From: Peptostreptococcus porci
GTDB taxonomy: Bacteria; Bacillota; Clostridia; Peptostreptococcales; Peptostreptococcaceae
DNA: 64,000 bases
NCBI RefSeq assembly: GCF_009695815.1
Contig: NZ_VUNE01000001.1
Location: 372,001 to 436,000, forward strand
Reading direction: 5' to 3'
Shown: piece after piece, positions 1-64,000 of the stretch
Layout of the letters: the number at the start of each line of letters is the position of its first letter
Position numbering within the stretch: the stretch's first letter is position 1
Notes under the pieces: model-generated
Told to the model about the DNA's origin: nothing
The model's input: only the letters and a program-made list of their open reading frames with translations
The model's database searches: none
Program-made: the position numbers and the translations under genes

Positions 1-7
1 TTTAATT

Positions 8-1057
8 TTGGAATTATTTACAGAAAAAAACTGGATTGGTAAACATATCAAGGGATTGATTCTTTGTCTGGCAATTGCAGTTCCAAGTGATTTTTTGGGT
101 CATAAGTTTCCAATTGTCGGTGGTGCTGTCATCGCCATTGTTTTTGGAATGATTATCGGGATGGTAATTAGTGATAAGTCAGCTTTTGAAGCTGGAATCA
201 AATTTACTTCGAAAAAAATACTTCAGTATGCTGTTATTCTATTGGGATTTGGAATGAATCTAGGAATAGTAATGCAGACAGGTAAGCAATCACTACCGAT
301 TATTTTGACGACGATATCAACGTCACTCATTATCGCATTTTTATTATATAAGTTTGGAAATATGCCGGCGAATATTTCGACGCTGATAGGTGTAGGCTCT
401 TCAATTTGTGGTGGTTCGGCAATTGCTGCAACTGCACCAGTTATTGATGCCAACGATGATGAAGTTGCTCAAGCTATTTCGGTTATCTTTTTTTTCAATG
501 TGTTAGCCGCAATTCTATTTCCAACACTGGGTGGAATGCTTGGTTTTTCGACAACTTCTGGGGATGCGTTCGGTATATTTGCAGGAACCGCTGTCAATGA
601 TACATCATCTGTAACTGCAGCAGCATCAACTTGGGATACACTTTACAATTTGGGTAGTCAAACACTTGATAAAGCTGTGACAGTAAAGCTCACAAGAACT
701 CTGGCGATTATTCCAATCACATTATTTTTGGCTTTTATCAGAGCTAAAAAGGAAAATAGATCGTCAGGAAAAAGTGTTAGTATTAAATCGATTTTTCCAT
801 TTTTTATATTATACTTTATACTTGCAAGTTTAATAACCACAATATGCTCATATTTTGGTGTAGATAGCTCTTTTTTTGAACCATTGAAAAAATTATCGAA
901 ATTTTTTATTGTTATGGCGATGTCTGCTATTGGATTAAACACAAACATTGTGAAGCTGATAAAAAATGGAGGGAAGCCACTTTTACTAGGTTTATCTTGC
1001 TGGCTAGGAATTACAATAGTTACTCTTGCTGTCCAACATCTATTAGGAATATGGTAA
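8..1057 (+). CDS. YeiH/UPF0324 family putative anion (sulfate) exporter
   Basis: A polytopic inner-membrane protein of 349 residues made almost entirely of hydrophobic helices, with a Gly/Ser/Ala-rich re-entrant-looking stretch ([14 protein letters not shown], about residues 127-140) typical of the YeiH/UPF0324 family. Members are annotated as putative sulfate exporters, but the substrate is mostly inferred. The length fits the family (about 330-350). The first possible start seen is a TTG at position 8, seven bases from the window edge, so the true start may lie upstream. The stop is followed by about 300 bases without a clear gene, so it probably ends its own transcript. Confidence 0.85.
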
Positions 1058-1183
1058 TTGAATAATACGATTGATTTTAAGTTCTTTAAAATTGTTAATA
1101 TTTATAAATAATGTTTGAAGATAAGTTTAGTGGATATATATTTAATATACATCTAACTAGATATATTTATAAAAGCAATGTAA

Positions 1184-1369
1184 AATTATGGCGATACTGT
1201 ATGGGAATATGTTAGCCGTAAAGAATTATTAAAAACAGAAAATAAAGTAAATAAAGTAAATAAAGTAAATAAAGTAAATAAAGTAAATAAAGTAAATAAA
1301 GAACAACATTATTTATATGACAATAAAAGAAAGGATTTTAAAGGTGATTGTTATGGAAAGAAAAATTAA
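1184..1369 (+). repeat. 9-bp tandem repeat inside a start-less open frame, (Asn-Lys-Val)6
   Basis: The unit aaataaagt is repeated almost seven times from 1240 to 1301. One frame stays open from 1184 (just after a TAA) to a TAA at 1367-1369. It reads a short non-repetitive stretch (GDTVWEYVSRKELLKTE), then six Asn-Lys-Val triplets, and overlaps the start of the pirin gene. No ATG, GTG or TTG start is in this frame, so it looks like the relic of a longer gene or a chance open frame. Copy-number changes would keep the frame but would change the distance between any upstream promoter and the pirin gene. Confidence 0.6.
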
Positions 1370-2198
1370 GGCGAAGGTTACTGGTTTCAGAGCTGTTGAT
1401 GGGGCAGGCGTGAGTCTGGTAAGAGTTTTGGGAAATGAAACGGCAAAGATGTTTGATCCGATTTTAATGCTGGATTCTTTTGATAGTACGAATCCAAGTG
1501 ATTATATAGCTGGTTTTCCAATGCATCCACACAGAGGTATAGAGACAGTTAGTTATCTTTACAAGGGGAAGATGATTCATAAAGATACTTTGGGAAATGT
1601 GGATTCGATTGGAGATGGTGAGGTTCAATGGATGAATTCTGGCTCCGGTATTGAGCATGAAGAACAAGTCCCAGCATCTGAAAGGCTTTTGGGAGTTCAA
1701 TTGTGGTTAAATCTACCTCAGGCAGATAAAATGAGTCAACCTACTTATACAAAGATTAAGAGAGAGGATATCAAAGAGATAGAATTTGATGGTGGTTTTT
1801 TAAGGCTATTGTCGGGAAGCTACAAAGGTGTTCAAGGTCATAAGGGTGAGCACTTGCCACTTGATTATTATGATATTCATTTAAATGAAAATACGGAATT
1901 TGTGATAGAAACCGAAGCCGATGATTCAGTAATGGTGTTTACACTTATTGGAGATGCTTACGTGTCAGGTCAATTGATAAAAGAGAAAACCGCTGTTAAG
2001 CTTACCGATGGTGACAGATTAACCTTGAAAAGCACTGACAATCCATCTCAGATTTTGTTTATAAGTTCAAAAGCTTTAAACGAGGAAATTTCATGGGCTG
2101 GTCCAATTGTTATGAATACAAAAAAAGAAATTCAAGAAGCATTTTCTGATTTAAGGAACAAGACCTTTATTCGAGATGCAATAAATTTTAAAAAATAA
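1353..2198 (+). CDS. Pirin family protein
   Basis: A 281-residue double-cupin protein of the pirin family. The N-terminal cupin has the metal-binding pattern HPHRGIETVSYL (about residues 58-69) and a later IEHEE, matching the His/His/His/Glu ligands of pirins. Bacterial pirins are cytoplasmic; some have quercetinase activity, others bind metabolic enzymes, and the role here is not shown. The ATG at 1353 is chosen because AAGGTG lies about seven bases upstream, whereas an earlier in-frame start at 1317 has no good ribosome-binding site. A 9-bp tandem repeat lies directly upstream and a strong terminator hairpin follows. Confidence 0.88.
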   Translation: MERKIKAKVTGFRAVDGAGVSLVRVLGNETAKMFDPILMLDSFDSTNPSDYIAGFPMHPHRGIETVSYLYKGKMIHKDTLGNVDSIGDGEVQWMNSGSGIEHEEQVPASERLLGVQLWLNLPQADKMSQPTYTKIKREDIKEIEFDGGFLRLLSGSYKGVQGHKGEHLPLDYYDIHLNENTEFVIETEADDSVMVFTLIGDAYVSGQLIKEKTAVKLTDGDRLTLKSTDNPSQILFISSKALNEEISWAGPIVMNTKKEIQEAFSDLRNKTFIRDAINFKK

Positions 2199-2246
2199 AT
2201 ATATTTCGATAATATAATAATATATTATTAATATTAATAGAATTAT

Positions 2247-2297
2247 AAACACTCGCACTGTTAATTATTAAAAATTATGGTATTTGCGAGTGTTTTT
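2247..2297 (+). terminator. Rho-independent terminator after pirin
   Basis: The arms aaacactcgca and tgcgagtgttt form an 11-bp stem followed by a T run. It lies about 50 bases after the pirin stop. Confidence 0.85.
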
Positions 2298-2431
2298 TAT
2301 GATTTTATATAATACAAATCAAAAAAATATTAAATAATGTATTTTTGTTAATAAAAGTATGTAAATTTTAATATTTTAACAAAAAATACACTATAAATAT
2401 ACTATTCTCTAAATTGGCTTTAAAAAATAAA

Positions 2432-2460
2432 TTGACAGTAAAGATTATATATAGTAGAAT
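2432..2460 (+). promoter_or_regulatory. Near-consensus sigma-A promoter
   Basis: TTGACA (2432-2437), a 17-base spacer, then TAGAAT (2455-2460). It points at the short reading frame at 2511, which has its own GAGAGGGG ribosome-binding site. Confidence 0.7.
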
Positions 2461-2510
2461 ATATCTGGGTAAACGTTTATTAAATATCAATTAAGAGAGG
2501 GGTTAATTGT

Positions 2511-2639
2511 ATGGAAAAAATTAAAAAAATTTTGTTTTTATCTTTAATGTCATTTTTGTTGGAATCAGCTCCAAGGACTAAATCAAGCTTAAAGCGAAGT
2601 ATAAGAGGGTCGTTAACAGAGTATCCCACATATATTTAG
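2511..2639 (+). CDS. Small possible secreted peptide of 42 aa, perhaps a frameshifted remnant
   Basis: An ATG nine bases after GAGAGGGG opens a 42-residue frame. The N-terminus is Lys-rich and then hydrophobic (MEKIKKILFLSLMSFLL), like a signal peptide, and is followed by a basic tail. It sits behind an almost perfect promoter, so it is probably expressed. Another frame, open from about 2616 to 2716, reads a plausible hydrophilic tail ending in VQKHGIIRE, which suggests a longer secreted protein broken by a frameshift. No family was recognised. The remaining 160 bases up to the nitroreductase hold nothing else clear. Confidence 0.4.
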   Translation: MEKIKKILFLSLMSFLLESAPRTKSSLKRSIRGSLTEYPTYI

Positions 2640-2815
2640 AGCATTTATTAAAAATGAATCTACAGATAAAAATGAATATTATATGGTTCAAAAACATGGT
2701 ATAATAAGGGAGTAAGTATACTGTGTTTTAGCTGTGTAGAATAGGAACGAGGATAAATCTGCACAATGAATGCTTAATATTATCGAGTTTTTTATTTGTA
2801 ATGGAGGATGACTAT

Positions 2816-3376
2816 ATGGATTTTTTAGATTTGGCTAGAGAAAGATATTCTGTAAGAAGGTACAGTGACCAAAAAGTTGAGAAAGAGAAAATTGAAAAGC
2901 TTATTGAAGCAGCAAGGATTGCTCCGACTGCGGTTAATCTTCAGCCTCAGAGAATACTTGTTGTAGACAGTGAAGAGGGTATAAAAAAATTAGAAAAAAG
3001 TACACCCTTTATGTTTGGTGTGAATACTGCTTTTGTCATATTTTACGATAAAGGAGAAAGTTGGAAGCAAACTTACAATCGTACTGACTACGGTCCTATA
3101 GACGCTGGTATTGTGGCTACTCACATTTTGCTTGAAGCTACTCAACTAGATTTGGGAGCAGTATTCGTCGGTCACTTTAAAACTGATGTAGTTTGTGAGG
3201 AATTTGATGTTCCAGAATTTTTAGTTCCTATAGCCATTATACCTATTGGTTATCCTGCAGAAAATTCTAGACCGGCAAAATTGCATACACAAAAGAAAGA
3301 TATTTCTGAAACTGTATTCTATAATTCACTAGATGGTGTGAAGCCGGGTGTTGGAAAAGACTATAGTTTAGATTAA
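2816..3376 (+). CDS. Nitroreductase family FMN oxidoreductase
   Basis: A 186-residue member of the nitroreductase superfamily, cytoplasmic FMN enzymes that reduce nitro compounds, quinones or other electron acceptors with NAD(P)H. The N-terminal RERYSVRRYSDQ is the usual FMN-phosphate-binding Arg/Ser motif, followed by EAARIAPTAVNLQPQRIL, and IPIGYPAE near the C-terminus is also typical. The ATG at 2816 follows GGAGG by eight bases and is preferred over the ATG at 2801, which overlaps that site. The physiological substrate cannot be told. The gene stands alone with a terminator behind it. Confidence 0.88.
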   Translation: MDFLDLARERYSVRRYSDQKVEKEKIEKLIEAARIAPTAVNLQPQRILVVDSEEGIKKLEKSTPFMFGVNTAFVIFYDKGESWKQTYNRTDYGPIDAGIVATHILLEATQLDLGAVFVGHFKTDVVCEEFDVPEFLVPIAIIPIGYPAENSRPAKLHTQKKDISETVFYNSLDGVKPGVGKDYSLD

Positions 3377-3451
3377 ATTATTATGAGTTATGTAAAAAAA
3401 TTTTTATTTTATAAAATTGTATCAGGGCTAGTGGTATGATAAATTATTAAG

Positions 3452-3503
3452 ATGTCAGTTATTGTAGTATTAAGTATTATATTACGATAACTGACATTTT
3501 TTA
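3452..3503 (+). terminator. Terminator after nitroreductase
   Basis: A long stem (atgtcagttat with ataactgacat, extended by weaker pairs) is followed by a T run. The rest of the 3377-3778 gap is AT-rich and shows no other gene. Confidence 0.8.
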
Positions 3504-3778
3504 TATTGTTTCTATAAGAACATCAATAGTCGCTTATAATAACAAAGAATTATAGTAAGCATTTTTTTGCTAGTGACACTCAAATATTCATGAAAAATTG
3601 GTATCGTTTTTTTAAGATTTTTTAAAAATATGGCTATTAAAATAATAAATATTGGTGTAAAATTGTAATATTATGGTATTAATCTATTTATATTGGTAGT
3701 GATAAGAAAATAATGGGAAAGATTTCTGTACAAAAAATATCACTACTATGGAATTGATAAATGAAAAGGAGTGATTTG

Positions 3779-5515
3779 ATGTATAAGAGCATTCTCTCTA
3801 GAGTTAGAGAATTTAAGAAACATTCTTTTTTGGCACCTATGTTTATTACTTTGGAAGTTTTTATGGAAATATTGATTCCATATATGATGGCCAAAATTAT
3901 TGATGTGGGTATTAAAAATTCAGATATTTCTTATATTGTAAAGTTGGGAATAATATTGTTTGTTATGGCGATGCTATCACTGTTTTTTGGTGCTATGGGA
4001 GCTAGATTTGCTTCTATTGCAGCTACAGGTTTAAGCAAAAATATTAGATCAGACTTATTCGAGAAAATTCAAAAATTTTCGTTTAAAAATATCGACAAAT
4101 TTTCATCTGCAAGCTTGGTCACAAGGCTTACCACAGATATTAATAATGTTCAGATGGCATATATGATGGGAATTATAATGGTTGCAAGAAGTCCCATTAT
4201 GATGATTGTGGCACTTGTGATGGCTTTTATTGTAAATTCAAAGGTATCTATGATATTTTTAGTAGCAATCCCTATACTGATAGCTATTATGTACTTCCTG
4301 ATAAAAAAAGCAGATCCAATGTTTGTAAAAGTGTTTGAAGAATATGATGTATTGAACAATACAGTATCAGAAAATGTTAATGCTCAAAGGGTTGTGAAAG
4401 CCTACGTTAGAGAAGATTTTGAAAATGAAAAATTCAAAAAATTATCGTTAAAAATTTTTGGCTTATTTGTAGATGTTGAAAAATTGATAGCACTTTTCAA
4501 TCCATCGATAATTTTAGTAGTGTATTCCGTGATAATCGGCGTATTTTTAATCGGTGGAAAGTATGTTGCCAGCTCAGTGATGACTACAGGTGAATTGACA
4601 AGTTTGGTCATTTATTCCATTCAGATACTGATGTCAGTAATAGCAGCTTCATTTGCGTTTATTCTTTTGATTATTGCCGAGACATCTATTGAAAGAATTT
4701 GTGAGGTTTTTGATGAAGTTCCTTCTATGGATATAAATGAAGACGGAGAGAAAGATATTAAAGACGGAAGCATAGTATTTAAGGATGTTGATTTTAGCTA
4801 CAGTGAAGATGGAAAAAGACTGGCTCTTAAAGGTGTAAATCTTGAAATAAAATCTGGTGAAACAATTGGAATAATAGGTGGTACTGGTAGCTCGAAATCT
4901 ACATTTGTGAGTTTGATTCCTAGATTGTATGATGTTACAAACGGAGAAATATTGGTTGGTGGCAAGAATGTTAGAGCATATTCACTATCAGACCTAAGGG
5001 ATTCTGTATCGATGGTATTACAGAAGAATACTCTTTTTACTGGAACTATTGCCGATAATATTCGCTGGGGTGATGAAAATGCATCGCTTGAAGAAGTGGA
5101 ATATGTGTGTAAATTGGCTTGTGCAGATGAGTTTATTCAGCGTTTTCCGAATAAATATGACGAACTGATAGTCGAAGGGGGAAACAATGTATCTGGTGGT
5201 CAGAAACAAAGGTTGTGTATTGCGAGAGCATTGCTTAAAAAACCAAAAATATTGATTTTGGATGATTCGACTAGTGCCGTTGATACAAAAACTGATTCAA
5301 GAATTAGAGATGCTTTGAAAAATGATATGAAGGATACTACTAAGATAATAATTGCGCAGAGAATTTCATCAATAGAAAATGCGGATAAGATAATAGTTTT
5401 GGATAATGGAAATGTAGTTGGTTTTGATACTCCAGAAAACCTATTGCGAGAAAATGACATATATAAGGAAAATTATGAATTCCAAAAGAAGGGCGGTGTT
5501 GCAATTGAAGGATAA
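3779..5515 (+). CDS. ABC exporter half-transporter with degenerate ATPase site (heterodimer subunit 1)
   Basis: A 578-residue fusion of a six-helix exporter membrane domain (about residues 15-310) and a nucleotide-binding domain. The domain departs from canon at catalytic positions: the Walker A reads GGTGSSKST, with Ser for the third Gly; Walker B ends in DD (ILILDDSTSAVD), with Asp replacing the catalytic Glu; and the switch His is Gln (IIIAQRISS). Its signature VSGGQKQR is intact. This is the pattern of the non-hydrolysing half of heterodimeric exporters such as TM287/288 and BmrCD. The start at 3779 follows AAAAGGAG by seven bases. It overlaps the next gene, its evident partner. Likely a drug or lipid exporter; the substrate is unknown. 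Confidence 0.9.
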   Translation: MYKSILSRVREFKKHSFLAPMFITLEVFMEILIPYMMAKIIDVGIKNSDISYIVKLGIILFVMAMLSLFFGAMGARFASIAATGLSKNIRSDLFEKIQKFSFKNIDKFSSASLVTRLTTDINNVQMAYMMGIIMVARSPIMMIVALVMAFIVNSKVSMIFLVAIPILIAIMYFLIKKADPMFVKVFEEYDVLNNTVSENVNAQRVVKAYVREDFENEKFKKLSLKIFGLFVDVEKLIALFNPSIILVVYSVIIGVFLIGGKYVASSVMTTGELTSLVIYSIQILMSVIAASFAFILLIIAETSIERICEVFDEVPSMDINEDGEKDIKDGSIVFKDVDFSYSEDGKRLALKGVNLEIKSGETIGIIGGTGSSKSTFVSLIPRLYDVTNGEILVGGKNVRAYSLSDLRDSVSMVLQKNTLFTGTIADNIRWGDENASLEEVEYVCKLACADEFIQRFPNKYDELIVEGGNNVSGGQKQRLCIARALLKKPKILILDDSTSAVDTKTDSRIRDALKNDMKDTTKIIIAQRISSIENADKIIVLDNGNVVGFDTPENLLRENDIYKENYEFQKKGGVAIEG

Positions 5516-7370
5516 TTATGTTTCTAAAAAAACATTGCGTAGATTGTTTGGGTACATCGTCGGTAAAAATAAGTTGAAATTTTCGATTGTTATAGTAGGA
5601 ATACTACTGAGTTCTCTTGGTACTGTGGCAATTTCACTATCATTAAAAGTATTGTTAGACGACTATATTGTTCCACTGATAGGGAAAACAGATCCTGATT
5701 TTTCTGCGTTTTATAGGTCTCTAATTGTATTGGGTTGCATTTTCCTTGTCAGCCTTATCGCAAGCTTTGTCTACAATAGATTGATGGTAACAATAGGTCA
5801 AGGTGTGTTAAAACAAGTGAGAGATGAGATGTTTGAAAAACTTCAAACTTTACCGATTAGATACTTTGATAATAATACGAATGGTTCTATTATGAGCTTG
5901 TTTACGAATGATACTGATGCATTGAGACAGATGATTAATCAATCAGTTCCACAGGTATTGTTAAGTGGAATGACAATTATTGCTACTTTTATTTCGATGT
6001 TGATTCTTAGTCCAATCCTTACTATTTTGGCAGTTATAGTTGTGATTGTTCTACTTACAGTGACAAGAAAGATAGCAAGGCATAGCGGTAGATTTTTTAT
6101 GACGCAGCAAAAAAACGTAGCATCGCTAACTGGATTTATTGAAGAGCGATTTTCAGGTCAAAAAGTGGTTAAAATTTTCAATCATGAAGAAAAGTCTATT
6201 GAAGAGTTTAATAAACTGAACGAGGAGTTGTTTGAAAGTGCGAAAAATGCAAGCCTTTATGCTAGTATTGTAGCGCCAATAGTTTCTAATATTGGTAATA
6301 TATTCTTTGTTTTAACTGCAATTATAGGAGGAGTGTTGTCAGTAAATGAAATAGGAGGAGTCACTATTGGGGTGTTAGTTGCGTATATGCAGTTTTCGAA
6401 AAACTTTACTCAACCTTTTATGCAGATATCTCAACAGTTAAATTCAATAAATCTAGCCTTGGCTGGAGCTAGTAGAATATTCGAGTTGTTGGATGAAGGA
6501 ACTGAGGTAGACGATGGATATGTAAGTTTGGTAAATATTGTAGAAGAAGCTGGTAAAATAAGAGAAGTTGAGGAAAAAACTGGTTTATGGGCATGGAAAC
6601 ATCCACATGCCGACGGTACTTTGACTTATACAAAGTTATCGGGTGATGTCAGAATCGAAAATATGTCATTTGGATATACTCCCGAAAAGCCAGTATTAAA
6701 AAATATTTCCCTATTTGCAAAGCCTGGTCAAAAGATAGCTTTTGTAGGTGCTACAGGTGCTGGGAAAACCACAATAACGAATTTGATAAATAGGTTTTAT
6801 GATATAGATGAAGGAAAAATTAGATATGACGGAATAAATTTATCAAAAATCAAGAAGGAATCTCTTAGAAGATCTCTTGGAATTGTGTTGCAGGATACAC
6901 ATTTATTTACAGATACCATCATGGAAAATATAAGGTATGGTAGATTAGATGCAACTGATGAAGATGTAATAACTGCTGCCAAGCTAGCTCATGCTGATGG
7001 ATTTATCAATATGTTACCAAATGGATATAATACTGTGTTAACAGGTGCCGGAGACGAATTATCACAGGGGCAAAAACAGTTACTATCCATAGCAAGAGCA
7101 GCAATTTCCAACCCTCCAGTGCTAATACTTGACGAAGCTACTTCGAGTATAGACACGAGAACGGAAGCAATTGTTCAAAAGGGGATGGATAATTTGATGA
7201 AGGGAAGAACTGTGTTCGTTATTGCTCATAGATTATCGACAATTAGAAATAGTGACGCTATAATGGTGTTGGATCACGGAAAAATCATAGAGAGAGGCTC
7301 ACATGACGAATTGATAAAGCTTGAAGGAGCATATTATCAATTGTATACTGGAAAAGTCGAGTTGGAGTGA
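5475..7370 (+). CDS. ABC exporter half-transporter with canonical ATPase site (heterodimer subunit 2)
   Basis: A 631-residue partner of the preceding gene, overlapping its end by about 40 bases, which suggests translational coupling. It has a six-helix membrane domain and a nucleotide-binding domain with normal Walker A (GATGAGKTT), Walker B (VLILDEATSSID) and switch His (FVIAHRLSTI), but an altered signature, LSQGQKQL. An altered signature here and degenerate Walker B and switch residues in the partner would make one degenerate composite site and one active site. An insertion of about 45 residues (including KTGLWAWKHPHADG) links the two domains. The start is ATG 5475 with AAGGA five bases upstream; a TTG at 5499 is an alternative. 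Confidence 0.9.
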   Translation: MNSKRRAVLQLKDNYVSKKTLRRLFGYIVGKNKLKFSIVIVGILLSSLGTVAISLSLKVLLDDYIVPLIGKTDPDFSAFYRSLIVLGCIFLVSLIASFVYNRLMVTIGQGVLKQVRDEMFEKLQTLPIRYFDNNTNGSIMSLFTNDTDALRQMINQSVPQVLLSGMTIIATFISMLILSPILTILAVIVVIVLLTVTRKIARHSGRFFMTQQKNVASLTGFIEERFSGQKVVKIFNHEEKSIEEFNKLNEELFESAKNASLYASIVAPIVSNIGNIFFVLTAIIGGVLSVNEIGGVTIGVLVAYMQFSKNFTQPFMQISQQLNSINLALAGASRIFELLDEGTEVDDGYVSLVNIVEEAGKIREVEEKTGLWAWKHPHADGTLTYTKLSGDVRIENMSFGYTPEKPVLKNISLFAKPGQKIAFVGATGAGKTTITNLINRFYDIDEGKIRYDGINLSKIKKESLRRSLGIVLQDTHLFTDTIMENIRYGRLDATDEDVITAAKLAHADGFINMLPNGYNTVLTGAGDELSQGQKQLLSIARAAISNPPVLILDEATSSIDTRTEAIVQKGMDNLMKGRTVFVIAHRLSTIRNSDAIMVLDHGKIIERGSHDELIKLEGAYYQLYTGKVELE

Positions 7371-7410
7371 TTGAATACTTAAAAAAATTTAAAAAATGAT
7401 TCAAAACAAG

Positions 7411-7456
7411 AAATCCACCAAGGGTAAAGTAATTTTTACTCTCGGTGGATATTTTT
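7411..7456. terminator. Bidirectional terminator between ABC pair and surface protein
   Basis: The arms atccacc and ggtggat with inner pairs form a stem flanked by an A run on the left and a T run on the right. It can serve both the rightward ABC operon and the leftward surface-protein gene. Confidence 0.75.
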
Positions 7457-9495
7457 TATCTTATAACAACAGCAAATCTTCTGTTGTCATAGTTATAGCA
7501 TTTTTCGACGATAGATCTAGATTTCCAGTAATAGAAAGGCTTTTGTCTATTGCCTCCTGCTTTTTCATGATTGTAAGGATCCGCAACATAAAAAGACATT
7601 TTTATTGGATCATAGCCAGTCAGTAGTACAACATGGTTATTCCAAATTCTTTTTGTACTTACTCCGTCAATCGGAAGAGTCTTGTAGTATGAGTTATTCC
7701 AAAACAGCGTTTCATATGCTACTACTGTGTTCCCGTTTTGGATTTCCTTGATAATTTCATCTATTGAAGCTCCCTGTATATTAACAACATTACCGTATTT
7801 TTGCCCATATTTTGCCAATGGTTCTGGATCGATTGTCTGGAATCTTCCTTGTTCTACATTATATGGAGATCCGACATAACCTTTTGCTGGATTGCTCTGT
7901 GTTTTTGGCATATTGTCAAGGAATTTTCTCAAACTGATATCAGTGTAGCCCTTACCTTTTAATCCCATTAGTAGTGAAGTTGGTTCACAACCATTTGGTG
8001 CATATATAGGGTATAACTGTGATTCGTACGGAACATGATTAACAACCTTACCGAATGATAATTGATTGTAGCTTTCAAAATTTTCTGCAAGGACCCAACC
8101 AGAAATATTATTGTATTTAATTTTTATTATAGCTTGATTTGTACCCATTTTTTGATCTTGTTCCAATACATCTACTATTTTTTTTGTAGGCACTGCTCCT
8201 ATTTTTGAAGAAAGATTCTTATCAGAATATATGGATATGTTAGTTTTTGAAACTGCATTTTTACCTTTTATTGTAGATTCTTGAGTGTTTGGCTTGCTTT
8301 GGCTATTATTTCCATCATTTTTATCTTCAGGCTGTGAGTTGATATCTTGTACAATTTCCTCGCCTTTGATTAGCCTCTCTATATTATTTCTTGTCTTTTC
8401 TGAAATGGTAGATTCTCCACCTAAAATAATCGCCTTGTCTATTTTTCTTGTTTTAAAGTATTCTTGAATTGAGGAATCAATCTTATTTTTCGATACTAGT
8501 AGTATAGGAGCACCTATTTTTTGGGCAAGAGATGAAGAGGCAAGTGCGTCTGGAAAAGATTCACCCGATGCAATAATCACTATTCTCGAATTTATTTTTT
8601 CAGATATTTTTACGCTAGTGGCAAATCTATCCATGCCAGAGAGTCTTTCATAGCTTGCAAAACTATATTTTGATGTAAGCTCATTCACTATTTTGCTTGA
8701 TACAGAGCTTTCACCCCCAACTATATTTACAAATGACGTATTGGCTGACCTTAATATGCTATCAAATGAATCAGGTAATTGATCTTTCTTTGTTAATAGC
8801 AATGCCGAATTTTTTGTTATTGGAGAAGCTGCCAATGCGTCGGGAAAATTCAACCCGTTAGCAAACACAATGTTTTCTTTTTTGCTAAAATAAAATATTT
8901 TTTTGCAGGTATCATACCTATCTTCACCAGCAAGTCTCGTTATTTTTTTTACAGTAGATATTCCGGCAAGCTGTTGCTCCACATCATAAGAGATTGAGTT
9001 TAGCCCACCCAATATTATCACTTCACTTGATTCTAGTCTTTTTATTTCAGATACAATGTCTTGTTGAAGATTTCCAGAAATTAAAAGGACAGGATATTTT
9101 CCATTTGTGATACCAGAGGCAGCAAGTGCATCTGGGAAATTTCTTGCATCAGCAAGTATTACTTTTTCGGATTTGTCATTCTGAAATTGACTGATGGCGA
9201 TTGAAGTTTGAACTCGGTCAATGCCAGCAATTCTTTCGGTAATCGAATTACTTTCAATAAAAGAATAAACCTTTCCATTTCCATTTGAATTATCTGTTAT
9301 TTTTTCTGATTGCGTATTACTAGCATTAGAGTTGACAGTATTTGATGCAGAATTATTTGTTTCAACATTTGAATTATCCGATGATAATATTACATTTTCA
9401 TTACTTGAATTTACTGGCTCAGATGCAAAAACTGTAGAGCCTAGATTGGCAATGAAAATACTAGAGAGTGCAATCGATAAAAATTTCTTCTTCAT
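7456..9495 (-). CDS. Secreted CWB2-anchored surface protein with SH3 and C39-like peptidase domains
   Basis: A 679-residue precursor with a signal peptide (MKKKFLSIALSSIFIANLGS, residues 1-20), then a Ser/Asn-rich linker. Three cell-wall-binding repeats of the CWB2 type follow (about 85-375), each with the recurring FPDALAAS-like and ILGG motifs. Next come a linker, an SH3-like domain (about 408-470) and a C-terminal C39_2-like papain-fold domain. The domain's likely catalytic residues are Cys in NGCEPTSLLMGL, His in NNHVVLLTGYD and Asp in VADPYNHE. CWB2 repeats hold proteins non-covalently on an anionic wall polymer in C. difficile and relatives. The target of the peptidase domain is unknown; peptidoglycan cross-links or surface proteins are possible. 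Confidence 0.9.
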   Translation of the reverse strand: MKKKFLSIALSSIFIANLGSTVFASEPVNSSNENVILSSDNSNVETNNSASNTVNSNASNTQSEKITDNSNGNGKVYSFIESNSITERIAGIDRVQTSIAISQFQNDKSEKVILADARNFPDALAASGITNGKYPVLLISGNLQQDIVSEIKRLESSEVIILGGLNSISYDVEQQLAGISTVKKITRLAGEDRYDTCKKIFYFSKKENIVFANGLNFPDALAASPITKNSALLLTKKDQLPDSFDSILRSANTSFVNIVGGESSVSSKIVNELTSKYSFASYERLSGMDRFATSVKISEKINSRIVIIASGESFPDALASSSLAQKIGAPILLVSKNKIDSSIQEYFKTRKIDKAIILGGESTISEKTRNNIERLIKGEEIVQDINSQPEDKNDGNNSQSKPNTQESTIKGKNAVSKTNISIYSDKNLSSKIGAVPTKKIVDVLEQDQKMGTNQAIIKIKYNNISGWVLAENFESYNQLSFGKVVNHVPYESQLYPIYAPNGCEPTSLLMGLKGKGYTDISLRKFLDNMPKTQSNPAKGYVGSPYNVEQGRFQTIDPEPLAKYGQKYGNVVNIQGASIDEIIKEIQNGNTVVAYETLFWNNSYYKTLPIDGVSTKRIWNNHVVLLTGYDPIKMSFYVADPYNHEKAGGNRQKPFYYWKSRSIVEKCYNYDNRRFAVVIR

Positions 9496-9699
9496 ACTTA
9501 TTATTCCTTTCTTCTATCTGTAAATGGTTTTGAAAACGAATATGAAATATTTAATAAATATTTATTAAATTAATAGTCATTTTGCTTCTTTTAATACTAT
9601 ACTAGTTTAGCATGGTAGCATTTTAATTACAACACATTTCTAAAAAAATGCAAATGTTTATAAATACAAATGCTTATATATGAATAGTAAAATAAAAAA

Positions 9700-9745
9700 A
9701 CTCGCAACATTTTCATTACATTAATGTAGTGAAAATACGCGAGTC
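9700..9745. terminator. Bidirectional terminator
   Basis: A long near-perfect stem (actcgc...gcgagt outside, attttcattaca with tgtagtgaaaat inside), with A and T runs on opposite sides. It ends the leftward symporter gene. The rest of the 9496-9816 gap is AT-rich upstream sequence of the surface-protein gene with no gene seen. Confidence 0.8.
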
Positions 9746-9816
9746 ATTTTTTTTATACACCTTGAAGATTAGTAAAACTTCAAGAGAAATATGTCGTTTA
9801 TAGTAACTTATAGTTA

Positions 9817-11244
9817 TTACTTCCAGAAATCTGTATCTTGCTTTAAGTTGATATCAGCAGATTTAAAGTGAGGATCTTTTCCAGCTTTTTTCTGTTTTTC
9901 GTAATCCTTCAATGCACTCACTGCAATACCACCAAGAATCAAGATTGATGGAACGTTTGTTATTACCATCAAACCTTGAGCCAAATCGGCTGTATCCCAT
10001 ACGAAACCAGCATCTGCAACTGCACCAACAAATATTAAAATTGTTGCAATTCCTCTAAAAATCATTGTTTCAGTCTTTGTTACGTCTCTGTTTAATATAA
10101 ATCTTAAACAACCTTCACAGTAAGAATAGTTACCGATCAAAGTAGTAAAGGCAAATAGCGACATCGCAACAGCAATAAATATAGGTCCAAAGCTTCCTAG
10201 TGTAGATCCTATTGATGCTTGAACATATCCAGCAGCATCGGCACCACTAGAAGATACGAAATTAGCAGGCGATACATTAGTGCTTAGACACATAAAAGCT
10301 GTAGCAGTACAAATTAATAATGTATCTATAAACACTGATAGCATCTGAACAAGTCCTTGCTTAACTGGATGAGATACATCAGCCATTGCAGCAGCATTAG
10401 GAGCAGACCCCATACCTGCTTCGTTTGAGTATAATCCTCTCTTTAGACCCCACATCAAGCAAGATCCAGCGAAACCACCAAATATTGCTTTAAAATCAAA
10501 TGCACTTGCGAAAATCGCTCCGAACATATGTGGTATGTTTCCAATATTCATAATTAAGACTATGATTGATACTGCAACATAGATAACACCCATAATAGGA
10601 ACTAAAAGTCCAGTAACATTAATAAGTCTTTTTGCACCACCAAAAATAATAATACCGAATAATATTGTTAATATTGCTCCAATAACAGCTGGTGTTGAAG
10701 CACCATAGAAGCTGAATACTTTAAAAGTGGATTGTAGGTTATATGCTGCAAGCATATTGTAACCAACTGCATACGTGAATATTACAAAGCATGAGAATAT
10801 TACGCCTAGCCATCTTGCATTTAAAGCATCTCTCATATAAAATGCAGGTCCACCATAACTTGAGCCATCTGGGTTTTTCTTCTTATATACTTGAGCTAGA
10901 GTAGATTCAACAAAGGCTGTTGCACCACCTATAAATGCTGTAACCCACATCCAAAAGATAGCTCCTGCACCACCAAGTATAATAGCAGTACATACACCTA
11001 TTATATTACCAGTACCAACTCTAGATGCGGTAGAGACCATTAGAGCTCCAAATGACGAAACTCCGCCATCTTGACTTGGTTTTTCAGTTACGACTCTGAT
11101 TGATTCACCAAAGTGACGAACCTGCATCAAACCTGTTCTGAAAGTGAAGTATATTCCTCCTGCAATTAGAAGTAAAGGAACACACCATGGTTGATAGATA
11201 ACATCAACGATTGCCAACACAATTTTGTCCATTGCTTCAAACAT
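9817..11244 (-). CDS. Sodium:alanine/glycine symporter, AGCS family
   Basis: A 475-residue membrane protein with about eleven helices. It carries family hallmarks: an N-terminal WCVPLLLIAGGIYFTFRTG, GGVSSFGALMVSTASRVGTG with a Gly-rich turn, and LKRGLYSNEAGMGSAPNAAA, the AGCS signature. Members import alanine, glycine or related amino acids with sodium. The end is a charged cytoplasmic tail. An AAGGAG site precedes the ATG by about seven bases. It is transcribed alone, divergent from the TVP38 gene across a gap of about 540 bases. Confidence 0.93.
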   Translation of the reverse strand: MFEAMDKIVLAIVDVIYQPWCVPLLLIAGGIYFTFRTGLMQVRHFGESIRVVTEKPSQDGGVSSFGALMVSTASRVGTGNIIGVCTAIILGGAGAIFWMWVTAFIGGATAFVESTLAQVYKKKNPDGSSYGGPAFYMRDALNARWLGVIFSCFVIFTYAVGYNMLAAYNLQSTFKVFSFYGASTPAVIGAILTILFGIIIFGGAKRLINVTGLLVPIMGVIYVAVSIIVLIMNIGNIPHMFGAIFASAFDFKAIFGGFAGSCLMWGLKRGLYSNEAGMGSAPNAAAMADVSHPVKQGLVQMLSVFIDTLLICTATAFMCLSTNVSPANFVSSSGADAAGYVQASIGSTLGSFGPIFIAVAMSLFAFTTLIGNYSYCEGCLRFILNRDVTKTETMIFRGIATILIFVGAVADAGFVWDTADLAQGLMVITNVPSILILGGIAVSALKDYEKQKKAGKDPHFKSADINLKQDTDFWK

Positions 11245-11784
11245 ATTTTTTCTCCTTTTTTACAAATAAAAATAAAGTATATTTTAAAATAACTTAAAAT
11301 ATAATACGATTACTATAAATAGTTTATCATATGCTTAAATATATGTCTATATATTTTGAGTGATTTTAGTCAAAAAATAAATTCGAATAAACGTTTTCTC
11401 AAACGAAGTCTATATAACAAAATATTCTGAATAATGCATATAGTTAATAGTTTTCTGGTATTTGTATTCAAAATGTTATTAATATAAAAAGTTAATAGTG
11501 ATATATCTTAGTTTTATTAGATTTTTAACAGAAATAAATATCGGTATATGGCATTGTGAATTGAAATGAATAAATTTTAAAAAGTAGAAAAATTTTGGTA
11601 TGTAATGGGTAAGGGAGTTATTAATTTATTTTTTCTATATGTATAGAAGCTAGTTATCAAAAAAAGCTATAGTATTGGTTTAAATAGTATGAAATAGATT
11701 ATAATTATTGAATAAAAGGTGATTATTGAGTAGAATAGTTATTACAATGAGGTAAGTATATATAGAGAGGTTTTGAGATAAACT
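11245..11784. other. AT-rich divergent intergenic region
   Basis: About 540 bases between the leftward AGCS gene and the rightward TVP38 gene. It must hold both promoters. No RNA gene, long hairpin or convincing reading frame was seen in it. Confidence 0.5.
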
Positions 11785-12534
11785 ATGGAAGAAAGTAAAA
11801 AAACAGTAGAAATTGTGGATAAAAGTATAAATGATAAAAGTATAAAAAATGAAAATACAGAGGAGAAAATTAAAAATTCAAATTTAATAAAAAAGGCTAC
11901 GATTGTTATTGGATTGATATTTTTAGTAATTATATATAAAAGATATTTGAGTAACATAACGGCTCAAAATATTAGGGCATGGATTTCAACCTTTGGAGTT
12001 TTTGCTCCAATTGCATATATGTTCGTTTGGGCGTTGTTGCCAATTTTCTTCTTTCCAGTTCCCGTATTGGCTCTTGCCGGTGGACTTTCGTTTGGGTTGA
12101 TAGAGGGTACTGTTTTCACATTGATTGGTGCAATAATCAATAGTTCACTGATGTTTATTATAGCCAAAGTTCTTGCAAAGGATATGGTTAGAAACTATTT
12201 GGAGAAAAAATTGCCAGAAAAGTGGTGGAAGATTTTTATGGAATCAGAGGGCAGACAAGGGTTTATAATAATTTTTATTTGCAGGCTTATACCTATTATG
12301 CCGTATAATGTAATTAACTATGCTGCTGGGTTGACAAATATAAGCTTTTTAAACTATTCTCTTGCAACAGCGATAGGTATATTACCGGGAACTTTTGTGT
12401 TCATCAATGTCGGCGATAAATTATTAGATGTGAAATCGCCAGAGTTTGTCGTATCCATTATTCTTTTGATTATGTTGATGGTCGTGTCTGTTTTGCTTGG
12501 AAAATATGCGACCAAAAGACATGATCAAAGATAA
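11785..12534 (+). CDS. TVP38/TMEM64 (DedA-like, VTT domain) membrane protein
   Basis: A 249-residue protein with a charged cytoplasmic N-terminus (about 40 residues), a first membrane helix, and the VTT/DedA core, recognised by FPVPVLALAGGLSFGLIEGT and the later RLIPIMPYNVINYAAGLT and GILPGTFVFINVGD. DedA/VTT proteins are membrane-bound and include lipid scramblases and polyprenyl-phosphate carriers; the role here is not known. It is thirteen bases from the next gene, an Fe-S oxidoreductase, and the two are probably co-transcribed. A VTT protein with an Fe-S/CCG partner may mean a redox-linked membrane role, which is inference. Confidence 0.87.
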   Translation: MEESKKTVEIVDKSINDKSIKNENTEEKIKNSNLIKKATIVIGLIFLVIIYKRYLSNITAQNIRAWISTFGVFAPIAYMFVWALLPIFFFPVPVLALAGGLSFGLIEGTVFTLIGAIINSSLMFIIAKVLAKDMVRNYLEKKLPEKWWKIFMESEGRQGFIIIFICRLIPIMPYNVINYAAGLTNISFLNYSLATAIGILPGTFVFINVGDKLLDVKSPEFVVSIILLIMLMVVSVLLGKYATKRHDQR

Positions 12535-12553
12535 TAAATAAGGAGGGATGGTC

Positions 12554-13678
12554 GTGGAAAAAAATTCAGGAATTATATTAGACGAAATTACAGATAGATG
12601 TAGCTTTGGGGAGATTACAGAAAAATGTGCCGATACTAATGATAAAAGAACGAGTGAAGGAAAAAGGTACTCAATGGAATGTATTCATTGCGGGTTATGC
12701 ACAAAAAACTGTACATTTTTATCAAAATATGGGATGGATTTATCAGATTTTGAAAGTAGACAGGATTTGGCGTACAATTGTTTCTTATGTGGAAAGTGCA
12801 AAATTGTATGTCCAAAAGATATAGATGGAAGAAAAATTGCGATTTCAATGAGAAAGAAGCATTTGAGAGCGAATAAGGGAAAGATAAATTTTAAGGGATA
12901 CAACGGAATAATTTGGGAAAAAAAGAATTATTTGTTCAAAAATTATAGGCGTGCAAAGGTAGGCAAAAGTGCCATTTTCACTGGCTGTAATTTTCTTTCA
13001 TATTTGCCCAAAACTGCTGATAAATTGATTGACTTGATGAGAAAGTATGGAATAGGTGCTATTTTTGATTGTTGTGGTAAGCCAATTTCTGAGCTTGGGT
13101 TTGAGGACAAAGAAAAAAATATTATCGAATCACTCAATAGACGACTTAAAGAAAATGGTATAGAGGAATTGATTATGGTATGTCCAAACTGTTACTATTT
13201 TCTAAAAGGAAAATTAAACGTAAAAATAGTCGATATTTATTCGAAGCTAATTGAACTTGATGCTGATATTGGATTACTTGGAGATGAACCCAAAGCATTT
13301 GATAAAGATGTGAATGGTGTTGGGCATGATGATAAGGTATTTTCTTTTTTTAGACCATGTCCGGATAGAGAAAGCAATGAATTTTTTGGTGTTGTAAGGT
13401 CATTTTATAAGGTTGGAAAAATAAATGTTCTTAGAGAACAGTGCTGTGGTGCTGGTGGATGTGCTTCTGCCAGAGAAGGCGAACTTTCAAGAGGATTTAG
13501 AACCGATATAAAAGAGCAGTTAAAAGGTGAGATTCTGTATACATATTGTGCAACGTGTGTTGGTTTCTTTAGAATGGAGAATATAGCGACAAAACACGTT
13601 TTGAGCGATATTTTAGATATTGAAGAAGATAGTACAGGCAATTCGCTAATAAATAGAGCCAAATATGCTTTTAAATAA
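12554..13678 (+). CDS. Fe-S oxidoreductase, HdrD/GlpC-like with CCG domains
   Basis: A 374-residue cytoplasmic protein. Two ferredoxin-like [4Fe-4S] motifs, CIHCGLCTKNC and CFLCGKCKIVCP, lie near residues 37-85. They are followed by two CCG-type cysteine-rich domains, the first near FTGCNFLSY...CCGKPISELG and the second near REQCCGAGGCAS and TYCATCVGFFR. This is the layout of GlpC/HdrD/LutA-type electron-transfer subunits, which work on disulfides, lactate or glycerol-3-phosphate together with a partner; no such partner lies beside it. GTG 12554 is chosen because AAGGAGGG ends at 12546, too close to the ATG at 12548. Co-transcription with the TVP38 gene is likely. Confidence 0.85.
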   Translation: MEKNSGIILDEITDRCSFGEITEKCADTNDKRTSEGKRYSMECIHCGLCTKNCTFLSKYGMDLSDFESRQDLAYNCFLCGKCKIVCPKDIDGRKIAISMRKKHLRANKGKINFKGYNGIIWEKKNYLFKNYRRAKVGKSAIFTGCNFLSYLPKTADKLIDLMRKYGIGAIFDCCGKPISELGFEDKEKNIIESLNRRLKENGIEELIMVCPNCYYFLKGKLNVKIVDIYSKLIELDADIGLLGDEPKAFDKDVNGVGHDDKVFSFFRPCPDRESNEFFGVVRSFYKVGKINVLREQCCGAGGCASAREGELSRGFRTDIKEQLKGEILYTYCATCVGFFRMENIATKHVLSDILDIEEDSTGNSLINRAKYAFK

Positions 13679-13702
13679 TTAATACAGAATGTGTTTTAAA
13701 CA

Positions 13703-13744
13703 GGTTGTATAATATTTACCATCAACGCTAAATATTATACAACC
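13703..13744 (+). terminator. Long perfect hairpin after Fe-S oxidoreductase
   Basis: A 16-bp perfect stem: ggttgtataatattta pairs with taaatattatacaacc around a ten-base loop. It lacks a long T run but lies directly after the stop and is followed by a second hairpin. Confidence 0.7.
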
Positions 13745-13751
13745 ATATAAA

Positions 13752-13798
13752 GGCATACCCTACATTCATTTTCATACTGTGGAGAATGTGGGTATGCC
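13752..13798. repeat. Interspersed palindromic repeat, copy 1
   Basis: A 47-bp imperfect palindrome (ggcataccctacattc ... gaatgtgggtatgcc). A second copy, in the opposite orientation, is at 35656-35701 and is nearly identical apart from the loop. Both lie just after the 3' end of genes, so they may act as terminators or mRNA-stabilising elements. Confidence 0.8.
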
Positions 13799-13839
13799 AT
13801 ACTTATTTTATACTAATAAATCAATACAAACTAGAATTT

Positions 13840-14439
13840 TTATTTTACCATAAGAATATTATCAAAAATCTTGTTTGTTTTATCCATAAACAACTTCTTT
13901 TCCTGCTGATTTTCTATATGGGTATCTATCATTGAATTATATAAATCTTTCACTTCATTAATATTTAAATATCTCAACCTTTCTCTAACAATATGAAAAT
14001 TTTCTATTAAATATTGAATATCTTTCACCTCAAAGTTACTATTTTTTTTCAAAACGGAATATATCACATATTCATTGTAGTTAATTTTTATATTGTTCAA
14101 ACTAGGATCAAGAGCATTATTTTCGATTATCAGATTAGAAAATTTTTTATAATCGTCTTCCTCTTTTCCTATATCTCCGTCAAAATAGTTCATTCTTTCT
14201 AACATAGAATAGAAAGTTTCCATTTTATCAATGAAGTTCAGTAATTCTTCTTTGTCATATTTTTCTGGAACTTCAAGTTTCTTAAACTCATCCATAAATA
14301 ATTTCTGAGTATTTATGATTGTTGCATTTACCAATTTACCATGTTCTCTATTATTATAATTCTTTACTACATTCATTGATACAGCTGCAACTATTACCAC
14401 TGTAGCAACTACTAGACAAGTAATCAATATCTTTTTCAT
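13840..14439 (-). CDS. Secreted or membrane-anchored protein related to the N-terminal half of the nearby amidase
   Basis: A 199-residue protein with an N-terminal hydrophobic segment (residues 3-24) after two Lys, so it is exported or anchored by a signal sequence. The rest is hydrophilic and helical. The stretch from about residue 112 (IKINYNEYVIYSVL) to KDLYNSMI matches the N-terminal domain of the Amidase_6 protein at 15015-16196 (IKIAFNEYVMNRFL ... VDLLYSLM) in the same order and spacing. It therefore looks like a paralogue that lacks the catalytic domain. No known family was recognised. An IS110 remnant lies between the two. Confidence 0.65.
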   Translation of the reverse strand: MKKILITCLVVATVVIVAAVSMNVVKNYNNREHGKLVNATIINTQKLFMDEFKKLEVPEKYDKEELLNFIDKMETFYSMLERMNYFDGDIGKEEDDYKKFSNLIIENNALDPSLNNIKINYNEYVIYSVLKKNSNFEVKDIQYLIENFHIVRERLRYLNINEVKDLYNSMIDTHIENQQEKKLFMDKTNKIFDNILMVK

Positions 14440-14576
14440 AATACTACACCATCCCTGTATAATATAGTTGTAGCTAATACTACTTTTTTCTTTTTTGTTC
14501 TCTATTTTTTTATGTTATGGAGAGTTTTCTATATCTAATTTTTCTGATGAAAATATATTTGTTATTAGAAATTTAA

Positions 14577-14912
14577 CTAGATATAGTATTTGCCTTAGTT
14601 GATGAATGTTCATACTGGAAAAGAAAGCTTGTCGCCATGCTTGGCAAAGTTTTTCCAGAGTACTCAAGTCTATTTTCCAAATTATATGGTGTTACTCCAA
14701 AGGAACTATTGTTAAAATATCCTTTACTAGAAGATATGCTAGCTATTTCCGCTGAGGAAGTTGGTAACTTACTTTGTAAATGTAGCAAGGGATATGTTGG
14801 TATAAACGAAGCCAAAGAAATTGGTACAGTTACAGGAGTTGTAGCAATGAAAATGACAAATATTATATTCACGGTACTAAGAAATCAAGAAATTTATGTT
14901 CCAAATATTTAG
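14577..14912 (+). pseudogene. IS110-family transposase remnant
   Basis: A frame open from 14577 (after a TAA) to 14912 matches an internal part of IS110-type transposases: ALVDECSYWKRKLVAMLGK, then VFPEYSSLFSKLYGVTPKEL and a segment ending KCSKGYVG. The DEDD catalytic start and the C-terminal Ser-containing domain are missing, so only about 110 of roughly 400 residues remain. No IS ends could be identified. The remnant lies between the two related secreted-protein genes and on the opposite strand. Confidence 0.7.
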
Positions 14913-15014
14913 TTTTATTATTATATTTTTTGAAAAATATTCAATCAAGCTTATTTGTTATGTAAGAATATCAATGCAAAGCTTATTTATTATTGATATT
15001 TGATTAGCTGTTCT

Positions 15015-16196
15015 TTAAAATGTAAGTGTTTCTTGAACTATTTTTTCGCCTCTCACTCTTTTTAATAATGAATTATCAAAGTTACCGCCAGAATGGTCGT
15101 AGTACCAATAGTCATTTGTACCCCTCTTACCACCTACAATTATAGTGTGTCTAGCCTGTCCCGTATTTTTTCTTATTATGGAAATAGGAGTTCCATACTC
15201 TGTTCTAAAATAGATGCGACTTGTATCCTTAGGTACATCATGTACCGAAATTCCAGCTCTTGCTCCCCAATGATGTTTAAAGTTACTTGCTTGTGCCCAT
15301 GAGGCTGAATATTTATAAGGGAAACTGTTTCCATTACCATAATAGTACCAATTACTATTATTATACTTGTCCCCATTTACTTCTCTCATTTCCATTCCGC
15401 CGCCCTCATACAAACACTGTGAAATGAAATTCGCACAATCTCCGCCATCTTGATGAAAATTATAGTATCCAGGTGCTGTTCTTTTTAAATTTGCTTTTGC
15501 ATATTCTACAGCACCTTTTGCATTATAACCTGGTACGGATCTTGTTGAAATTAAATCCACATTGTATTTTTTAAAATATTCAGATTTACTAGATATATCA
15601 GATATCAGTTCGCTGTTTACATTATTTGAAAAATCATTTAGTCTGGTCATTAACGAGTATAGCAAATCCACATACTCTTCCTCCTCTAAATAATAATACT
15701 GCTGTTTTAACTCATCATAATGTTGAATAATATACTTCATTTTTGCTTCATCAAACGTTTCTATTCCATCAACAAAGTTTTCGTTCAAAAAACGATTCAT
15801 TACATATTCATTAAAAGCTATCTTAATATCATACGAATTTGGTTCAAAATAATCACCTATTTCATAAATATAGTCCAAAAAGTTCTTTGCCTCTTGTTCG
15901 CTTAAATCATTATCTCTAACAAAGCTAATAAAAGATTTTCTTATGTTAGTTGCGTCTTCACCATATAGCATGTCATTCATTTTATTTCGTGCAACATATA
16001 TATTACTATTTGCACTGCTATTTCTAATAATCTGATTAAGTTTAGAGTTGATATCATCTGTCAGATTTAAATTGTCCTCACCTATGTCAGCATGATAAAG
16101 CATACGTTTTCCTAAACAATTCGAATCAATGGAGTGTACGCCTGTACACATAGAAAATACTAATACAATTGATAAAAATACGATCTTTTTATTCAT
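15015..16196 (-). CDS. Secreted protein with C-terminal Amidase_6 domain
   Basis: A 393-residue precursor. The signal peptide is MNKKIVFLSIVLVFSMCTGV. A helical N-terminal region (about residues 25-225) resembles the stand-alone protein at 13840-14439. The C-terminal domain (about 235-390) is Amidase_6, a papain-like fold: catalytic Cys in GGDCANFISQCLYEGGG, His in ARHTIIVGG and a polar residue in DYWYYDHSGGN. Such proteins are thought to cut amide bonds in the cell wall, but few have been tested. The start at 16196 follows AAAGGAG by eight bases. The neighbouring paralogue could be a regulator, decoy or partner. Confidence 0.8.
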   Translation of the reverse strand: MNKKIVFLSIVLVFSMCTGVHSIDSNCLGKRMLYHADIGEDNLNLTDDINSKLNQIIRNSSANSNIYVARNKMNDMLYGEDATNIRKSFISFVRDNDLSEQEAKNFLDYIYEIGDYFEPNSYDIKIAFNEYVMNRFLNENFVDGIETFDEAKMKYIIQHYDELKQQYYYLEEEEYVDLLYSLMTRLNDFSNNVNSELISDISSKSEYFKKYNVDLISTRSVPGYNAKGAVEYAKANLKRTAPGYYNFHQDGGDCANFISQCLYEGGGMEMREVNGDKYNNSNWYYYGNGNSFPYKYSASWAQASNFKHHWGARAGISVHDVPKDTSRIYFRTEYGTPISIIRKNTGQARHTIIVGGKRGTNDYWYYDHSGGNFDNSLLKRVRGEKIVQETLTF

Positions 16197-16497
16197 AATT
16201 AGAACTCCTTTCAAAGTACTTAATATTAAAAATACAACCAATACTAATCGCGATTATTTCAATTTCATCATAACATATTTTATTTGACGTGTCAAGTAAT
16301 TTCAATTAATAGAAAGCCGATGATTAATGGGAAATTAGTTGTGTTCCAAATAATCGTCGCAGACACATTATATTATAGTGAGGAAAATTATTTGTATTGT
16401 ATGGATAACTCTTATGAGTCAGGTATTTTTTTGTTGCTATTTATTAAAAATAGGGTATTATAGATATGTATAAAATAATTATTATGTGAGGATAGAT

Positions 16498-17436
16498 ATG
16501 AAAGATTTTTTATTAAAACAAGGAGTACCTGAAAAATTACTGATTGAGTTAGACCAGTTTAAAAAATATTATAAAGTAGATGAAAGTGTAGCTGGAAGAG
16601 TTCCATCTCCAAGATACAAGTATTATGGTGGAGAAGTATTGAGTAAATCAATTGCAGCATTGCTATCAGGCTATAACATTTTGCTGACAGGTCCAAAGGC
16701 AACTGGAAAAAATGTTCTATCGGAGAATTTGGCATTTCTTTTTGGTAGGCCATTGTGGAATATATCTATGAATATAACATCTGATAGTGGAAGCCTTCTT
16801 GGAAGTGACACTTTTGTTAATAATGAGGTTGTTCTGAGAAAAGGTCCTGTCTATAGCGCCTCAGAATATGGTGGTTTTGCGGTATTTGATGAAATCAACA
16901 TGGCGAAAAATGATTCTTTATCAGTTATTTACTCGGCGCTTGATTATAGAAGAATTATCGATGTTCCAGGCTATAGCAAGCTTGATATGCACGAGGCGAC
17001 TAGATTTATTGGAACTATGAACTATGGATATATAGGTACAAAGGAGTTAAATGAGGCGTTGGTTTCAAGATTTTTGGTTATCGATGTTCCAACTATTTCA
17101 GAGGACAACTTCAAGCTTATTTTGGAAAATGAGTTTGATTTAAATGAAGAGTTTTTAGGCTTGTTCACAAAATTATTTATGGATCTTCAAACCAAATCAC
17201 TCAATGCAGAAATTTCATCAAAATCAGTCGATATGAGAGGATTGCTTTCAAGCATTGAAACTATGAAGCATGGATTAACTGCAAGACAGGCTCTTGATAT
17301 GGGTGTGGTAAATAAAACCTTTGATAGCTATGAGAGAGAAGTGGTAGAAGATGTCATCAACACTTTGTTTGGAAAAGATGTGTCATACAAAGAAGTGTTC
17401 AAGAATGTTGATCAGAAAATAGTTGATTTTTATTAG
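16498..17436 (+). CDS. MoxR-type AAA+ ATPase
   Basis: A 312-residue AAA+ ATPase of the MoxR/NorQ type. The P-loop is GPKATGKN, where the usual final Ser or Thr is Asn. Walker B is FAVFDEINMAKND and sensor 1 is FIGTMNYGY, followed by the arginine-finger stretch EALVSRFLVIDV. Such ATPases act with VWA-domain partners as chaperones that insert metals or remodel complexes, and the next gene is such a partner, 18 bases away. ATG 16498 is preferred because GAGGA lies six bases upstream. Which protein the pair matures is unknown. Confidence 0.85.
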   Translation: MKDFLLKQGVPEKLLIELDQFKKYYKVDESVAGRVPSPRYKYYGGEVLSKSIAALLSGYNILLTGPKATGKNVLSENLAFLFGRPLWNISMNITSDSGSLLGSDTFVNNEVVLRKGPVYSASEYGGFAVFDEINMAKNDSLSVIYSALDYRRIIDVPGYSKLDMHEATRFIGTMNYGYIGTKELNEALVSRFLVIDVPTISEDNFKLILENEFDLNEEFLGLFTKLFMDLQTKSLNAEISSKSVDMRGLLSSIETMKHGLTARQALDMGVVNKTFDSYEREVVEDVINTLFGKDVSYKEVFKNVDQKIVDFY

Positions 17437-17454
17437 AGAAATGGTAGGATAATT

Positions 17455-19251
17455 ATGAATAGTAAGTTGAGAAATGAGAATATTGTTTGGACGGTATCAG
17501 AGGACTATTCGGTTGTTCCTGCTTTAAATTTATTTGATGAGTATGATAATGAAGATCTTCAGTTTTATAGAATGATGCTGTTGGGTCAGGTGTATAAAGA
17601 CGTAAATATGGAAAAATTGCTAGAATATCTATCAATAACTATTCCAAAAACTGGTCTAAAGAATGCATTTTTAAAGCTGGTCGAAATTTATCTTGATGAT
17701 TGCTTTTCGGAAAATCTGTTGAGAAACAGACCTGGAGCCAAAGAGTATAGAGAAAAATTTTATAGTGAAATTGAAGAAAAGTATGCCGCTTGTGATTTTG
17801 AAAAAATGACTGTGGAGGAAGAAATAGAGTTTGTCTATTCATCAAGGATTATTGGCAAATATGTTGTAATCAGAGATGTCACTGATGAAATGATAGGCTT
17901 TATGAGAAAAAGAAATAATGAAAGAGATACAGATGAAATTATAAAGGTACTTAACGCCTGTTTTCTAAAATATTTTTATAAAAACTATAGAAATTCAAAT
18001 TCGAATGATGCTGAATTTGAGCTTTTGAAAATTGAAGAAGCAAAATCTGAGAATGAATTGAAGGAAGATGTTGAAAAAGAAAAGCAAAGACTGAACTTCA
18101 AAATGAAAAAAAAGCATATAGAAAAATTTAATCCAAAAGATTTAATAGGCGAGGTTTCTATTGAATCTGCTGAATTTACGAAAGCTATTGACGAGGATAA
18201 AATTGTAAGAGATGAGAGAGCAGATGATGGCCAATCCAAAAGCAATAGCACAGAGTATTCCAAAGGTGAGATGGAAAAAATGGTTGAATCAAGATACGGT
18301 GAGGCGATTTATCCACAATTTATTCTTAAAAATATTGAAAAAGATATAAGTACAGGTATCCATGAAGGAATCAAACTTCATATTACTGAGGGGAATTTCT
18401 TAAAGGGAAAATATGACCCGTATTTTGCCAAAGCAATTGATAATCAAAGAGAAGTGAACTATGAGTATTACAAGGATAATGAACTGATTTTCAGAAGATC
18501 CATTAATGAATTAAAAGAAGTAATTAGAAAGAAATTTATTTCTGATGAAGAGGATGAGGATAGCTTTTCAAATAGTGGAAGACTTATTCCATCAAGAGTT
18601 TGGAGAAATAGATTTTTAAATGATGACAAGATTTTCGTGAAAAATAATTGTTTTGAAATGGAGTCTATAACGGTAGACATTCTTTTGGATGTTTCGGCTT
18701 CACAATTGGAAAGAGAGGAGTATGTTGCTGCACAGGCATATATTATTGCGGAAGCACTGACATCTTTAAATATACCAACCAGAGTGGCAGGGTTTTGTAA
18801 TTTTTTTAATTATTTGGTTGTGACACAATATAGAGATTATAAAGATCCAAGAGGAAAAAATACAAATATTTTTAAATTTAGAGCATCTGGAAGTAATAGG
18901 GATGGATTGGCATTCAAGTACATTTCTAATCAAATGAATTTAAGAGAAGAGGAAAATAAAATCCTAATTGTTTTGAGTGATGGAAAACCAAATGATAAGA
19001 TCAATCTTGGTGTAAGAAGTTTTCCAAATGTTGACGCTCAGGATTATGAAGGTGACATCGCAATAAAGGATACTGCGCAAGAAATATTTAATTTGAAAAT
19101 GCTTAATAGAAATGTTCTGGGAATATTTACTGGAGAAGAGGAAGATCTGGAGTATGAAAAGAAAATTTATGGCAAGGACTTTGCATACATCAAGGATTTA
19201 AACAGATTTTCTAGGACTATAGGATATTTTCTACAACAGATTAATTTTTAA
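17455..19251 (+). CDS. VWA-domain protein, CobT/NorD-like partner of the MoxR ATPase
   Basis: A 598-residue cytoplasmic protein. The first half is helical, with a Glu/Lys-rich charged region around residues 175-270. The C-terminal VWA domain (about 400-595) shows a MIDAS motif, DVSAS, in VDILLDVSASQLER, and the VLSDGKPND motif shared with CobT/NorD-type proteins. With the adjoining MoxR ATPase it forms the common two-gene chaperone module. NorD homologues help activate metalloenzymes; no client enzyme is encoded beside it. The pair is probably one operon that ends before mscL. Confidence 0.85.
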   Translation: MNSKLRNENIVWTVSEDYSVVPALNLFDEYDNEDLQFYRMMLLGQVYKDVNMEKLLEYLSITIPKTGLKNAFLKLVEIYLDDCFSENLLRNRPGAKEYREKFYSEIEEKYAACDFEKMTVEEEIEFVYSSRIIGKYVVIRDVTDEMIGFMRKRNNERDTDEIIKVLNACFLKYFYKNYRNSNSNDAEFELLKIEEAKSENELKEDVEKEKQRLNFKMKKKHIEKFNPKDLIGEVSIESAEFTKAIDEDKIVRDERADDGQSKSNSTEYSKGEMEKMVESRYGEAIYPQFILKNIEKDISTGIHEGIKLHITEGNFLKGKYDPYFAKAIDNQREVNYEYYKDNELIFRRSINELKEVIRKKFISDEEDEDSFSNSGRLIPSRVWRNRFLNDDKIFVKNNCFEMESITVDILLDVSASQLEREEYVAAQAYIIAEALTSLNIPTRVAGFCNFFNYLVVTQYRDYKDPRGKNTNIFKFRASGSNRDGLAFKYISNQMNLREEENKILIVLSDGKPNDKINLGVRSFPNVDAQDYEGDIAIKDTAQEIFNLKMLNRNVLGIFTGEEEDLEYEKKIYGKDFAYIKDLNRFSRTIGYFLQQINF

Positions 19252-19283
19252 TATATAGCTGTTTATTTACAAGTTTTATGTGG

Positions 19284-19289
19284 TATAAT
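19284..19289 (+). promoter_or_regulatory. Extended -10 promoter element for mscL
   Basis: TGG directly precedes TATAAT, an extended -10 box, about 65 bases before the mscL start. No well-placed -35 box was seen. Confidence 0.5.
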
Positions 19290-19353
19290 ATACTAACATA
19301 GATTTCATAATTTATAAAAAAAATAATTTTAGAATATTGAATTGGAGGAAAAT

Positions 19354-19746
19354 ATGAAAGGATTTATGAAAGAATTTAAAGAATTTGCTATGAAAGGTAA
19401 TGTACTTGACATGGCAGTTGGAGTTGTAATCGGTGCAGCATTTGGTGCTATCGTTACTGCTTTGGTTGAAAAAGTGATAATGCCATTAGTTGGTATTATA
19501 GCAGGTGGTGTTGATATATCAGGTTTGGCTGTCAAAGTTGGAAGTGCAAATCTTGAGTACGGAGCATTTTTACAGGCTATAATCAATTTCTTGATAATAG
19601 CATTCAGTGTATTTGTTTTTGTAAAGATAATAAATACTGCAGCTGGTAAGTTCAAAAAGGAAGAAGAAGCTGTTGAAGAAGTACCAGCAGTAGATCCACA
19701 ATTGGAATTATTGACTGAGATTAGAGACTTATTGGCAAAGAAATAA
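19354..19746 (+). CDS. mscL: Large-conductance mechanosensitive channel MscL
   Basis: A 130-residue channel subunit that forms a pentamer in the membrane and releases solutes under osmotic down-shock. The N-terminal amphipathic helix (MKGFMKEFKEFAMKGN) leads into TM1 with NVLDMAVGVVIGAAFGAIV, the conserved gate region. A Gly-rich periplasmic loop, TM2 and a charged C-terminal helix follow. The length is normal for the family. The ATG at 19354 lies after GGAGGA by six bases. Confidence 0.95.
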   Translation: MKGFMKEFKEFAMKGNVLDMAVGVVIGAAFGAIVTALVEKVIMPLVGIIAGGVDISGLAVKVGSANLEYGAFLQAIINFLIIAFSVFVFVKIINTAAGKFKKEEEAVEEVPAVDPQLELLTEIRDLLAKK

Positions 19747-19801
19747 TTAATTATTTTAATAAGGTATTTTAAACTATTTGGAGGAGTTCTGGAGGTCGTA
19801 T

Positions 19802-20320
19802 ATGGATAACAATAGTAGAAGAAAAATGATAATTGAACATTTGTCGAATTCTACAAAGCCTGTTTCTGCTTCATTTTTGGCAGAATTATTTTGTGTGAGT
19901 AGACAGATTATTGTTGGAGATATCGCCCTCCTAAGAGCTTCTGAGCATAATATTATTTCAACGAATAGAGGTTATATTTTAGATGATATCATGAGAAAAA
20001 AACATACTAGGGTATTTAAGGTTTCTCATGATGAAATGCGCACTGAAGAAGAATTGAATATTATAGTTGATTTTGGTGGTAAAATACTGGATGTCTATGT
20101 TATTCATGAGCTTTATGGGAAAATAAGTGCAAAGCTAGATCTTTCAAATAGAAATCATGTGCAGAATTTTTTGGAGTGTCTTGATGGAAATGCGAACAAG
20201 CCGCTATGCAAGTTGACAGACAATGTTCATTATCATACTGTTGAAGCAGAAAGTGAGGAAGATCTTGATTTAATTGAGAAAAAACTTGTTGAGGGGGGAT
20301 TTCTTATTGATGAAAAATAG
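19802..20320 (+). CDS. NiaR-like transcriptional repressor (HTH_11 plus 3H domain)
   Basis: A 172-residue regulator. The N-terminal helix-turn-helix (about residues 8-60, RRKMIIEHLSNS...AELFCVSRQIIVGDIALLR) is followed by a 3H domain (about 72-170) whose three conserved histidines can be placed at VIHELYG, NRNHVQNF and VHYHTVEAE. NiaR (YrxA) senses nicotinate and represses NAD-precursor genes. No nad gene is in the window, so its targets lie elsewhere or it regulates the downstream run. ATG 19802 follows GGAGG by seven bases. Its 3' end overlaps the TatD-like gene by eleven bases. Confidence 0.82.
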   Translation: MDNNSRRKMIIEHLSNSTKPVSASFLAELFCVSRQIIVGDIALLRASEHNIISTNRGYILDDIMRKKHTRVFKVSHDEMRTEEELNIIVDFGGKILDVYVIHELYGKISAKLDLSNRNHVQNFLECLDGNANKPLCKLTDNVHYHTVEAESEEDLDLIEKKLVEGGFLIDEK

Positions 20321-21116
20321 TAATAATATATTAAAAGAAAAAGGAAATAAAGCTTTATTATACGACTTTCACACTCATGTTGAAAATATAGATGAGTTGG
20401 AGTCGTATTTTGATTTAAACATTATTCCCATTATAAATATTAGTAATTTTCATGAGTGGGAAATTTTAAAAAAAAGCGACAAGTGGGAAAAATATTCTGA
20501 ATCGATAAATAATAATTTTTACATTAGTGTTGGAGTTCATCCTTTTGACAGTACACCATGGAGTGAAAAAACAGAAATATTTTATAATAATCTGTCAAAA
20601 TATTCGTCATTTGTTGGAGAAATAGGAATGGATTCGTGCTGGTCAAATGTGGATAAAAGTATTCAAAAATCAAACTTTGAGAAAAGTTTATATTTTGCGT
20701 ATAAAAATAATTTTCCTGTTATTTTGCATACAAAGAATATGGAAGGCGAAATTTATGATATAATAAGAAAATACAGTCTGCGATTTATTGTTCATTGGTA
20801 TAGTTGTGAAAATTATATAGATGAGTATATTTCCTTAGGGTGTTATTTTACTTTTGGACCAGCTTTGTTGGAGGATAAAAATATAAGGACTTTGGCAAAA
20901 AAGGTTCCATTAGATAGAATATTGATTGAAACTGACGGTTTATGTGCATTAAAATGGTTGTATAATAAAGATGTCAGTGAAAATGAGTTGAGATATTATC
21001 TAGAAATTACGATAGATGAAATAGCCCAGATAAAGGGAATTTCGCCAAGGAAAATGGTAGATATTGTAAATACAAATTCAGAATTTTTATTGAGAAAGGG
21101 TGATAAAAATGGTTAA
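20310..21116 (+). CDS. TatD-like metal-dependent hydrolase
   Basis: A 268-residue TIM-barrel protein. TatD-family metal sites can be followed: YDFHTHV (HxH), YISVGVHPF, VGEIGMDS (Glu), ILHTKN (His), IVHWYSC (His) and ILIETDG (Asp). TatD proteins are cytoplasmic metal-dependent hydrolases, some with 3'-5' DNase activity. Identity outside the motifs looks low, so the substrate may differ. The ATG at 20310 lies after GAGGGGGGA and overlaps the regulator gene. The next gene begins before this one stops, so the three are translationally coupled. Confidence 0.8.
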   Translation: MKNSNNILKEKGNKALLYDFHTHVENIDELESYFDLNIIPIINISNFHEWEILKKSDKWEKYSESINNNFYISVGVHPFDSTPWSEKTEIFYNNLSKYSSFVGEIGMDSCWSNVDKSIQKSNFEKSLYFAYKNNFPVILHTKNMEGEIYDIIRKYSLRFIVHWYSCENYIDEYISLGCYFTFGPALLEDKNIRTLAKKVPLDRILIETDGLCALKWLYNKDVSENELRYYLEITIDEIAQIKGISPRKMVDIVNTNSEFLLRKGDKNG

Positions 21117-22797
21117 TTATAGTGAGGGCAGTCAGTCGCCAGTAATAATCAATTATAAGGAAACATATTACAAGGATATTTTTGAGCTTGTCAACAGCAA
21201 GGAATTGGAGAAATTGATGCTGAGTTATGTTTCAATAATAAAAAAGAGAAATGGAAAAATTGCGAGGTTCTTGATAGGAGAAAAATCAAAGCATCAAGCA
21301 GCCAGCGATTTTATTCTTTGTTTGAAGAAAATACTTATTTTGGAAATAGATGAGATAGAGGATGATTATTTAAAGGATAAAAATTTATTTTTAAAAACTT
21401 TTGAAGATATTTATACTTATTTTAGGAGTAGACTTAAATTTGGTGTAATAGAGCTAAATAACAGCGTGTTGACAGCGAAAAGATTTATTGAGATAGACAA
21501 TCACTTTAATAATATGGTTTTGAATTTTTATAGAACGATTGGTGAGAAGCTACAAGGGCACCAAAATCAGGTATATAGACAACTAAATCCAGGCTCAAAT
21601 GCTTGTATTCTATTAAATAATATCGAATGGCAGTCAGGAGATACATATAGAAAGCTGGCTGCAATTCCATTTATCAGTACGATAATGCTACATTCGCCTT
21701 TATTAGTTCATCCAGCCTCAAATAAGAGGGTTGGTACTTTCGATGAAATATTCACTCATCCTATGGTCGAGTATAATGAAAGTCCGGAAAACTGGTTCTG
21801 TTATCCAGCCAAAATAGGGGAAAGTCTTGCATTTATATATTTCCACAAAGATTTTATGCCTAGTGGTGTTTCTTTGGCAAATCTTTTCGAATTGGCAACA
21901 GTAGATGAAATAAGATATAAAAAACCAGATTTGATTTGCTTATTTGGTATGAACACTGATAAAGAGGGTTGCAAATTCTATCATGACAAAGAAAATGACA
22001 TATATGTTGGACAGGTTGCCTACAATAAAAAGGCTGAGTATTTTGGTTATATCAAAAAGACCTGTTTGACACTTCATAATGTATCCATGATATCAAAAAA
22101 GAAGCTTCCTATTCATGGTGCAATGGTAAGTATTACATTGATGGATGGAAGCACAAAGAATATTGCATTTTTGGGTGACTCGGGTGCGGGAAAATCCGAA
22201 ACAATAGAAGCCTTAAGGATGATATCAGATGATCAAATTAGAGATATGGACATTGTATTTGATGATATGGGAAGTTTCTATTTGAAAGATGGACAAGTAT
22301 ATGCAAAGGGTACAGAGATAGGAGCCTTTGTCAGATTGGATGACCTTGAAAGTGGTGCTGCATATAGAGATATGGATAGAAGTATTTTCTTCAATCCAGA
22401 ATCTACCAATGCCAGAGTCGTAATTCCAGTTTCAACATACAAGGATATAGTTAAGGGCGTTAAGGTCGATATGTTCCTTTATGCCAATAACTATGACGAA
22501 AAAATTGGACTTAACTATTTTACAAATGTGCAAGAAGCAAAGTCTGTGTTCGTTGAAGGAAAGAGAAAGGCATTAGGTACGACTGATGAAAAAGGAATCA
22601 GCAAGACATATTTTGCAAATCCTTTTGGTCCAGAACAGAAGCAAGAGGAAACAGAACCGTTGATAGATGAGATATTTGAAGCCTTGTTTGTTACAAACAC
22701 AAAGGTTGGAGAGATATATACTCAGCTTGGAGTGAATAATTCTGGTGAAGCTATCAAAGAATCTGCAAAGCAATTACTTGACGAATTATATAGATAG
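21109..22797 (+). CDS. HPr kinase/PEP carboxykinase-fold P-loop protein of unknown function
   Basis: A 562-residue cytoplasmic protein. The last 210 residues carry a P-loop, LGDSGAGKSETIEALRM, close to the HPr kinase/phosphorylase form (GDSGxGKSE). A Walker-B-like DMDIVFDDMGSF and RVVIPVSTYKDI follow, a layout shared with ATP-type PEP carboxykinase. The N-terminal 300 residues are of a type I do not recognise; they are helical and contain KIGESLAFIYFHKDF. It may be annotated as a PEPCK-like protein, but the length and N-terminus do not fit housekeeping PckA or HprK. It overlaps the TatD-like gene by eight bases. The reaction is unknown. Confidence 0.7.
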   Translation: MVNYSEGSQSPVIINYKETYYKDIFELVNSKELEKLMLSYVSIIKKRNGKIARFLIGEKSKHQAASDFILCLKKILILEIDEIEDDYLKDKNLFLKTFEDIYTYFRSRLKFGVIELNNSVLTAKRFIEIDNHFNNMVLNFYRTIGEKLQGHQNQVYRQLNPGSNACILLNNIEWQSGDTYRKLAAIPFISTIMLHSPLLVHPASNKRVGTFDEIFTHPMVEYNESPENWFCYPAKIGESLAFIYFHKDFMPSGVSLANLFELATVDEIRYKKPDLICLFGMNTDKEGCKFYHDKENDIYVGQVAYNKKAEYFGYIKKTCLTLHNVSMISKKKLPIHGAMVSITLMDGSTKNIAFLGDSGAGKSETIEALRMISDDQIRDMDIVFDDMGSFYLKDGQVYAKGTEIGAFVRLDDLESGAAYRDMDRSIFFNPESTNARVVIPVSTYKDIVKGVKVDMFLYANNYDEKIGLNYFTNVQEAKSVFVEGKRKALGTTDEKGISKTYFANPFGPEQKQEETEPLIDEIFEALFVTNTKVGEIYTQLGVNNSGEAIKESAKQLLDELYR

Positions 22798-22808
22798 GCG
22801 TTGATAAT

Positions 22809-23273
22809 ATGAAGGTTAAAGGTGTGAACAAAAAAATTATTAAGGAAACCTCAATAATAATGATACCATTGTTTTTGCTCAATTTTGTCTTGACGAAGCT
22901 TGGTTTTTCATGGGCGATATATCCATATCAAACGATTATTATTTTATCCTTTTCAATAATTTTTGTATATTCCAAGAATATTTTGAGTAGAGATATTAAC
23001 ATATATAAAAAAAGTAGATTTACGATGCTCTTGATGGGTGCCATTTCGGGTATAACTTTGATTTCAGGAGTAAGGGATATCATGAGTGGCGAATTGAAGA
23101 TTATTGTAAACGGTGTGCTGAGTGTTGAATTTTGTCATTTAATATTATGTGTGTTTTTTATGGGATTGTTCATTTCATATGCCTATATTGAGGTGTTGAA
23201 CAGAGAAATAATTTTACAATTGGATTTGAAAGGAGATGAAGCTGACCAAGCGAAAAATAATGACAAACATTAG
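22809..23273 (+). CDS. Small four-helix membrane protein of unknown family
   Basis: A 154-residue protein with about four membrane helices (near residues 15-33, 38-56, 73-92 and 112-133) and a charged C-terminal tail. No family was recognised. It starts twelve bases after the P-loop protein and its 3' end overlaps the next ABC gene by about 38 bases if that gene starts at 23236. It could be an accessory subunit of the ABC exporter; this rests on position only. Confidence 0.65.
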   Translation: MKVKGVNKKIIKETSIIMIPLFLLNFVLTKLGFSWAIYPYQTIIILSFSIIFVYSKNILSRDINIYKKSRFTMLLMGAISGITLISGVRDIMSGELKIIVNGVLSVEFCHLILCVFFMGLFISYAYIEVLNREIILQLDLKGDEADQAKNNDKH

Positions 23274-25017
23274 TTTAATAAAGAGTGTATTACCATATTT
23301 TAAGAGATATAAGAACATATTGATAATAGACTTGTTTTGTGCAGCTTTGACAACTGCATCAGAAATGGTCTTGCCATTGATATTGAGATATATCGCAAAT
23401 ATAGGTATGGTGGATACTTCATCAATAAGCGTGCAAATAATTATCAGATTAGGATTGCTATTTGTGGTAATAAAGATAATTGAGCTCATTGCTGTTTACT
23501 ATATGGCTTCAATAGGACATATAATGGGAGCGAAAATAGAAACCGACATGAGACAAGACGTGTACTCGCATCTTCAAACATTGTCGGATAACTACTACAA
23601 TGAGACAAAGGTTGGTCAAATAATGTCTAGGATGACTAACGATTTGTTTGATATAACAGAGTTTTCTCATCATTGTCCGGAAGAATATTTTATAGGTGCA
23701 ATAAAGCTTTTCGTTTCATTCATCATTTTGGTTAATATAAATGTTGAGCTAACGATTGCTATTTTCGTCATGATACCTATAATGTTTATGAGCTCAAGCA
23801 AGTTTAAAAATAAAATGCGTAATGAACAGAAAAAGCAAAGAGTTCATATTGGAGATTTGAATTCGAGTATTGAAGATAGCTTACTTGGGATAAAAGTAGT
23901 GAAGAGCTTTGCTAATGAGGATATAGAGTTTGAAAAATTTCAGAAAGACAACAATAAGTTTCTTTCGATTAAGGAAAGATTCTATAAATCAATGGCTGGG
24001 TTTAATACCGTTAATAGAAGTATAGATGGGCTAATGTATCTTATAGTAATTGTATTTGGTGGAATTCTAATAATGAAAAAGAGGATTGAACCAGGTGATA
24101 TGTTGGCTTATGTAATGTATGTAACATCATTATTGGCAACTGTAAAAAGAATAATAGAGTTTACGGAGCAATTCCAAAAAGGTATGACTGGAATCGAAAG
24201 GTTCAATGAGGTTATGTCTATAGAGTCTGAAATAGTAGATTCAGAAAATGCTATAGAGCTTGATTCGGTACAGGGCGAAATAGAGTTCAATAGTGTATCA
24301 TTTAGATACAAAGAAAATCTTGATTACGTATTGAAGGACTTTAATTTAAAAATAAAAAAAGGTCAAAATATAGCATTAGTAGGACCTTCTGGAAGTGGAA
24401 AAACAACTGTTTGTGCATTGATACCAAGATTTTATGATGTAACTAGTGGTGAAATATTGTTAGATGGCATAAATATTACCGACATTACTATGAAATCTCT
24501 GAGAAATAATATAGGTATAGTGCAGCAGGATGTGTATCTGTTTTCTGGTACAATAAAAGAAAATATTGCTTATGGAAAGCAGGACGCAACTGATGAAGAA
24601 ATAGTTGAAGCTGCAAAAATGGCAGGTGCATATGATTTCATCATGGAGCTTGAGCATGGATTTGATACATATGTCGGTGAAAGAGGCGTCAAACTATCTG
24701 GTGGTCAAAAACAGAGAATTTCAATTGCTCGAGTATTTTTAAAGAACCCACCTATTCTTATTCTAGATGAAGCGACCTCTGCTTTGGATAACAATAGTGA
24801 GCTGGTGGTTCAAGAATCGTTGGAAAAATTGTCAAAAGGAAGAACCACGATTACAATTGCACATAGATTGACGACAATTCAAGATGCCGACTTAATTATC
24901 GTAATGAGCAGTGAGGGAATACTTGAGAGAGGAACACATGAAGAACTGATGAATAAAAAATCATACTATTATGGTTTATATACAAAATCAGGAAATAATA
25001 ACAGCATTGTGTATTAA
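23236..25017 (+). CDS. ABC exporter half-transporter, canonical
   Basis: A 593-residue fused membrane/ATPase protein. The exporter membrane domain spans about residues 20-320. The nucleotide-binding domain is canonical: Walker A GPSGSGKTT, signature LSGGQKQR, Walker B ILILDEATSALD and switch TIAHRL. It is therefore expected to work as a homodimer. AAAGGAG directly abuts ATG 23236, so translation may instead begin at ATG 23260 (MTNISLIKS), although that has no ribosome-binding site of its own; the start is uncertain. It is the last gene of the 19.8-25.0 kb run. The substrate is unknown. Confidence 0.88.
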   Translation: MKLTKRKIMTNISLIKSVLPYFKRYKNILIIDLFCAALTTASEMVLPLILRYIANIGMVDTSSISVQIIIRLGLLFVVIKIIELIAVYYMASIGHIMGAKIETDMRQDVYSHLQTLSDNYYNETKVGQIMSRMTNDLFDITEFSHHCPEEYFIGAIKLFVSFIILVNINVELTIAIFVMIPIMFMSSSKFKNKMRNEQKKQRVHIGDLNSSIEDSLLGIKVVKSFANEDIEFEKFQKDNNKFLSIKERFYKSMAGFNTVNRSIDGLMYLIVIVFGGILIMKKRIEPGDMLAYVMYVTSLLATVKRIIEFTEQFQKGMTGIERFNEVMSIESEIVDSENAIELDSVQGEIEFNSVSFRYKENLDYVLKDFNLKIKKGQNIALVGPSGSGKTTVCALIPRFYDVTSGEILLDGINITDITMKSLRNNIGIVQQDVYLFSGTIKENIAYGKQDATDEEIVEAAKMAGAYDFIMELEHGFDTYVGERGVKLSGGQKQRISIARVFLKNPPILILDEATSALDNNSELVVQESLEKLSKGRTTITIAHRLTTIQDADLIIVMSSEGILERGTHEELMNKKSYYYGLYTKSGNNNSIVY

Positions 25018-25057
25018 ATGTATAAAAAAGATTATCTGATATAGTGTTATTAAAAAA

Positions 25058-25107
25058 AGAGATACATATTTTATTCAAAAAAGGATAAATGTGTGATCTC
25101 TTTTTTT
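25058..25107 (+). terminator. Terminator closing the 19.8-25.0 kb run
   Basis: The arms agagatacatattttatt and ataaatgtgtgatctct form a long imperfect stem followed by seven Ts, 40 bases after the ABC gene. Confidence 0.8.
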
Positions 25108-25228
25108 ACTTGTATTTTTTGATAATTTTTTAATATAGAGGAAAATTAATAGAATAAAACTTAAAAAAAATGAAAAAGCCACTTTGCTGATTATAGCTCT
25201 TATATTTTTTGTTCTTAAAATTTATGTA

Positions 25229-25289
25229 TTTACAAAAAATAAAAAAGACATTATAATAAATATATAAACATATGAACAGTTATTCATAT
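25229..25289 (+). promoter_or_regulatory. Promoter and ArsR/CadC-type operator of the metal-resistance operon
   Basis: TTTACA (25229-25234), a 17-base spacer and TATAAT (25252-25257) form a strong promoter. Just after it, at 25270-25289, atatgaa and ttcatat form an inverted repeat with six bases between. ArsR/SmtB sensors such as CadC and CzrA bind repeats of this kind at the transcription start to block it until metal is present. Confidence 0.75.
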
Positions 25290-25324
25290 ATTATTATAAA
25301 TAATTTTTTTGAAGGGAGAATACT

Positions 25325-25783
25325 ATGGCTCGTGAGTTGAAAAATGGAATTATTTCAAATGATAAGGATGTAAACGACTTAATAAATGTAGATAAAATAG
25401 AGGTTTGCGTTTTGGAAAACGAAACAGATATTGAAGTATGTGATATTCAAAAAACTAACGATAAATTGGTTGAAGAAATCAAGAGGAGTATACCGAGAAA
25501 TGAGGTTTTGGATGATTTATCAGAATTGTTCAAGGTATTCGGAGATATTACAAGGATAAAGATAATTTATGCAATAAAAGATAATGAGATGTGTGTTTGT
25601 GATATAGCAAAGTTTTTGGGAATGAGTCAATCAGCCATATCTCATCAGTTAAGAGTGCTTAAAAAGGCAAGGCTGGTAAAATATAGGAGAGAGGGAAAGA
25701 CTGTGTACTATTCACTGGATGATGAACATGTAAATAAGATATTCGAGTTCGGATTATCTCATGTCAATGAAATGTACTATTAA
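25325..25783 (+). CDS. ArsR/SmtB family metal-sensing repressor (CadC-like)
   Basis: A 152-residue regulator. A 60-residue N-terminal extension precedes the winged-helix domain (about 62-145), which contains ELFKVFGDITRIKIIYAI, the metal-site motif EMCVCDIA and recognition helix SQSAISHQLRVLKKARL. The pair of Cys in CVCD plus an N-terminal Cys is the CadC alpha-3N type of site, which binds Cd, Pb or Zn. The gene lies twelve bases before the metal ATPase. A strong promoter and inverted repeat upstream suggest autoregulation. Confidence 0.9.
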   Translation: MARELKNGIISNDKDVNDLINVDKIEVCVLENETDIEVCDIQKTNDKLVEEIKRSIPRNEVLDDLSELFKVFGDITRIKIIYAIKDNEMCVCDIAKFLGMSQSAISHQLRVLKKARLVKYRREGKTVYYSLDDEHVNKIFEFGLSHVNEMYY

Positions 25784-25795
25784 GGGAGGTTTTTT

Positions 25796-28015
25796 ATGAA
25801 GGTTGAGTTTGTTTTGGGTGGATTAAATTGTGCACACTGCGCTGGTATTATTGAGGAAAAAGTAAAAAAAATGGAAGGCGTCGATAGTGCGTCTTTAAAT
25901 TTTGTAAACAAAAAATTAATAGCAAATATAAAGGAAAATGAAAATGTTACAGAGCAAATTGGATATATTAGAAATATTATCGACACAACTGAGCCTGGGT
26001 TAAAAATAGAGGTATTAGGACAAGGTATTGAAAATAATTCTGATAGAGAATCAAAAAGTGAATCATGTTCTTGCTCTTCTTCTTGCTCATCATGTTCTAC
26101 TGAAGCCGATAAAAGTAATAGTAGTATATTTAGAGTTGAGAATGAAGAAAAGTTAAAAATAATATCTATTGCTGTGGCTATTATTCTTAGTTTGTCGGCA
26201 TATGTATTTAAATCGGTATTAGAAAATGAAATTGTTGCGAATGCATTATTTGTTGTAGCATATCTTGTGGCGGGGTACGAGGTTTTGGGAGATGCTATTA
26301 GAAATATATTCAAAGGTAAGCTGATGGATGAAAATTTCTTGATGTCGGTAGCGACAATTGGTGCGTTGATAATTGGAGAATATCCGGAAGCAGTTGGAGT
26401 AATGGTTTTTTATTCAATTGGCGAGTTGCTTGAATCACAGGCTGTTTCGAAGTCTAGAAAAGATATCGAGTCACTTATGAATATAAAGCCGGATGTAGCA
26501 AATTTACTAGTTGATGGTGAAATAGTTCAAGTTAGTCCTGAAAGTGTGAATATAGGGGATATAATTGTTGTAAGAGTTGGAGAAAAGGTCCCTCTTGATG
26601 GAAAGGTTATCAAGGGAAATAGTATGTTTGATACTTCTGCGATTACTGGTGAGTCTGTATTAAAAAGCATAAAAAAAGGCGAAAGAGTGCTTTCAGGTGT
26701 AATCAATAAAAAATCAGTAGTTACAGTTGAAGTTGAAAAGTTAATGAAGGATTCTACGGTGTCAAGGATACTTGATATGGTTGAAAATGCTACTTCAAAA
26801 AAATCAAAGACAGAAAATTTTATTTCTGTTTTTGCTAAATATTATACACCGATTGTCGTGAGCTTGGCTTTATTGCTGGCAATTGCTCCTACATTGATTT
26901 TAGGAGAACCATTCTCTAAGTGGGCATATAGAGGGCTGGTATTCTTGGTTGTATCTTGTCCATGTGCATTAGTTTTATCAATACCACTTACGTATTTTTC
27001 CGGAATAGGAATATCATCAAAGAATGGTATTCTAGTGAAGGGAAGTAATTATCTTGAGGCGTTGAGAAAAGTGAATACAGTGGTTTTGGATAAGACGGGA
27101 ACAATTACAAAGGGTACATTTGAAGTTTCAAATGTTGTGTTAAGTGATGGCGTCACAGAGAGAGAAATATTCGAATATGCTGGAATTGCAGAAAGTAGAT
27201 CTACACATCCTATTGCGATTTCAATAGTGAAATATGCTTCAGGTATTTTGGAGATTGATGAGATTGTAGATGAGAAGAATATGACGGAGTACGAAGAAAT
27301 ATCTTCTCATGGAGTAAAGATGGTGTATGAGGGAAAGGAAATCCTTGCAGGTAACTACAGATTGATGCAAAAATTTGGGATTTCGTATTCTGAGAGCGAG
27401 AACTCCTCCACAAAAGTTCATGTGGCTGTTGATGGATTGTATCTAGGACGTATAGAAATATCAGATGAAATAAAAGCTGGAATAGCCGAAACTATTGATA
27501 AGTTGAAAAATATTGGAATAGAGAGAGTTGTAATGCTAACTGGAGATACAGGGCTAGTTGCTAAAGAAGTTTCAGATATTGCAGGTCTTGATGAATACCA
27601 TGCCAATTTACTTCCAGTAGATAAGGTTAATTTATTGGAGCAGATTATTGAATCAAATGGTGGAAAAGGAAATGTAGCATTTATTGGTGATGGAATTAAT
27701 GATGCACCTGTAATTGCTAGATCTGATGTTGGAATATCTATGGGTGGAATGGGATCAGATGCAGCGATTGAGGCATCGGATGTCGTATTTATGACTGATG
27801 AGATTTCCAAAATGCCTATAGCCATAAGAATAGCCAAATTTACAAGTAAAATTTCGTGGCAAAATATTTTCTTAGCCATGGGGATAAAAATAATCGTTCT
27901 ATTTTTAAGTGTGTTTGGTTTGGCAAATATGTGGCTGGCTATATTCGCAGATGTTGGTGTGGCTGTATTGGCAGTTTTAAATTCTTTGCGTGTGCTAAAT
28001 GAGGATTACAGGTAG
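25796..28015 (+). CDS. cadA: Heavy-metal P1B-type ATPase (Cd/Zn/Pb exporter, CadA-like)
   Basis: A 739-residue metal efflux pump. The N-terminal heavy-metal domain has GLNCAHCAG (residues 7-15), followed by an unusual Cys/Ser cluster, CSCSSSCSSCSTE, near residue 88. The membrane metal site is SCPCALVLS (CPC), the phosphorylation site DKTGTITKG and the hinge GDGINDAP. The CPC motif and the partnership with a CadC-like sensor indicate export of Cd, Zn or Pb. AGGGAGG precedes the ATG by six bases. A short stem-loop follows the gene. Confidence 0.93.
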   Translation: MKVEFVLGGLNCAHCAGIIEEKVKKMEGVDSASLNFVNKKLIANIKENENVTEQIGYIRNIIDTTEPGLKIEVLGQGIENNSDRESKSESCSCSSSCSSCSTEADKSNSSIFRVENEEKLKIISIAVAIILSLSAYVFKSVLENEIVANALFVVAYLVAGYEVLGDAIRNIFKGKLMDENFLMSVATIGALIIGEYPEAVGVMVFYSIGELLESQAVSKSRKDIESLMNIKPDVANLLVDGEIVQVSPESVNIGDIIVVRVGEKVPLDGKVIKGNSMFDTSAITGESVLKSIKKGERVLSGVINKKSVVTVEVEKLMKDSTVSRILDMVENATSKKSKTENFISVFAKYYTPIVVSLALLLAIAPTLILGEPFSKWAYRGLVFLVVSCPCALVLSIPLTYFSGIGISSKNGILVKGSNYLEALRKVNTVVLDKTGTITKGTFEVSNVVLSDGVTEREIFEYAGIAESRSTHPIAISIVKYASGILEIDEIVDEKNMTEYEEISSHGVKMVYEGKEILAGNYRLMQKFGISYSESENSSTKVHVAVDGLYLGRIEISDEIKAGIAETIDKLKNIGIERVVMLTGDTGLVAKEVSDIAGLDEYHANLLPVDKVNLLEQIIESNGGKGNVAFIGDGINDAPVIARSDVGISMGGMGSDAAIEASDVVFMTDEISKMPIAIRIAKFTSKISWQNIFLAMGIKIIVLFLSVFGLANMWLAIFADVGVAVLAVLNSLRVLNEDYR

Positions 28016-28095
28016 AGGTTTTAAAAAATTAAATTTTTATAAAATATATTAACAAACAAAAATGAAAATGTTATAATTTAATTAAAATAAAGTGT

Positions 28096-28123
28096 ATGAG
28101 ATATTTTGATAAAGATATCTCAT
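28096..28123 (+). terminator. Terminator after cadA
   Basis: The arms atgagatat and atatctcat surround a ten-base loop and are followed by an AT-rich stretch with several Ts. Confidence 0.6.
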
Positions 28124-28223
28124 ATTATTTTTCAAAAAAAGAATAAATACTTTAAAAATATGTGAAAAAAAACGAGAATAGTATTTTTTTGCAGTTTTAA
28201 GTTTATTTTTTTTTCTTACTGCC

Positions 28224-28334
28224 TATAATATGATTGGAGAGATTAATATATTGATTTTTGTTTGATGATGTTTTGTAATATTGGCTTAACTGGAGGTGAA
28301 AATATTTAATTACAACAATTTATGTGTTGTAATA
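28224..28334 (+). promoter_or_regulatory. Leader of the sigma-factor gene: -10 box, orphan Shine-Dalgarno, hairpin
   Basis: TATAAT at 28224-28229 is a possible -10 box. A full GGAGGTGA at 28292-28299 is followed by no normal start codon, only ATT then TAA. Directly after it attacaaca and tgttgtaat (28309-28334) form a hairpin followed by ATTATTTTT. The layout is like a minimal leader unit with an attenuator, but no function is shown. Confidence 0.4.
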
Positions 28335-28422
28335 TTATTTTTGAATTATTATTTTTCAAGGTTGAATGCGATGTAATTTTTCTTAGGTATTTTTTGATGA
28401 TATGTTGGAGGGAATACATGGC

Positions 28423-29286
28423 ATGTGCAGCGGCAATATTAGAAAGGAAATAGATGACTTCGTTTATTATTGTAATGAAAATTATAATAAGGATAAAAAG
28501 GAAGAGTTTGAGCACATACTTGTAGAAGATATTAATGACAGGAAAGACAGAATTTTATTGTGGGAGGCACAGAATGGTAATGATGTTGCTAAGGAATACT
28601 TTATTTTGGACAAGATGGATTACGTAAGAATATTGACTAGCCGTGATTCTGATATTATCGCTTTTAAATCAAGAGGATTAGACGATGACGATTTATTTCA
28701 GACAGGTATTATTGGGGTTTTAGATACGATTAAAAAGTATGATTTTAGAACAAATGTAAAAGTAAGTACATATTTAACAAATAATGTAAAGTTTAGTATC
28801 AGAAATATGTATAGGCAATATGGTCTAATCTCAATATCTAGAGAAGCCGGATCTATATATAAAAGATGTAGCGAAAAAATTAGTTTGATAGGAGATTATA
28901 TCACTAAAGACGATATTGAGAATTTATCGAGAGAAATTCATGTTGATGCGAAAAAAATTGAGTTTAGTATAAATGCAGTAAAAAGCAGGAGTAATATCTG
29001 CACTATAAATATTGATGGTTCAATTGAGTGCGATGTTTCAGCCTATGAAAAATACAACATGAAAACTTATAGAGACTATCTTGAAAAAATGGATGATTAT
29101 TATGAATATATTTCGATTATCCAAGAAATGAAGAAGCTATCGAAAAAAGAATACAATATTATCAAAGGTATTTATATTGACGATAGAACGCAAAAAGATT
29201 TGTCGGAGGAATTAAACATCTCCGTTCCAGCTGTTGGAAAAATTAAAAAAAGAGCCATTGAAAAAATGAAAAGAGGGTTATTGTAG
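28423..29286 (+). CDS. Sigma-70 family alternative sigma factor
   Basis: A 287-residue protein. A helical N-terminal section of about 70 residues with no clear family precedes sigma region 2 (ARNxDLFQ-like stretch GLDDDDLFQTGIIGVLDTI, then STYLTNNVKFSIRNMYRQYG). A region 3-like linker and region 4 (KEYNIIKGIYIDDRTQKDLSEEL, recognition helix SVPAVGKIKKRAIEKM) follow. It resembles sporulation/stress sigma factors of the SigF/SigB group in its DNA-binding parts. No anti-sigma gene adjoins it. ATG 28423 is chosen because GGAGGG lies 11 bases upstream; an ATG at 28402 is in frame. Targets are unknown. Confidence 0.85.
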   Translation: MCSGNIRKEIDDFVYYCNENYNKDKKEEFEHILVEDINDRKDRILLWEAQNGNDVAKEYFILDKMDYVRILTSRDSDIIAFKSRGLDDDDLFQTGIIGVLDTIKKYDFRTNVKVSTYLTNNVKFSIRNMYRQYGLISISREAGSIYKRCSEKISLIGDYITKDDIENLSREIHVDAKKIEFSINAVKSRSNICTINIDGSIECDVSAYEKYNMKTYRDYLEKMDDYYEYISIIQEMKKLSKKEYNIIKGIYIDDRTQKDLSEELNISVPAVGKIKKRAIEKMKRGLL

Positions 29287-29351
29287 AAATTCATGAACAC
29301 AAAAATTATTAATTATATTTGAAAATATGAGAAATTTTTGTCGTAATGTGT

Positions 29352-29400
29352 AGATCTCCAAGAGTTAGAGTAGAAACTAACGGTTTGGGGATCTTTTTTT
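29352..29400 (+). terminator. Terminator after the sigma-factor gene
   Basis: A stem of agatctcc with ggggatct plus inner pairs agttag and ctaac, followed by seven Ts. Confidence 0.8.
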
Positions 29401-29498
29401 CTGAAAAACTTTTCATTAAGTGTAACATATGTGTTGACAACTGAGAAGCTGACGTTATCTGTTTTAACAGCTTGATAGATTTTATACTTGTAATGTGT

Positions 29499-29504
29499 TA
29501 TAAT
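29499..29504 (+). promoter_or_regulatory. Extended -10 promoter of the AEC transporter gene
   Basis: TGT directly precedes TATAAT, 33 bases before the TTG start. An inverted repeat (aagctg ... cagctt, 29447-29474) lies upstream and could be an operator. Confidence 0.5.
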
Positions 29505-29536
29505 AAATGTATCTACGGAAAAGGGGGCATGTATAA

Positions 29537-30463
29537 TTGCAAATTGTTTTTACAAACGTATTGATATTATTTATTTTACTATTTATTGGATACATATTGG
29601 GTGCTAGGAAGGTTATTGCACATTCGTCGATAAACGACTTCACTAATTTGTTGGTTGATGTGAGTATTCCATGTACCATCGTTGTTTCAATGATTAGACC
29701 CTTTAGTTCGGAGTTGATAGGAGATGCTACAAAAGTAATACTACTGGCATTTGTTTTCCATATTGTTATGGCAAATTTTGCATATTTTCTTACAAGAATT
29801 TTTAAGGTAGATAAAAAGAAAGTGGGTAGTTGGATTTTTGCAATAGTGTTTTCAAACAATGGATTTATTGGATATCCATTAATGTATTCATTGTATGGTA
29901 ATGATGGTTTATTCATTATGGTAATGGCTAATATTGTTCAGAACTTATTGATATTTTCATTAGGAATAAAGCTAATTACATTAAATTATAATCTAAAGGA
30001 TAAGGTTAATTTTAGAAACGTGATATTCACAAGACAAAACTTTGCTGTGGTAATTGGATTGCTTATTTATTTTACCCAATTCAAGATTCCAAAGCCGGCA
30101 TTTGATTTATTGAATTACGTTTCAAGCCTAACTGTTCCGCTTTCGATGATAATAGTGGGGCTTTCCCTATCTAAATACGATTTTAAAGAGATGTTTACAG
30201 ATAGAGAAGCATATAGATTGACTTTTGTAAGAATGATTGCGATACCAATTTTTTTACTTTTTTTGATAAAAATATTTAAGATTGATGTCAATTCCAACTT
30301 GCCGTATGCTATAATGTTTTATACAGCGGTACTTCCTAGCCCAGCTTTTACAACTATTATGGCTGAGAGGTATAACACGAGTGTTGGATTTTCTTCAAAA
30401 TGTGTTTTTATCACAACCATATTGAGTGTATTGACAGTGCCGATTTTTGCAGGACTGCTTTGA
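29537..30463 (+). CDS. AEC (auxin efflux carrier) family transporter
   Basis: A 308-residue membrane protein with ten helices in the two five-helix halves of the AEC family. Family features include FSNNGFIGYPLMYSLYGNDG in the middle and PSPAFTTIMAERY near the end. Bacterial AEC proteins export or exchange small organic acids such as malate; the substrate here is unknown. The TTG start at 29537 follows AAAAGGGGG. An Rrf2 regulator gene starts 18 bases after the stop and may control it. Confidence 0.88.
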   Translation: MQIVFTNVLILFILLFIGYILGARKVIAHSSINDFTNLLVDVSIPCTIVVSMIRPFSSELIGDATKVILLAFVFHIVMANFAYFLTRIFKVDKKKVGSWIFAIVFSNNGFIGYPLMYSLYGNDGLFIMVMANIVQNLLIFSLGIKLITLNYNLKDKVNFRNVIFTRQNFAVVIGLLIYFTQFKIPKPAFDLLNYVSSLTVPLSMIIVGLSLSKYDFKEMFTDREAYRLTFVRMIAIPIFLLFLIKIFKIDVNSNLPYAIMFYTAVLPSPAFTTIMAERYNTSVGFSSKCVFITTILSVLTVPIFAGLL

Positions 30464-30481
30464 TTTTTTAGGAGGTAAATT

Positions 30482-30922
30482 ATGAGTGAGTTTATTATTG
30501 CTCTACATGCTTTGGTATGTTTGGCACATGATGGATGTTCAAGATCCAGTGAGGAATTGTCTGCAAATTTATGCACAAATCCTGTTAGAATCAGAAAGGT
30601 AATGTCAAAATGCAAGAAAATTGGTCTGGTAAAAACAAAGGCTGGTGTAAATGGAGGCTATATTATTTCAAAATCTGGGAAAGAAATTACATTGAGAGAT
30701 ATATATGATGCAGTTAATATACCATTGATTGATACTAGATGGCATTCTGGAGATATTAGCTCAGAATGTATAATTGCAAGTGGAATGGGTGAATATGTTA
30801 CAGAATTATTTTCATTACTAAACGATAAGGTACTCGTTGTTCTTGGTGAAATAACATTAGAAGATGTAGAGCATAGATTAATGAGCATCAAAGAAAGAAA
30901 GCAATTGGAAATATGCAAATAG
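30482..30922 (+). CDS. Rrf2 family transcriptional regulator
   Basis: A 146-residue regulator with an N-terminal winged helix: LHALVCLAHDG, LSANLCTNPVRIRKVMSKCK and GLVKTKAGVNGGYIISK, the conserved Rrf2 wing. Rrf2 proteins often bind an Fe-S cluster through three Cys in the middle; here that region has a single Cys (SSECII), so it is likely a cluster-less member. It is in an apparent operon with the AEC transporter. The preceding Shine-Dalgarno is AGGAGG, eight bases from the ATG. Confidence 0.88.
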   Translation: MSEFIIALHALVCLAHDGCSRSSEELSANLCTNPVRIRKVMSKCKKIGLVKTKAGVNGGYIISKSGKEITLRDIYDAVNIPLIDTRWHSGDISSECIIASGMGEYVTELFSLLNDKVLVVLGEITLEDVEHRLMSIKERKQLEICK

Positions 30923-31018
30923 TTATTGGCGATTGAATAGCGTACTACTACTAACTAATTTTTAGTTAAGGTATATATTATAGAATTTTAAGGTATAAAA
31001 TTTGAAAGGAGGAAATAC

Positions 31019-32887
31019 ATGGTATCTAAGAATAAGATGAAGACGAAGTATACTTTTAAAGGTAGCAAGACCGAAAATAAGTATTCGAATATATTTCAAG
31101 ATTTAATAGATAAACAAGGTGTTTTCAACGAAAATAGTCTAAAAAAGATACATAAATCAGACTTAGAGACAACGGAAGAGCAGAGCTTAGAGGATAAGTT
31201 TTCAATAAAAACAGTAACGCCGGAGGAAGCCAAAGAAAATTCATTGAAAAGAAGACAGGCATCAATGAATGAGCAAATAATTGCGACTAGAAAGTCTTCG
31301 CCGGTTGTTTCAAACAAAATAACTCCTGATTTTGACAGGGTGAAAAGTATTGAAAAGTTAAAAAGAGAGAAGAGAGAGTCAAAGCTTGATGATGACGGTT
31401 CTTCTGGTGTTGATTTGGAAAATCTGGATAATCAAAATACAATAGAATTTGATTCTCTGGGGGATATTACTGATGTAGAGCAACTATTGAACAATAGGAA
31501 TACTATTAGAGAGGTTGCAAGAGAAAGAGCTGCAATGGATAAATCAAATGTCGAGATTTATAAGGAATATTCCGATTTTGAAAGAAGCTCATACTATGAC
31601 AATGACAAAAAGACTCAAAAATTTGATGCTGTTAGTGATCATGCAGTAACCTATGAGGAAGAAATAAAAAAGAGAGAAGGCGAAATCGAAGAGCTGATCA
31701 GATTAATGAAAAGTGGAGAAAAGCCAGGCAAGACTTCTAGAGTTTCAAGAAAAGCCTTAAAGAATTCGAAAAAAGAAAACGATAAAAAACTTGAAGAAAA
31801 AGCTCTGAAAAACGAATCTCTTATTAAGGGGGCTAGTTTCAGAAATGATGTGTATAAAAAGAATAGTCAAAAAAACGAACCTAGAATTAACTTCAAAAAG
31901 ATGGGGCTTGTGTTGGTGGTGGCTTTATTGATTATTTTATTTATTGCGGCTGCGATAGATAAGTTTTTTTCTAACAAGAATGAAATTTCAAAAAGCACTA
32001 CAACTACAAAAACGACAACGACATCTTCTGATTCAACAAAGACAGCAGACAAATCGAAGACAGCTTCTTCAGAAACCAAAGAAGAAAAAATCAAGAAGAT
32101 TGAAGCCATTAGACCAAAGCTTAGTATAAATGAAGCAGAAAGGCTGGATTATATTATCGAAAATATAGATAGCTATCCTAATGAATTTATCAATTTGTTG
32201 GCTAGAAATCCTGAAACTGTTGATTATGTATATAGTTATAAAGATAAAGATAAGTATAATAACAAGGCACTATCAAGCAATATAAGCTCAAGCTATTATG
32301 TCGATGGGTCAGTTCCACTATTCCTACAATGGGATAGAAGATGGGGTTATAGACAATATGGAAAAGAAATGATAGGTCTATCTGGCTGTGGACCTACATC
32401 ATTGGCAATGGTAATAAGACATTTTGATAGCTCATCAGGTGTCAACCCATATGATGTGGCAAAATATAGTCAGGAAAGCGGATATGTATCCGATGACAAT
32501 TACACTAGCTGGTCATTATTTGAGAAAGGTCTATCCAAATATGGTTTGACATCTAAGGATATAGTACCTGTTGAGGCAAAGATGAAGAAGGCTTTGGATG
32601 ATGGACAGATTTTAATAGTTAGTGTGAATCCAGGTATATTTACAGAGAGAGGTCATATTATTGTTATTAAAGGATATAACAAAAATGGTGATTTCTTGAT
32701 AAATGATCCGAATAGTATAGTCAACACGAATAAATCTTGGTCATTTGATGAGTTGAAGGATCAAATTAGGAAAATTTGGGGAGTAAGCTCAACATCTTCA
32801 AATTCAAAAGAAGAGAGTAAGTCAAATGAAACGACGAGCAGTAGTAGCTCTTCAGAGGATCCAAGTATAATACAGGATATTAATTAA
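31019..32887 (+). CDS. Membrane-anchored C39-like peptidase with long cytoplasmic region
   Basis: A 622-residue protein. The first 295 or so residues are strongly charged, Lys/Glu/Ser-rich and without hydrophobic segments, so probably cytoplasmic and disordered. One membrane helix follows (about 297-317, GLVLVVALLIILFIAAAI), then an exported Ser/Thr-rich linker and a C39_2-like papain-fold domain (about 425-600). It has Cys in LSGCGPTSLAMVI, His in ERGHIIVIKGY and Asp in FLINDPNS. A Ser-rich tail ends it. There is no ABC transporter next to it, so it is not a bacteriocin leader-peptidase system; a cell-surface role is more likely. GGAGG lies eight bases before the ATG. Confidence 0.82.
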   Translation: MVSKNKMKTKYTFKGSKTENKYSNIFQDLIDKQGVFNENSLKKIHKSDLETTEEQSLEDKFSIKTVTPEEAKENSLKRRQASMNEQIIATRKSSPVVSNKITPDFDRVKSIEKLKREKRESKLDDDGSSGVDLENLDNQNTIEFDSLGDITDVEQLLNNRNTIREVARERAAMDKSNVEIYKEYSDFERSSYYDNDKKTQKFDAVSDHAVTYEEEIKKREGEIEELIRLMKSGEKPGKTSRVSRKALKNSKKENDKKLEEKALKNESLIKGASFRNDVYKKNSQKNEPRINFKKMGLVLVVALLIILFIAAAIDKFFSNKNEISKSTTTTKTTTTSSDSTKTADKSKTASSETKEEKIKKIEAIRPKLSINEAERLDYIIENIDSYPNEFINLLARNPETVDYVYSYKDKDKYNNKALSSNISSSYYVDGSVPLFLQWDRRWGYRQYGKEMIGLSGCGPTSLAMVIRHFDSSSGVNPYDVAKYSQESGYVSDDNYTSWSLFEKGLSKYGLTSKDIVPVEAKMKKALDDGQILIVSVNPGIFTERGHIIVIKGYNKNGDFLINDPNSIVNTNKSWSFDELKDQIRKIWGVSSTSSNSKEESKSNETTSSSSSSEDPSIIQDIN

Positions 32888-32911
32888 ATTTAGTTCCTAA
32901 AATATTATCAT

Positions 32912-32980
32912 AAAAAATTGGCGTTGATGGTTTTTGATTTCATCGAAAGTTGATATTCAAAAACCACTGGCGCCAATTTT
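32912..32980. terminator. Bidirectional terminator between convergent genes
   Basis: A long stem (aaaaattggcg ... cgccaattttt with inner ggtttttga and tcaaaaacc) lies between the rightward C39-like gene and the leftward aspartokinase gene, with A and T runs on opposite sides. Confidence 0.85.
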
Positions 32981-32982
32981 TA

Positions 32983-34200
32983 TTAGTCTATCAAATCAAA
33001 TTCTTCGGCTAGCTCCCTTACTGCTTTTTCGCATTGATCTGAGTTTACAATAACCGAAATAGTTATCTCAGAGGTACTTATCATATCGATATTTATACCT
33101 GCTTTTCCAAGTGTTCCAAACATTCTAGAAGCAATATTTGAATGAGTCATCATACCTGCACCGACAATGCTTACTTTTGCCAAGTTTTCAGTAATAACAA
33201 CATCTCTCGCACCGACATCATTAGAAATTTTTTCCAAAATAGCCTTTGCTTCTCTTGCATCATCAAGTGAACATGTAAAAGCTATATCATTTTGATTTTC
33301 AGTCTGAGCACTTTGAACAATCATCTGAATACCTATATTTGCAAGTGCTAATTCCTTGAATATTCTTGCAGCTACACCAGGTTTATCTGGTACTCCAAAA
33401 ACAACTACCTTTGCTATATTAAAATCGTGGGCAATGCCAGTAATTACTCCATTATGCTCCATTGATGATACCTCCTTTTTAACAACTGTACCAATATTAT
33501 GGTTGAAACTTGATCTTACATGGATTGTAACATTATGTGATTTTCCGACCTCAACCGATCTAGAATGTAAAACCTTGGCACCTAAATTCGCCAATTCCAG
33601 CATTTCGTCATAAGAAACGGCTGAAAGCTTCTTTATATTTGGTACAATTCTAGGATCGCAAGCATATACACCATCTACATCTGTAAATATTTCGCACAAA
33701 TCTGCATTTAGAGCTGCTGCGATTGAAACTGCTGATGTGTCAGAGCCACCTCTTCCAAGAGTGGCAATGTCATGGTTTTCTGTGACACCTTGAAAACCAG
33801 CGACAATTATTATATTATCATTTTTCAATTCATCTAAAAGTCTATCTGAAACTATTTCTGTAATCATTGCCTTGCTATGAGTCGAATCTGTTTTAATTCC
33901 AGCTTGTGGACCAGATAAAGAAAGTGCTTTTTCTCCAAGGTTGTCAATTGCCATTGCTAGCAAGGACATGGAAATTTGCTCCCCAGTAGCCAGCAATTGA
34001 TCCATTTCTCTCTTTGATGGATTTTCGTTTATTTCTTTTGCCAGCTTGATTAGATTATCGGTGGTTTTACCCATTGCGGATACTATCGCTACTACCTGAT
34101 TTCCTTCTTTTTTTGTAGAAACAATTCGGTTGGCAACTCGCATAATTTTCTCAGTATCTGCTAACGAACTTCCACCGTATTTTTGAACTATGATACTCAA
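32983..34200 (-). CDS. lysC: Aspartate kinase
   Basis: A 405-residue cytoplasmic enzyme that phosphorylates aspartate, the first step to lysine, threonine, methionine and diaminopimelate. The kinase domain opens with IIVQKYGGSSLADTEKI, has LATGEQISMSLLAMAI and GFQGVTENHDIATLGRGGSDTSA, and is followed by two ACT domains (about residues 270-405) for feedback control. The TTG start at 34200 is chosen because GAGGTGA lies seven bases upstream and the protein then begins exactly at the usual family start. The gene is not next to other lysine genes. Confidence 0.92.
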   Translation of the reverse strand: MSIIVQKYGGSSLADTEKIMRVANRIVSTKKEGNQVVAIVSAMGKTTDNLIKLAKEINENPSKREMDQLLATGEQISMSLLAMAIDNLGEKALSLSGPQAGIKTDSTHSKAMITEIVSDRLLDELKNDNIIIVAGFQGVTENHDIATLGRGGSDTSAVSIAAALNADLCEIFTDVDGVYACDPRIVPNIKKLSAVSYDEMLELANLGAKVLHSRSVEVGKSHNVTIHVRSSFNHNIGTVVKKEVSSMEHNGVITGIAHDFNIAKVVVFGVPDKPGVAARIFKELALANIGIQMIVQSAQTENQNDIAFTCSLDDAREAKAILEKISNDVGARDVVITENLAKVSIVGAGMMTHSNIASRMFGTLGKAGINIDMISTSEITISVIVNSDQCEKAVRELAEEFDLID

Positions 34201-34365
34201 TAAAATCACCTCACTAAAATAGTATAATCTATTCAATCTGAATTCTTTCACACGAATATTAAAAATGATCAAGTCAAACAAAATACAAATATCTGCAAAA
34301 AGCTGTATGAATTGAAAAATTTTCAATAGTTGGGAAAATATTTGCTAAAAGAATAGTTATAGAAC

Positions 34366-34394
34366 ATTATAATAAATTTACTAGGTATTGTAAA
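34366..34394 (-). promoter_or_regulatory. Promoter of lysC
   Basis: On the minus strand TTTACA (34394-34389), a 17-base spacer and TATAAT (34371-34366) lie about 165 bases before the TTG start. The -35 box overlaps the small inverted repeat aggtattgtaaatacct. Confidence 0.65.
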
Positions 34395-34494
34395 TACCTA
34401 TATTCTAAAAAAACACTAGCAATCTACTACCTTTCTGCTTTTATTTTACTATAAAAGATTGTAATAATAATTGAAAATATTTTTCAATTGTGTT

Positions 34495-34557
34495 GACAAA
34501 AAATTAAAAACTGAATATAATGATATTAGATAGTTATTGAGAATAAAAATCAATAAC
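34495..34557 (+). promoter_or_regulatory. Promoter and probable Fur box of the DUF3793-flavodoxin operon
   Basis: TTGACA (34495-34500) and TATAAT (34516-34521), 15 bases apart. Just downstream, 34536-34554 reads attgagaataaaaatcaat, which matches the 19-bp Fur consensus attgataatgattatcaat at 15 positions and is centred in an 8-bp inverted repeat (gttattga ... tcaataac). Its place over the transcript start fits repression by Fur when iron is present. Confidence 0.65.
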
Positions 34558-34578
34558 TTTGTGGAGGTGATATTTTCT

Positions 34579-35163
34579 ATGTTAAATTCTAAATTCGAAA
34601 AGATGCTTGCAAATTTCTGTTCGCCTGTTTTATTGGGGAAAAAAGTATCTAACTTGGTTTCGATAATTAAATCAGAGATACCTGAGATATCAATAGTATT
34701 GGAGCAGTATAATTCACAATTTAATAGATATGATTTGTATTTTAAAAATATTTGTGAATGCGAGAATAGGGTGCTGATTTTTGTTTATAAGAAATCGTTG
34801 CTAGAAAAGCATTTTTTGGATAAAGAAGTTGGAAGATTGCTAGTTGAGTTTGGATATTCGACTGACCGTACTTTAGAGGACAATTTGTCAATATTAGAGA
34901 AGCGAATGATAAACAGTGCGTTTCCGCATGAAATCGGGCTTTTTTTGGGATATCCAATAAATGATGTGATGGGCTTTATCGATAATAAAGGACAAAATTA
35001 TAAGTACTGTGGATATTGGAAAGTCTACAAAAATGTTGAAAAGACGAAGCGAATCTTCAAATCATATGATAATATGAAAAGTATTATTAATAAAAGACTT
35101 GATTGTGGAGAATGTATAGAAAATATTTTAATCCGAACAAAAAATAATTTACAGATTGCATAG
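34579..35163 (+). CDS. DUF3793 family protein
   Basis: A 194-residue cytoplasmic protein of the clostridial DUF3793 family: CSPVLLGKKVSNLVSI near the N-terminus, then FPHEIGLFLGYPINDVMGFI and YCGYWKVYKN, which are the best conserved parts. Its function is unknown, but it is very often next to a flavodoxin, as here (14-base gap). ATG 34579 follows GGAGGTGA by eight bases. A probable Fur box in the promoter suggests expression in low iron, which fits a flavodoxin replacing ferredoxin. Confidence 0.85.
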   Translation: MLNSKFEKMLANFCSPVLLGKKVSNLVSIIKSEIPEISIVLEQYNSQFNRYDLYFKNICECENRVLIFVYKKSLLEKHFLDKEVGRLLVEFGYSTDRTLEDNLSILEKRMINSAFPHEIGLFLGYPINDVMGFIDNKGQNYKYCGYWKVYKNVEKTKRIFKSYDNMKSIINKRLDCGECIENILIRTKNNLQIA

Positions 35164-35177
35164 GTGGAGGTTAAATC

Positions 35178-35606
35178 ATGAAAAAAGTTGGAGTATTTTA
35201 TTGGAGTGGAACAGGAAACACAGAGAAAATGGCAGAAGCTATAGGTGTAGGCTTGGGAAATGCTGGAGTAGAGTTTGATCTAGTCAATATTTCGAGTGAT
35301 TCAAAAAGCATATCTGATTATGAAATGCTTATGTTTGGTTGCCCTTCAATGGGAATGGAAGTTCTTGAGGAAGCAGAATTTGAGCCGTTTTTTGAAGAAG
35401 CCGAAAAATCTATTTCAGGAAAGAAAGTTGCCTTATTTGGATCATACGGATGGGGTGATGGTGAATGGATGAGAAATTGGCAAGACAGAGTCAATGATGC
35501 AGGTGCCGACTTGTTTGATGATGAAGGCTTAATAGTTAATGAAACTCCAGATGACGCTGCGATAAAAAAATGCGAAGAATTTGGTAGCAAGTTCGCACAG
35601 TATTAA
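35178..35606 (+). CDS. Flavodoxin
   Basis: A 142-residue FMN electron carrier. The FMN-phosphate loop is WSGTGNTEKMAEAI (residues 9-22), and the flavin-stacking loops are near FGCPSMGMEVLEE and FGSYGWGDGEWM. The length fits short-chain flavodoxins. It is probably made with the preceding DUF3793 protein under iron control and takes over low-potential electron transfer from ferredoxin. Confidence 0.94.
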   Translation: MKKVGVFYWSGTGNTEKMAEAIGVGLGNAGVEFDLVNISSDSKSISDYEMLMFGCPSMGMEVLEEAEFEPFFEEAEKSISGKKVALFGSYGWGDGEWMRNWQDRVNDAGADLFDDEGLIVNETPDDAAIKKCEEFGSKFAQY

Positions 35607-35655
35607 ATATATATAAGATAAAAATGGGGCTGACTTATAAGAGTCCCAAATAGAA

Positions 35656-35701
35656 GGTATACCCACATTCTCTATATATGGAAATGAATGTAGGGTATGC
35701 C
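35656..35701. repeat. Interspersed palindromic repeat, copy 2
   Basis: A 46-bp palindrome (ggtatacccacattc ... gaatgtagggtatgcc) nearly identical, in reverse orientation, to 13752-13798. It follows the flavodoxin stop and ends in a T run, so it can terminate transcription. Confidence 0.8.
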
Positions 35702-35742
35702 TTTTTGTTTGTTTTGTCGCTTACATTACAATTTTATGCAAA

Positions 35743-35775
35743 AAATTACCGTAGATAAAACCTACGGCAATTTAG
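35743..35775. terminator. Second hairpin downstream of flavodoxin
   Basis: aaattaccgtag pairs with ctacggcaattt (one mismatch), with an A run on the left and Ts shortly after on the right. Confidence 0.6.
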
Positions 35776-35814
35776 TTTTTTTGAGATAGCACTTTTTTAG
35801 AAATAATTTGGCAA

Positions 35815-35946
35815 TTATACTTCATCTATGTCATCATCAATGTATTCCAGTATATCACCAGGTTGGCAATTGAGAGCTTTGCATATATCGTTCAAAGTCG
35901 AAAATCTTATTGCTTTTGCTTTGCCAGTTTTTAGTATAGACAAATT
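35815..35946 (-). pseudogene. Truncated YozG-like XRE regulator
   Basis: A 43-codon C-terminal piece of a small helix-turn-helix regulator: NLSILKTGKAKAIRFSTL, then CKALNCQPGDILEYI and an acidic tail. This is the recognition-helix half of YozG-type Cro/CI proteins. Directly before the Asn is a stop codon, and the N-terminal 25-30 residues are absent. The break lies about 35 bases from the candidate left attachment core of the mobile element. The missing half was not found beyond the right end, so the loss may be from deletion as well as insertion. Confidence 0.7.
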
Positions 35947-35979
35947 CTAATTTATCTATTCAATACTCTATAAACCTTG

Positions 35980-35990
35980 TATTTTCAAGG
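35980..35990 (+). repeat. Candidate attachment core, left end
   Basis: tattttcaagg, identical to 42457-42467. It is framed as ccttg-tatttt-caagg, an inverted-arm core with a six-base middle, the usual form for Tn916-like integrases. Confidence 0.45.
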
Positions 35991-36035
35991 CATATCGCCT
36001 ATTAAATGTTCAAACCTTATGTATTCTCCCTTGTT

Positions 36036-36050
36036 TTTGCCCTTATGAGC
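36036..36050 (+). repeat. Candidate integrase arm-binding repeat, left end
   Basis: tttgcccttatgagc occurs here and, in the same orientation, at 42372-42386. It lies just inside the element and close to the integrase stop. AP2-domain integrases bind such arm repeats. Confidence 0.6.
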
Positions 36051-36068
36051 CGAAACAAGGGAAATTTT

Positions 36069-37367
36069 TTATTCTCCGCCGATTACCTTATCCAGCAGTC
36101 TTGCGGAAGTACGCTTCGCTTCCCTTGTAGCGTGAGCGTAAATGTTCATTGTGGTACTGACATCAGCGTGTCCGAGAAGTTCCTGCACATCTTTCGGGGC
36201 AGCTCCATTTGAAAGCAGATTGCTTGTATAGGTGTGTCTGAGCATATGGAAGTGGAAATCCTCCAATCCCTCCACCTTTTTTCTCGCTGTCCTGCATATA
36301 ATCCCCACCGTACTCGGTGCTTCAAATGCTCCGTCAGGTCTAAGGCAGACAAAGGATAGTTCCTTGTACCCTGCTGGGACTTCCTCCGACCTCGACAGAC
36401 TGTAAACCTCATAATAGGTGCGGTCTTTTTCTTTAACCTCCAAATAGTAATTAAGGCTATACAGTTCCCCGTATCGGAAACGGTTTTTATGCTGTTCTGC
36501 TTTCGCAGCTTTCAGGATTGCGGCAAGCGTATCGCAAAAGTCCACGGTACGGATTTTTTTACGCTTTGTTGCCCCTATTTCTGTTCTGTGCCTTGCCCCG
36601 TTGTAACGCATACTGCGGCGTACTGTCAGGTATTGTTCTTCAAGGTTGATGTCCTGCCAAGTCAGACCACATACCTCTCCAATACGCAAGCCTGAATAAT
36701 AGGCTATCTGTATAGGCAGAAGTGCAGGATTGTTTTTCTTTTTCAGAAAGTCCTCTAACCTCTGATACTGTTCGTAGCTGGGCGTTGGTGTGGAAGTTGT
36801 TTCTCCGTCCTCGTCCGAGAACAGTTCGTATTCTTCTTTCTTTCCTCGCCATACCACATACTGCATCGGGTTAAAGGTTATCAGCCTTTTCGGGAATACT
36901 GCAAAATGGAACGCCCCTTGTAAAACAGCCGAAAACAATCGGAGATACCCTTTGCTGAGTGCTTTTGCGGTTGTTCCGTCAGGATTTGTACCACCAAAGC
37001 TGAGAAAATCTATATATGCCTGTAAATGGTCGGCGGTTACGGTTTTCAGCTTTCGGTTTCCTATCGGGTGCTGTTTGATACGATTGACCGTTCCTTGATA
37101 GGACATTACCGTACCATTGCTGAGATTGCCGGGTTTCAGTTCTTCCTCCACCCACAGATCGAGCAGCATACCAACCGTGATGTTTTCAGACTTCGCAACG
37201 AATTTCTTTTCCTCATAGTCAGCGATTGCTTTTCTGAGCAGGGCTTCTGTTTCAGACTTGCTTTCTGTTCCCACAAACTCTTTCTGTACTTTTCTGCCGC
37301 TTTCATCTTCGATGTAGAAGCGTGCGTACCACTTTTTACCTTTTTTTCTTACAGAACCTTTTGCCAT
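36069..37367 (-). CDS. int: Tyrosine recombinase/integrase of the IME
   Basis: A 432-residue site-specific recombinase. The N-terminal AP2-like arm-binding domain ([19 protein letters not shown], residues 3-21) is followed by a core-binding domain and a catalytic domain with Arg in [15 protein letters not shown], His-x-x-Arg in [12 protein letters not shown], His in [10 protein letters not shown] and the nucleophile Tyr in MNIYAHA. This is the Tn916-Int type. ATG 37367 follows AAGGGGAAA. It lies at the left end of the element, next to one attachment core, and is preceded by the repressor gene. Confidence 0.93.
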
Positions 37368-37454
37368 AGACAAATTTCCCCTTTCTATCCGTGGCAATCG
37401 GGACTGTGACATATGGTGTGCGTAAAGTAATAAGGTTACTTATGTCGATGAGTG

Positions 37455-38141
37455 TCAGTCATCGTTTTCACTTGTCAAAGAGCCACGGAATTTTTCTTTT
37501 TCAGCAACCCTTTTTTCGGCTGCTGTCACTATCCCGAACAGGTCGCCCATCTTTACAGCGGTGCGTCCCTCATCGTAGATATGTAAAATCCCATCTAAAA
37601 ACTGCTTCATATCCTCGATAGGAAGTTCCATTTCTTTACGGTAAACTCTTTCCATAATCGCCCCTGACTCAATCGCATAGCGGCGTAAGGACTGCTTTAA
37701 GCTCTCGTCCTCCGCTACACGGTCAACCTCAGCCATAGCGTCTGCAAAGTGATAAGTCATAACCGTATAAAGGTCAATCATCTTTCCGAGGAATGTAGTG
37801 AGCAGTTGTTGGTGCGGTTCTCCCTTTACCACAGAAGAAACCGTATCAAGATATTTTTTGATATGTTCCTCCATATCCCTTGCACATAAAGTGCGGCTGT
37901 CGTATTCCTTATCTTCGGAAAGTCCCGTCAGCCATTCGGGAGTGGTCAGGAGTGCTTCTGCCAGTCCGTTGATAATCATTGTGCGCTTCGGGTCTACACC
38001 GCCCGCTTCATATCTTTGAATGGTAGACTTGTTTACTCCGACACGCTTACCAAGTTCGGGCATTGTTAAGTTTAATTCTGTTCGGCGTTCTTTCATTCGT
38101 TCACCGACCTGTTTTGCGGTGAATGTAATTTCTTTTCTCAA
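37455..38141 (-). CDS. XRE-family repressor of the IME
   Basis: A 228-residue regulator. The N-terminal helix-turn-helix (about residues 8-70) reads VGERMKERRTELNLTMPELG and KRVGVNKSTIQRYEAGGVDP. The C-terminal 150 residues are helical and acidic, without a LexA-type peptidase motif. TTG 38141 lies eight bases after GGAGG; a GTG at 38150 overlaps that site. It is divergent from the excisionase gene. Three copies of GTTGCAAAA between the two genes are likely operators. It probably keeps excision and transfer genes off. Confidence 0.82.
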   Translation of the reverse strand: MRKEITFTAKQVGERMKERRTELNLTMPELGKRVGVNKSTIQRYEAGGVDPKRTMIINGLAEALLTTPEWLTGLSEDKEYDSRTLCARDMEEHIKKYLDTVSSVVKGEPHQQLLTTFLGKMIDLYTVMTYHFADAMAEVDRVAEDESLKQSLRRYAIESGAIMERVYRKEMELPIEDMKQFLDGILHIYDEGRTAVKMGDLFGIVTAAEKRVAEKEKFRGSLTSENDD

Positions 38142-38180
38142 GGTTTTCACCTCCTATTGCTGATAGCATAGCAAAACCTA

Positions 38181-38289
38181 TTTTGCAACCATAAATTTAA
38201 TAATAGGTAAAAATATTTCTTAATCAGTTGCAAAACAAGTTGACAAGAGATAGCGAAATAAGTATAATTGCAGTTACATAGTTGCAAAA
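38181..38289. promoter_or_regulatory. Divergent control region: consensus promoter and three GTTGCAAAA sites
   Basis: TTGACA (38240-38245), 17 bases and TATAAT (38263-38268) form a perfect-consensus promoter toward the excisionase. GTTGCAAAA occurs on the plus strand at 38227-38235 and 38281-38289 and on the minus strand at 38181-38189. The sites bracket this promoter and lie before the repressor start, as expected for a switch. Confidence 0.7.
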
Positions 38290-38316
38290 TGCGTATTTTG
38301 AAAGGAGGTAGATAAA

Positions 38317-38532
38317 ATGAGCAATATCAAAATGGGTTTAACCATAGAAGAAGCAGCAGAATGTACGGGTATCGGAAGAAATACAATGCGTAAGTTGGTA
38401 GAGTGGGGCAAACTTCCCGTCCTCAAGGTCGGCAGAAAAGCGATTATCCGCAGGGATACTTTAGAGCGATTTATGAGCGTCAACCAGGGAAGAAACCTAC
38501 TCAATGAAAACGATGTCCGCAAAGTAGCATAA
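38317..38532 (+). CDS. xis: Excisionase (AlpA/MerR-like helix-turn-helix)
   Basis: A 71-residue DNA-binding protein: LTIEEAAECTGIGRNTMRKL, followed by a wing VLKVGRKAIIRRDTLERFM. This matches the Tn916-Xis-like excisionases that bend DNA and direct the integrase to excise. AAAGGAGG precedes the ATG by eight bases. It has its own consensus promoter and probable repressor sites upstream. Confidence 0.88.
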   Translation: MSNIKMGLTIEEAAECTGIGRNTMRKLVEWGKLPVLKVGRKAIIRRDTLERFMSVNQGRNLLNENDVRKVA

Positions 38533-38539
38533 CCGTTCT

Positions 38540-38765
38540 CCAAGCCCTCGGCGTTTGAGAGCGAAATACACCCCTCGCACAAATCTTCGATTTGTACTCT
38601 GGGTATTTCGACCTTGCAGGGGGCTCTGTATCACAGCTTCGGGCAATGCGCCGCCGCTATGATACAGAAGAAAACAGCCCGCTGTTTTCTTCGCTGTCCG
38701 TCTGCTTACGCCGCCGAAACAGCGGCAACCGATTTATCGGTTGCAAAAAGAGTATGCCCGTCACG
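38540..38765 (+). other. Probable origin of transfer (oriT), hairpin-rich
   Basis: A GC-rich non-coding stretch just before the relaxase holds at least four inverted repeats: acaaatc/gatttgt (38579-38595), ctgtatca/tgatacag (38626-38667), a 12-bp perfect stem gaagaaaacagc/gctgttttcttc with a two-base loop (38667-38692), and gcaaccga/tcggttgc (38725-38744). Hairpins beside the relaxase gene are typical of MobA/MobL-type oriT. The nick site cannot be assigned. Confidence 0.65.
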
Positions 38766-38779
38766 GGAGGAAGGAGTAT

Positions 38780-40216
38780 ATGGCAAGATACTCATTTTTA
38801 CAGATGTTGAAGCTACCAAATGTTAAGGGAAGAATATCCTATATCACAAGCCACGCAAGGCAGGAAAATCTCTATGTCACCTACCGCACCGCCGACAATG
38901 AATTTTGGAAGAATCTTGCAAGGGAAAGCCAACAGGAATTTAAGCGAAGCGGCACAGAGGGTAAATGTATCGAAGCAAGGGAATTGATTATTGCCCTGCC
39001 CGAAATTTATACAAGGTATGAGCCGCAGGAAGTCCTTGAAGATTTTACGGAGGAGTTCCGCAGGCAATACGGCGTAGAGTGTGTGTCTGCTCACCATCAC
39101 AATAAACGCAAAACAAACTATCATATCCATCTTATCTTCAGCGAAAGAAAACTGCTCCCTGAACCTGACATCAAGATAGCCACACGCAGCGTGTTCTATG
39201 ATGAAACAGGCAAAAGGGTACGCACCAAGAAAGAAATCACAGGAGAGGACGGGCAGATACGAAAAGGCTGCACCGTCATAAAAAAGGGCGAGGTTTACGA
39301 ATGCCACCTCTTTACCGTGAAAGATGATAAACTCAAAAGCGAGCCTTTTCTTCGGGAGGTAAAGGAGATTTACACCGACCTTATCAATCGCCACATCTCT
39401 GATCCCGAACAGCAGTTAAAGGTATTTGATAAGAACAGCGTTTATCTTCCCACCAAAAAAATCGGCAAGAACAATCCCAAAGCCGCAGAGATTGAAGCGG
39501 ACAACACCGCAAGGCAGGAATGGAACAGGACAGCGGATATGGCGTTGTTATCGGGTATTTCCGAAGCAAAGATTTTAGAAGTCAAGCAGACCGAGATACA
39601 CGAAAAAGCAAGCCAATCCATCAAGAACAAAGGCTGGCTGCCTAATCTGTTCCGTGGAATTGTGGCAAAGGCAAAAGATTTTTTGCAAAACCTTATACGA
39701 GAAAAGGATATGCCGCCCAAACCTACGCTTGATATTGATATGGCAGAGTTCCGTCTTATGCGAAATCTGATGATAAAGGTACAGGACAAGGCAAGGGAAA
39801 TTAAAAACTTGCAGGATAAAGTTCTGCCTCAGCTGAAACAGCAGCTTGCCGATACAAAGGGACTTTTCAAAGGCAAAGAGCGAAAAGCGTTGGAGGTAAA
39901 AATCCAAAAAACCGAAGCGGATATTGCCGACAGACTGGATAAAATCCCCGACACGCTCAAAGAGGACGGTTATCCCGATGTTCAGATTTTTATGCGTACT
40001 TTCCGAGAAATGGAAAGCGTTGTGGAACAGTACAACCGTGACCTTGCCGAGTGGGAACGCCAAACCAGCAGGAAACCGATAGCCACCGCTAAAGAACAGC
40101 TCAGACCGCCCGAAAAGCAGAGCGTACTAAAACATTTACGTGAGATACAGGAACGCAACAAGCAGAAACCACCGCAAAAACAGCATAAAAAATCCTTTGA
40201 CAGAGATGGCCGATAG
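38780..40216 (+). CDS. Relaxase, MobA/MobL type
   Basis: A 478-residue DNA-nicking protein that would start transfer at oriT. The HUH metal motif is in HHHNKRKTNYHIHLIFSER (about residues 97-115). The N-terminal ARYSFLQMLKLPNVKGRISY provides a candidate Tyr, and EARELIIALPE is typical of the family. The last 200 residues are helical and charged (coiled-coil-like, EIKNLQDKVLPQLKQQL), with a basic tail. ATG 38780 follows GGAGGAAGGAG. There is no coupling protein nearby, so it would use another element's conjugation machinery. Confidence 0.87.
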   Translation: MARYSFLQMLKLPNVKGRISYITSHARQENLYVTYRTADNEFWKNLARESQQEFKRSGTEGKCIEARELIIALPEIYTRYEPQEVLEDFTEEFRRQYGVECVSAHHHNKRKTNYHIHLIFSERKLLPEPDIKIATRSVFYDETGKRVRTKKEITGEDGQIRKGCTVIKKGEVYECHLFTVKDDKLKSEPFLREVKEIYTDLINRHISDPEQQLKVFDKNSVYLPTKKIGKNNPKAAEIEADNTARQEWNRTADMALLSGISEAKILEVKQTEIHEKASQSIKNKGWLPNLFRGIVAKAKDFLQNLIREKDMPPKPTLDIDMAEFRLMRNLMIKVQDKAREIKNLQDKVLPQLKQQLADTKGLFKGKERKALEVKIQKTEADIADRLDKIPDTLKEDGYPDVQIFMRTFREMESVVEQYNRDLAEWERQTSRKPIATAKEQLRPPEKQSVLKHLREIQERNKQKPPQKQHKKSFDRDGR

Positions 40217-40438
40217 GCATTGAAAAACCGCCGTTATGGTGTTATCTATAGCGGCGGCATACATAAATTTACTAACTGCAAGCGTGATTTTCATATCCTG
40301 AACATTGATAATTGTTTCCTGCTTACATTTTGGACAGTAGAGAGGAAAGTTTTTTAATTCCGTGTCTTCCCGTATCATAGTACGGGTTTTATTGCCGCAT
40401 ACAGGGCAATATATCCATTCTGAAATAATAGTTAGCAT
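40136..40438 (-). CDS. Cysteine-rich KTR-domain protein, 3' end altered
   Basis: A 100-residue protein. The first 50 residues are the KTR zinc-ribbon-like domain (WIYCPVCGNKTRTMIRED and YCPKCKQETIIN; two CPxC pairs), found in many gut Firmicutes mobile elements. After about residue 50 the sequence differs from the usual short tail and becomes hydrophobic, running antisense into the last 81 bases of the relaxase gene. The tail is probably the result of a fusion or deletion at the junction. GGTGATGA precedes the ATG. Confidence 0.65.
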   Translation of the reverse strand: MLTIISEWIYCPVCGNKTRTMIREDTELKNFPLYCPKCKQETIINVQDMKITLAVSKFMYAAAIDNTITAVFQCLSAISVKGFFMLFLRWFLLVAFLYLT

Positions 40439-40447
40439 ATAATATCA

Positions 40448-41191
40448 TCACCGCCTATCTTTATTTTCATATTCATCAAATTGTTTTGTTTTTTTCAATA
40501 TCCACAGTGCGTAACTTACGCTAACAATACATAATACTGCACTTGAAATAATATGAAACTTCATTGAAGAATTTTCAACAGCAAAAACACTCGAAGAATT
40601 TACAAAACTATGTGCAATAATACACGGCAAAAGGCTCTTTCCTTTGTAAAAAATAATCGTAAAAAGAATGCCTATTGCGATTGCATAACAAACTTGTAAG
40701 AGTGTAGGTATTAAATCTTTTCCGTTTAGTAAGTTTACAATATGTCCAATTCCAAAAGTAACACTTGAGATAACAATCGCCAACTTTATATTATCCTTGT
40801 ATAATGCTTTGAACAGAAATCCACGAAAAATAATTTCTTCAATGAATCCAACGCAGAGCATACTTAAAATATATAACACAGTTTCTAAAACAGATAACTT
40901 CATCGTAACGCCATTCCACAGGTTAATACTTATAATTAGAAGTAGCGGAGTAAAATATAAGTAATTTCTAAGGCTTCCATTAAAAGAACACAGACCGTTT
41001 TTTTCTTTTAAGTTGTGTTTATGCACAAAGCCTAAAAGAAGCAATGTAAAAACGATAGCAACGGGTGCAGTAATTATTTTTTCAGTGCCAAGCGAAGCAG
41101 AAAAGCTGTCAGCAACACTGAACAAAACAACATAGGAAATAATCCAAACTAATGAGAAATTTAATTCATTTTTCTTATATAAACGATACAT
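40448..41191 (-). CDS. CPBP-family intramembrane metalloprotease
   Basis: A 247-residue membrane protein with about seven helices and the three CPBP/Abi motifs: EEIIFRGFLFKAL (EExxxR), FGIGHIVNLL (His) and HSFVNSS (His). In bacteria such proteases are linked to peptide modification, bacteriocin self-immunity and regulation. It overlaps the TetR stop codon by one base (TAATG), so it is translationally coupled to that regulator and is the evident regulated cargo. The region is AT-rich, unlike the rest of the element. Confidence 0.85.
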   Translation of the reverse strand: MYRLYKKNELNFSLVWIISYVVLFSVADSFSASLGTEKIITAPVAIVFTLLLLGFVHKHNLKEKNGLCSFNGSLRNYLYFTPLLLIISINLWNGVTMKLSVLETVLYILSMLCVGFIEEIIFRGFLFKALYKDNIKLAIVISSVTFGIGHIVNLLNGKDLIPTLLQVCYAIAIGILFTIIFYKGKSLLPCIIAHSFVNSSSVFAVENSSMKFHIISSAVLCIVSVSYALWILKKTKQFDEYENKDRR

Positions 41192-41754
41192 TATAATCCT
41201 CCTTTTAATGAATAAATTATTCCATCAAATACCAACTCTAAATCAGATATAATCGTCTGCTCGTCATAGGTTATTTCATTATTTGCAAACATACTTGCAT
41301 ATCCGTGTGCAATCAAAAACAATGAGCGAAAAATAGTTTTTGCTTGTTCTGTATTGATCCCTGCCTCTTTACTGAGTGTAGCTATAATAGGCTGTAATTC
41401 TTCAGAATTTATCAACTCAGAAATGTTTTTTCCTATAAACTCATTTGTTTGAAAGAGAAACCGAAACAAATTTTTCTCTGTTTCAGCAAAGCGTATATAA
41501 TTCAGTCCAATATTTTTCATCGGATTTTCACTCTGAATATTAGTTATATATTCGGAATGATATTCATCTGCCTTAACATATACAGTTTTTTTCAATTCCT
41601 CTATTGTTTTAAAATGATACATAACAGGTTGAGTGGAACAGCCTAATTTTTTTGATACAGTTCGTGCATTGATTTTTTCTGCTCCTTCACTTCGTGCTAT
41701 CTCAAATGCCGCATCTATAATCATCTCTTTTTTAATTTTCGCCTTTGGTGGCAT
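41191..41754 (-). CDS. TetR family repressor
   Basis: A 187-residue regulator. The N-terminal helix-turn-helix includes KEMIIDAAFEIARSEGAEKI and NARTVSKKLGCSTQPVMYHF, followed by an effector domain (about residues 55-187) containing a TetR_C_33-like NLFRFLFQTNEF stretch. A 32-bp near-perfect palindrome lies 22 bases upstream of the gene and is its likely operator. ATG 41754 follows GAGGTG. It probably controls itself and the CPBP protease in response to an unknown ligand. Confidence 0.87.
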   Translation of the reverse strand: MPPKAKIKKEMIIDAAFEIARSEGAEKINARTVSKKLGCSTQPVMYHFKTIEELKKTVYVKADEYHSEYITNIQSENPMKNIGLNYIRFAETEKNLFRFLFQTNEFIGKNISELINSEELQPIIATLSKEAGINTEQAKTIFRSLFLIAHGYASMFANNEITYDEQTIISDLELVFDGIIYSLKGGL

Positions 41755-41775
41755 TGTTTTCACCTCTTCATCATT

Positions 41776-41807
41776 TTATAATTACAGTTATATAACAGTA
41801 ATTATAA
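41776..41807. promoter_or_regulatory. 32-bp palindrome, probable TetR operator
   Basis: ttataattacagttat and its complement give a palindrome over 32 bases with one mismatched pair. It lies directly before the TetR gene. Confidence 0.75.
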
Positions 41808-41859
41808 TTAAAAGAGAGCTTTTTGTCAAGTTTAGTAACGAAACTAAAATAAAAATAAG

Positions 41860-41883
41860 CGGCAGAGCTTTTACCCTCTGCCG
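41860..41883. terminator. Terminator before TnpV
   Basis: cggcagag and ctctgccg form an 8-bp GC-rich stem; Ts follow on the plus strand. It lies just after the leftward TnpV gene stop. Confidence 0.65.
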
Positions 41884-41894
41884 TCTTTATCTAC

Positions 41895-42275
41895 TTATCC
41901 GAAGATAATTTCCTTATTCACAATCTCCCTTGCACACGCTTGTATATTATTCGTTCTCTGCACCCACTCTAAGGCGTTTTCCGACTTTAACTGTTCTGTT
42001 ATGCCCTGCGACTGTTTCATCTGTTCCACAAGCCTTTCAAAGTGTTCCTCCGTCTGTTTATCGACATCGACAAGATATTCATTTAACTTACCACTTGTGA
42101 GCAGCGTAGTGTAAAATATTTTGTTATGTTCCTGTAAATAGCGTTTGTGTCGCTGTCCCCATAAGCCGATAGGCTTGTGTTCTTTTTCGGTTGGTAATGT
42201 AAGACAAAGAATATAATAATCTCCTTGTAGTTCATACCACAGACCGTTGCTTTCATCATAAATATACTTTTCCAT
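41895..42275 (-). CDS. TnpV-like transposon-encoded protein
   Basis: A 126-residue protein of the TnpV family known from Tn4451-like and other clostridial elements: MEKYIYDESNGLWYELQGDY, IGLWGQRHKRYLQEHN and a conserved WVQRTNNIQA near the end. Its function is unknown. The start at 42275 is chosen because CGGAGG lies nine bases upstream; an earlier in-frame ATG at 42314 has no such site. It is the last gene at the right end of the element. Confidence 0.82.
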   Translation of the reverse strand: MEKYIYDESNGLWYELQGDYYILCLTLPTEKEHKPIGLWGQRHKRYLQEHNKIFYTTLLTSGKLNEYLVDVDKQTEEHFERLVEQMKQSQGITEQLKSENALEWVQRTNNIQACAREIVNKEIIFG

Positions 42276-42371
42276 TAAAAATCCTCCGTTATAATATATT
42301 CGCACATATGTCACAGTTCTCCGATTGCCACACTCTGTTATATCTTGTTATCAGATTTTCTTGCCCTTGAA

Positions 42372-42386
42372 TTTGCCCTTATGAGC
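42372..42386 (+). repeat. Candidate integrase arm-binding repeat, right end
   Basis: tttgcccttatgagc, identical to 36036-36050. A partial copy (ttgccctt) lies eleven bases upstream at 42361-42368. Confidence 0.6.
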
Positions 42387-42456
42387 AATCAGGGAAAGAG
42401 TAAACTTGTGTGAAATCATATAAAGAGATAAGGCGAACACATTGCGATAAATCCTT

Positions 42457-42467
42457 TATTTTCAAGG
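42457..42467 (+). repeat. Candidate attachment core, right end
   Basis: tattttcaagg within atcctt-tattttcaaggat, matching 35980-35990. Confidence 0.45.
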
Positions 42468-42680
42468 ATTTTGGAGGATTTTATTGATAACCTACGGAGA
42501 GCAATAATCACTCATAATTTTATGGTTTTCAAATTCGCATTTGTAATGGAGATATTATTGACTAATAAAAAAAAATAATATATACTATAAATACGAAAAA
42601 TAAAATATAGTTCGTCTTTATACGAATTATTTGTGCTTGAAATGTTGTTAATATATTATGTATGGATGGAGGAATGTGTA

Positions 42681-44357
42681 ATGAATTTTAAGTCTGATAT
42701 TGAAATTGCTCAAGAGGCAAAGCCACAGGATATAAGAAATATAGCAAAGAAAATAGAACTGTCAGAAGACGATATTGAACTATACGGAAAATACAAAGCG
42801 AAGATAGATTATAATGTTCTTCAGAGAACAAAAAGTAAAAATGGTAAATTGATTTTAACTACGGCGATAAATCCAACGCCTGCTGGTGAGGGTAAAACCA
42901 CTACTTCTATTGGTGTAGCGGATGCTCTTTCTAAGCTAGGTAAAAATGTTATCGCTGCTCTTAGAGAGCCTTCAATGGGACCTGTATTTGGAATAAAAGG
43001 CGGAGCAGCTGGAGGTGGATATGCTCAAGTAATCCCAATGGAAGATATCAACCTTCATTTTACAGGAGATATGCACGCAATTGGAGCTGCTAATAATCTG
43101 TTGGCGGCGATGGTCGATAATCATATCTATCAAGGAAACAAGCTTAACATTAATCCAAAACGTGTGGTTTGGAGAAGATGTGTTGATATGAACGATAGGC
43201 AACTAAGAAATATTGTAGATGGTCTAGGCAAGAAGGTCGATGGTGTTACGAGAGAAGACGGTTTTGATATCACTGTGGCTTCGGAAGTTATGGCTACATT
43301 TTGTCTTTCTAACAATATTTCTGAACTAAAGGAGAATCTTGGTAATATAGTTGTAGGTTACTCTTATGACGGAAATCCAGTAACTGCGAGAGAATTAAAT
43401 GCAAATGGGGCGATGGCGGCAATATTAAAAGATGCTTTAAAGCCAAATCTAGTTCAAACTCTTGAAGGAACACCGGCAATTATTCATGGAGGACCTTTTG
43501 CTAATATAGCACATGGTTGTAATTCGATTATTGCGACAAAGATGGCAATGCATATGAGTGACTATGTTGTTACTGAAGCCGGATTTGGAGCTGATCTTGG
43601 AGCAGAAAAATTCTTGGATATCAAGTGCAGAAAAGCAGGGATAAGACCTGATGCCGTAATAATTGTTGCAACTGTAAGAGCCTTAAAATACAATGGAGGT
43701 GTAGCAAAGGAAGATCTCAACGAAGAAAACTTAGACGCTCTAGAAAAGGGATTACCAAATCTGCTAAAGCATATTGAAAATATCACAAAAGTATATAAGC
43801 TACCAGCAGTAGTTGCAATCAATAGATTCCCTCTTGATACAGTGGCAGAGCTAGAATTGGTTGAAAAAAAATGTAATGAGCTTGGAGTAAATGTCGCATT
43901 ATCAGAAGTTTGGGCAAAAGGTGGAGATGGTGGAATTGAAGTTGCAAAAGAGGTCATAAAGCTTATTGAAAGCAACGAAAATAATTTTGAGTACTGCTAT
44001 GATGAAAATCAAACTATTAAAGAAAAACTTGATGCAATAGCAACGAAAATATATGGTGCAGATGGTGTGGATTTTACAGCAGATGCACTTAAACAGATGA
44101 AAGAATTAGAAAGTCTAGGCTTTGGCAATCTTCCAATATGTATTGCAAAAACGCAATACTCACTTTCCGATGACCAGACAAAGCTTGGTAGACCAACTGG
44201 ATTTAGAATAATGGTCAGAGATATGACTGTTTCTGCGGGTGCTGGATTTATAGTAGTATTGACTGGAGCTATTATGAAGATGCCTGGATTACCAAAGCTT
44301 CCAGCGGCAGAGAGAATAGATGTTGATGAGAATGGAATTATTTCAGGTCTATTCTAA
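42681..44357 (+). CDS. fhs: Formate-tetrahydrofolate ligase
   Basis: A 558-residue cytoplasmic enzyme that makes 10-formyl-tetrahydrofolate from formate, ATP and THF, an entry of one-carbon units in acetogenic and amino-acid-fermenting anaerobes. The P-loop is [13 protein letters not shown] (about residues 65-77), with the family motifs [19 protein letters not shown] and [11 protein letters not shown]. Length and sequence are normal. ATG 42681 follows GGAGGA by eight bases. It stands alone between the element and a terminator. Confidence 0.96.
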
Positions 44358-44420
44358 ATATTATTTACAGATAATTTAAATTCATTATCAAATAATTTTT
44401 CTTGTGAAAATTTCAAACGA

Positions 44421-44487
44421 TACATCGATACTGATAGATTCATTCTTGAATAAATTTCAATTGGGATTTTTAGTATCGATGTTTTTA
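44421..44487 (+). terminator. Terminator after fhs
   Basis: acatcgatact pairs with agtatcgatgt across a long loop and is followed by TTTTT. Confidence 0.75.
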
Positions 44488-44567
44488 TTTATAAAAAAAC
44501 GAAAATTAATACTGTTTTTTATAAAAATGTTGTATAATTATTTACAGAAAAAATTTTTGGAGGAGTT

Positions 44568-44984
44568 ATGAATAAATTAATGGTGAAAAATACTATTCTG
44601 CCGACAATATCGCTAACAGGTTATCTATTATTGTTGAGGGGTGGAGTGGAAGCGATAATAAAAATAATAAATAAAGATTTTGTGTTGTGGAATACCTATA
44701 TTACAAATGGGGATATAATGACACTATTAGCCTCTATAATCGGATTTTTGATTATTTTGCACAAGATGAGAAACTCAAAGCAAAGTCAGTCAGTTGAAGA
44801 AGAGAATAGAAAACATCAGTTTTATAGAATGGTGATAATATTGGTAGTTCTAGTTGGAACAATTGCATATAATAGACCCATGTTCAAGATAGGTCTTGTA
44901 AGCATAAAACTGACATACCTAATAATATTTGCGCTTGTATTGTTAATAGGCGTAAAATTAATACAGCGTGGAGGAGAGAAATAG
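44568..44984 (+). CDS. Small membrane protein of unknown function
   Basis: A 138-residue protein with about four hydrophobic segments and a charged loop (KMRNSKQSQSVEEENRKHQF, about residues 66-85). I do not recognise a family. GGAGGAG lies six bases before the ATG, and the asparaginase gene starts directly after the stop. It is likely co-transcribed with that gene. Confidence 0.65.
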   Translation: MNKLMVKNTILPTISLTGYLLLLRGGVEAIIKIINKDFVLWNTYITNGDIMTLLASIIGFLIILHKMRNSKQSQSVEEENRKHQFYRMVIILVVLVGTIAYNRPMFKIGLVSIKLTYLIIFALVLLIGVKLIQRGGEK

Positions 44985-45980
44985 ATGAAAAATATTCTTT
45001 TGATTGCCACTGGTGGCACAATTGCTTCGAAGCCAACTGATGTAGGGCTAGTTCCTAGCATTACTAGCGAGGAAATTATTGAATTTGTTCCCCAAATTGA
45101 GAAGCTTTGCAAAATTTCAACAATACAATTAATGAACATAGATAGTAGCAACATGAGTCCCGAAAGATGGATAAAAATAGCAAATTGTATAAGGGAAAAC
45201 TATGAAAAGTATGATGGTTTTGTAATAACTCATGGAACAGATACATTGGCATACACAGGTTCGGCATTGTCGTATTTGATACAGAATTCAGCAAAGCCCA
45301 TAGTTTTGACAGGATCACAAAAATCAATTTACCTACAGGATACAGATGCGAGAAAAAATTTGTATGATTCATTTATTTTTGTATGTGATGAAAAATCTTC
45401 TGGTGTTCATATAGTTTTTGATTCGAAGGTAATTGTAGGCACTAGAGCTAGAAAAACGAGAACACATAGTTACAATGCTTTCGATAGTATTGACTATCCG
45501 ATTGTTGCAATGATTTTTAATGAAAAAGTTATTTACTATATAAATGAAGAAATAGACAAACCTGTGAAATTTTATGATGAGTTAAATTCAAATGTAAATA
45601 TTATCAAATTGATTCCAGGTATAAGCAATAAGGTGTTTGAATTTGTTGGAGAAATTTCTGATGTTATTGTGGTGGAAGGCTTTGGCGTAGGAGGGTTGCC
45701 AACCTATGATGATGAAAAGTCGCTTTTCAAGACAATACAAAAGCTGACTCAGCAGGGAAAAATAATTGTATTTACAACTTCAGTTCCTCATGAGGGAAGT
45801 AATATTGAGGTGTATCAAGTTGGAAATGAGATAAAGGGAAGTATCAATTTGCTTGAAAACTTTAATATGACATTAGAGTCAACAGTGTGCAAATTGATGT
45901 GGATAACAGCAAAAACAAAAGTTTTCTCAGAAGTAGAGAAGATGTTTTATGAATCAATTTCACATGATATAGTATATTAA
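44985..45980 (+). CDS. ansA: L-asparaginase, type I
   Basis: A 331-residue cytoplasmic amidohydrolase that splits asparagine to aspartate and ammonia. The two catalytic Thr motifs are ATGGTIAS (residues 7-14) and ITHGTDTLAYT; SSNMSPERW and TGSQKS are also conserved. There is no signal peptide, which fits the cytoplasmic type I enzyme. GGAGG overlaps the end of the preceding membrane-protein gene, so the two are coupled. Confidence 0.92.
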   Translation: MKNILLIATGGTIASKPTDVGLVPSITSEEIIEFVPQIEKLCKISTIQLMNIDSSNMSPERWIKIANCIRENYEKYDGFVITHGTDTLAYTGSALSYLIQNSAKPIVLTGSQKSIYLQDTDARKNLYDSFIFVCDEKSSGVHIVFDSKVIVGTRARKTRTHSYNAFDSIDYPIVAMIFNEKVIYYINEEIDKPVKFYDELNSNVNIIKLIPGISNKVFEFVGEISDVIVVEGFGVGGLPTYDDEKSLFKTIQKLTQQGKIIVFTTSVPHEGSNIEVYQVGNEIKGSINLLENFNMTLESTVCKLMWITAKTKVFSEVEKMFYESISHDIVY

Positions 45981-46022
45981 GCGACGTGATAAAATATATA
46001 ACCAACATGATAAAATATATAA

Positions 46023-46072
46023 AAAAACAGCTAATTCAGTATTATCAAGGGGATATTGAATTAGCTGTTTTT
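46023..46072. terminator. Bidirectional terminator between ansA and the MFS gene
   Basis: aaaaacagctaattca pairs with tgaattagctgttttt, 16 bp, with A and T runs at either side, between two convergent genes. Confidence 0.85.
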
Positions 46073-46083
46073 AATGAACTGTA

Positions 46084-47346
46084 TTATGCAGTTTTTTTGT
46101 TTTCATAAATCATGTAACTCACAATAGCAGCAAGTGTACATAGTAAAATGTCTGCAGTCCATATTGCTGAGTAAGAATTCATCATTTCGAATAGAATTCC
46201 ACCCAACCAAGCGCTTATGAACCCACCAATTTGATGCAACAAGAATACAAATCCGAATAATGTTGCCAAATATTTACTTCCAAAGTTTTTTCCAATTATT
46301 CCAGAAACAGGAGAAACTGTTGATGCACCGGATATGCCAAATAATCCGGCAATCAAAGTAATTGTGAAAATTGTCTTCGGAACAATAAAGAATAATATTA
46401 TTGTAAGCGGTCTTAAACCATACAGAAATGCTAGTACATTTTTCATCTTGAATTTATCACATAATATCCCAGCAGCTACTGAACCTATGATGGTAGTTAT
46501 GCCATAAATAGAAAAAGCATAAGATGATTGCTGTGAAGAGAATCCAAATGACATAAATTCAGTTGGCAAATGGTTTGTGATAATTGCCATATGGAATCCA
46601 CAAGTGAAAAATCCAATCATCAATAAAATATATGTGCGATCTGTCAATGCTAATGTAAATAATTCTTTAGTTGAGATTATTTTTTTATTGCTAATTGGCG
46701 TATCAAAACCTGCATTTGTATTTATTTCTTTATTATCTACCTTATCATCTACTTTTTTTGAGCTGTTCTTACAAATTAAATACGATACTGGAATTATTGC
46801 CAACATAGGGATTGAAAAAATTTTCATCGCATATGCAAGCCCGCTTCCAACTATTAAAGTATTTAGTAGTGGTGACATTAACGAATTGCCAAGTCCACTA
46901 GATGCATTTATTATTCCTGAAACAGTAGACATATATTTTTGTGGTATTTTTGTAGAGACAGAACCTATTATCAATCCATATGATAATGCGCCTGTACCCG
47001 CTGGAAGAAGTATTCCGATACATATTGTCAGCGTAAGAATTGATTTGCTGTATGGAGCAAGTAACATACCAGACGTTGTCAATATTGCACCGATTGCAAG
47101 TGTAAGGAAATTACCTTTTTTACTTGCAAGTATTCCAAACAACGGTTGAACAACACCAAATGTAAGTTGAGCCACTGCAAAAACAAAGCTGACTGATGCA
47201 ATTGTCGTTCCAGAATTTTCCACTATGGATTTTAACATAATTCCATAGTTGTTTCTAATTCCACAGTTCATTGCGTAGATAAATCCGCCAGCAATAGTTA
47301 GTAGAATTACTATTAATATTCTATTTTTAGAATTATTTTTGGTCAT
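46084..47346 (-). CDS. MFS transporter
   Basis: A 420-residue transporter with twelve membrane helices in two halves, separated by a charged loop (about residues 195-225). FGILASKKGN is a form of the loop 2-3 motif (GxLADRxGR), with a related ILCDKFKMKN in the second half. It resembles monocarboxylate/oxalate-formate type (OFA-like) carriers, but the substrate is not clear. A thioesterase and a PPOX-fold gene follow upstream in the same direction, which suggests one operon. Confidence 0.88.
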   Translation of the reverse strand: MTKNNSKNRILIVILLTIAGGFIYAMNCGIRNNYGIMLKSIVENSGTTIASVSFVFAVAQLTFGVVQPLFGILASKKGNFLTLAIGAILTTSGMLLAPYSKSILTLTICIGILLPAGTGALSYGLIIGSVSTKIPQKYMSTVSGIINASSGLGNSLMSPLLNTLIVGSGLAYAMKIFSIPMLAIIPVSYLICKNSSKKVDDKVDNKEINTNAGFDTPISNKKIISTKELFTLALTDRTYILLMIGFFTCGFHMAIITNHLPTEFMSFGFSSQQSSYAFSIYGITTIIGSVAAGILCDKFKMKNVLAFLYGLRPLTIILFFIVPKTIFTITLIAGLFGISGASTVSPVSGIIGKNFGSKYLATLFGFVFLLHQIGGFISAWLGGILFEMMNSYSAIWTADILLCTLAAIVSYMIYENKKTA

Positions 47347-47381
47347 CTAATTTCTCCTTATATACAGATACCTAATATGTA

Positions 47382-47795
47382 TTATTTTTTTGCAACTATC
47401 ATCGTTGATAACATCTTTGCGATTATTTTTTCTCCAGTTGAGTCTGTTACGACAGCTTCTGAAATCACTAAAGTTTTACCTGTTTTTATCACTTTTCCTT
47501 TTGAAATAAGTTTATCTGTTTTTGTTGCATTCATTATATTGATTTTGAATTCAACAGTAAGGACTTCACAATCATCTGGCATCGTTGTCAATGAGGCATA
47601 GCCACATGATACATCTGCCAATGTTGTGATTAAACCACCATGCAAAAATCCTTGTTGCTGAGTTAGTTCAGGCTTATTATTACATGAGATAATTACTGAC
47701 CCATAATCTGCATCTTCCAGATTAGCACCAATATAGCCAAGAAAATTTTGTTTATCAAAGCTTTCCTTTACTCGCTTGTAATATTTGTTTTCCAT
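47382..47795 (-). CDS. PaaI-type hotdog-fold thioesterase
   Basis: A 137-residue protein of the PaaI/YigI-like group. The catalytic-loop motif QGFLHGGLITTLADVSCGYAS (about residues 46-66), shown here in two parts as QGFLHGGLITTLAD and VSCGYAS, is conserved. Such enzymes hydrolyse acyl-CoA thioesters. It lies between the PPOX-fold and MFS genes with short gaps; the role of the group is not known. Confidence 0.87.
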   Translation of the reverse strand: MENKYYKRVKESFDKQNFLGYIGANLEDADYGSVIISCNNKPELTQQQGFLHGGLITTLADVSCGYASLTTMPDDCEVLTVEFKINIMNATKTDKLISKGKVIKTGKTLVISEAVVTDSTGEKIIAKMLSTMIVAKK

Positions 47796-47812
47796 AGTTC
47801 AATTCCTATTTA

Positions 47813-48208
47813 CTATAACTCAATACCGTCCAATTTTTTTCCAGTCATAGTTGTGTAAGATATTTCTATCTCATCAAGTGTATATATTTCAAAATTGCTG
47901 TCACCAACAGTATACATTTGACCGAAAAGAGGGAATGCATTTATAGCTGCTGTTTGAGAATCTGTGTCTGTAATAAATCTAACTTTTCCAGTAAGTCTAA
48001 GGATATTCATATTTTCATCGATTGCACTTATTTCAACCTTTGGGTTTTTCTTAATTTGATTACACATTTTTTTTCTTGCATCAGTTGAAAATACTAATTG
48101 ATCTTTGTAATCCATCACGAAACCTATTGGTCTAACGTGTGGTTGATCTCCGTCGACTGTTGCCAAATAATATACCTTTGCATTGTTTAAAAATTCGATT
48201 ACTTTCAT
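47813..48208 (-). CDS. Pyridoxamine-5'-phosphate-oxidase-fold flavin protein
   Basis: A 131-residue split-barrel protein: VYYLATVDGDQPHVRPIGFV is the FMN-binding start of the family, and QLVFSTDARKKMCNQIKKNP and LTGKVRFI follow. These proteins use FMN or F420-like cofactors, often in detoxification. It is the first gene of the leftward group and faces the HxlR regulator across a 220-base gap. Confidence 0.86.
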   Translation of the reverse strand: MKVIEFLNNAKVYYLATVDGDQPHVRPIGFVMDYKDQLVFSTDARKKMCNQIKKNPKVEISAIDENMNILRLTGKVRFITDTDSQTAAINAFPLFGQMYTVGDSNFEIYTLDEIEISYTTMTGKKLDGIEL

Positions 48209-48322
48209 TGCTATACCTCCATAAAAATTAAAATACTAATCTAGATAAAAGTTTTATCTGTTATGATATTGAGAAAAATTTATCTCTTTGATATAATGAT
48301 ATCATATAAGCAACAAATAACA

Positions 48323-48394
48323 AGTACGCATAAAAAAAATACTAGGTACTAAAAACAATACTTTTGTGAAATTTCAATATATTTATTTATAATA
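48323..48394 (+). promoter_or_regulatory. Possible HxlR operator and promoter
   Basis: agtac and gtact (48323-48350) form spaced inverted arms, with actaggtact next to the right arm. TATAAT at 48389-48394 is a possible -10 box for the regulator gene. Its place between the divergent genes suits an HxlR-controlled switch, but the repeat is weak. Confidence 0.3.
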
Positions 48395-48428
48395 TTTTTC
48401 TTGAAATAATAATATTAGAGGTGATATT

Positions 48429-48851
48429 ATGAAAAACAGTGTAGGCTATAGATCGAAAAAAGAAATGTCAAAATCGAAAAAAGAAAATTTTAGAGGAGAG
48501 GAGCTACTTTGCCCTATTAAATATTGTATGGATATTGCAGGTGGTAAATGGAAAAGCTCAATTCTATGTATATTGGCAGATGAAAAGCCTCATAGAAATA
48601 GTAATATAAAAAGAAAGTTGGGCAATATTACGAATACAATGCTAACTCAATCACTGCAACAGTTGGAGGATGCCGGTATGATAACTAGAACTCAATATAA
48701 TGAGGTTCCTCCTAGAGTTGAGTATTCGCTGACTGAGGATGGAAAAAGTATTATTCCTTTGTTAGTTCAGATGGGTAAATGGGGTAGTATTCAGATGGAA
48801 AAACATAGCGAAATACGATCATATTGTAAAGATTGTCTAAATACCAAATAA
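48429..48851 (+). CDS. HxlR family transcriptional regulator
   Basis: A 140-residue regulator with a winged-helix domain (about residues 25-125): CPIKYCMDIAGGKWKSSILC, RKLGNITNTMLTQSLQQLE and PPRVEYSLTEDGKSIIPLL, with the key Cys near the start of the domain (CPIKYC), used in some members for redox or electrophile sensing. It is divergent from the PPOX/thioesterase/MFS group, which is its likely target. GAGGTGA precedes the ATG. Confidence 0.9.
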   Translation: MKNSVGYRSKKEMSKSKKENFRGEELLCPIKYCMDIAGGKWKSSILCILADEKPHRNSNIKRKLGNITNTMLTQSLQQLEDAGMITRTQYNEVPPRVEYSLTEDGKSIIPLLVQMGKWGSIQMEKHSEIRSYCKDCLNTK

Positions 48852-48857
48852 AAATAA

Positions 48858-48896
48858 GCTCACATTATAATTTTTGTTGAGAACTATAATGTGAGC
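48858..48896. terminator. Terminator between HxlR and GAF genes
   Basis: gctcacattata pairs perfectly with tataatgtgagc. It lies between convergent genes. Confidence 0.75.
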
Positions 48897-48968
48897 CATG
48901 TCTTTCTGTTTTTTATAAAATCATTACTAATTTTGTTACTAATTTTGCGGATATATTAATTAGTAGTA

Positions 48969-49454
48969 TTAAAATACATAAGTTTCAATAATTTTTACAC
49001 ATTCACCTATATATTTTTCTTCTAGCTCACCAAATCGTGAAAACTCCGCACTATCCATATCTAATACACCCTTGCAAACACCATCTTTTATGATAGGAAT
49101 TACAAGTTCAGAGTTGGATGCAGCATCACAGGCGATATGACCTTCAAAATTGTGAACATCATCTACTCTCAAGGTCTTTTTTGTGCTAAAAGCTCTTCCG
49201 CAAACACCACTTTCATAATTTATTTTTGTGCATGCTGGCATTCCTTGAAAAGGTCCAAGTTCAAGCTGTTTTCCATTGTCTAAATAAAATCCACACCAAT
49301 TCATTCTTCCAACAATCGCATTTATCAATGCAGATGCATTTGCTAATTTGCTTACTACAGAATCGTCGGTATCGACAAGTCCTCTTATAGCCATAACCAT
49401 TGAAGCATATTTTTCTTCAGTGGATAGACCATCAAAAATCTTTATATCGAACAT
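48969..49454 (-). CDS. Free methionine-(R)-sulfoxide reductase (fRMsr, GAF domain)
   Basis: A 161-residue GAF-domain enzyme that reduces free Met-R-sulfoxide with thioredoxin. The family's features are visible: WCGFYL, LGPFQGMPACTKI, GVCGRAF and VDDVHNFEGHIACDAASNSE, which give the three catalytic-site cysteines. Length fits the YebR type. The preceding Shine-Dalgarno GGAGGG lies a few bases before the ATG. Confidence 0.9.
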   Translation of the reverse strand: MFDIKIFDGLSTEEKYASMVMAIRGLVDTDDSVVSKLANASALINAIVGRMNWCGFYLDNGKQLELGPFQGMPACTKINYESGVCGRAFSTKKTLRVDDVHNFEGHIACDAASNSELVIPIIKDGVCKGVLDMDSAEFSRFGELEEKYIGECVKIIETYVF

Positions 49455-49609
49455 ATTTTCCCTCCATTTTTTGATTTATTATATTTTATAACTAGTATCA
49501 AAAAAAAGCAATAAATCTTTATTTTTTTGATATATATTTTTGAGAATTCGAACTCAAATGTAGTATAATATAGAAGACGAGAAAATATTTTCAAGGGGGT
49601 AAATGATTT

Positions 49610-49867
49610 ATGGAAAAAAGAGTTGCAGTTATAAGTGCTGTATTGGATAATCCAGTAAAAAGCCAGAGTGATTTCAATAGCATTGTGTCAGAATACAAGG
49701 ATATTGTTAGAGGTAGAATGGGACTTCCATTTCCAGAAGAAGGAATTTCTGTTGTAAGTATCACAGTGATTGGAACAATGGATGATATTAACGAATTAAC
49801 AGGTAAAATAGGTGCAATCGACAGTGTAAGTGTAAAAGCTGCAGTATCTAAAAAAGAATTGGATTAA
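49610..49867 (+). CDS. TM1266-type ACT-domain protein, putative [FeFe]-hydrogenase system regulator
   Basis: An 85-residue ACT-like protein: KRVAVISAVLDN, YKDIVRGRMGLPFPEEGISVVSI (seen as GRMGLPFPEEGISVVSI) and a Val-rich final strand. This family is annotated as a putative iron-only hydrogenase regulator because of its frequent proximity to hydEFG genes. No hydrogenase genes are in the window. GGGGG lies 11 bases before the ATG. The next gene is a DUF1097 membrane protein, 36 bases away. Confidence 0.82.
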   Translation: MEKRVAVISAVLDNPVKSQSDFNSIVSEYKDIVRGRMGLPFPEEGISVVSITVIGTMDDINELTGKIGAIDSVSVKAAVSKKELD

Positions 49868-49903
49868 TTATTTAAGAATATATAAGATGGAGGTATGAGA
49901 TAA

Positions 49904-50392
49904 ATGAGTATGTTATTTGCCCTTGGATTAGGGACGGGAATTTGTTGTGGAATTTGGGGATTAATTTCTTCATTTCAAGCTTTGGGATTGATAACTTGGG
50001 TTGGATTTGCTGGCTGTACAGCTTATTTCGCTTCTGGTAAGCATGGGTTAGAAGGCGTAAAAACGGCAATATTCTCGACTATGTCAGGAATGATTTCCGC
50101 ATTGGTAGCTATGTTTGTTTCAAGTTTTGTTCCAGATTCTATGGCACTTTCAGTTATTATGACAGGGGTGATTTCTGCGACGATGTGTTGGCAGGCAAAG
50201 GCTGAAGTGTTGTGGTTTATACCTGGAGCGTTTATAGGTTGCTTTACGACTTTCGGTGTGGCGTCAATGGGAATAAATGTATTGAGTGGAGAGATTCTAT
50301 ACGTTATTATTTCATTCTTGTGCGGTGCAGTATTGGCAATTAGCTGTGATACACTAGGAAACTTTTTTTACAAAAAATTTGGCAAAGAATAG
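49904..50392 (+). CDS. DUF1097 family membrane protein
   Basis: A 162-residue integral membrane protein with five helices, Gly/Ala/Cys-rich: LGLGTGICCGIWGLISSFQ, TWVGFAGCTAYFASG and ALVAMFVSSFVP match the DUF1097 layout. Its function is unknown. It may share an operon with the preceding ACT protein. Confidence 0.82.
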   Translation: MSMLFALGLGTGICCGIWGLISSFQALGLITWVGFAGCTAYFASGKHGLEGVKTAIFSTMSGMISALVAMFVSSFVPDSMALSVIMTGVISATMCWQAKAEVLWFIPGAFIGCFTTFGVASMGINVLSGEILYVIISFLCGAVLAISCDTLGNFFYKKFGKE

Positions 50393-50456
50393 AAGCAATA
50401 GTGTGTTTTTTGGGTATAGATTATCCATATAAATAATCTATGGAGGGATAATTGTA

Positions 50457-51521
50457 ATGAATAATAACATTGTTAATGAAACTATAAAGAACCAGCTTAA
50501 TCACAGATCTATAAGAAGATTTAAGGACAAGGCTGTTGAACCAAAAGTTATAAAAACATTGTTGGATGTTGCGAATCAGACATCTTCCAGTGTTGCTATG
50601 CAGGGATATAGTATAATAAGAATTACCGATAGTGATTTAAAGAAGGAAATATCTGATATTTGTATGCAGAAACACGTGTCTGTTGCACCTGAAGTGTGGA
50701 TATTCGTTGTGGATGCTTATAGAAATGCAAAGATTGCCGCAAGTAAGGATGTTTATACAGATTATAGTAATTCTATGGATAGATTTTTTCAAGGCTTTTC
50801 TGATGCATTACTTAGCGCACAAAATGTTATGGTAGCATTGGAAAGTATGGGATTAGGCGGCGTTTTTTTGGGAAGCATATTGAACGATTCTCAAAAATTA
50901 ATTGATTTGTTAGATCTTCCAGAGTATACTTTTCCAGCTTTAGGCTTGGAATTTGGATATCCTGATGAAAATCCAGATATTAAACCAAGAATGGAGTTAG
51001 AACTAAAAGTATTCGAAAACAAATACAAAAGAGAAGAAGATTACGGTAAAGCTATAGAAAAATATGATGACATAATGAGGGATTACTATGAGAATAGAGA
51101 AGATAACTTTAGATTAGAATCTTTTAGTAGTCATGTTGTTAATATGCTTTCTAGAGTGATTGAACCAAGGGTAAAGATTTTGAATACTATTAGAAAGCAG
51201 GGATTTGAATTTGCACTTGAATATATTCCTGAAAATGAAATAAAGAGAATGTATAAAAACTTGCCGAAGGAAGTCGATGAAGAAGTATTTGATGTAAGCA
51301 GGCTAGGCTTTAAATCTAGCTCATCAGTTAAAGAAATGTTTGAGAAATACCCGTTTGTAAAAGACTATTTGTTGATGATAAATCCGAGATTCAATGTATT
51401 AAAAACCATTACGGCAAGCTCTGATTTTGAAAAAGTAACACTTGAGCTGTTGGCAGAAATGGGTGATATGCCGATGGAATCCCTAATTTATATGATTGAA
51501 TCTAGAATTGATGAAGAGTAG
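50457..51521 (+). CDS. Nitroreductase-family protein with C-terminal DUF1858-like domain
   Basis: A 354-residue protein. The first 240 or so residues form an NfsA-like NADPH-FMN oxidoreductase (NHRSIRRFKDKAVE at the start, then LESMGLGGVFLGSI and ALGLEFGYPDENPD). The last 70 residues (SVKEMFEKYPFVKDYLLM, INPRFNVLKT and a final MESLIYMIESRI) look like a DUF1858 domain, which is common in anaerobes fused to redox-sensing proteins. The join may sense or bind an electron carrier; this is inference. GGAGGG lies eight bases before the ATG. Confidence 0.8.
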   Translation: MNNNIVNETIKNQLNHRSIRRFKDKAVEPKVIKTLLDVANQTSSSVAMQGYSIIRITDSDLKKEISDICMQKHVSVAPEVWIFVVDAYRNAKIAASKDVYTDYSNSMDRFFQGFSDALLSAQNVMVALESMGLGGVFLGSILNDSQKLIDLLDLPEYTFPALGLEFGYPDENPDIKPRMELELKVFENKYKREEDYGKAIEKYDDIMRDYYENREDNFRLESFSSHVVNMLSRVIEPRVKILNTIRKQGFEFALEYIPENEIKRMYKNLPKEVDEEVFDVSRLGFKSSSSVKEMFEKYPFVKDYLLMINPRFNVLKTITASSDFEKVTLELLAEMGDMPMESLIYMIESRIDEE

Positions 51522-51556
51522 GAATTTATTGATTTCTAGCAGTTTGGAGGAAGATA

Positions 51557-52564
51557 ATGATATGGAAAAATAAAAATATAAATAAGCATAGAGTTATCGA
51601 TAGCAAAGATTTGAGTCAAAACACTCAAGAAATAAAGCTGGACAGCGAAGCAATCAGAAGATATAAGGAACAAGATACCAGAAGAGATTTGGATGAATTT
51701 GAAGAACATAGAAAGGTCGTCAAGCGAAGTAAAAATAAAATTTTGGCACTAATAATTTTCTTGGTGCTGGTTTTGTTAGTCATTTTTGGTCTGATTTTTA
51801 TGAGATACTCAGCAAGGATATCTCATTTGGAAGCAGATGCAAATAAATATTTGACAAATGAAAACTATAGGGGGGCGATGGAGCTTTACAAAATTTTATA
51901 TTATGAAACTGGTGATATTGAATATGATAAAAAATGTAAGCAAATTGAGTCTATCTTAGAAAATATGGAATTGTTGAAAGAAGCTAATTCAATGGTTATG
52001 TCTCAGGACTATGAAAATGCTATCGAAAGATTGCTGACAATATCTACAACTGACGAAAAACTGATAAAGAATATTAATAAATTGATAGAGGATGCAGCAA
52101 ATAAATGGATCAACGAAATTGAGTTATTATACTTGAAAAATGATTTGGACTCTGCATTTCTTCAGATTGAAAAAATGATAAATATACTACCAGACAATGA
52201 TTATGCGATTGCACTCAGAGAAAAAATACTGAATAAGAAAAATGGAAATCAAAGCTCATCAGAGGTTGCGACTGACAGTGCCAATATGGTTGCAGAATCT
52301 AAGAAAAACAAGAGGCTATTGCAACTATCGAAGTCTATTATAGGAAGTGAACAATATGTTACGGCTGTAAAAGCAAATGTCAGAGAAAAACACGACAAAA
52401 ATTCCTTGATAACAGACACGCTAGAAAAAGGCGATATGGTCTATGTTGAAGATACGTTTATCGAAAATTCATCTAGAATGTGGTGTAAAGTAACATATTT
52501 TTCTACCAAAAATGTTAGTGTGACAGGATGGATATTATCAAATGAATTGGATGGAAGTATATAA
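51557..52564 (+). CDS. Membrane-anchored protein with helical repeats and SH3 domain
   Basis: A 335-residue single-pass protein: a charged cytoplasmic N-terminus (about 55 residues), one membrane helix (ILALIIFLVLVLLVIFGLIF, about 59-78), then TPR-like helical repeats (ANKYLTNENYRGAMELYKI and VMSQDYENAIERLLTI), a Ser-rich linker and a C-terminal SH3-like domain (about 270-335, ending VTGWILSNEL). SH3 domains on exported proteins often bind peptidoglycan peptides. No known family name applies. GGAGG lies seven bases before the ATG. Confidence 0.75.
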   Translation: MIWKNKNINKHRVIDSKDLSQNTQEIKLDSEAIRRYKEQDTRRDLDEFEEHRKVVKRSKNKILALIIFLVLVLLVIFGLIFMRYSARISHLEADANKYLTNENYRGAMELYKILYYETGDIEYDKKCKQIESILENMELLKEANSMVMSQDYENAIERLLTISTTDEKLIKNINKLIEDAANKWINEIELLYLKNDLDSAFLQIEKMINILPDNDYAIALREKILNKKNGNQSSSEVATDSANMVAESKKNKRLLQLSKSIIGSEQYVTAVKANVREKHDKNSLITDTLEKGDMVYVEDTFIENSSRMWCKVTYFSTKNVSVTGWILSNELDGSI

Positions 52565-52600
52565 ATATTAAAAAATTTAATCGTTAATGTAATAATTTAA

Positions 52601-52659
52601 AAAACATCCCACGTTTTAGAATCATAAAATGTGGGATGTTTTCTTATGCTAGGGACGAC
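52601..52659. repeat. 59-bp direct repeat with hairpin, copy A
   Basis: This repeat equals 54412-54470 with one mismatch. It contains acatcccac and gtgggatgt, a stem with a T-rich right side, so it can be a terminator. It lies on the left side of the Schlafen/AlbA gene. Confidence 0.9.
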
Positions 52660-52712
52660 ATTTGTGTCGAAATTTTTTATTATAATCTATTAAATTCAGC
52701 TGAGATTATGTT

Positions 52713-54257
52713 TTATTTTTTTAAAATTATCCACCTACCAGATTTAGTAGAGCCTTCTCTTGCGATTCGACCATCTGATCTTAGCTTCTTAATATGATAA
52801 CGAACTCCATCGAATGAAATATCTAAATTATCTGCAAGTTGTTTTGCAGTAATATTTGGTTCAATTGTCATAAATTCTATTATTTTATCTGGTATAGATT
52901 TATCTATATTTATTTCTTGGGTAGTTTCTTGAGTAGTTTCTTGGGTAGTATTGGTACTGATATCTCTCAAAAACTCTTTATTTATATACAGAACTGCATT
53001 CGTGTAGTTATCTTCAATATTGTCTGGATAGAATTTTAGTTTAGGTGATCCATTTTCTAACAATGAATCTTTTGCTCGCCTTATACCTGATCCGTAAGAC
53101 TCTATTAAGTTAAGTGAAAAAAACATATCTTTAAGTTCCTTATTGATATACTGTCTTCTGTCAAAGCTTCTGTCTTTGTTGAGTGATTCGATTGTTACGG
53201 GTGGAAGCGGTCTGTTATGATTTACAAAAGAAATTCTATCTTTGTAAATATATATTCCCACATATTCAGGCGTATCATATTCTTTGTGTAAAATAGCGTT
53301 TGTAGAAAGTTCCTCAAATGCTGTAAGGGGATAATTATAGATAATCTTATGCTCAATTTTATCAGCTTCTCTTATGGTATATGAAGCCATAATATTATCT
53401 TCAAAATATTTGCTAACTTGTTTTGCCTGTATCCAAACCGGCCCATCAAATCTTTTTGATTCCATTTTATCCGTTCCGTCAATTTCTCTTATAATTTCAA
53501 CATGGGCATTTGAAATAAACTTATTTGGTTTTTCCGAAAACATCAGCACAGCAAAATTTTTTGCTCTATATCCCCCATACTCACTTTCACTGACAAGACC
53601 CATACTCTTTGCCATATCCAGTTTCGTCATTTCTCTAATATCTTTTTTTGCTCCTGTCTGAAGTAGATATTCTTTTATATATTCATAGCTTAAATCATCT
53701 ATGGTAGCCGTATCATTGAGATTGGAACTGAAAGAAAATCCTGAAAACTTCTTTAATAGTTCAAATTCTTCTGTTGGATTTGGAAGCCTTGAATCTCTGC
53801 CTACTCTGATATATCTTCCTGTTTTTAATTTAATATCTTTGTCCTTTTCCGCTCTTTCACTTGTTTGAAAAGGTCCATTGCTGCTACTTTCTACTGCAAT
53901 AACAAGATAGTATTCATCATCGATTCTATCTGTAATAATGTGATAGTTTATTTTTGGATGGATATTGGAAAGGAGTGATTTTAATTCATTTTCAATCCCT
54001 TCAATTTTGGACTCCTTTATACCCTCTATAGGTCTTTTAGGAATTGCTTTTTCCCCTGTTTCTTTATCATCAACTTCTTCAATACCAATGAACAACAGTC
54101 CAATCTCATTATTCATATAGTTATTGGCAAAGGCACAGGCAGTTTTTAAAATTTTATCTTTAAAGTTTGCCGACTTTTTATACTCGATAAAACTGCTTTC
54201 TATGTTTTTGTTTTCAAGAATGTTATGTGCCAGTTTCTTTATATCTAAAATTTGCAT
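52713..54257 (-). CDS. AlbA_2/Schlafen-domain ATP-binding regulator with HTH
   Basis: A 514-residue protein. The N-terminal AlbA_2 (Schlafen) domain (about 1-170, NKNIESSFIEYKKSANF, IGLLFIGIEE) is followed by an ATP-binding domain with AFEELSTNAILHKEYDT (GHKL N-box-like) and FSLNLIESYGSGIRRAKD. A short linker with TTQE repeats leads to a C-terminal winged helix (DKIIEFMTIEPNITAKQLAD, SFDGVRYHIKKLR). Such proteins are widespread, often near mobile or defence DNA, and their function is little known. GGAGG lies four bases before the ATG. The gene is flanked by 59-bp direct repeats. Confidence 0.85.
   Translation of the reverse strand: MQILDIKKLAHNILENKNIESSFIEYKKSANFKDKILKTACAFANNYMNNEIGLLFIGIEEVDDKETGEKAIPKRPIEGIKESKIEGIENELKSLLSNIHPKINYHIITDRIDDEYYLVIAVESSSNGPFQTSERAEKDKDIKLKTGRYIRVGRDSRLPNPTEEFELLKKFSGFSFSSNLNDTATIDDLSYEYIKEYLLQTGAKKDIREMTKLDMAKSMGLVSESEYGGYRAKNFAVLMFSEKPNKFISNAHVEIIREIDGTDKMESKRFDGPVWIQAKQVSKYFEDNIMASYTIREADKIEHKIIYNYPLTAFEELSTNAILHKEYDTPEYVGIYIYKDRISFVNHNRPLPPVTIESLNKDRSFDRRQYINKELKDMFFSLNLIESYGSGIRRAKDSLLENGSPKLKFYPDNIEDNYTNAVLYINKEFLRDISTNTTQETTQETTQEINIDKSIPDKIIEFMTIEPNITAKQLADNLDISFDGVRYHIKKLRSDGRIAREGSTKSGRWIILKK
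52917..52955 (-). repeat. Short in-frame repeat encoding (Thr-Thr-Gln-Glu)3
   Basis: A 12-bp unit (gtagtttctt plus two bases) is repeated three times on the plus strand, giving TTQETTQETTQE in the minus-strand protein, directly before the winged helix. Confidence 0.75.
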
Positions 54258-54411
54258 AATGCCTCCTATTGGAAAATTATTTCAAAGTATTATAGTCTTT
54301 TTTTCATTTTTTTTACTTGGGATTTAGCAAATATTTGTGATAACAATTTAAATAATAAAAAATGTATTTATATAAGATTTATATAGGACTTAAGAATTGT
54401 TAAAAAAATTA

Positions 54412-54470
54412 AAAACATCCCACGTTTTAGAATCATAAAGTGTGGGATGTTTTCTTATGCTAGGGACGAC
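54412..54470. repeat. 59-bp direct repeat with hairpin, copy B
   Basis: Same as 52601-52659 apart from one base. It lies between the Schlafen gene and dcd, after the 3' end of the leftward dcd gene. Confidence 0.9.
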
Positions 54471-54492
54471 CTTTATGTTGGTCATCTCAATT

Positions 54493-55017
54493 TTATTTTT
54501 CAAAGTCTTTATACATTAAAGAAGGCTGGATTCCAACGTTATTTTGATATTTTCCACTACTATATAAATCGTAGTCACCGTGGATATCATGATAATATAT
54601 CTGGCAAATTTCAGTATTTGGATAGATTACTATAGGTTGAACGCAGAATATCTCCAAAGTCCAATATCCAGCGAATCCGATATCACCAAAACCTGCTGTA
54701 ACATGAATAAATAAACCAAGCCTACCAGTCGAAGAACGACCTTCAAGCATGGGTACAAATTTTTCTGTTTTTGTGAACTCATTTGTTCTACCAAGGTAAA
54801 GTTTATTCGGTTCCAAGAGCAATCCTTCTTCAGGTATTACCAATTTTTTTACCGGATTTGGAATTTTCATATCCAATACATTGTTTTCATAAACAAGCAG
54901 TTCGTTGAACAAAGATAGATTGTAACTATTAGGGTTTATTTTTTTCTTATCAAAAGGCTCAATAATTATATTTTTTGACTCAACATTCCTTAGAATTTCT
55001 TTTCCAGATAGTATCAT
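54493..55017 (-). CDS. dcd: dCTP deaminase
   Basis: A 174-residue enzyme of the dUTPase fold that deaminates dCTP to dUTP in pyrimidine synthesis; some members also hydrolyse dUTP. The start MILSGKEILRNVE, the key motif EGRSSTGRLGLFIHVTAGFG (Arg/Ser/Ser) and IGFAGYWTLEIF with the catalytic Glu are seen. Length is close to the family's. The leftward gene ends just before repeat copy B, which probably acts as its terminator. Confidence 0.92.
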   Translation of the reverse strand: MILSGKEILRNVESKNIIIEPFDKKKINPNSYNLSLFNELLVYENNVLDMKIPNPVKKLVIPEEGLLLEPNKLYLGRTNEFTKTEKFVPMLEGRSSTGRLGLFIHVTAGFGDIGFAGYWTLEIFCVQPIVIYPNTEICQIYYHDIHGDYDLYSSGKYQNNVGIQPSLMYKDFEK

Positions 55018-55086
55018 TCTTTTAACCCTCCTGTAAACGTAATTATACGACTATTTTATCATATTCAAATATGTTTTATCAACTAT

Positions 55087-55545
55087 TTAAAGCTCCGATT
55101 TTATTCTTTCTAGTAGAACCGAACAGCCTTCATAGATATCGTTGTATGTTTTATCAAAATCACCAGTGTACCATGGATCGGCGATATCTCTTGGGGAGTT
55201 TGTGATATCCAATAGCCTCATTACTTTTTCTGAGTCATAATCTCCAAATTCTCTTTTTATGTTGTTTAAATTATTGTTATCCATCACAAATATATAGTCG
55301 AACTTGTCGAAATCAGATTTTTTTAGTTTTGTTGAAAATAATCCATCTACAGATATGTTAAATTCTTTAAGTTTTTTTCTAGTTCCGTTATGAACGGGGT
55401 TTCCAATTTCCTCGTAGGATGTTGCTGAAGAGTCAACAAAAACCTTGCTTTGAAGATTATTCTTCTTTAACATATCTCTAAAAAGCGCCTCTGCCATAGG
55501 GGAACGGCAAATATTTCCATGACATACAAACATGATATTTTTCAT
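55087..55545 (-). CDS. Low-molecular-weight protein tyrosine phosphatase
   Basis: A 152-residue cytoplasmic phosphatase. The P-loop is VCHGNICRSPMAEALF (CX5R), with the catalytic general acid in DPWYTGDF near the C-terminus. Length is as expected. ATG 55545 is chosen over 55557, because GGAGG lies at the latter. It may dephosphorylate protein tyrosine residues or arginine phosphate; it is upstream of dcd with a gap of about 70 bases. Confidence 0.93.
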   Translation of the reverse strand: MKNIMFVCHGNICRSPMAEALFRDMLKKNNLQSKVFVDSSATSYEEIGNPVHNGTRKKLKEFNISVDGLFSTKLKKSDFDKFDYIFVMDNNNLNNIKREFGDYDSEKVMRLLDITNSPRDIADPWYTGDFDKTYNDIYEGCSVLLERIKSEL

Positions 55546-55752
55546 AGGTACCTCCATATAAATAATTTGATTATATTAAAAAGTAATTTTATGTAATTAT
55601 ACCAAAAAAGGATTTTGATATCTACATATCTTTAATCATGCCTTCGTTTAAAATTGCAATACAAAAAATCAATTTATTTCTTTTGATAAAACATATGATA
55701 AAACTAATCAATAAATAATAAAAAATGAAGTATATAAAATAATATCAATGTT

Positions 55753-55802
55753 AGGTAGCTGAAAATATTTATATTTTTAGCTACCTTTATTTGTGTTATA
55801 AT
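55753..55802 (+). promoter_or_regulatory. Hairpin and extended -10 promoter upstream of xseA
   Basis: aggtagct pairs with agctacct (55753-55786) with an AT-rich inner stem. TGT-TATAAT (55794-55802) follows directly and is an extended -10 box for the operon beginning at 55839. The hairpin would cover the -35 zone, so it may be an operator or a terminator for incoming transcription. Confidence 0.5.
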
Positions 55803-55838
55803 ATAATGTAGAATATTATGCAGTTTGGTGGTGTGAAA

Positions 55839-57029
55839 ATGAAAATAAGGACGTTAGAGATTTCAGAATTAAATCAATATATTAATAGAGTGTTAAATGA
55901 CGACCCAATACTTTCCAACGTAAAAGTAAAGGGAGAGATATCTAACCTAAAAATGCATTCTTCTGGAAACATCTACTTAACTCTAAAAGACGACAAATCT
56001 AAAATAAACTGCATGATATACAAGAAAAATGTGAACAATAAATTGAAATTAGAAGATGGTAATAAAGTTATTGCAACTGGATATGTTTCATCGTATTTGA
56101 GAGATGGAGTGTACCAGCTATATATTGAGTCAATTGAAATTGAAGGTATGGGAACTCTATTTTATGAGTTTTTGAAATTAAAGGAAAGGCTGGACAAGGA
56201 AGGTTTGTTTAGTGTCGCTCACAAAAAGCAAATTCCAAGATTTCCAAAAAACATTGGTGTGATAACTTCGCCAACAGGTGCAGTGATTAGAGATATAATA
56301 AATGTTGTGAGTAGAAGATATCCAAAGGTTAATATTAAGCTATATCCAGTACAGGTGCAAGGAGTAAGCTCTGCAAAGACTCTTGTTGAAGGTGTTAGAT
56401 TTTTAAATAATGTCGGCGATATAGATACGATAATTATCGGCAGAGGTGGTGGCTCCTTGGAAGAGCTATGGTCATTCAATGAAGAAATAGTTGCGAGGGC
56501 TATTTATAACTCAAATATTCCTGTGATTTCGGCTGTTGGTCATGAAACAGATTTTACGATTTGTGATTTTGTTGCAGACATGAGAGCACCAACACCATCT
56601 GCAGCTGCAGAAATTGCGACACCAAATTTATTTGATTTGGAATATACTCAAAAAAACAGGATGATGAGAATGTCAAAATCTATAAAAAATATTATTTCTG
56701 TTGAAAAAGAAAAGATAAAGTTAAGCAAAAACAAGTATAATGTACAGTTAGAAAAAGTTGTAATAAATGATAGATATATTGATTTAGACAGAATAAATTT
56801 ATCTCTGGAAAACTCTATGGAAAGGCTATTTGTCACGAAAAAAAATTCGTTGAATATGCTGGCGAGTAGCTTTGGAAGCCTCAATCCATTTTCGGTATTG
56901 GAAAGAGGTTATTCGATAGTAGAAAATAAAAATGGACTTGTGTCATCTCGAGAAAAATTGGAAATTGGCGACGAATTGGATGTTGTTTTTTCAGATGGTA
57001 AGGTAAAGTGCGAGGTTATCGAAAAATAG
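55839..57029 (+). CDS. xseA: Exodeoxyribonuclease VII large subunit
   Basis: A 396-residue subunit of the bacterial single-strand-specific exonuclease ExoVII. It has the N-terminal OB fold (LSNVKVKGEISNLKMHSSGN, then YLTLKDDKSKINC), a catalytic domain with VITSPTGAVIRDIINV and RGGGSLEELWSFN and VGHETDFTICDFVADMRAPTPSAAAE in two neighbouring parts, and a helical C-terminus. ATG 55839 follows GGTGG by eight bases. The small subunit follows 31 bases later. Confidence 0.94.
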   Translation: MKIRTLEISELNQYINRVLNDDPILSNVKVKGEISNLKMHSSGNIYLTLKDDKSKINCMIYKKNVNNKLKLEDGNKVIATGYVSSYLRDGVYQLYIESIEIEGMGTLFYEFLKLKERLDKEGLFSVAHKKQIPRFPKNIGVITSPTGAVIRDIINVVSRRYPKVNIKLYPVQVQGVSSAKTLVEGVRFLNNVGDIDTIIIGRGGGSLEELWSFNEEIVARAIYNSNIPVISAVGHETDFTICDFVADMRAPTPSAAAEIATPNLFDLEYTQKNRMMRMSKSIKNIISVEKEKIKLSKNKYNVQLEKVVINDRYIDLDRINLSLENSMERLFVTKKNSLNMLASSFGSLNPFSVLERGYSIVENKNGLVSSREKLEIGDELDVVFSDGKVKCEVIEK

Positions 57030-57060
57030 TTTAGAAGTGATTTTATGGAGAGATTTAGTT

Positions 57061-57279
57061 ATGAGTGTGGAAAATACATTGAATATGTCTTATGAAGATG
57101 CGTATGACAAGATGGAAAATATTTTAAACAAACTTGAAAGAGGTAATATTAGTTTAGATGAATCCTTGAAGCTATATGAAGAAGGGATTAACTTGTACAA
57201 ATATTGTGCAAAAATTCTTGAGGAAGCAGAGCTTAAGGTAAGTAAGTTCAATGAGGTTCAAGAAGAGGTTGAGTTTTAA
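57061..57279 (+). CDS. xseB: Exodeoxyribonuclease VII small subunit
   Basis: A 72-residue helical protein: SYEDAYDKMENILNKLERGN and SLDESLKLYEEGINLYKYC are typical of XseB, which forms a complex with XseA. ATG 57061 is preferred because GGAGAG lies about ten bases upstream. Directly after xseA as in most genomes. Confidence 0.93.
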   Translation: MSVENTLNMSYEDAYDKMENILNKLERGNISLDESLKLYEEGINLYKYCAKILEEAELKVSKFNEVQEEVEF

Positions 57280-57344
57280 TAGTATTGTAGCATTGCGTGA
57301 CAATATATTAAATTTATAGCTAAGAAATATTAGAGGTGAAAAAG

Positions 57345-58235
57345 GTGGAGTTTACGCTCGAATTAAAGAATAGAATTAATTATATAGAGAAAAAAATGAA
57401 AGCTTTTCTTCCGGAAGAGGTGGGCTATCAAAAGACTATTTTTGAGGCAATGAACTATAGTTTGAATGCTGGAGGAAAGAGATTGAGACCAATCTTGATA
57501 ATGGAGGGATACAGAGCATGTGGTGGATTGGGGGAAGATTTTCTTCCATACAGTGTGGCTGTTGAGATGATTCATACGTATTCGTTGATTCATGATGACC
57601 TTCCAGCACTAGATAACGATGATTTGAGAAGAGGGAAGCCTACAAATCATAGGGTTTTTGGTGAAGATATGGCTATATTGGCTGGAGATGCTTTACTAAA
57701 TCACGCATTTGAAACGATGTTGGCATATGCCAAGGATTCCGATAGACCAGATCTACATATAAGGGCTATGTATGAAATTGCAAGAGGTGCAGGTATTTAT
57801 GGTATGATAGGTGGTCAGGTTGTCGATGTTCAAAGCGAGGGACAAGCAATAAAAAAAGATAAATTGGATTTTATTCATATTAATAAAACTGCAAAGATGA
57901 TAATTGCGAGTGTAAGATGTGGTGCAATTCTTGCCAAAGCCAGCGATGAAAAGCTTCAAGCATTGACGAGATATGCCGAAAATATTGGATTGGCATTTCA
58001 GATAGTTGATGATATTTTGGATATTGAAGGTGATGAAAAAACTCTTGGGAAAAAAGTAGGAAGTGATATTGATAATATGAAATCCACTTATCCGTCATTA
58101 TTAGGAATGAAGGAATCAAAACAAATAGCGACCGATTTAATAGTGAAAGCAAAGAAAAGTATAGGTATTTTTGACAGTAGTGATGTTGAGTTTTTGATTT
58201 CCTTATCAGAGTTTATTTTGAATAGAAGTAATTAG
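57345..58235 (+). CDS. ispA: Polyprenyl synthetase (farnesyl/geranylgeranyl diphosphate synthase)
   Basis: A 296-residue enzyme that joins isopentenyl diphosphate units for quinone and wall carrier lipids. Aspartate-rich motif 1 is DDLPALDNDDLRRGKPTNHR and motif 2 is DDILDIEGD. Length fits the short-chain FPP type. The start is GTG 57345, with GAGGTG about eight bases upstream. It lies between xseB and dxs, so isoprenoid genes are linked here to the xse operon, as in many Firmicutes. Confidence 0.92.
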   Translation: MEFTLELKNRINYIEKKMKAFLPEEVGYQKTIFEAMNYSLNAGGKRLRPILIMEGYRACGGLGEDFLPYSVAVEMIHTYSLIHDDLPALDNDDLRRGKPTNHRVFGEDMAILAGDALLNHAFETMLAYAKDSDRPDLHIRAMYEIARGAGIYGMIGGQVVDVQSEGQAIKKDKLDFIHINKTAKMIIASVRCGAILAKASDEKLQALTRYAENIGLAFQIVDDILDIEGDEKTLGKKVGSDIDNMKSTYPSLLGMKESKQIATDLIVKAKKSIGIFDSSDVEFLISLSEFILNRSN

Positions 58236-58258
58236 TAAAAGTAATTAACGGAGGAATT

Positions 58259-58690
58259 ATGAATTTTTTTAAAGAAATATCTTCTAACGATATATTTTGG
58301 ACAAGCGTATTTGCTTGCTTTTTGGCACAAGTCTTAAAAATATTTACTGGAGAAAAGAAAGTTGATATCGCTAGAATTTTCACATCAGGTGGTATGCCAA
58401 GCTCTCACAGCTCTTTTGTGACATGTATGGCGACAATGATTGGAATAAGACATGGATTTAACTCCACATATTTTGCAATGGCAGCAGTTCTTTCTGCTAT
58501 TGTCATGTATGATGCATCTGGTGTCAGACAGGCTGTTGGAAAACAAGCGACGATGTTAAATCAAATAATAGAGGATTTGCAAAAAGGGTTACCGATAAAG
58601 AATGAAAAGCTGAAGGAATTGATTGGACATACTCCAAAACAGGTGTTTTTCGGTGCAATATTGGGAATAATCATTGGAGTTGTTATGTAA
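58259..58690 (+). CDS. Divergent PAP2-family membrane protein (YuiD-like)
   Basis: A 143-residue membrane protein with about four helices and [16 protein letters not shown], the SxxxH-like motif of the divergent PAP2 family. Such proteins probably act on lipid phosphates; the position between ispA and dxs fits polyprenyl-phosphate recycling, which is inference. GGAGG lies four bases before the ATG. Confidence 0.88.
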
Positions 58691-58706
58691 GATTATAGGT
58701 GAGTAT

Positions 58707-60647
58707 ATGTATAAATTTTTAGACGGAGTAAATTCTCCGAGGGATATAAAACAATTGAATGTAAATCAGTTAAATGAACTGTCCAAGGATATTAGAAAGT
58801 TCTTGGTAAAGAATGTTTCGAAAACTGGAGGTCATTTAGCATCCAATCTTGGAGTTGTTGAACTGACATTGGCATTACACAAAGTTTTTGATAGCCCAAA
58901 GGATAAGTTCATCTGGGATGTTGGACATCAATCCTATGTTCATAAGATAATCACTGGAAGAAAAGCCGAGTTTTCAACTCTTAGACAATTTGATGGTTTG
59001 TCAGGTTTTCCGAAAGAATCTGAAAGTGAACATGATATTTTTGATACTGGACACAGCTCTACCTCTATTTCGGCTGGGTTGGGGATTGCAGTTGCAAGAG
59101 ATATAAAAAAAGAAAACTATCAGGTTATTTCAATTATTGGAGATGGTGCAATTACAGGTGGTATGTCGATTGAGGCACTTAATAACCTTGGGTTTTTGAA
59201 GAAAAATATGATAGTGATATTTAATGATAATGAAATGTCGATTGATAAGAATACAGGTGCATTTTCTTCGTACATGTCAAAGATTATCAGAAATACTGAA
59301 ACGCTCATGCTAAAAGATAATATTGATAGAATAATGAATATGACACAGGTTGGAGGTAAAATATCAAAAAAAGCTAACAAGCTTACAGATACTCTGATTA
59401 CAAGTATTTTACCAGAAAAATGTGGATTTATTGATGCAATGGGAATTAAATATATTGGTCCGATAGATGGACATAATATTTCGGAGATGATTGATATTTT
59501 TGATTATGTGAAATATATCGAAGGACCAAAGTTTATTCACGTAAAGACAGTAAAAGGTAAGGGCTATAGATTTGCAGAAAATAATCCGGAAAATTATCAT
59601 GGAGTAGGAAAATTTGACTACAAGGTTGGAGTATTGCCATCTGACAAGAAGTCAATTTCTTCAGTAGTTGGAATGACACTTTCTGAGATGGCAAATTACA
59701 ATGAAAAAATAGTTGCAATTACTGCTGCAATGCCAACAGGCACTGGATTAAATTTTTTTGAAAAATTTCATCCAGATAGATATTTTGATGTTGGAATAGC
59801 TGAGCAACACGCAGTTACATTTGCGGCTGGTATAGCCAAAAATGGATTGAAGCCTTATTTTGCAGTGTATTCGACTTTTTTACAAAGAGGCTATGACCAG
59901 CTTATACACGACGTATGTATTACTAACAAGCCAGTTACATTTCTGATTGATAGAGGTGGCTTAGTTGGAAATGATGGAGAAACTCATCATGGGCAGTTTG
60001 ACCTTTCCTATTTGAACTTGATACCAAATATGACTGTTATGGCACCAAAGGATACTGATGAGATGATAAGAATGATAAAGTTTTCGGAGCGATTTGAAAC
60101 TCCTCTGGCAATAAGGTATCCTAGAGGTAATGAATACTATATAGATAAATGTCACTTTAAGTTCTTTAAGGAGTGTGAAGTTACTGAGGAATTGCCAATA
60201 GATATTTACACAGTCGGAAAGCCTGAGGTTATTTTTAATAATTTTAGCAATACATCAGAAAAAAATAACAAAAAGGTATTAATTATTGGCATCGGAAATA
60301 TGGTATTTAATGCAATCAACGCATTGGAAAAATATTTTGAGACAAATACAGAAAAATGTTCAGTGGATGTTTGCCTGTTAAATGCAAGATATTTAAAACC
60401 TATGTCCGAAGAGAGATACATAGAGTATTTGGAGCAGGCTGACGTAGTAGTTACGTTGGAGGATAATTCTATTATTGGTGGTCTGGGAAGTAATATTGAA
60501 AAAATAATGAAAGAGAATGAAATAAATAAACCATTAAAGATAATGGGAATACCTGACGAATTTGTAGTTCATGGAAATACTGACATTTTGATGGATAGGC
60601 TAGGTATATCTCCTGATGGTATCAAAAGAGTTCTCGAAGAAATATAG
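58707..60647 (+). CDS. dxs: 1-deoxy-D-xylulose-5-phosphate synthase
   Basis: A 646-residue thiamine-diphosphate enzyme that makes DXP from pyruvate and glyceraldehyde-3-phosphate, the first step of the MEP isoprenoid pathway. The TPP site is [19 protein letters not shown]; the catalytic His stretch is GHQSYVHKI, and [18 protein letters not shown] and [16 protein letters not shown] belong to the Pyr domain. Length is normal. ATG 58707 follows TAGGTGAG by a few bases. It supplies the precursors for ispA. Confidence 0.95.
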
Positions 60648-60657
60648 AGGTTGTTTT

Positions 60658-61560
60658 ATGAAAAAAAGGATAGATTTGCTATTGGTTGATATGGGATATT
60701 TCCAAAGTAGGGAACAGTCACGTAGACACATAATGGCAGGAAATGTATATGTAGATAATCAAAAAGTTGATAAGGCAGGAACTGCTGTCAGGATTGATGC
60801 TGAGATAGTGGTGAAAGGCAAGCAAATCCCTTATGTGAGCAGAGGTGGTTTGAAGCTTGAAAAAGCTATAGGTAGTTTCGATATTAATCTAGATGGCAAG
60901 GTCTGTATGGATATAGGTGCGTCTACTGGTGGATTTACCGACTGTATGCTACAGAATGGTGCTAGAAAGGTGTATTCAGTAGATGTTGGGTACGGTCAGT
61001 TGGCGTGGAAGCTTAGACAAGATGAAAGAGTCGTGTGCATGGAGAGGCAAAATATTCGTCATTTGGAAGCAGAGAAATTGGACGAAAAACCTGAGTTCGT
61101 CTCAATAGATGTGTCTTTTATTTCTCTAAGACTGGTGCTCCCAAAGGCGTATGAGGTGATGGCGGATAGCGGCAATATAGTAGCTTTGATTAAGCCACAA
61201 TTTGAAGCGGGAAGAGAGAAGGTTGGAAAAAAAGGTGTAGTCAGAGAAAAATCAACTCACATCGAGGTAATAAAATACGTTTCCAATATTGCAATAAGCG
61301 ATGGGTTTAAAATTCTTGGACTTGATTTTTCGCCGATAAAAGGACCAGAAGGGAATATTGAGTATCTGATATACTTGGAAAAAATAGATAAATTGATCGA
61401 TATTGGCAAAATTGAGTCGGCATCTGATTTTGATGATGAAAAGCTAGAGTTGATAAATGACTTTGCTAGAGAAAACAAAATGCTGGCAAGGTGGAATGAT
61501 GTTGAAAAATATTATAAATACATAGAGGAACTTGTTGAACAATCACACTCTTTAGAATAA
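60658..61560 (+). CDS. tlyA: TlyA family rRNA 2'-O-methyltransferase/hemolysin-like protein
   Basis: A 300-residue protein. An S4 RNA-binding domain (about 1-62, KRIDLLLVDMGYFQSREQSRR) precedes a FtsJ-type Rossmann methyltransferase (DIGASTGGFTDCML, then GARKVYSVDVGYGQLAWKLR). In some species TlyA methylates rRNA; hemolysin function is doubtful. ATG 60658 follows AGAGG; the dxs stop lies just before it. Confidence 0.92.
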   Translation: MKKRIDLLLVDMGYFQSREQSRRHIMAGNVYVDNQKVDKAGTAVRIDAEIVVKGKQIPYVSRGGLKLEKAIGSFDINLDGKVCMDIGASTGGFTDCMLQNGARKVYSVDVGYGQLAWKLRQDERVVCMERQNIRHLEAEKLDEKPEFVSIDVSFISLRLVLPKAYEVMADSGNIVALIKPQFEAGREKVGKKGVVREKSTHIEVIKYVSNIAISDGFKILGLDFSPIKGPEGNIEYLIYLEKIDKLIDIGKIESASDFDDEKLELINDFARENKMLARWNDVEKYYKYIEELVEQSHSLE

Positions 61561-61573
61561 GGTAGGTGTTTTT

Positions 61574-63262
61574 ATGATTTATGATCTATATATGAAAAAT
61601 TGTGCTCTTGTTGAAGAATTGAGAGTTGACTTTGGAGAAAAATTAAATATTTTGACGGGAGAAACTGGGTCAGGGAAATCAATAATATTGGAAGCGCTAA
61701 ATCTATGTCTTGGAGGAAAATTTGACAGGACATATATTAGAAAAGGTTGTGATTTCGCAGAGGTTGAGGCGTTATTTTTCTCCAACAATGCAAAATTTAT
61801 TGATATGCTCGACAAGCTTGATGTTCAGAAGGAAGAGGATGGTAGTGTTATCGTTTCGAGAAAACTTTTTTTAGATGGGAAAAGTACAACGAAGATAAAT
61901 GGTAAAAACATAAGAGTTGGAGATTTGAAAAAGCTGATGTCTTTGATTGTAGATATGCATGGACAGCATCAAAATCAAGCCTTGTATAATAGGGACAATC
62001 ACATTGAATTTGTAGACCTATTTGGGAAAGCAGAAATATCAGGTGTATATGATAAATATATAAGAGTATTTAGAGAATACAACGAGATAAAACGTGAAAT
62101 CTTAAAAATTAATGATAATAAGAGTGAGAAGGAAGTCCAAAGAGAAAAAGATTTGTTGAAATTTCAGATAGATGAAATTGAAAAGGCTAGGTTGGACAAA
62201 AACGAATACGACGAACTGTTGAAGCGTAGAGATATATTTGTCAATGGTGAAAAGATATACAAGGCATTAAATGAGGTTTATTCGAATTTGAATTCCAGTG
62301 ATTTCAATGCATTGGAATTAATTGGAAAGAGTGTATCGCTGCTGTCAGGAGTTTCTAAATACGATGATAAAATATTAGAAATCAATGAGGCAATAGAAAG
62401 TATAATGTACGAATTGGAAGATAAATCAACGTCTATTAGACATTATATAGATTCAATTGAGTTTGAACCTCATGAGTTGGATGAGATTCAGGAGAGAATA
62501 GATGTTTATAACACTATGAAAAGAAAGTATGGAGATTCTGTAGATGAAATACTCTCATATATGGAAAAGATGTCTAAACGATTAAGCGATATAGAAAATA
62601 GAGATGAGGTTTTAAGTGCTTTGCAAGAAAAATTGTCTAGGAAATTTATTGAGCTTGAGAAGAGTGGAGCTGAATTGACAAATATGAGAATCAAGGTTTC
62701 AGCAGAATTGGAGACTAGACTATTGGAAGAATTAAATAGTCTAAATATGAAAAATACGAGATTTAAGGTAAATTTCAAGAGTTTGGATTATAATGAAAGT
62801 GGATGCGATGATATTGAATTTTTCGTTTCCTTCAATCTGGGAGAAGATCTTAATCCTCTGAGCAAGGTGGCTTCAGGTGGAGAGATGTCGAGGTTTATGT
62901 TGGCGTTTAAGTCTATTCTGTCAGATGTAGATAGGATTGAGGCTTTGATTTTTGATGAGATAGATAGTGGAATAAGTGGTCGTGCAGCACAAATAGTTGG
63001 TGAAAAGCTGTCAAATATATCAGAAAAAAAACAAGTGATATGTATAACTCATCTTCCACAGATTGCATCGTTTGCAGATGATCACTTCCAGATAGAAAAA
63101 AATGTTGAAAATGATAGAACGTATACTAGAATTTCTAAGCTAGGAGATGGAGAAAAGAAAAATGAAATTGCAAGGTTGATTTCAGGAAAGGTTATTTCGC
63201 AAAAGACGATAGAGCACGCAGATGAAATAATAGAAAGTGCAAAAAGGATAAAGAATAACTAG
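61574..63262 (+). CDS. recN: DNA repair protein RecN
   Basis: A 562-residue SMC-like ATPase for double-strand-break repair. Walker A is GETGSGKSIILEAL (about residues 31-44); a coiled coil spans roughly 160-370; the signature VASGGEMSRFMLAFKS and Walker B ALIFDEIDSGISG form the C-terminal head. GGTAGGTG precedes the ATG. In many clostridia nadK and argR lie between tlyA and recN; here the two are only 13 bases apart. Confidence 0.95.
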   Translation: MIYDLYMKNCALVEELRVDFGEKLNILTGETGSGKSIILEALNLCLGGKFDRTYIRKGCDFAEVEALFFSNNAKFIDMLDKLDVQKEEDGSVIVSRKLFLDGKSTTKINGKNIRVGDLKKLMSLIVDMHGQHQNQALYNRDNHIEFVDLFGKAEISGVYDKYIRVFREYNEIKREILKINDNKSEKEVQREKDLLKFQIDEIEKARLDKNEYDELLKRRDIFVNGEKIYKALNEVYSNLNSSDFNALELIGKSVSLLSGVSKYDDKILEINEAIESIMYELEDKSTSIRHYIDSIEFEPHELDEIQERIDVYNTMKRKYGDSVDEILSYMEKMSKRLSDIENRDEVLSALQEKLSRKFIELEKSGAELTNMRIKVSAELETRLLEELNSLNMKNTRFKVNFKSLDYNESGCDDIEFFVSFNLGEDLNPLSKVASGGEMSRFMLAFKSILSDVDRIEALIFDEIDSGISGRAAQIVGEKLSNISEKKQVICITHLPQIASFADDHFQIEKNVENDRTYTRISKLGDGEKKNEIARLISGKVISQKTIEHADEIIESAKRIKNN

Positions 63263-63282
63263 ATGTTTACTAGGAGGAGGCT

Positions 63283-64000
63283 ATGCGAGTAGAGGCGAGA
63301 CTCAAAAAGGACAAAAAAACTAAAAAACTTGCAAAAAGAATTGAGCATGGTGAAATAGCGGTAATAAACCATATTGATATCGATGAAGTGGCTGCAAAAT
63401 CATTGGTTGAAGCAAAGATAAGATTGGTGATAAATGCGACGGAATCCATAAGCGGAAGGTATCCAAATATTGGTCCTACGATATTGGTCAGCAATAATAT
63501 ATTGATTGTAGACAATGTTGGTATGGATGTATTCGATAAGTTAAATGAAGATGACTTTATAGCTGTTGAGGATGGAAGGATATTCAGAGATGGGGAGCTA
63601 ATCGGTTCTGGTGAAGTAATGGATAAGTTTGTCGTCAACGAAAAAATAAAGAAAGCCTATGAAAATATTGAAGTTGAGCTAGATAGATTTATCGATAATA
63701 CAATTGAGTATGCAAAAAAAGAAAAGGGCATGATTTTAGGAGATCTGGAGATTCCTAAAATGAAAACCAAGTATGATGGAAAGCATGTTTTGGTTGTTGT
63801 AAGAGGTCATAATTATAAAGATGATCTGCAGGCTATGATATCATATATTGAAGAGGTAAAACCAATTTTGGTAGGTGTTGATGGCGGTGCTGACGCATTA
63901 TTAGAATTTGGATATAAGCCCGATGTCATAGTGGGAGATATGGATAGTGTCAGTGATGATGCACTAAAGTCGGCGAATGAAATCGTGGTTCACGCTTATA
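63283..64000 (+). CDS. steA: SteA-like putative cytokinetic ring protein, partial (window end)
   Basis: The first 239 codons of a protein that continues past the window. ATG 63283 follows AGGAGGAGG. After a basic N-terminus the sequence matches the COG4825/SteA family: KIRLVINATESISGRYPNIG, VVVRGHNYKDDLQAM and GVDGGADALLEFGYKPDVIV, with GDMDSV as in thiamine pyrophosphokinase-like domains. SteA has been linked to cell division in Corynebacterium; the role here is unknown. A membrane segment is expected in the missing C-terminus. Confidence 0.85.
   Translation, partial: MRVEARLKKDKKTKKLAKRIEHGEIAVINHIDIDEVAAKSLVEAKIRLVINATESISGRYPNIGPTILVSNNILIVDNVGMDVFDKLNEDDFIAVEDGRIFRDGELIGSGEVMDKFVVNEKIKKAYENIEVELDRFIDNTIEYAKKEKGMILGDLEIPKMKTKYDGKHVLVVVRGHNYKDDLQAMISYIEEVKPILVGVDGGADALLEFGYKPDVIVGDMDSVSDDALKSANEIVVHAY

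Follow-up and report, generated by a model that had tools for sequence, protein, structure and literature searches.

Proteins with the architecture SLFN, HATPase and winged helix (wHTH) have been described as nuclease effectors in BREX loci (PMC12839542). Minimal mobile elements were described in Neisseria by Saunders and Snyder (2002), as summarised in PMC3898611. Other known systems close to the locus reported here are Tn1549-like transposons and genomic islands bounded by attL and attR. The settling of single genes in chromosomes without a recombinase is poorly explained. Peptostreptococcus porci carries a Schlafen gene framed by two copies of a terminator, within a window of 64,000 nucleotides (assembly GCF_009695815.1, contig NZ_VUNE01000001.1, positions 372,001 to 436,000), which is the whole stretch of DNA analysed and to which all coordinates refer unless stated otherwise. 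The protein family and the donor elements are already known, and the islet with its duplicated terminator is a novel variation on single-gene insertions. Our literature search found nothing direct on terminator duplication around single genes.

The inserted Schlafen gene (52713..54257, minus strand) encodes 514 aa and lies between two convergent native genes, one for an SH3_3-domain membrane protein (51557..52564, plus strand) and dcd, encoding dCTP deaminase (54493..55017, minus strand), which is transcribed towards the former. The gene possesses its own promoter region (54258..54317, minus strand), with TATAAT at 54294-54289 and GGAGG before the start codon, and this region is conserved with the copies in conjugative elements. 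Copy A of the terminator repeat (52601..52668) is on the side of the SH3 gene, with hairpin arms at 52601-52618 and 52625-52642, and copy B (54412..54479) is on the side of dcd, with arms at 54412-54429 and 54436-54453. The 59-bp direct repeats reported in the earlier note, 52601-52659 and 54412-54470, indeed differ by one mismatch. Copies A and B are 95.6% identical over 68 bp, with looser similarity out to 78-89 bp. Each copy also holds the terminator hairpin that had been claimed, with 18-bp arms (94% and 89% complementary) and a loop of 6; the RNA fold of the copy A hairpin on the plus strand is about -24 kcal/mol. An A-run and a T-run flank the hairpin on opposite sides in both copies, so the hairpin can act as a terminator in both directions.

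A single gene lies between copies A and B, and the rest of the segment consists of 44 bp and 154 bp. The inner spacers, from the gene stop to copy A (52669..52712, 44 bp) and from the promoter region to copy B (54318..54411, AT-rich), have no match in relatives. No integrase, relaxase, transposase or other element sequence was found between the copies. The segment thus agrees with the small cargo cassette that had been proposed, in that it behaves as a small one-gene insert.

The repeat occurs twice in the whole 2.16-Mb genome, as copies A and B only, and has no copy in eight congeners. The 24-nt exact core of the repeat gave no match in viral contigs. With a 20-nt core and up to 3 mismatches, zero matches are expected in shuffled windows; the two copies exceed chance. 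Across the window and a further 360 kb of its contig, no other intergenic direct repeat reaches the thresholds of 40 bp or more, 80% identity or more and a spacing of 0.3-8 kb, and the remaining direct repeats there are coding, hsdS-like and cell-wall-repeat by appearance. A known RNA was rejected as the identity of the repeat, as Rfam matches were sub-threshold and to an ordinary hairpin. A dispersed family, or the attachment site of a cassette series, was rejected with the two genome copies and none in congeners or viral contigs; the search for other cassettes with the same repeat, suggested in the earlier note, likewise returned no further copies in the genome or the eight congeners.

The protein matches SLFN_AlbA_2 (PF04326, E 8.4e-19) and HATPase_c_4 (PF13749, GHKL ATPase, E 2.6e-10), followed by the winged helix HTH_24 (PF13412, E 2.8e-5). 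Residues E20, E25 and E60/E61 are invariant in 11 relatives. The catalytic residues of SLFN13 are E205, E210 and D248 (PMC5862951), and the three positions of the P. porci protein are spaced like these, a match by spacing only. Describing the protein as a regulator, as had been done, is probably the wrong emphasis, considering the three-carboxylate spacing similar to Schlafen RNases (PMC5862951) and the nuclease-effector architecture known from BREX (PMC12839542). Judged by its family, the P. porci protein probably serves as an anti-phage RNase effector, either on its own or in an accessory role. PADLOC gave weak matches, to Argonaute-system proteins, and the predicted structure (mean pLDDT 46) was too poor for use. 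Ahead of the winged helix, the protein has a TTQE linker, the product of 12-bp repeats that lie in frame at 52916-52951, and the number and sequence of such linker units (TTQE, TTKE, TTTK) differ widely among relatives. DNA similarity to many relatives ends at about 52963, with 52713-52963 of the window diverged, and therefore one N-terminal part is combined with diverged forms of the C-terminal winged-helix part. This pattern suggests a domain exchange.

The Schlafen gene was absent from all eight congeners. It is present as a single copy in the P. porci genome, which does not support the copying by duplication that had been offered as an alternative. In a scan of species genomes, 29 loci were found (about 25 relatives), mostly with 77-88% protein identity, in Streptococcus, Veillonella, Lachnoanaerobaculum, Mogibacterium, Peptoniphilus, Aedoeadaptatus and others; Mycoplasmopsis and Fusobacterium are additional hosts. 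Absent from the congeners, yet mostly 77-88% identical in distant Bacillota, the gene is foreign to the P. porci chromosome. About 11 relatives, the majority of those that are intact, have a topoisomerase gene on one side and a giant mobile-element gene on the other, and CD1107-like and MobA/L genes occur upstream. These loci are Tn1549-like conjugative elements, and the relatives are mostly their cargo. This is in agreement with the expectation that genes of this type lie near defence or mobile DNA, as the relatives are found in mobile DNA and once in a BREX locus.

DNA similarity to the relatives spans only the promoter and gene, from about 54317 to the stop codon. A repeat travelling with the gene was rejected, since relatives share promoter and gene only and the repeat sequence differs per host. 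Two solitary copies (L097 and L103) keep element sequence around the gene. Three copies (L107-L109) retain the terminator of the element and have no repeats, whereas the copies in the window and in Aedoeadaptatus pacaensis (L106) have lost it and are framed by duplicated host terminators. A search for a conjugative-element remnant in P. porci with three marker proteins, covering the window and 376 kb of the genome, found none of them. Phage cargo was rejected, the gene being found in no phage record. Mycoplasmopsis gallopavonis (L154) possesses a 77%-identical copy near insertion sequences; Mycoplasmopsis, a mollicute, uses a different genetic code, so this copy represents a transfer into an organism with another code. 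In Fusobacterium vincentii (L155, NZ_CP084075.1), a BREX locus holds a 76%-identical Schlafen gene between a PDC-M12-like pair and PglX. The 2.1-Mb record is listed as a plasmid, and its size suggests a chromosome.

The closest congener, G007, whose dcd protein is 98% and SH3 protein about 90% identical, possesses neither the Schlafen gene nor the repeats. The gene framed by both repeats is thus not common to all relatives. The search for an empty site that the earlier note advised gave a partial answer: gene and repeats are absent from G007, but an inversion breakpoint lies exactly there, and a clean empty site, with the P. porci terminator intact and in one copy, was not found. The convergent partner of the SH3 gene in G007 is a dapA-like gene and that of dcd is nrdB, while in P. 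porci the dapA-like gene and nrdB face each other; one inversion with breakpoints in the two convergent intergenic regions would give this difference. In several other congeners, the dapA-like gene and nrdB are 3-50 kb apart on one contig, so the P. porci arrangement is probably the older. The SH3/dcd neighbourhood is intact in one genome only.

The left, outer flank of copy A matches G007 as far as the hairpin arm, and the right, outer flank of copy B matches it through to the other arm; similarity stops at the hairpin on both sides. In the alignment, the left base of the hairpin arm lies beside the SH3 gene of G007 and the right base (TAGCATAGGAAAACA) beside dcd. Half of the dapA/nrdB hairpin is found beside nrdB in G007, and the dapA-like/nrdB intergenic hairpin is the other inversion breakpoint. 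The arm remnants on both sides are most simply explained if one terminator separated the SH3 gene from dcd in the ancestor. With the gene absent from eight congeners and a single terminator inferred as the prior state, entry by recombination at a terminator, as first proposed, is largely right. The breakpoint at the terminator in G007 and the insertion in P. porci would then be two independent events at one hairpin, each in a different lineage. Alternatively, the ancestor may already have possessed the gene and both repeats, and G007 may have lost all of them in the inversion. Imperfect inverted repeats (AGCTCTATGCAAAAAGCATCC...GGATGCTTTTTGCATAGAGCTT) are present at both G007 inversion breakpoints in opposite orientations, and further copies of this family are found in G007 and in the P. 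porci genome (family coordinates: G007 L026 2550-2630 and L011 2170-2250; G000:C1:142845-142909). This family may correspond to a miniature element with a role in promoting the inversion.

Similar to P. porci, A. pacaensis (G803) has the gene framed by direct repeats, here of 80 bp and 97.5% identity, with exactly two copies in the genome. These repeats consist of the last codons of mprF and its terminator and are unrelated in sequence to the repeats of the window; they are host sequence. Both loci have the order first gene, terminator, Schlafen gene, terminator, converging second gene, and in both the sequence outside the two repeat copies is native and the sequence inside is foreign. A second Aedoeadaptatus genome (G807) has the Schlafen gene with both repeat copies, and in a third (G811) the 3' end of the gene and copy 2 remain behind an inserted transporter operon. 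Two further species (G808 and G810) have empty sites. The site of G810 holds one unrelated terminator, and as a small downstream gene is missing too, it is no simple before-state. In the mprF comparison, G803 pairs with G811 and G807 with G810, which makes the islet old in Aedoeadaptatus. The repeats probably recombine with each other, as the two G803 copies are closer to one another than corresponding copies are between species (about 75-88%). The 3' site of mprF (L203-L208) is variable in content, with the Schlafen gene in G803 and G807 and nothing in G808 and G810. In G811 it holds substrate-binding/ABC transporter and DUF169 genes, and in G806 a transport operon and a stretch that by eye resembles the C terminus of a serine recombinase.

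A third, less clean case is Oribacterium sinus (L118), where hairpin repeats of 112 bp (90% identity, spacing 1843 bp) lie around a decayed copy. These repeats also enclose a small HTH (HigA-like) gene, and their tail comes from a dispersed family; full repeat copies are only these two in the 200 kb sampled. About 17 other non-element or relic copies are without flanking direct repeats, which shows that the duplication is no obligatory step. Near one of the unframed copies (L113), a local repeat is present in inverted copies. Samples of 200-424 kb gave a background of none or one such intergenic repeat in every 200-400 kb, and by a rough estimate two to three framed among about 20 copies is beyond chance. 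The framed arrangement has a separate origin in at least one other genus.

The islet does not match known classes of mobile DNA. An insertion sequence or transposon was rejected because one non-transposase gene lies between the repeats and the duplications, of 68, 80 and 112 bp (P. porci, Aedoeadaptatus and O. sinus), are not short and of fixed length. As it stands, the islet does not qualify as an integrative element with att sites, since the insert has no integrase gene. An integron gene cassette was rejected because the segment contains no integrase and the repeat is a symmetric terminator hairpin occurring twice in the genome.

Both copies are flanked by native sequence on the outer side and by foreign sequence on the inner side, which corresponds to the geometry of a target duplication. 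To our knowledge, transposases make far shorter target duplications. The variable, overlong duplication and the lack of a recombinase in the insert favour capture at a staggered break, and our preferred reading, held tentatively at somewhat under an even chance, is that a cargo gene of an element was captured singly, with its own promoter, at a breakage-prone bidirectional terminator, which was duplicated. The Schlafen gene, together with its promoter, would have come from a Tn1549-like conjugative element, either directly or through another host, and the insertion would have taken place in the bidirectional terminator that separates two convergent host genes. Hairpins between convergent genes may be prone to breakage. 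If a staggered break occurred around a hairpin that was extruded or processed, and the overhang contained the hairpin region, the gene fragment would be taken up at the break, and the long direct duplication would result when the overhangs were filled in. About 70-80 bp of host DNA with the terminator would thus be duplicated, one copy on each side. The outcome would be tolerated or favoured because all three genes retain a terminator. The copies that keep the terminator of the element are unrepeated and those that lost it are framed, so selection for insulation may help retention.

An unlikely but possible alternative is that a small DNA circle, on which the gene was joined to a copy of the host terminator, entered the resident terminator through a single homologous crossover (Campbell-type), or that strains exchange cassettes of gene plus terminator by transformation. 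A single crossover yields the terminator-gene-terminator geometry, the close identity of the two G803 copies indicates that the copies probably recombine, and the differing content of the mprF 3' site between species is similar to a minimal mobile element as summarised in PMC3898611. Against this, it leaves open how the circle obtained the right host terminator in each unrelated genus.

We regard as doubtful that the islet is the remains of a larger conjugative or mobilisable element with attL and attR at the terminator, which lost everything but the Schlafen gene. The relatives that are mostly element cargo, the solitary copies L097 and L103 with element sequence around the gene, and the recombinase-like stretch of G806 beside mprF would fit such a degenerate element. 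Nevertheless, only the gene and the two short spacers lie between the repeats, with no integrase or relaxase, and the repeats are wholly different between cases. We know of no duplications of 68-112 bp made by Tn1549- or Tn916-type integrases or by serine recombinases, and the observed duplications are unlike the products of either. Least probable is an insertion without duplication, with the terminator copied across later by gene conversion or local duplication and kept by selection for insulating transcription: the framed copies in the window and L106 have lost the element terminator that the unframed L107-L109 keep, and repeat copies seem able to convert each other, but 95.6% identity over 68 bp with native outer and foreign inner flanks is what one event is expected to give, and copying in two steps across 1.8 kb would have to be assumed on two independent occasions, which is less simple.

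Beyond the capture reading for this locus, bidirectional terminators between convergent genes might be a general integrase-independent, terminator-duplicating entry port for single genes, a generalisation that we consider speculative and rather improbable. At such a port, the hairpin would break, a foreign gene would be taken up, the terminator would be duplicated and the three transcription units would stay insulated. The port would be used recurrently by the Schlafen defence-type gene, and perhaps by others. This gene moves among very distant bacteria, alone as well as inside conjugative elements. A host terminator duplicated around one foreign gene provides a concrete, searchable mark and a testable mechanism, and the pattern points to a little-noticed route for the entry of single genes into genomes.

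Compared with the BREX-associated Schlafen RNase (COG2865-type), the P. porci protein has the same domain order (SLFN/AlbA_2, HATPase_c_4, wHTH), but its gene stands alone, with no BREX or defence gene adjoining. The islet shares with Tn1549-like transposons of the CTn2/CTn4 type (topoisomerase, CD1107-like, MobA/L) the same unit of gene, promoter and ribosome-binding site, and is without all element genes and the element terminator. As in an attL/attR genomic island, its foreign insert lies on the 3' side of a gene and is bounded at either end by direct repeats; it differs in having no integrase, a single gene, and a repeat that is host terminator DNA varying by host. With the minimal mobile element, as far as the summary in PMC3898611 describes it, the islet shares a whole-gene cassette between two conserved genes, without a mobility gene, and content that varies between related genomes, as in a minimal mobile element, was seen at the Aedoeadaptatus mprF site. 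Incorporation of the minimal mobile element is by homologous recombination in the flanks, which for the P. porci islet is putative. The definition given in that summary does not include a direct duplication of the host terminator, whereas the P. porci islet possesses one.
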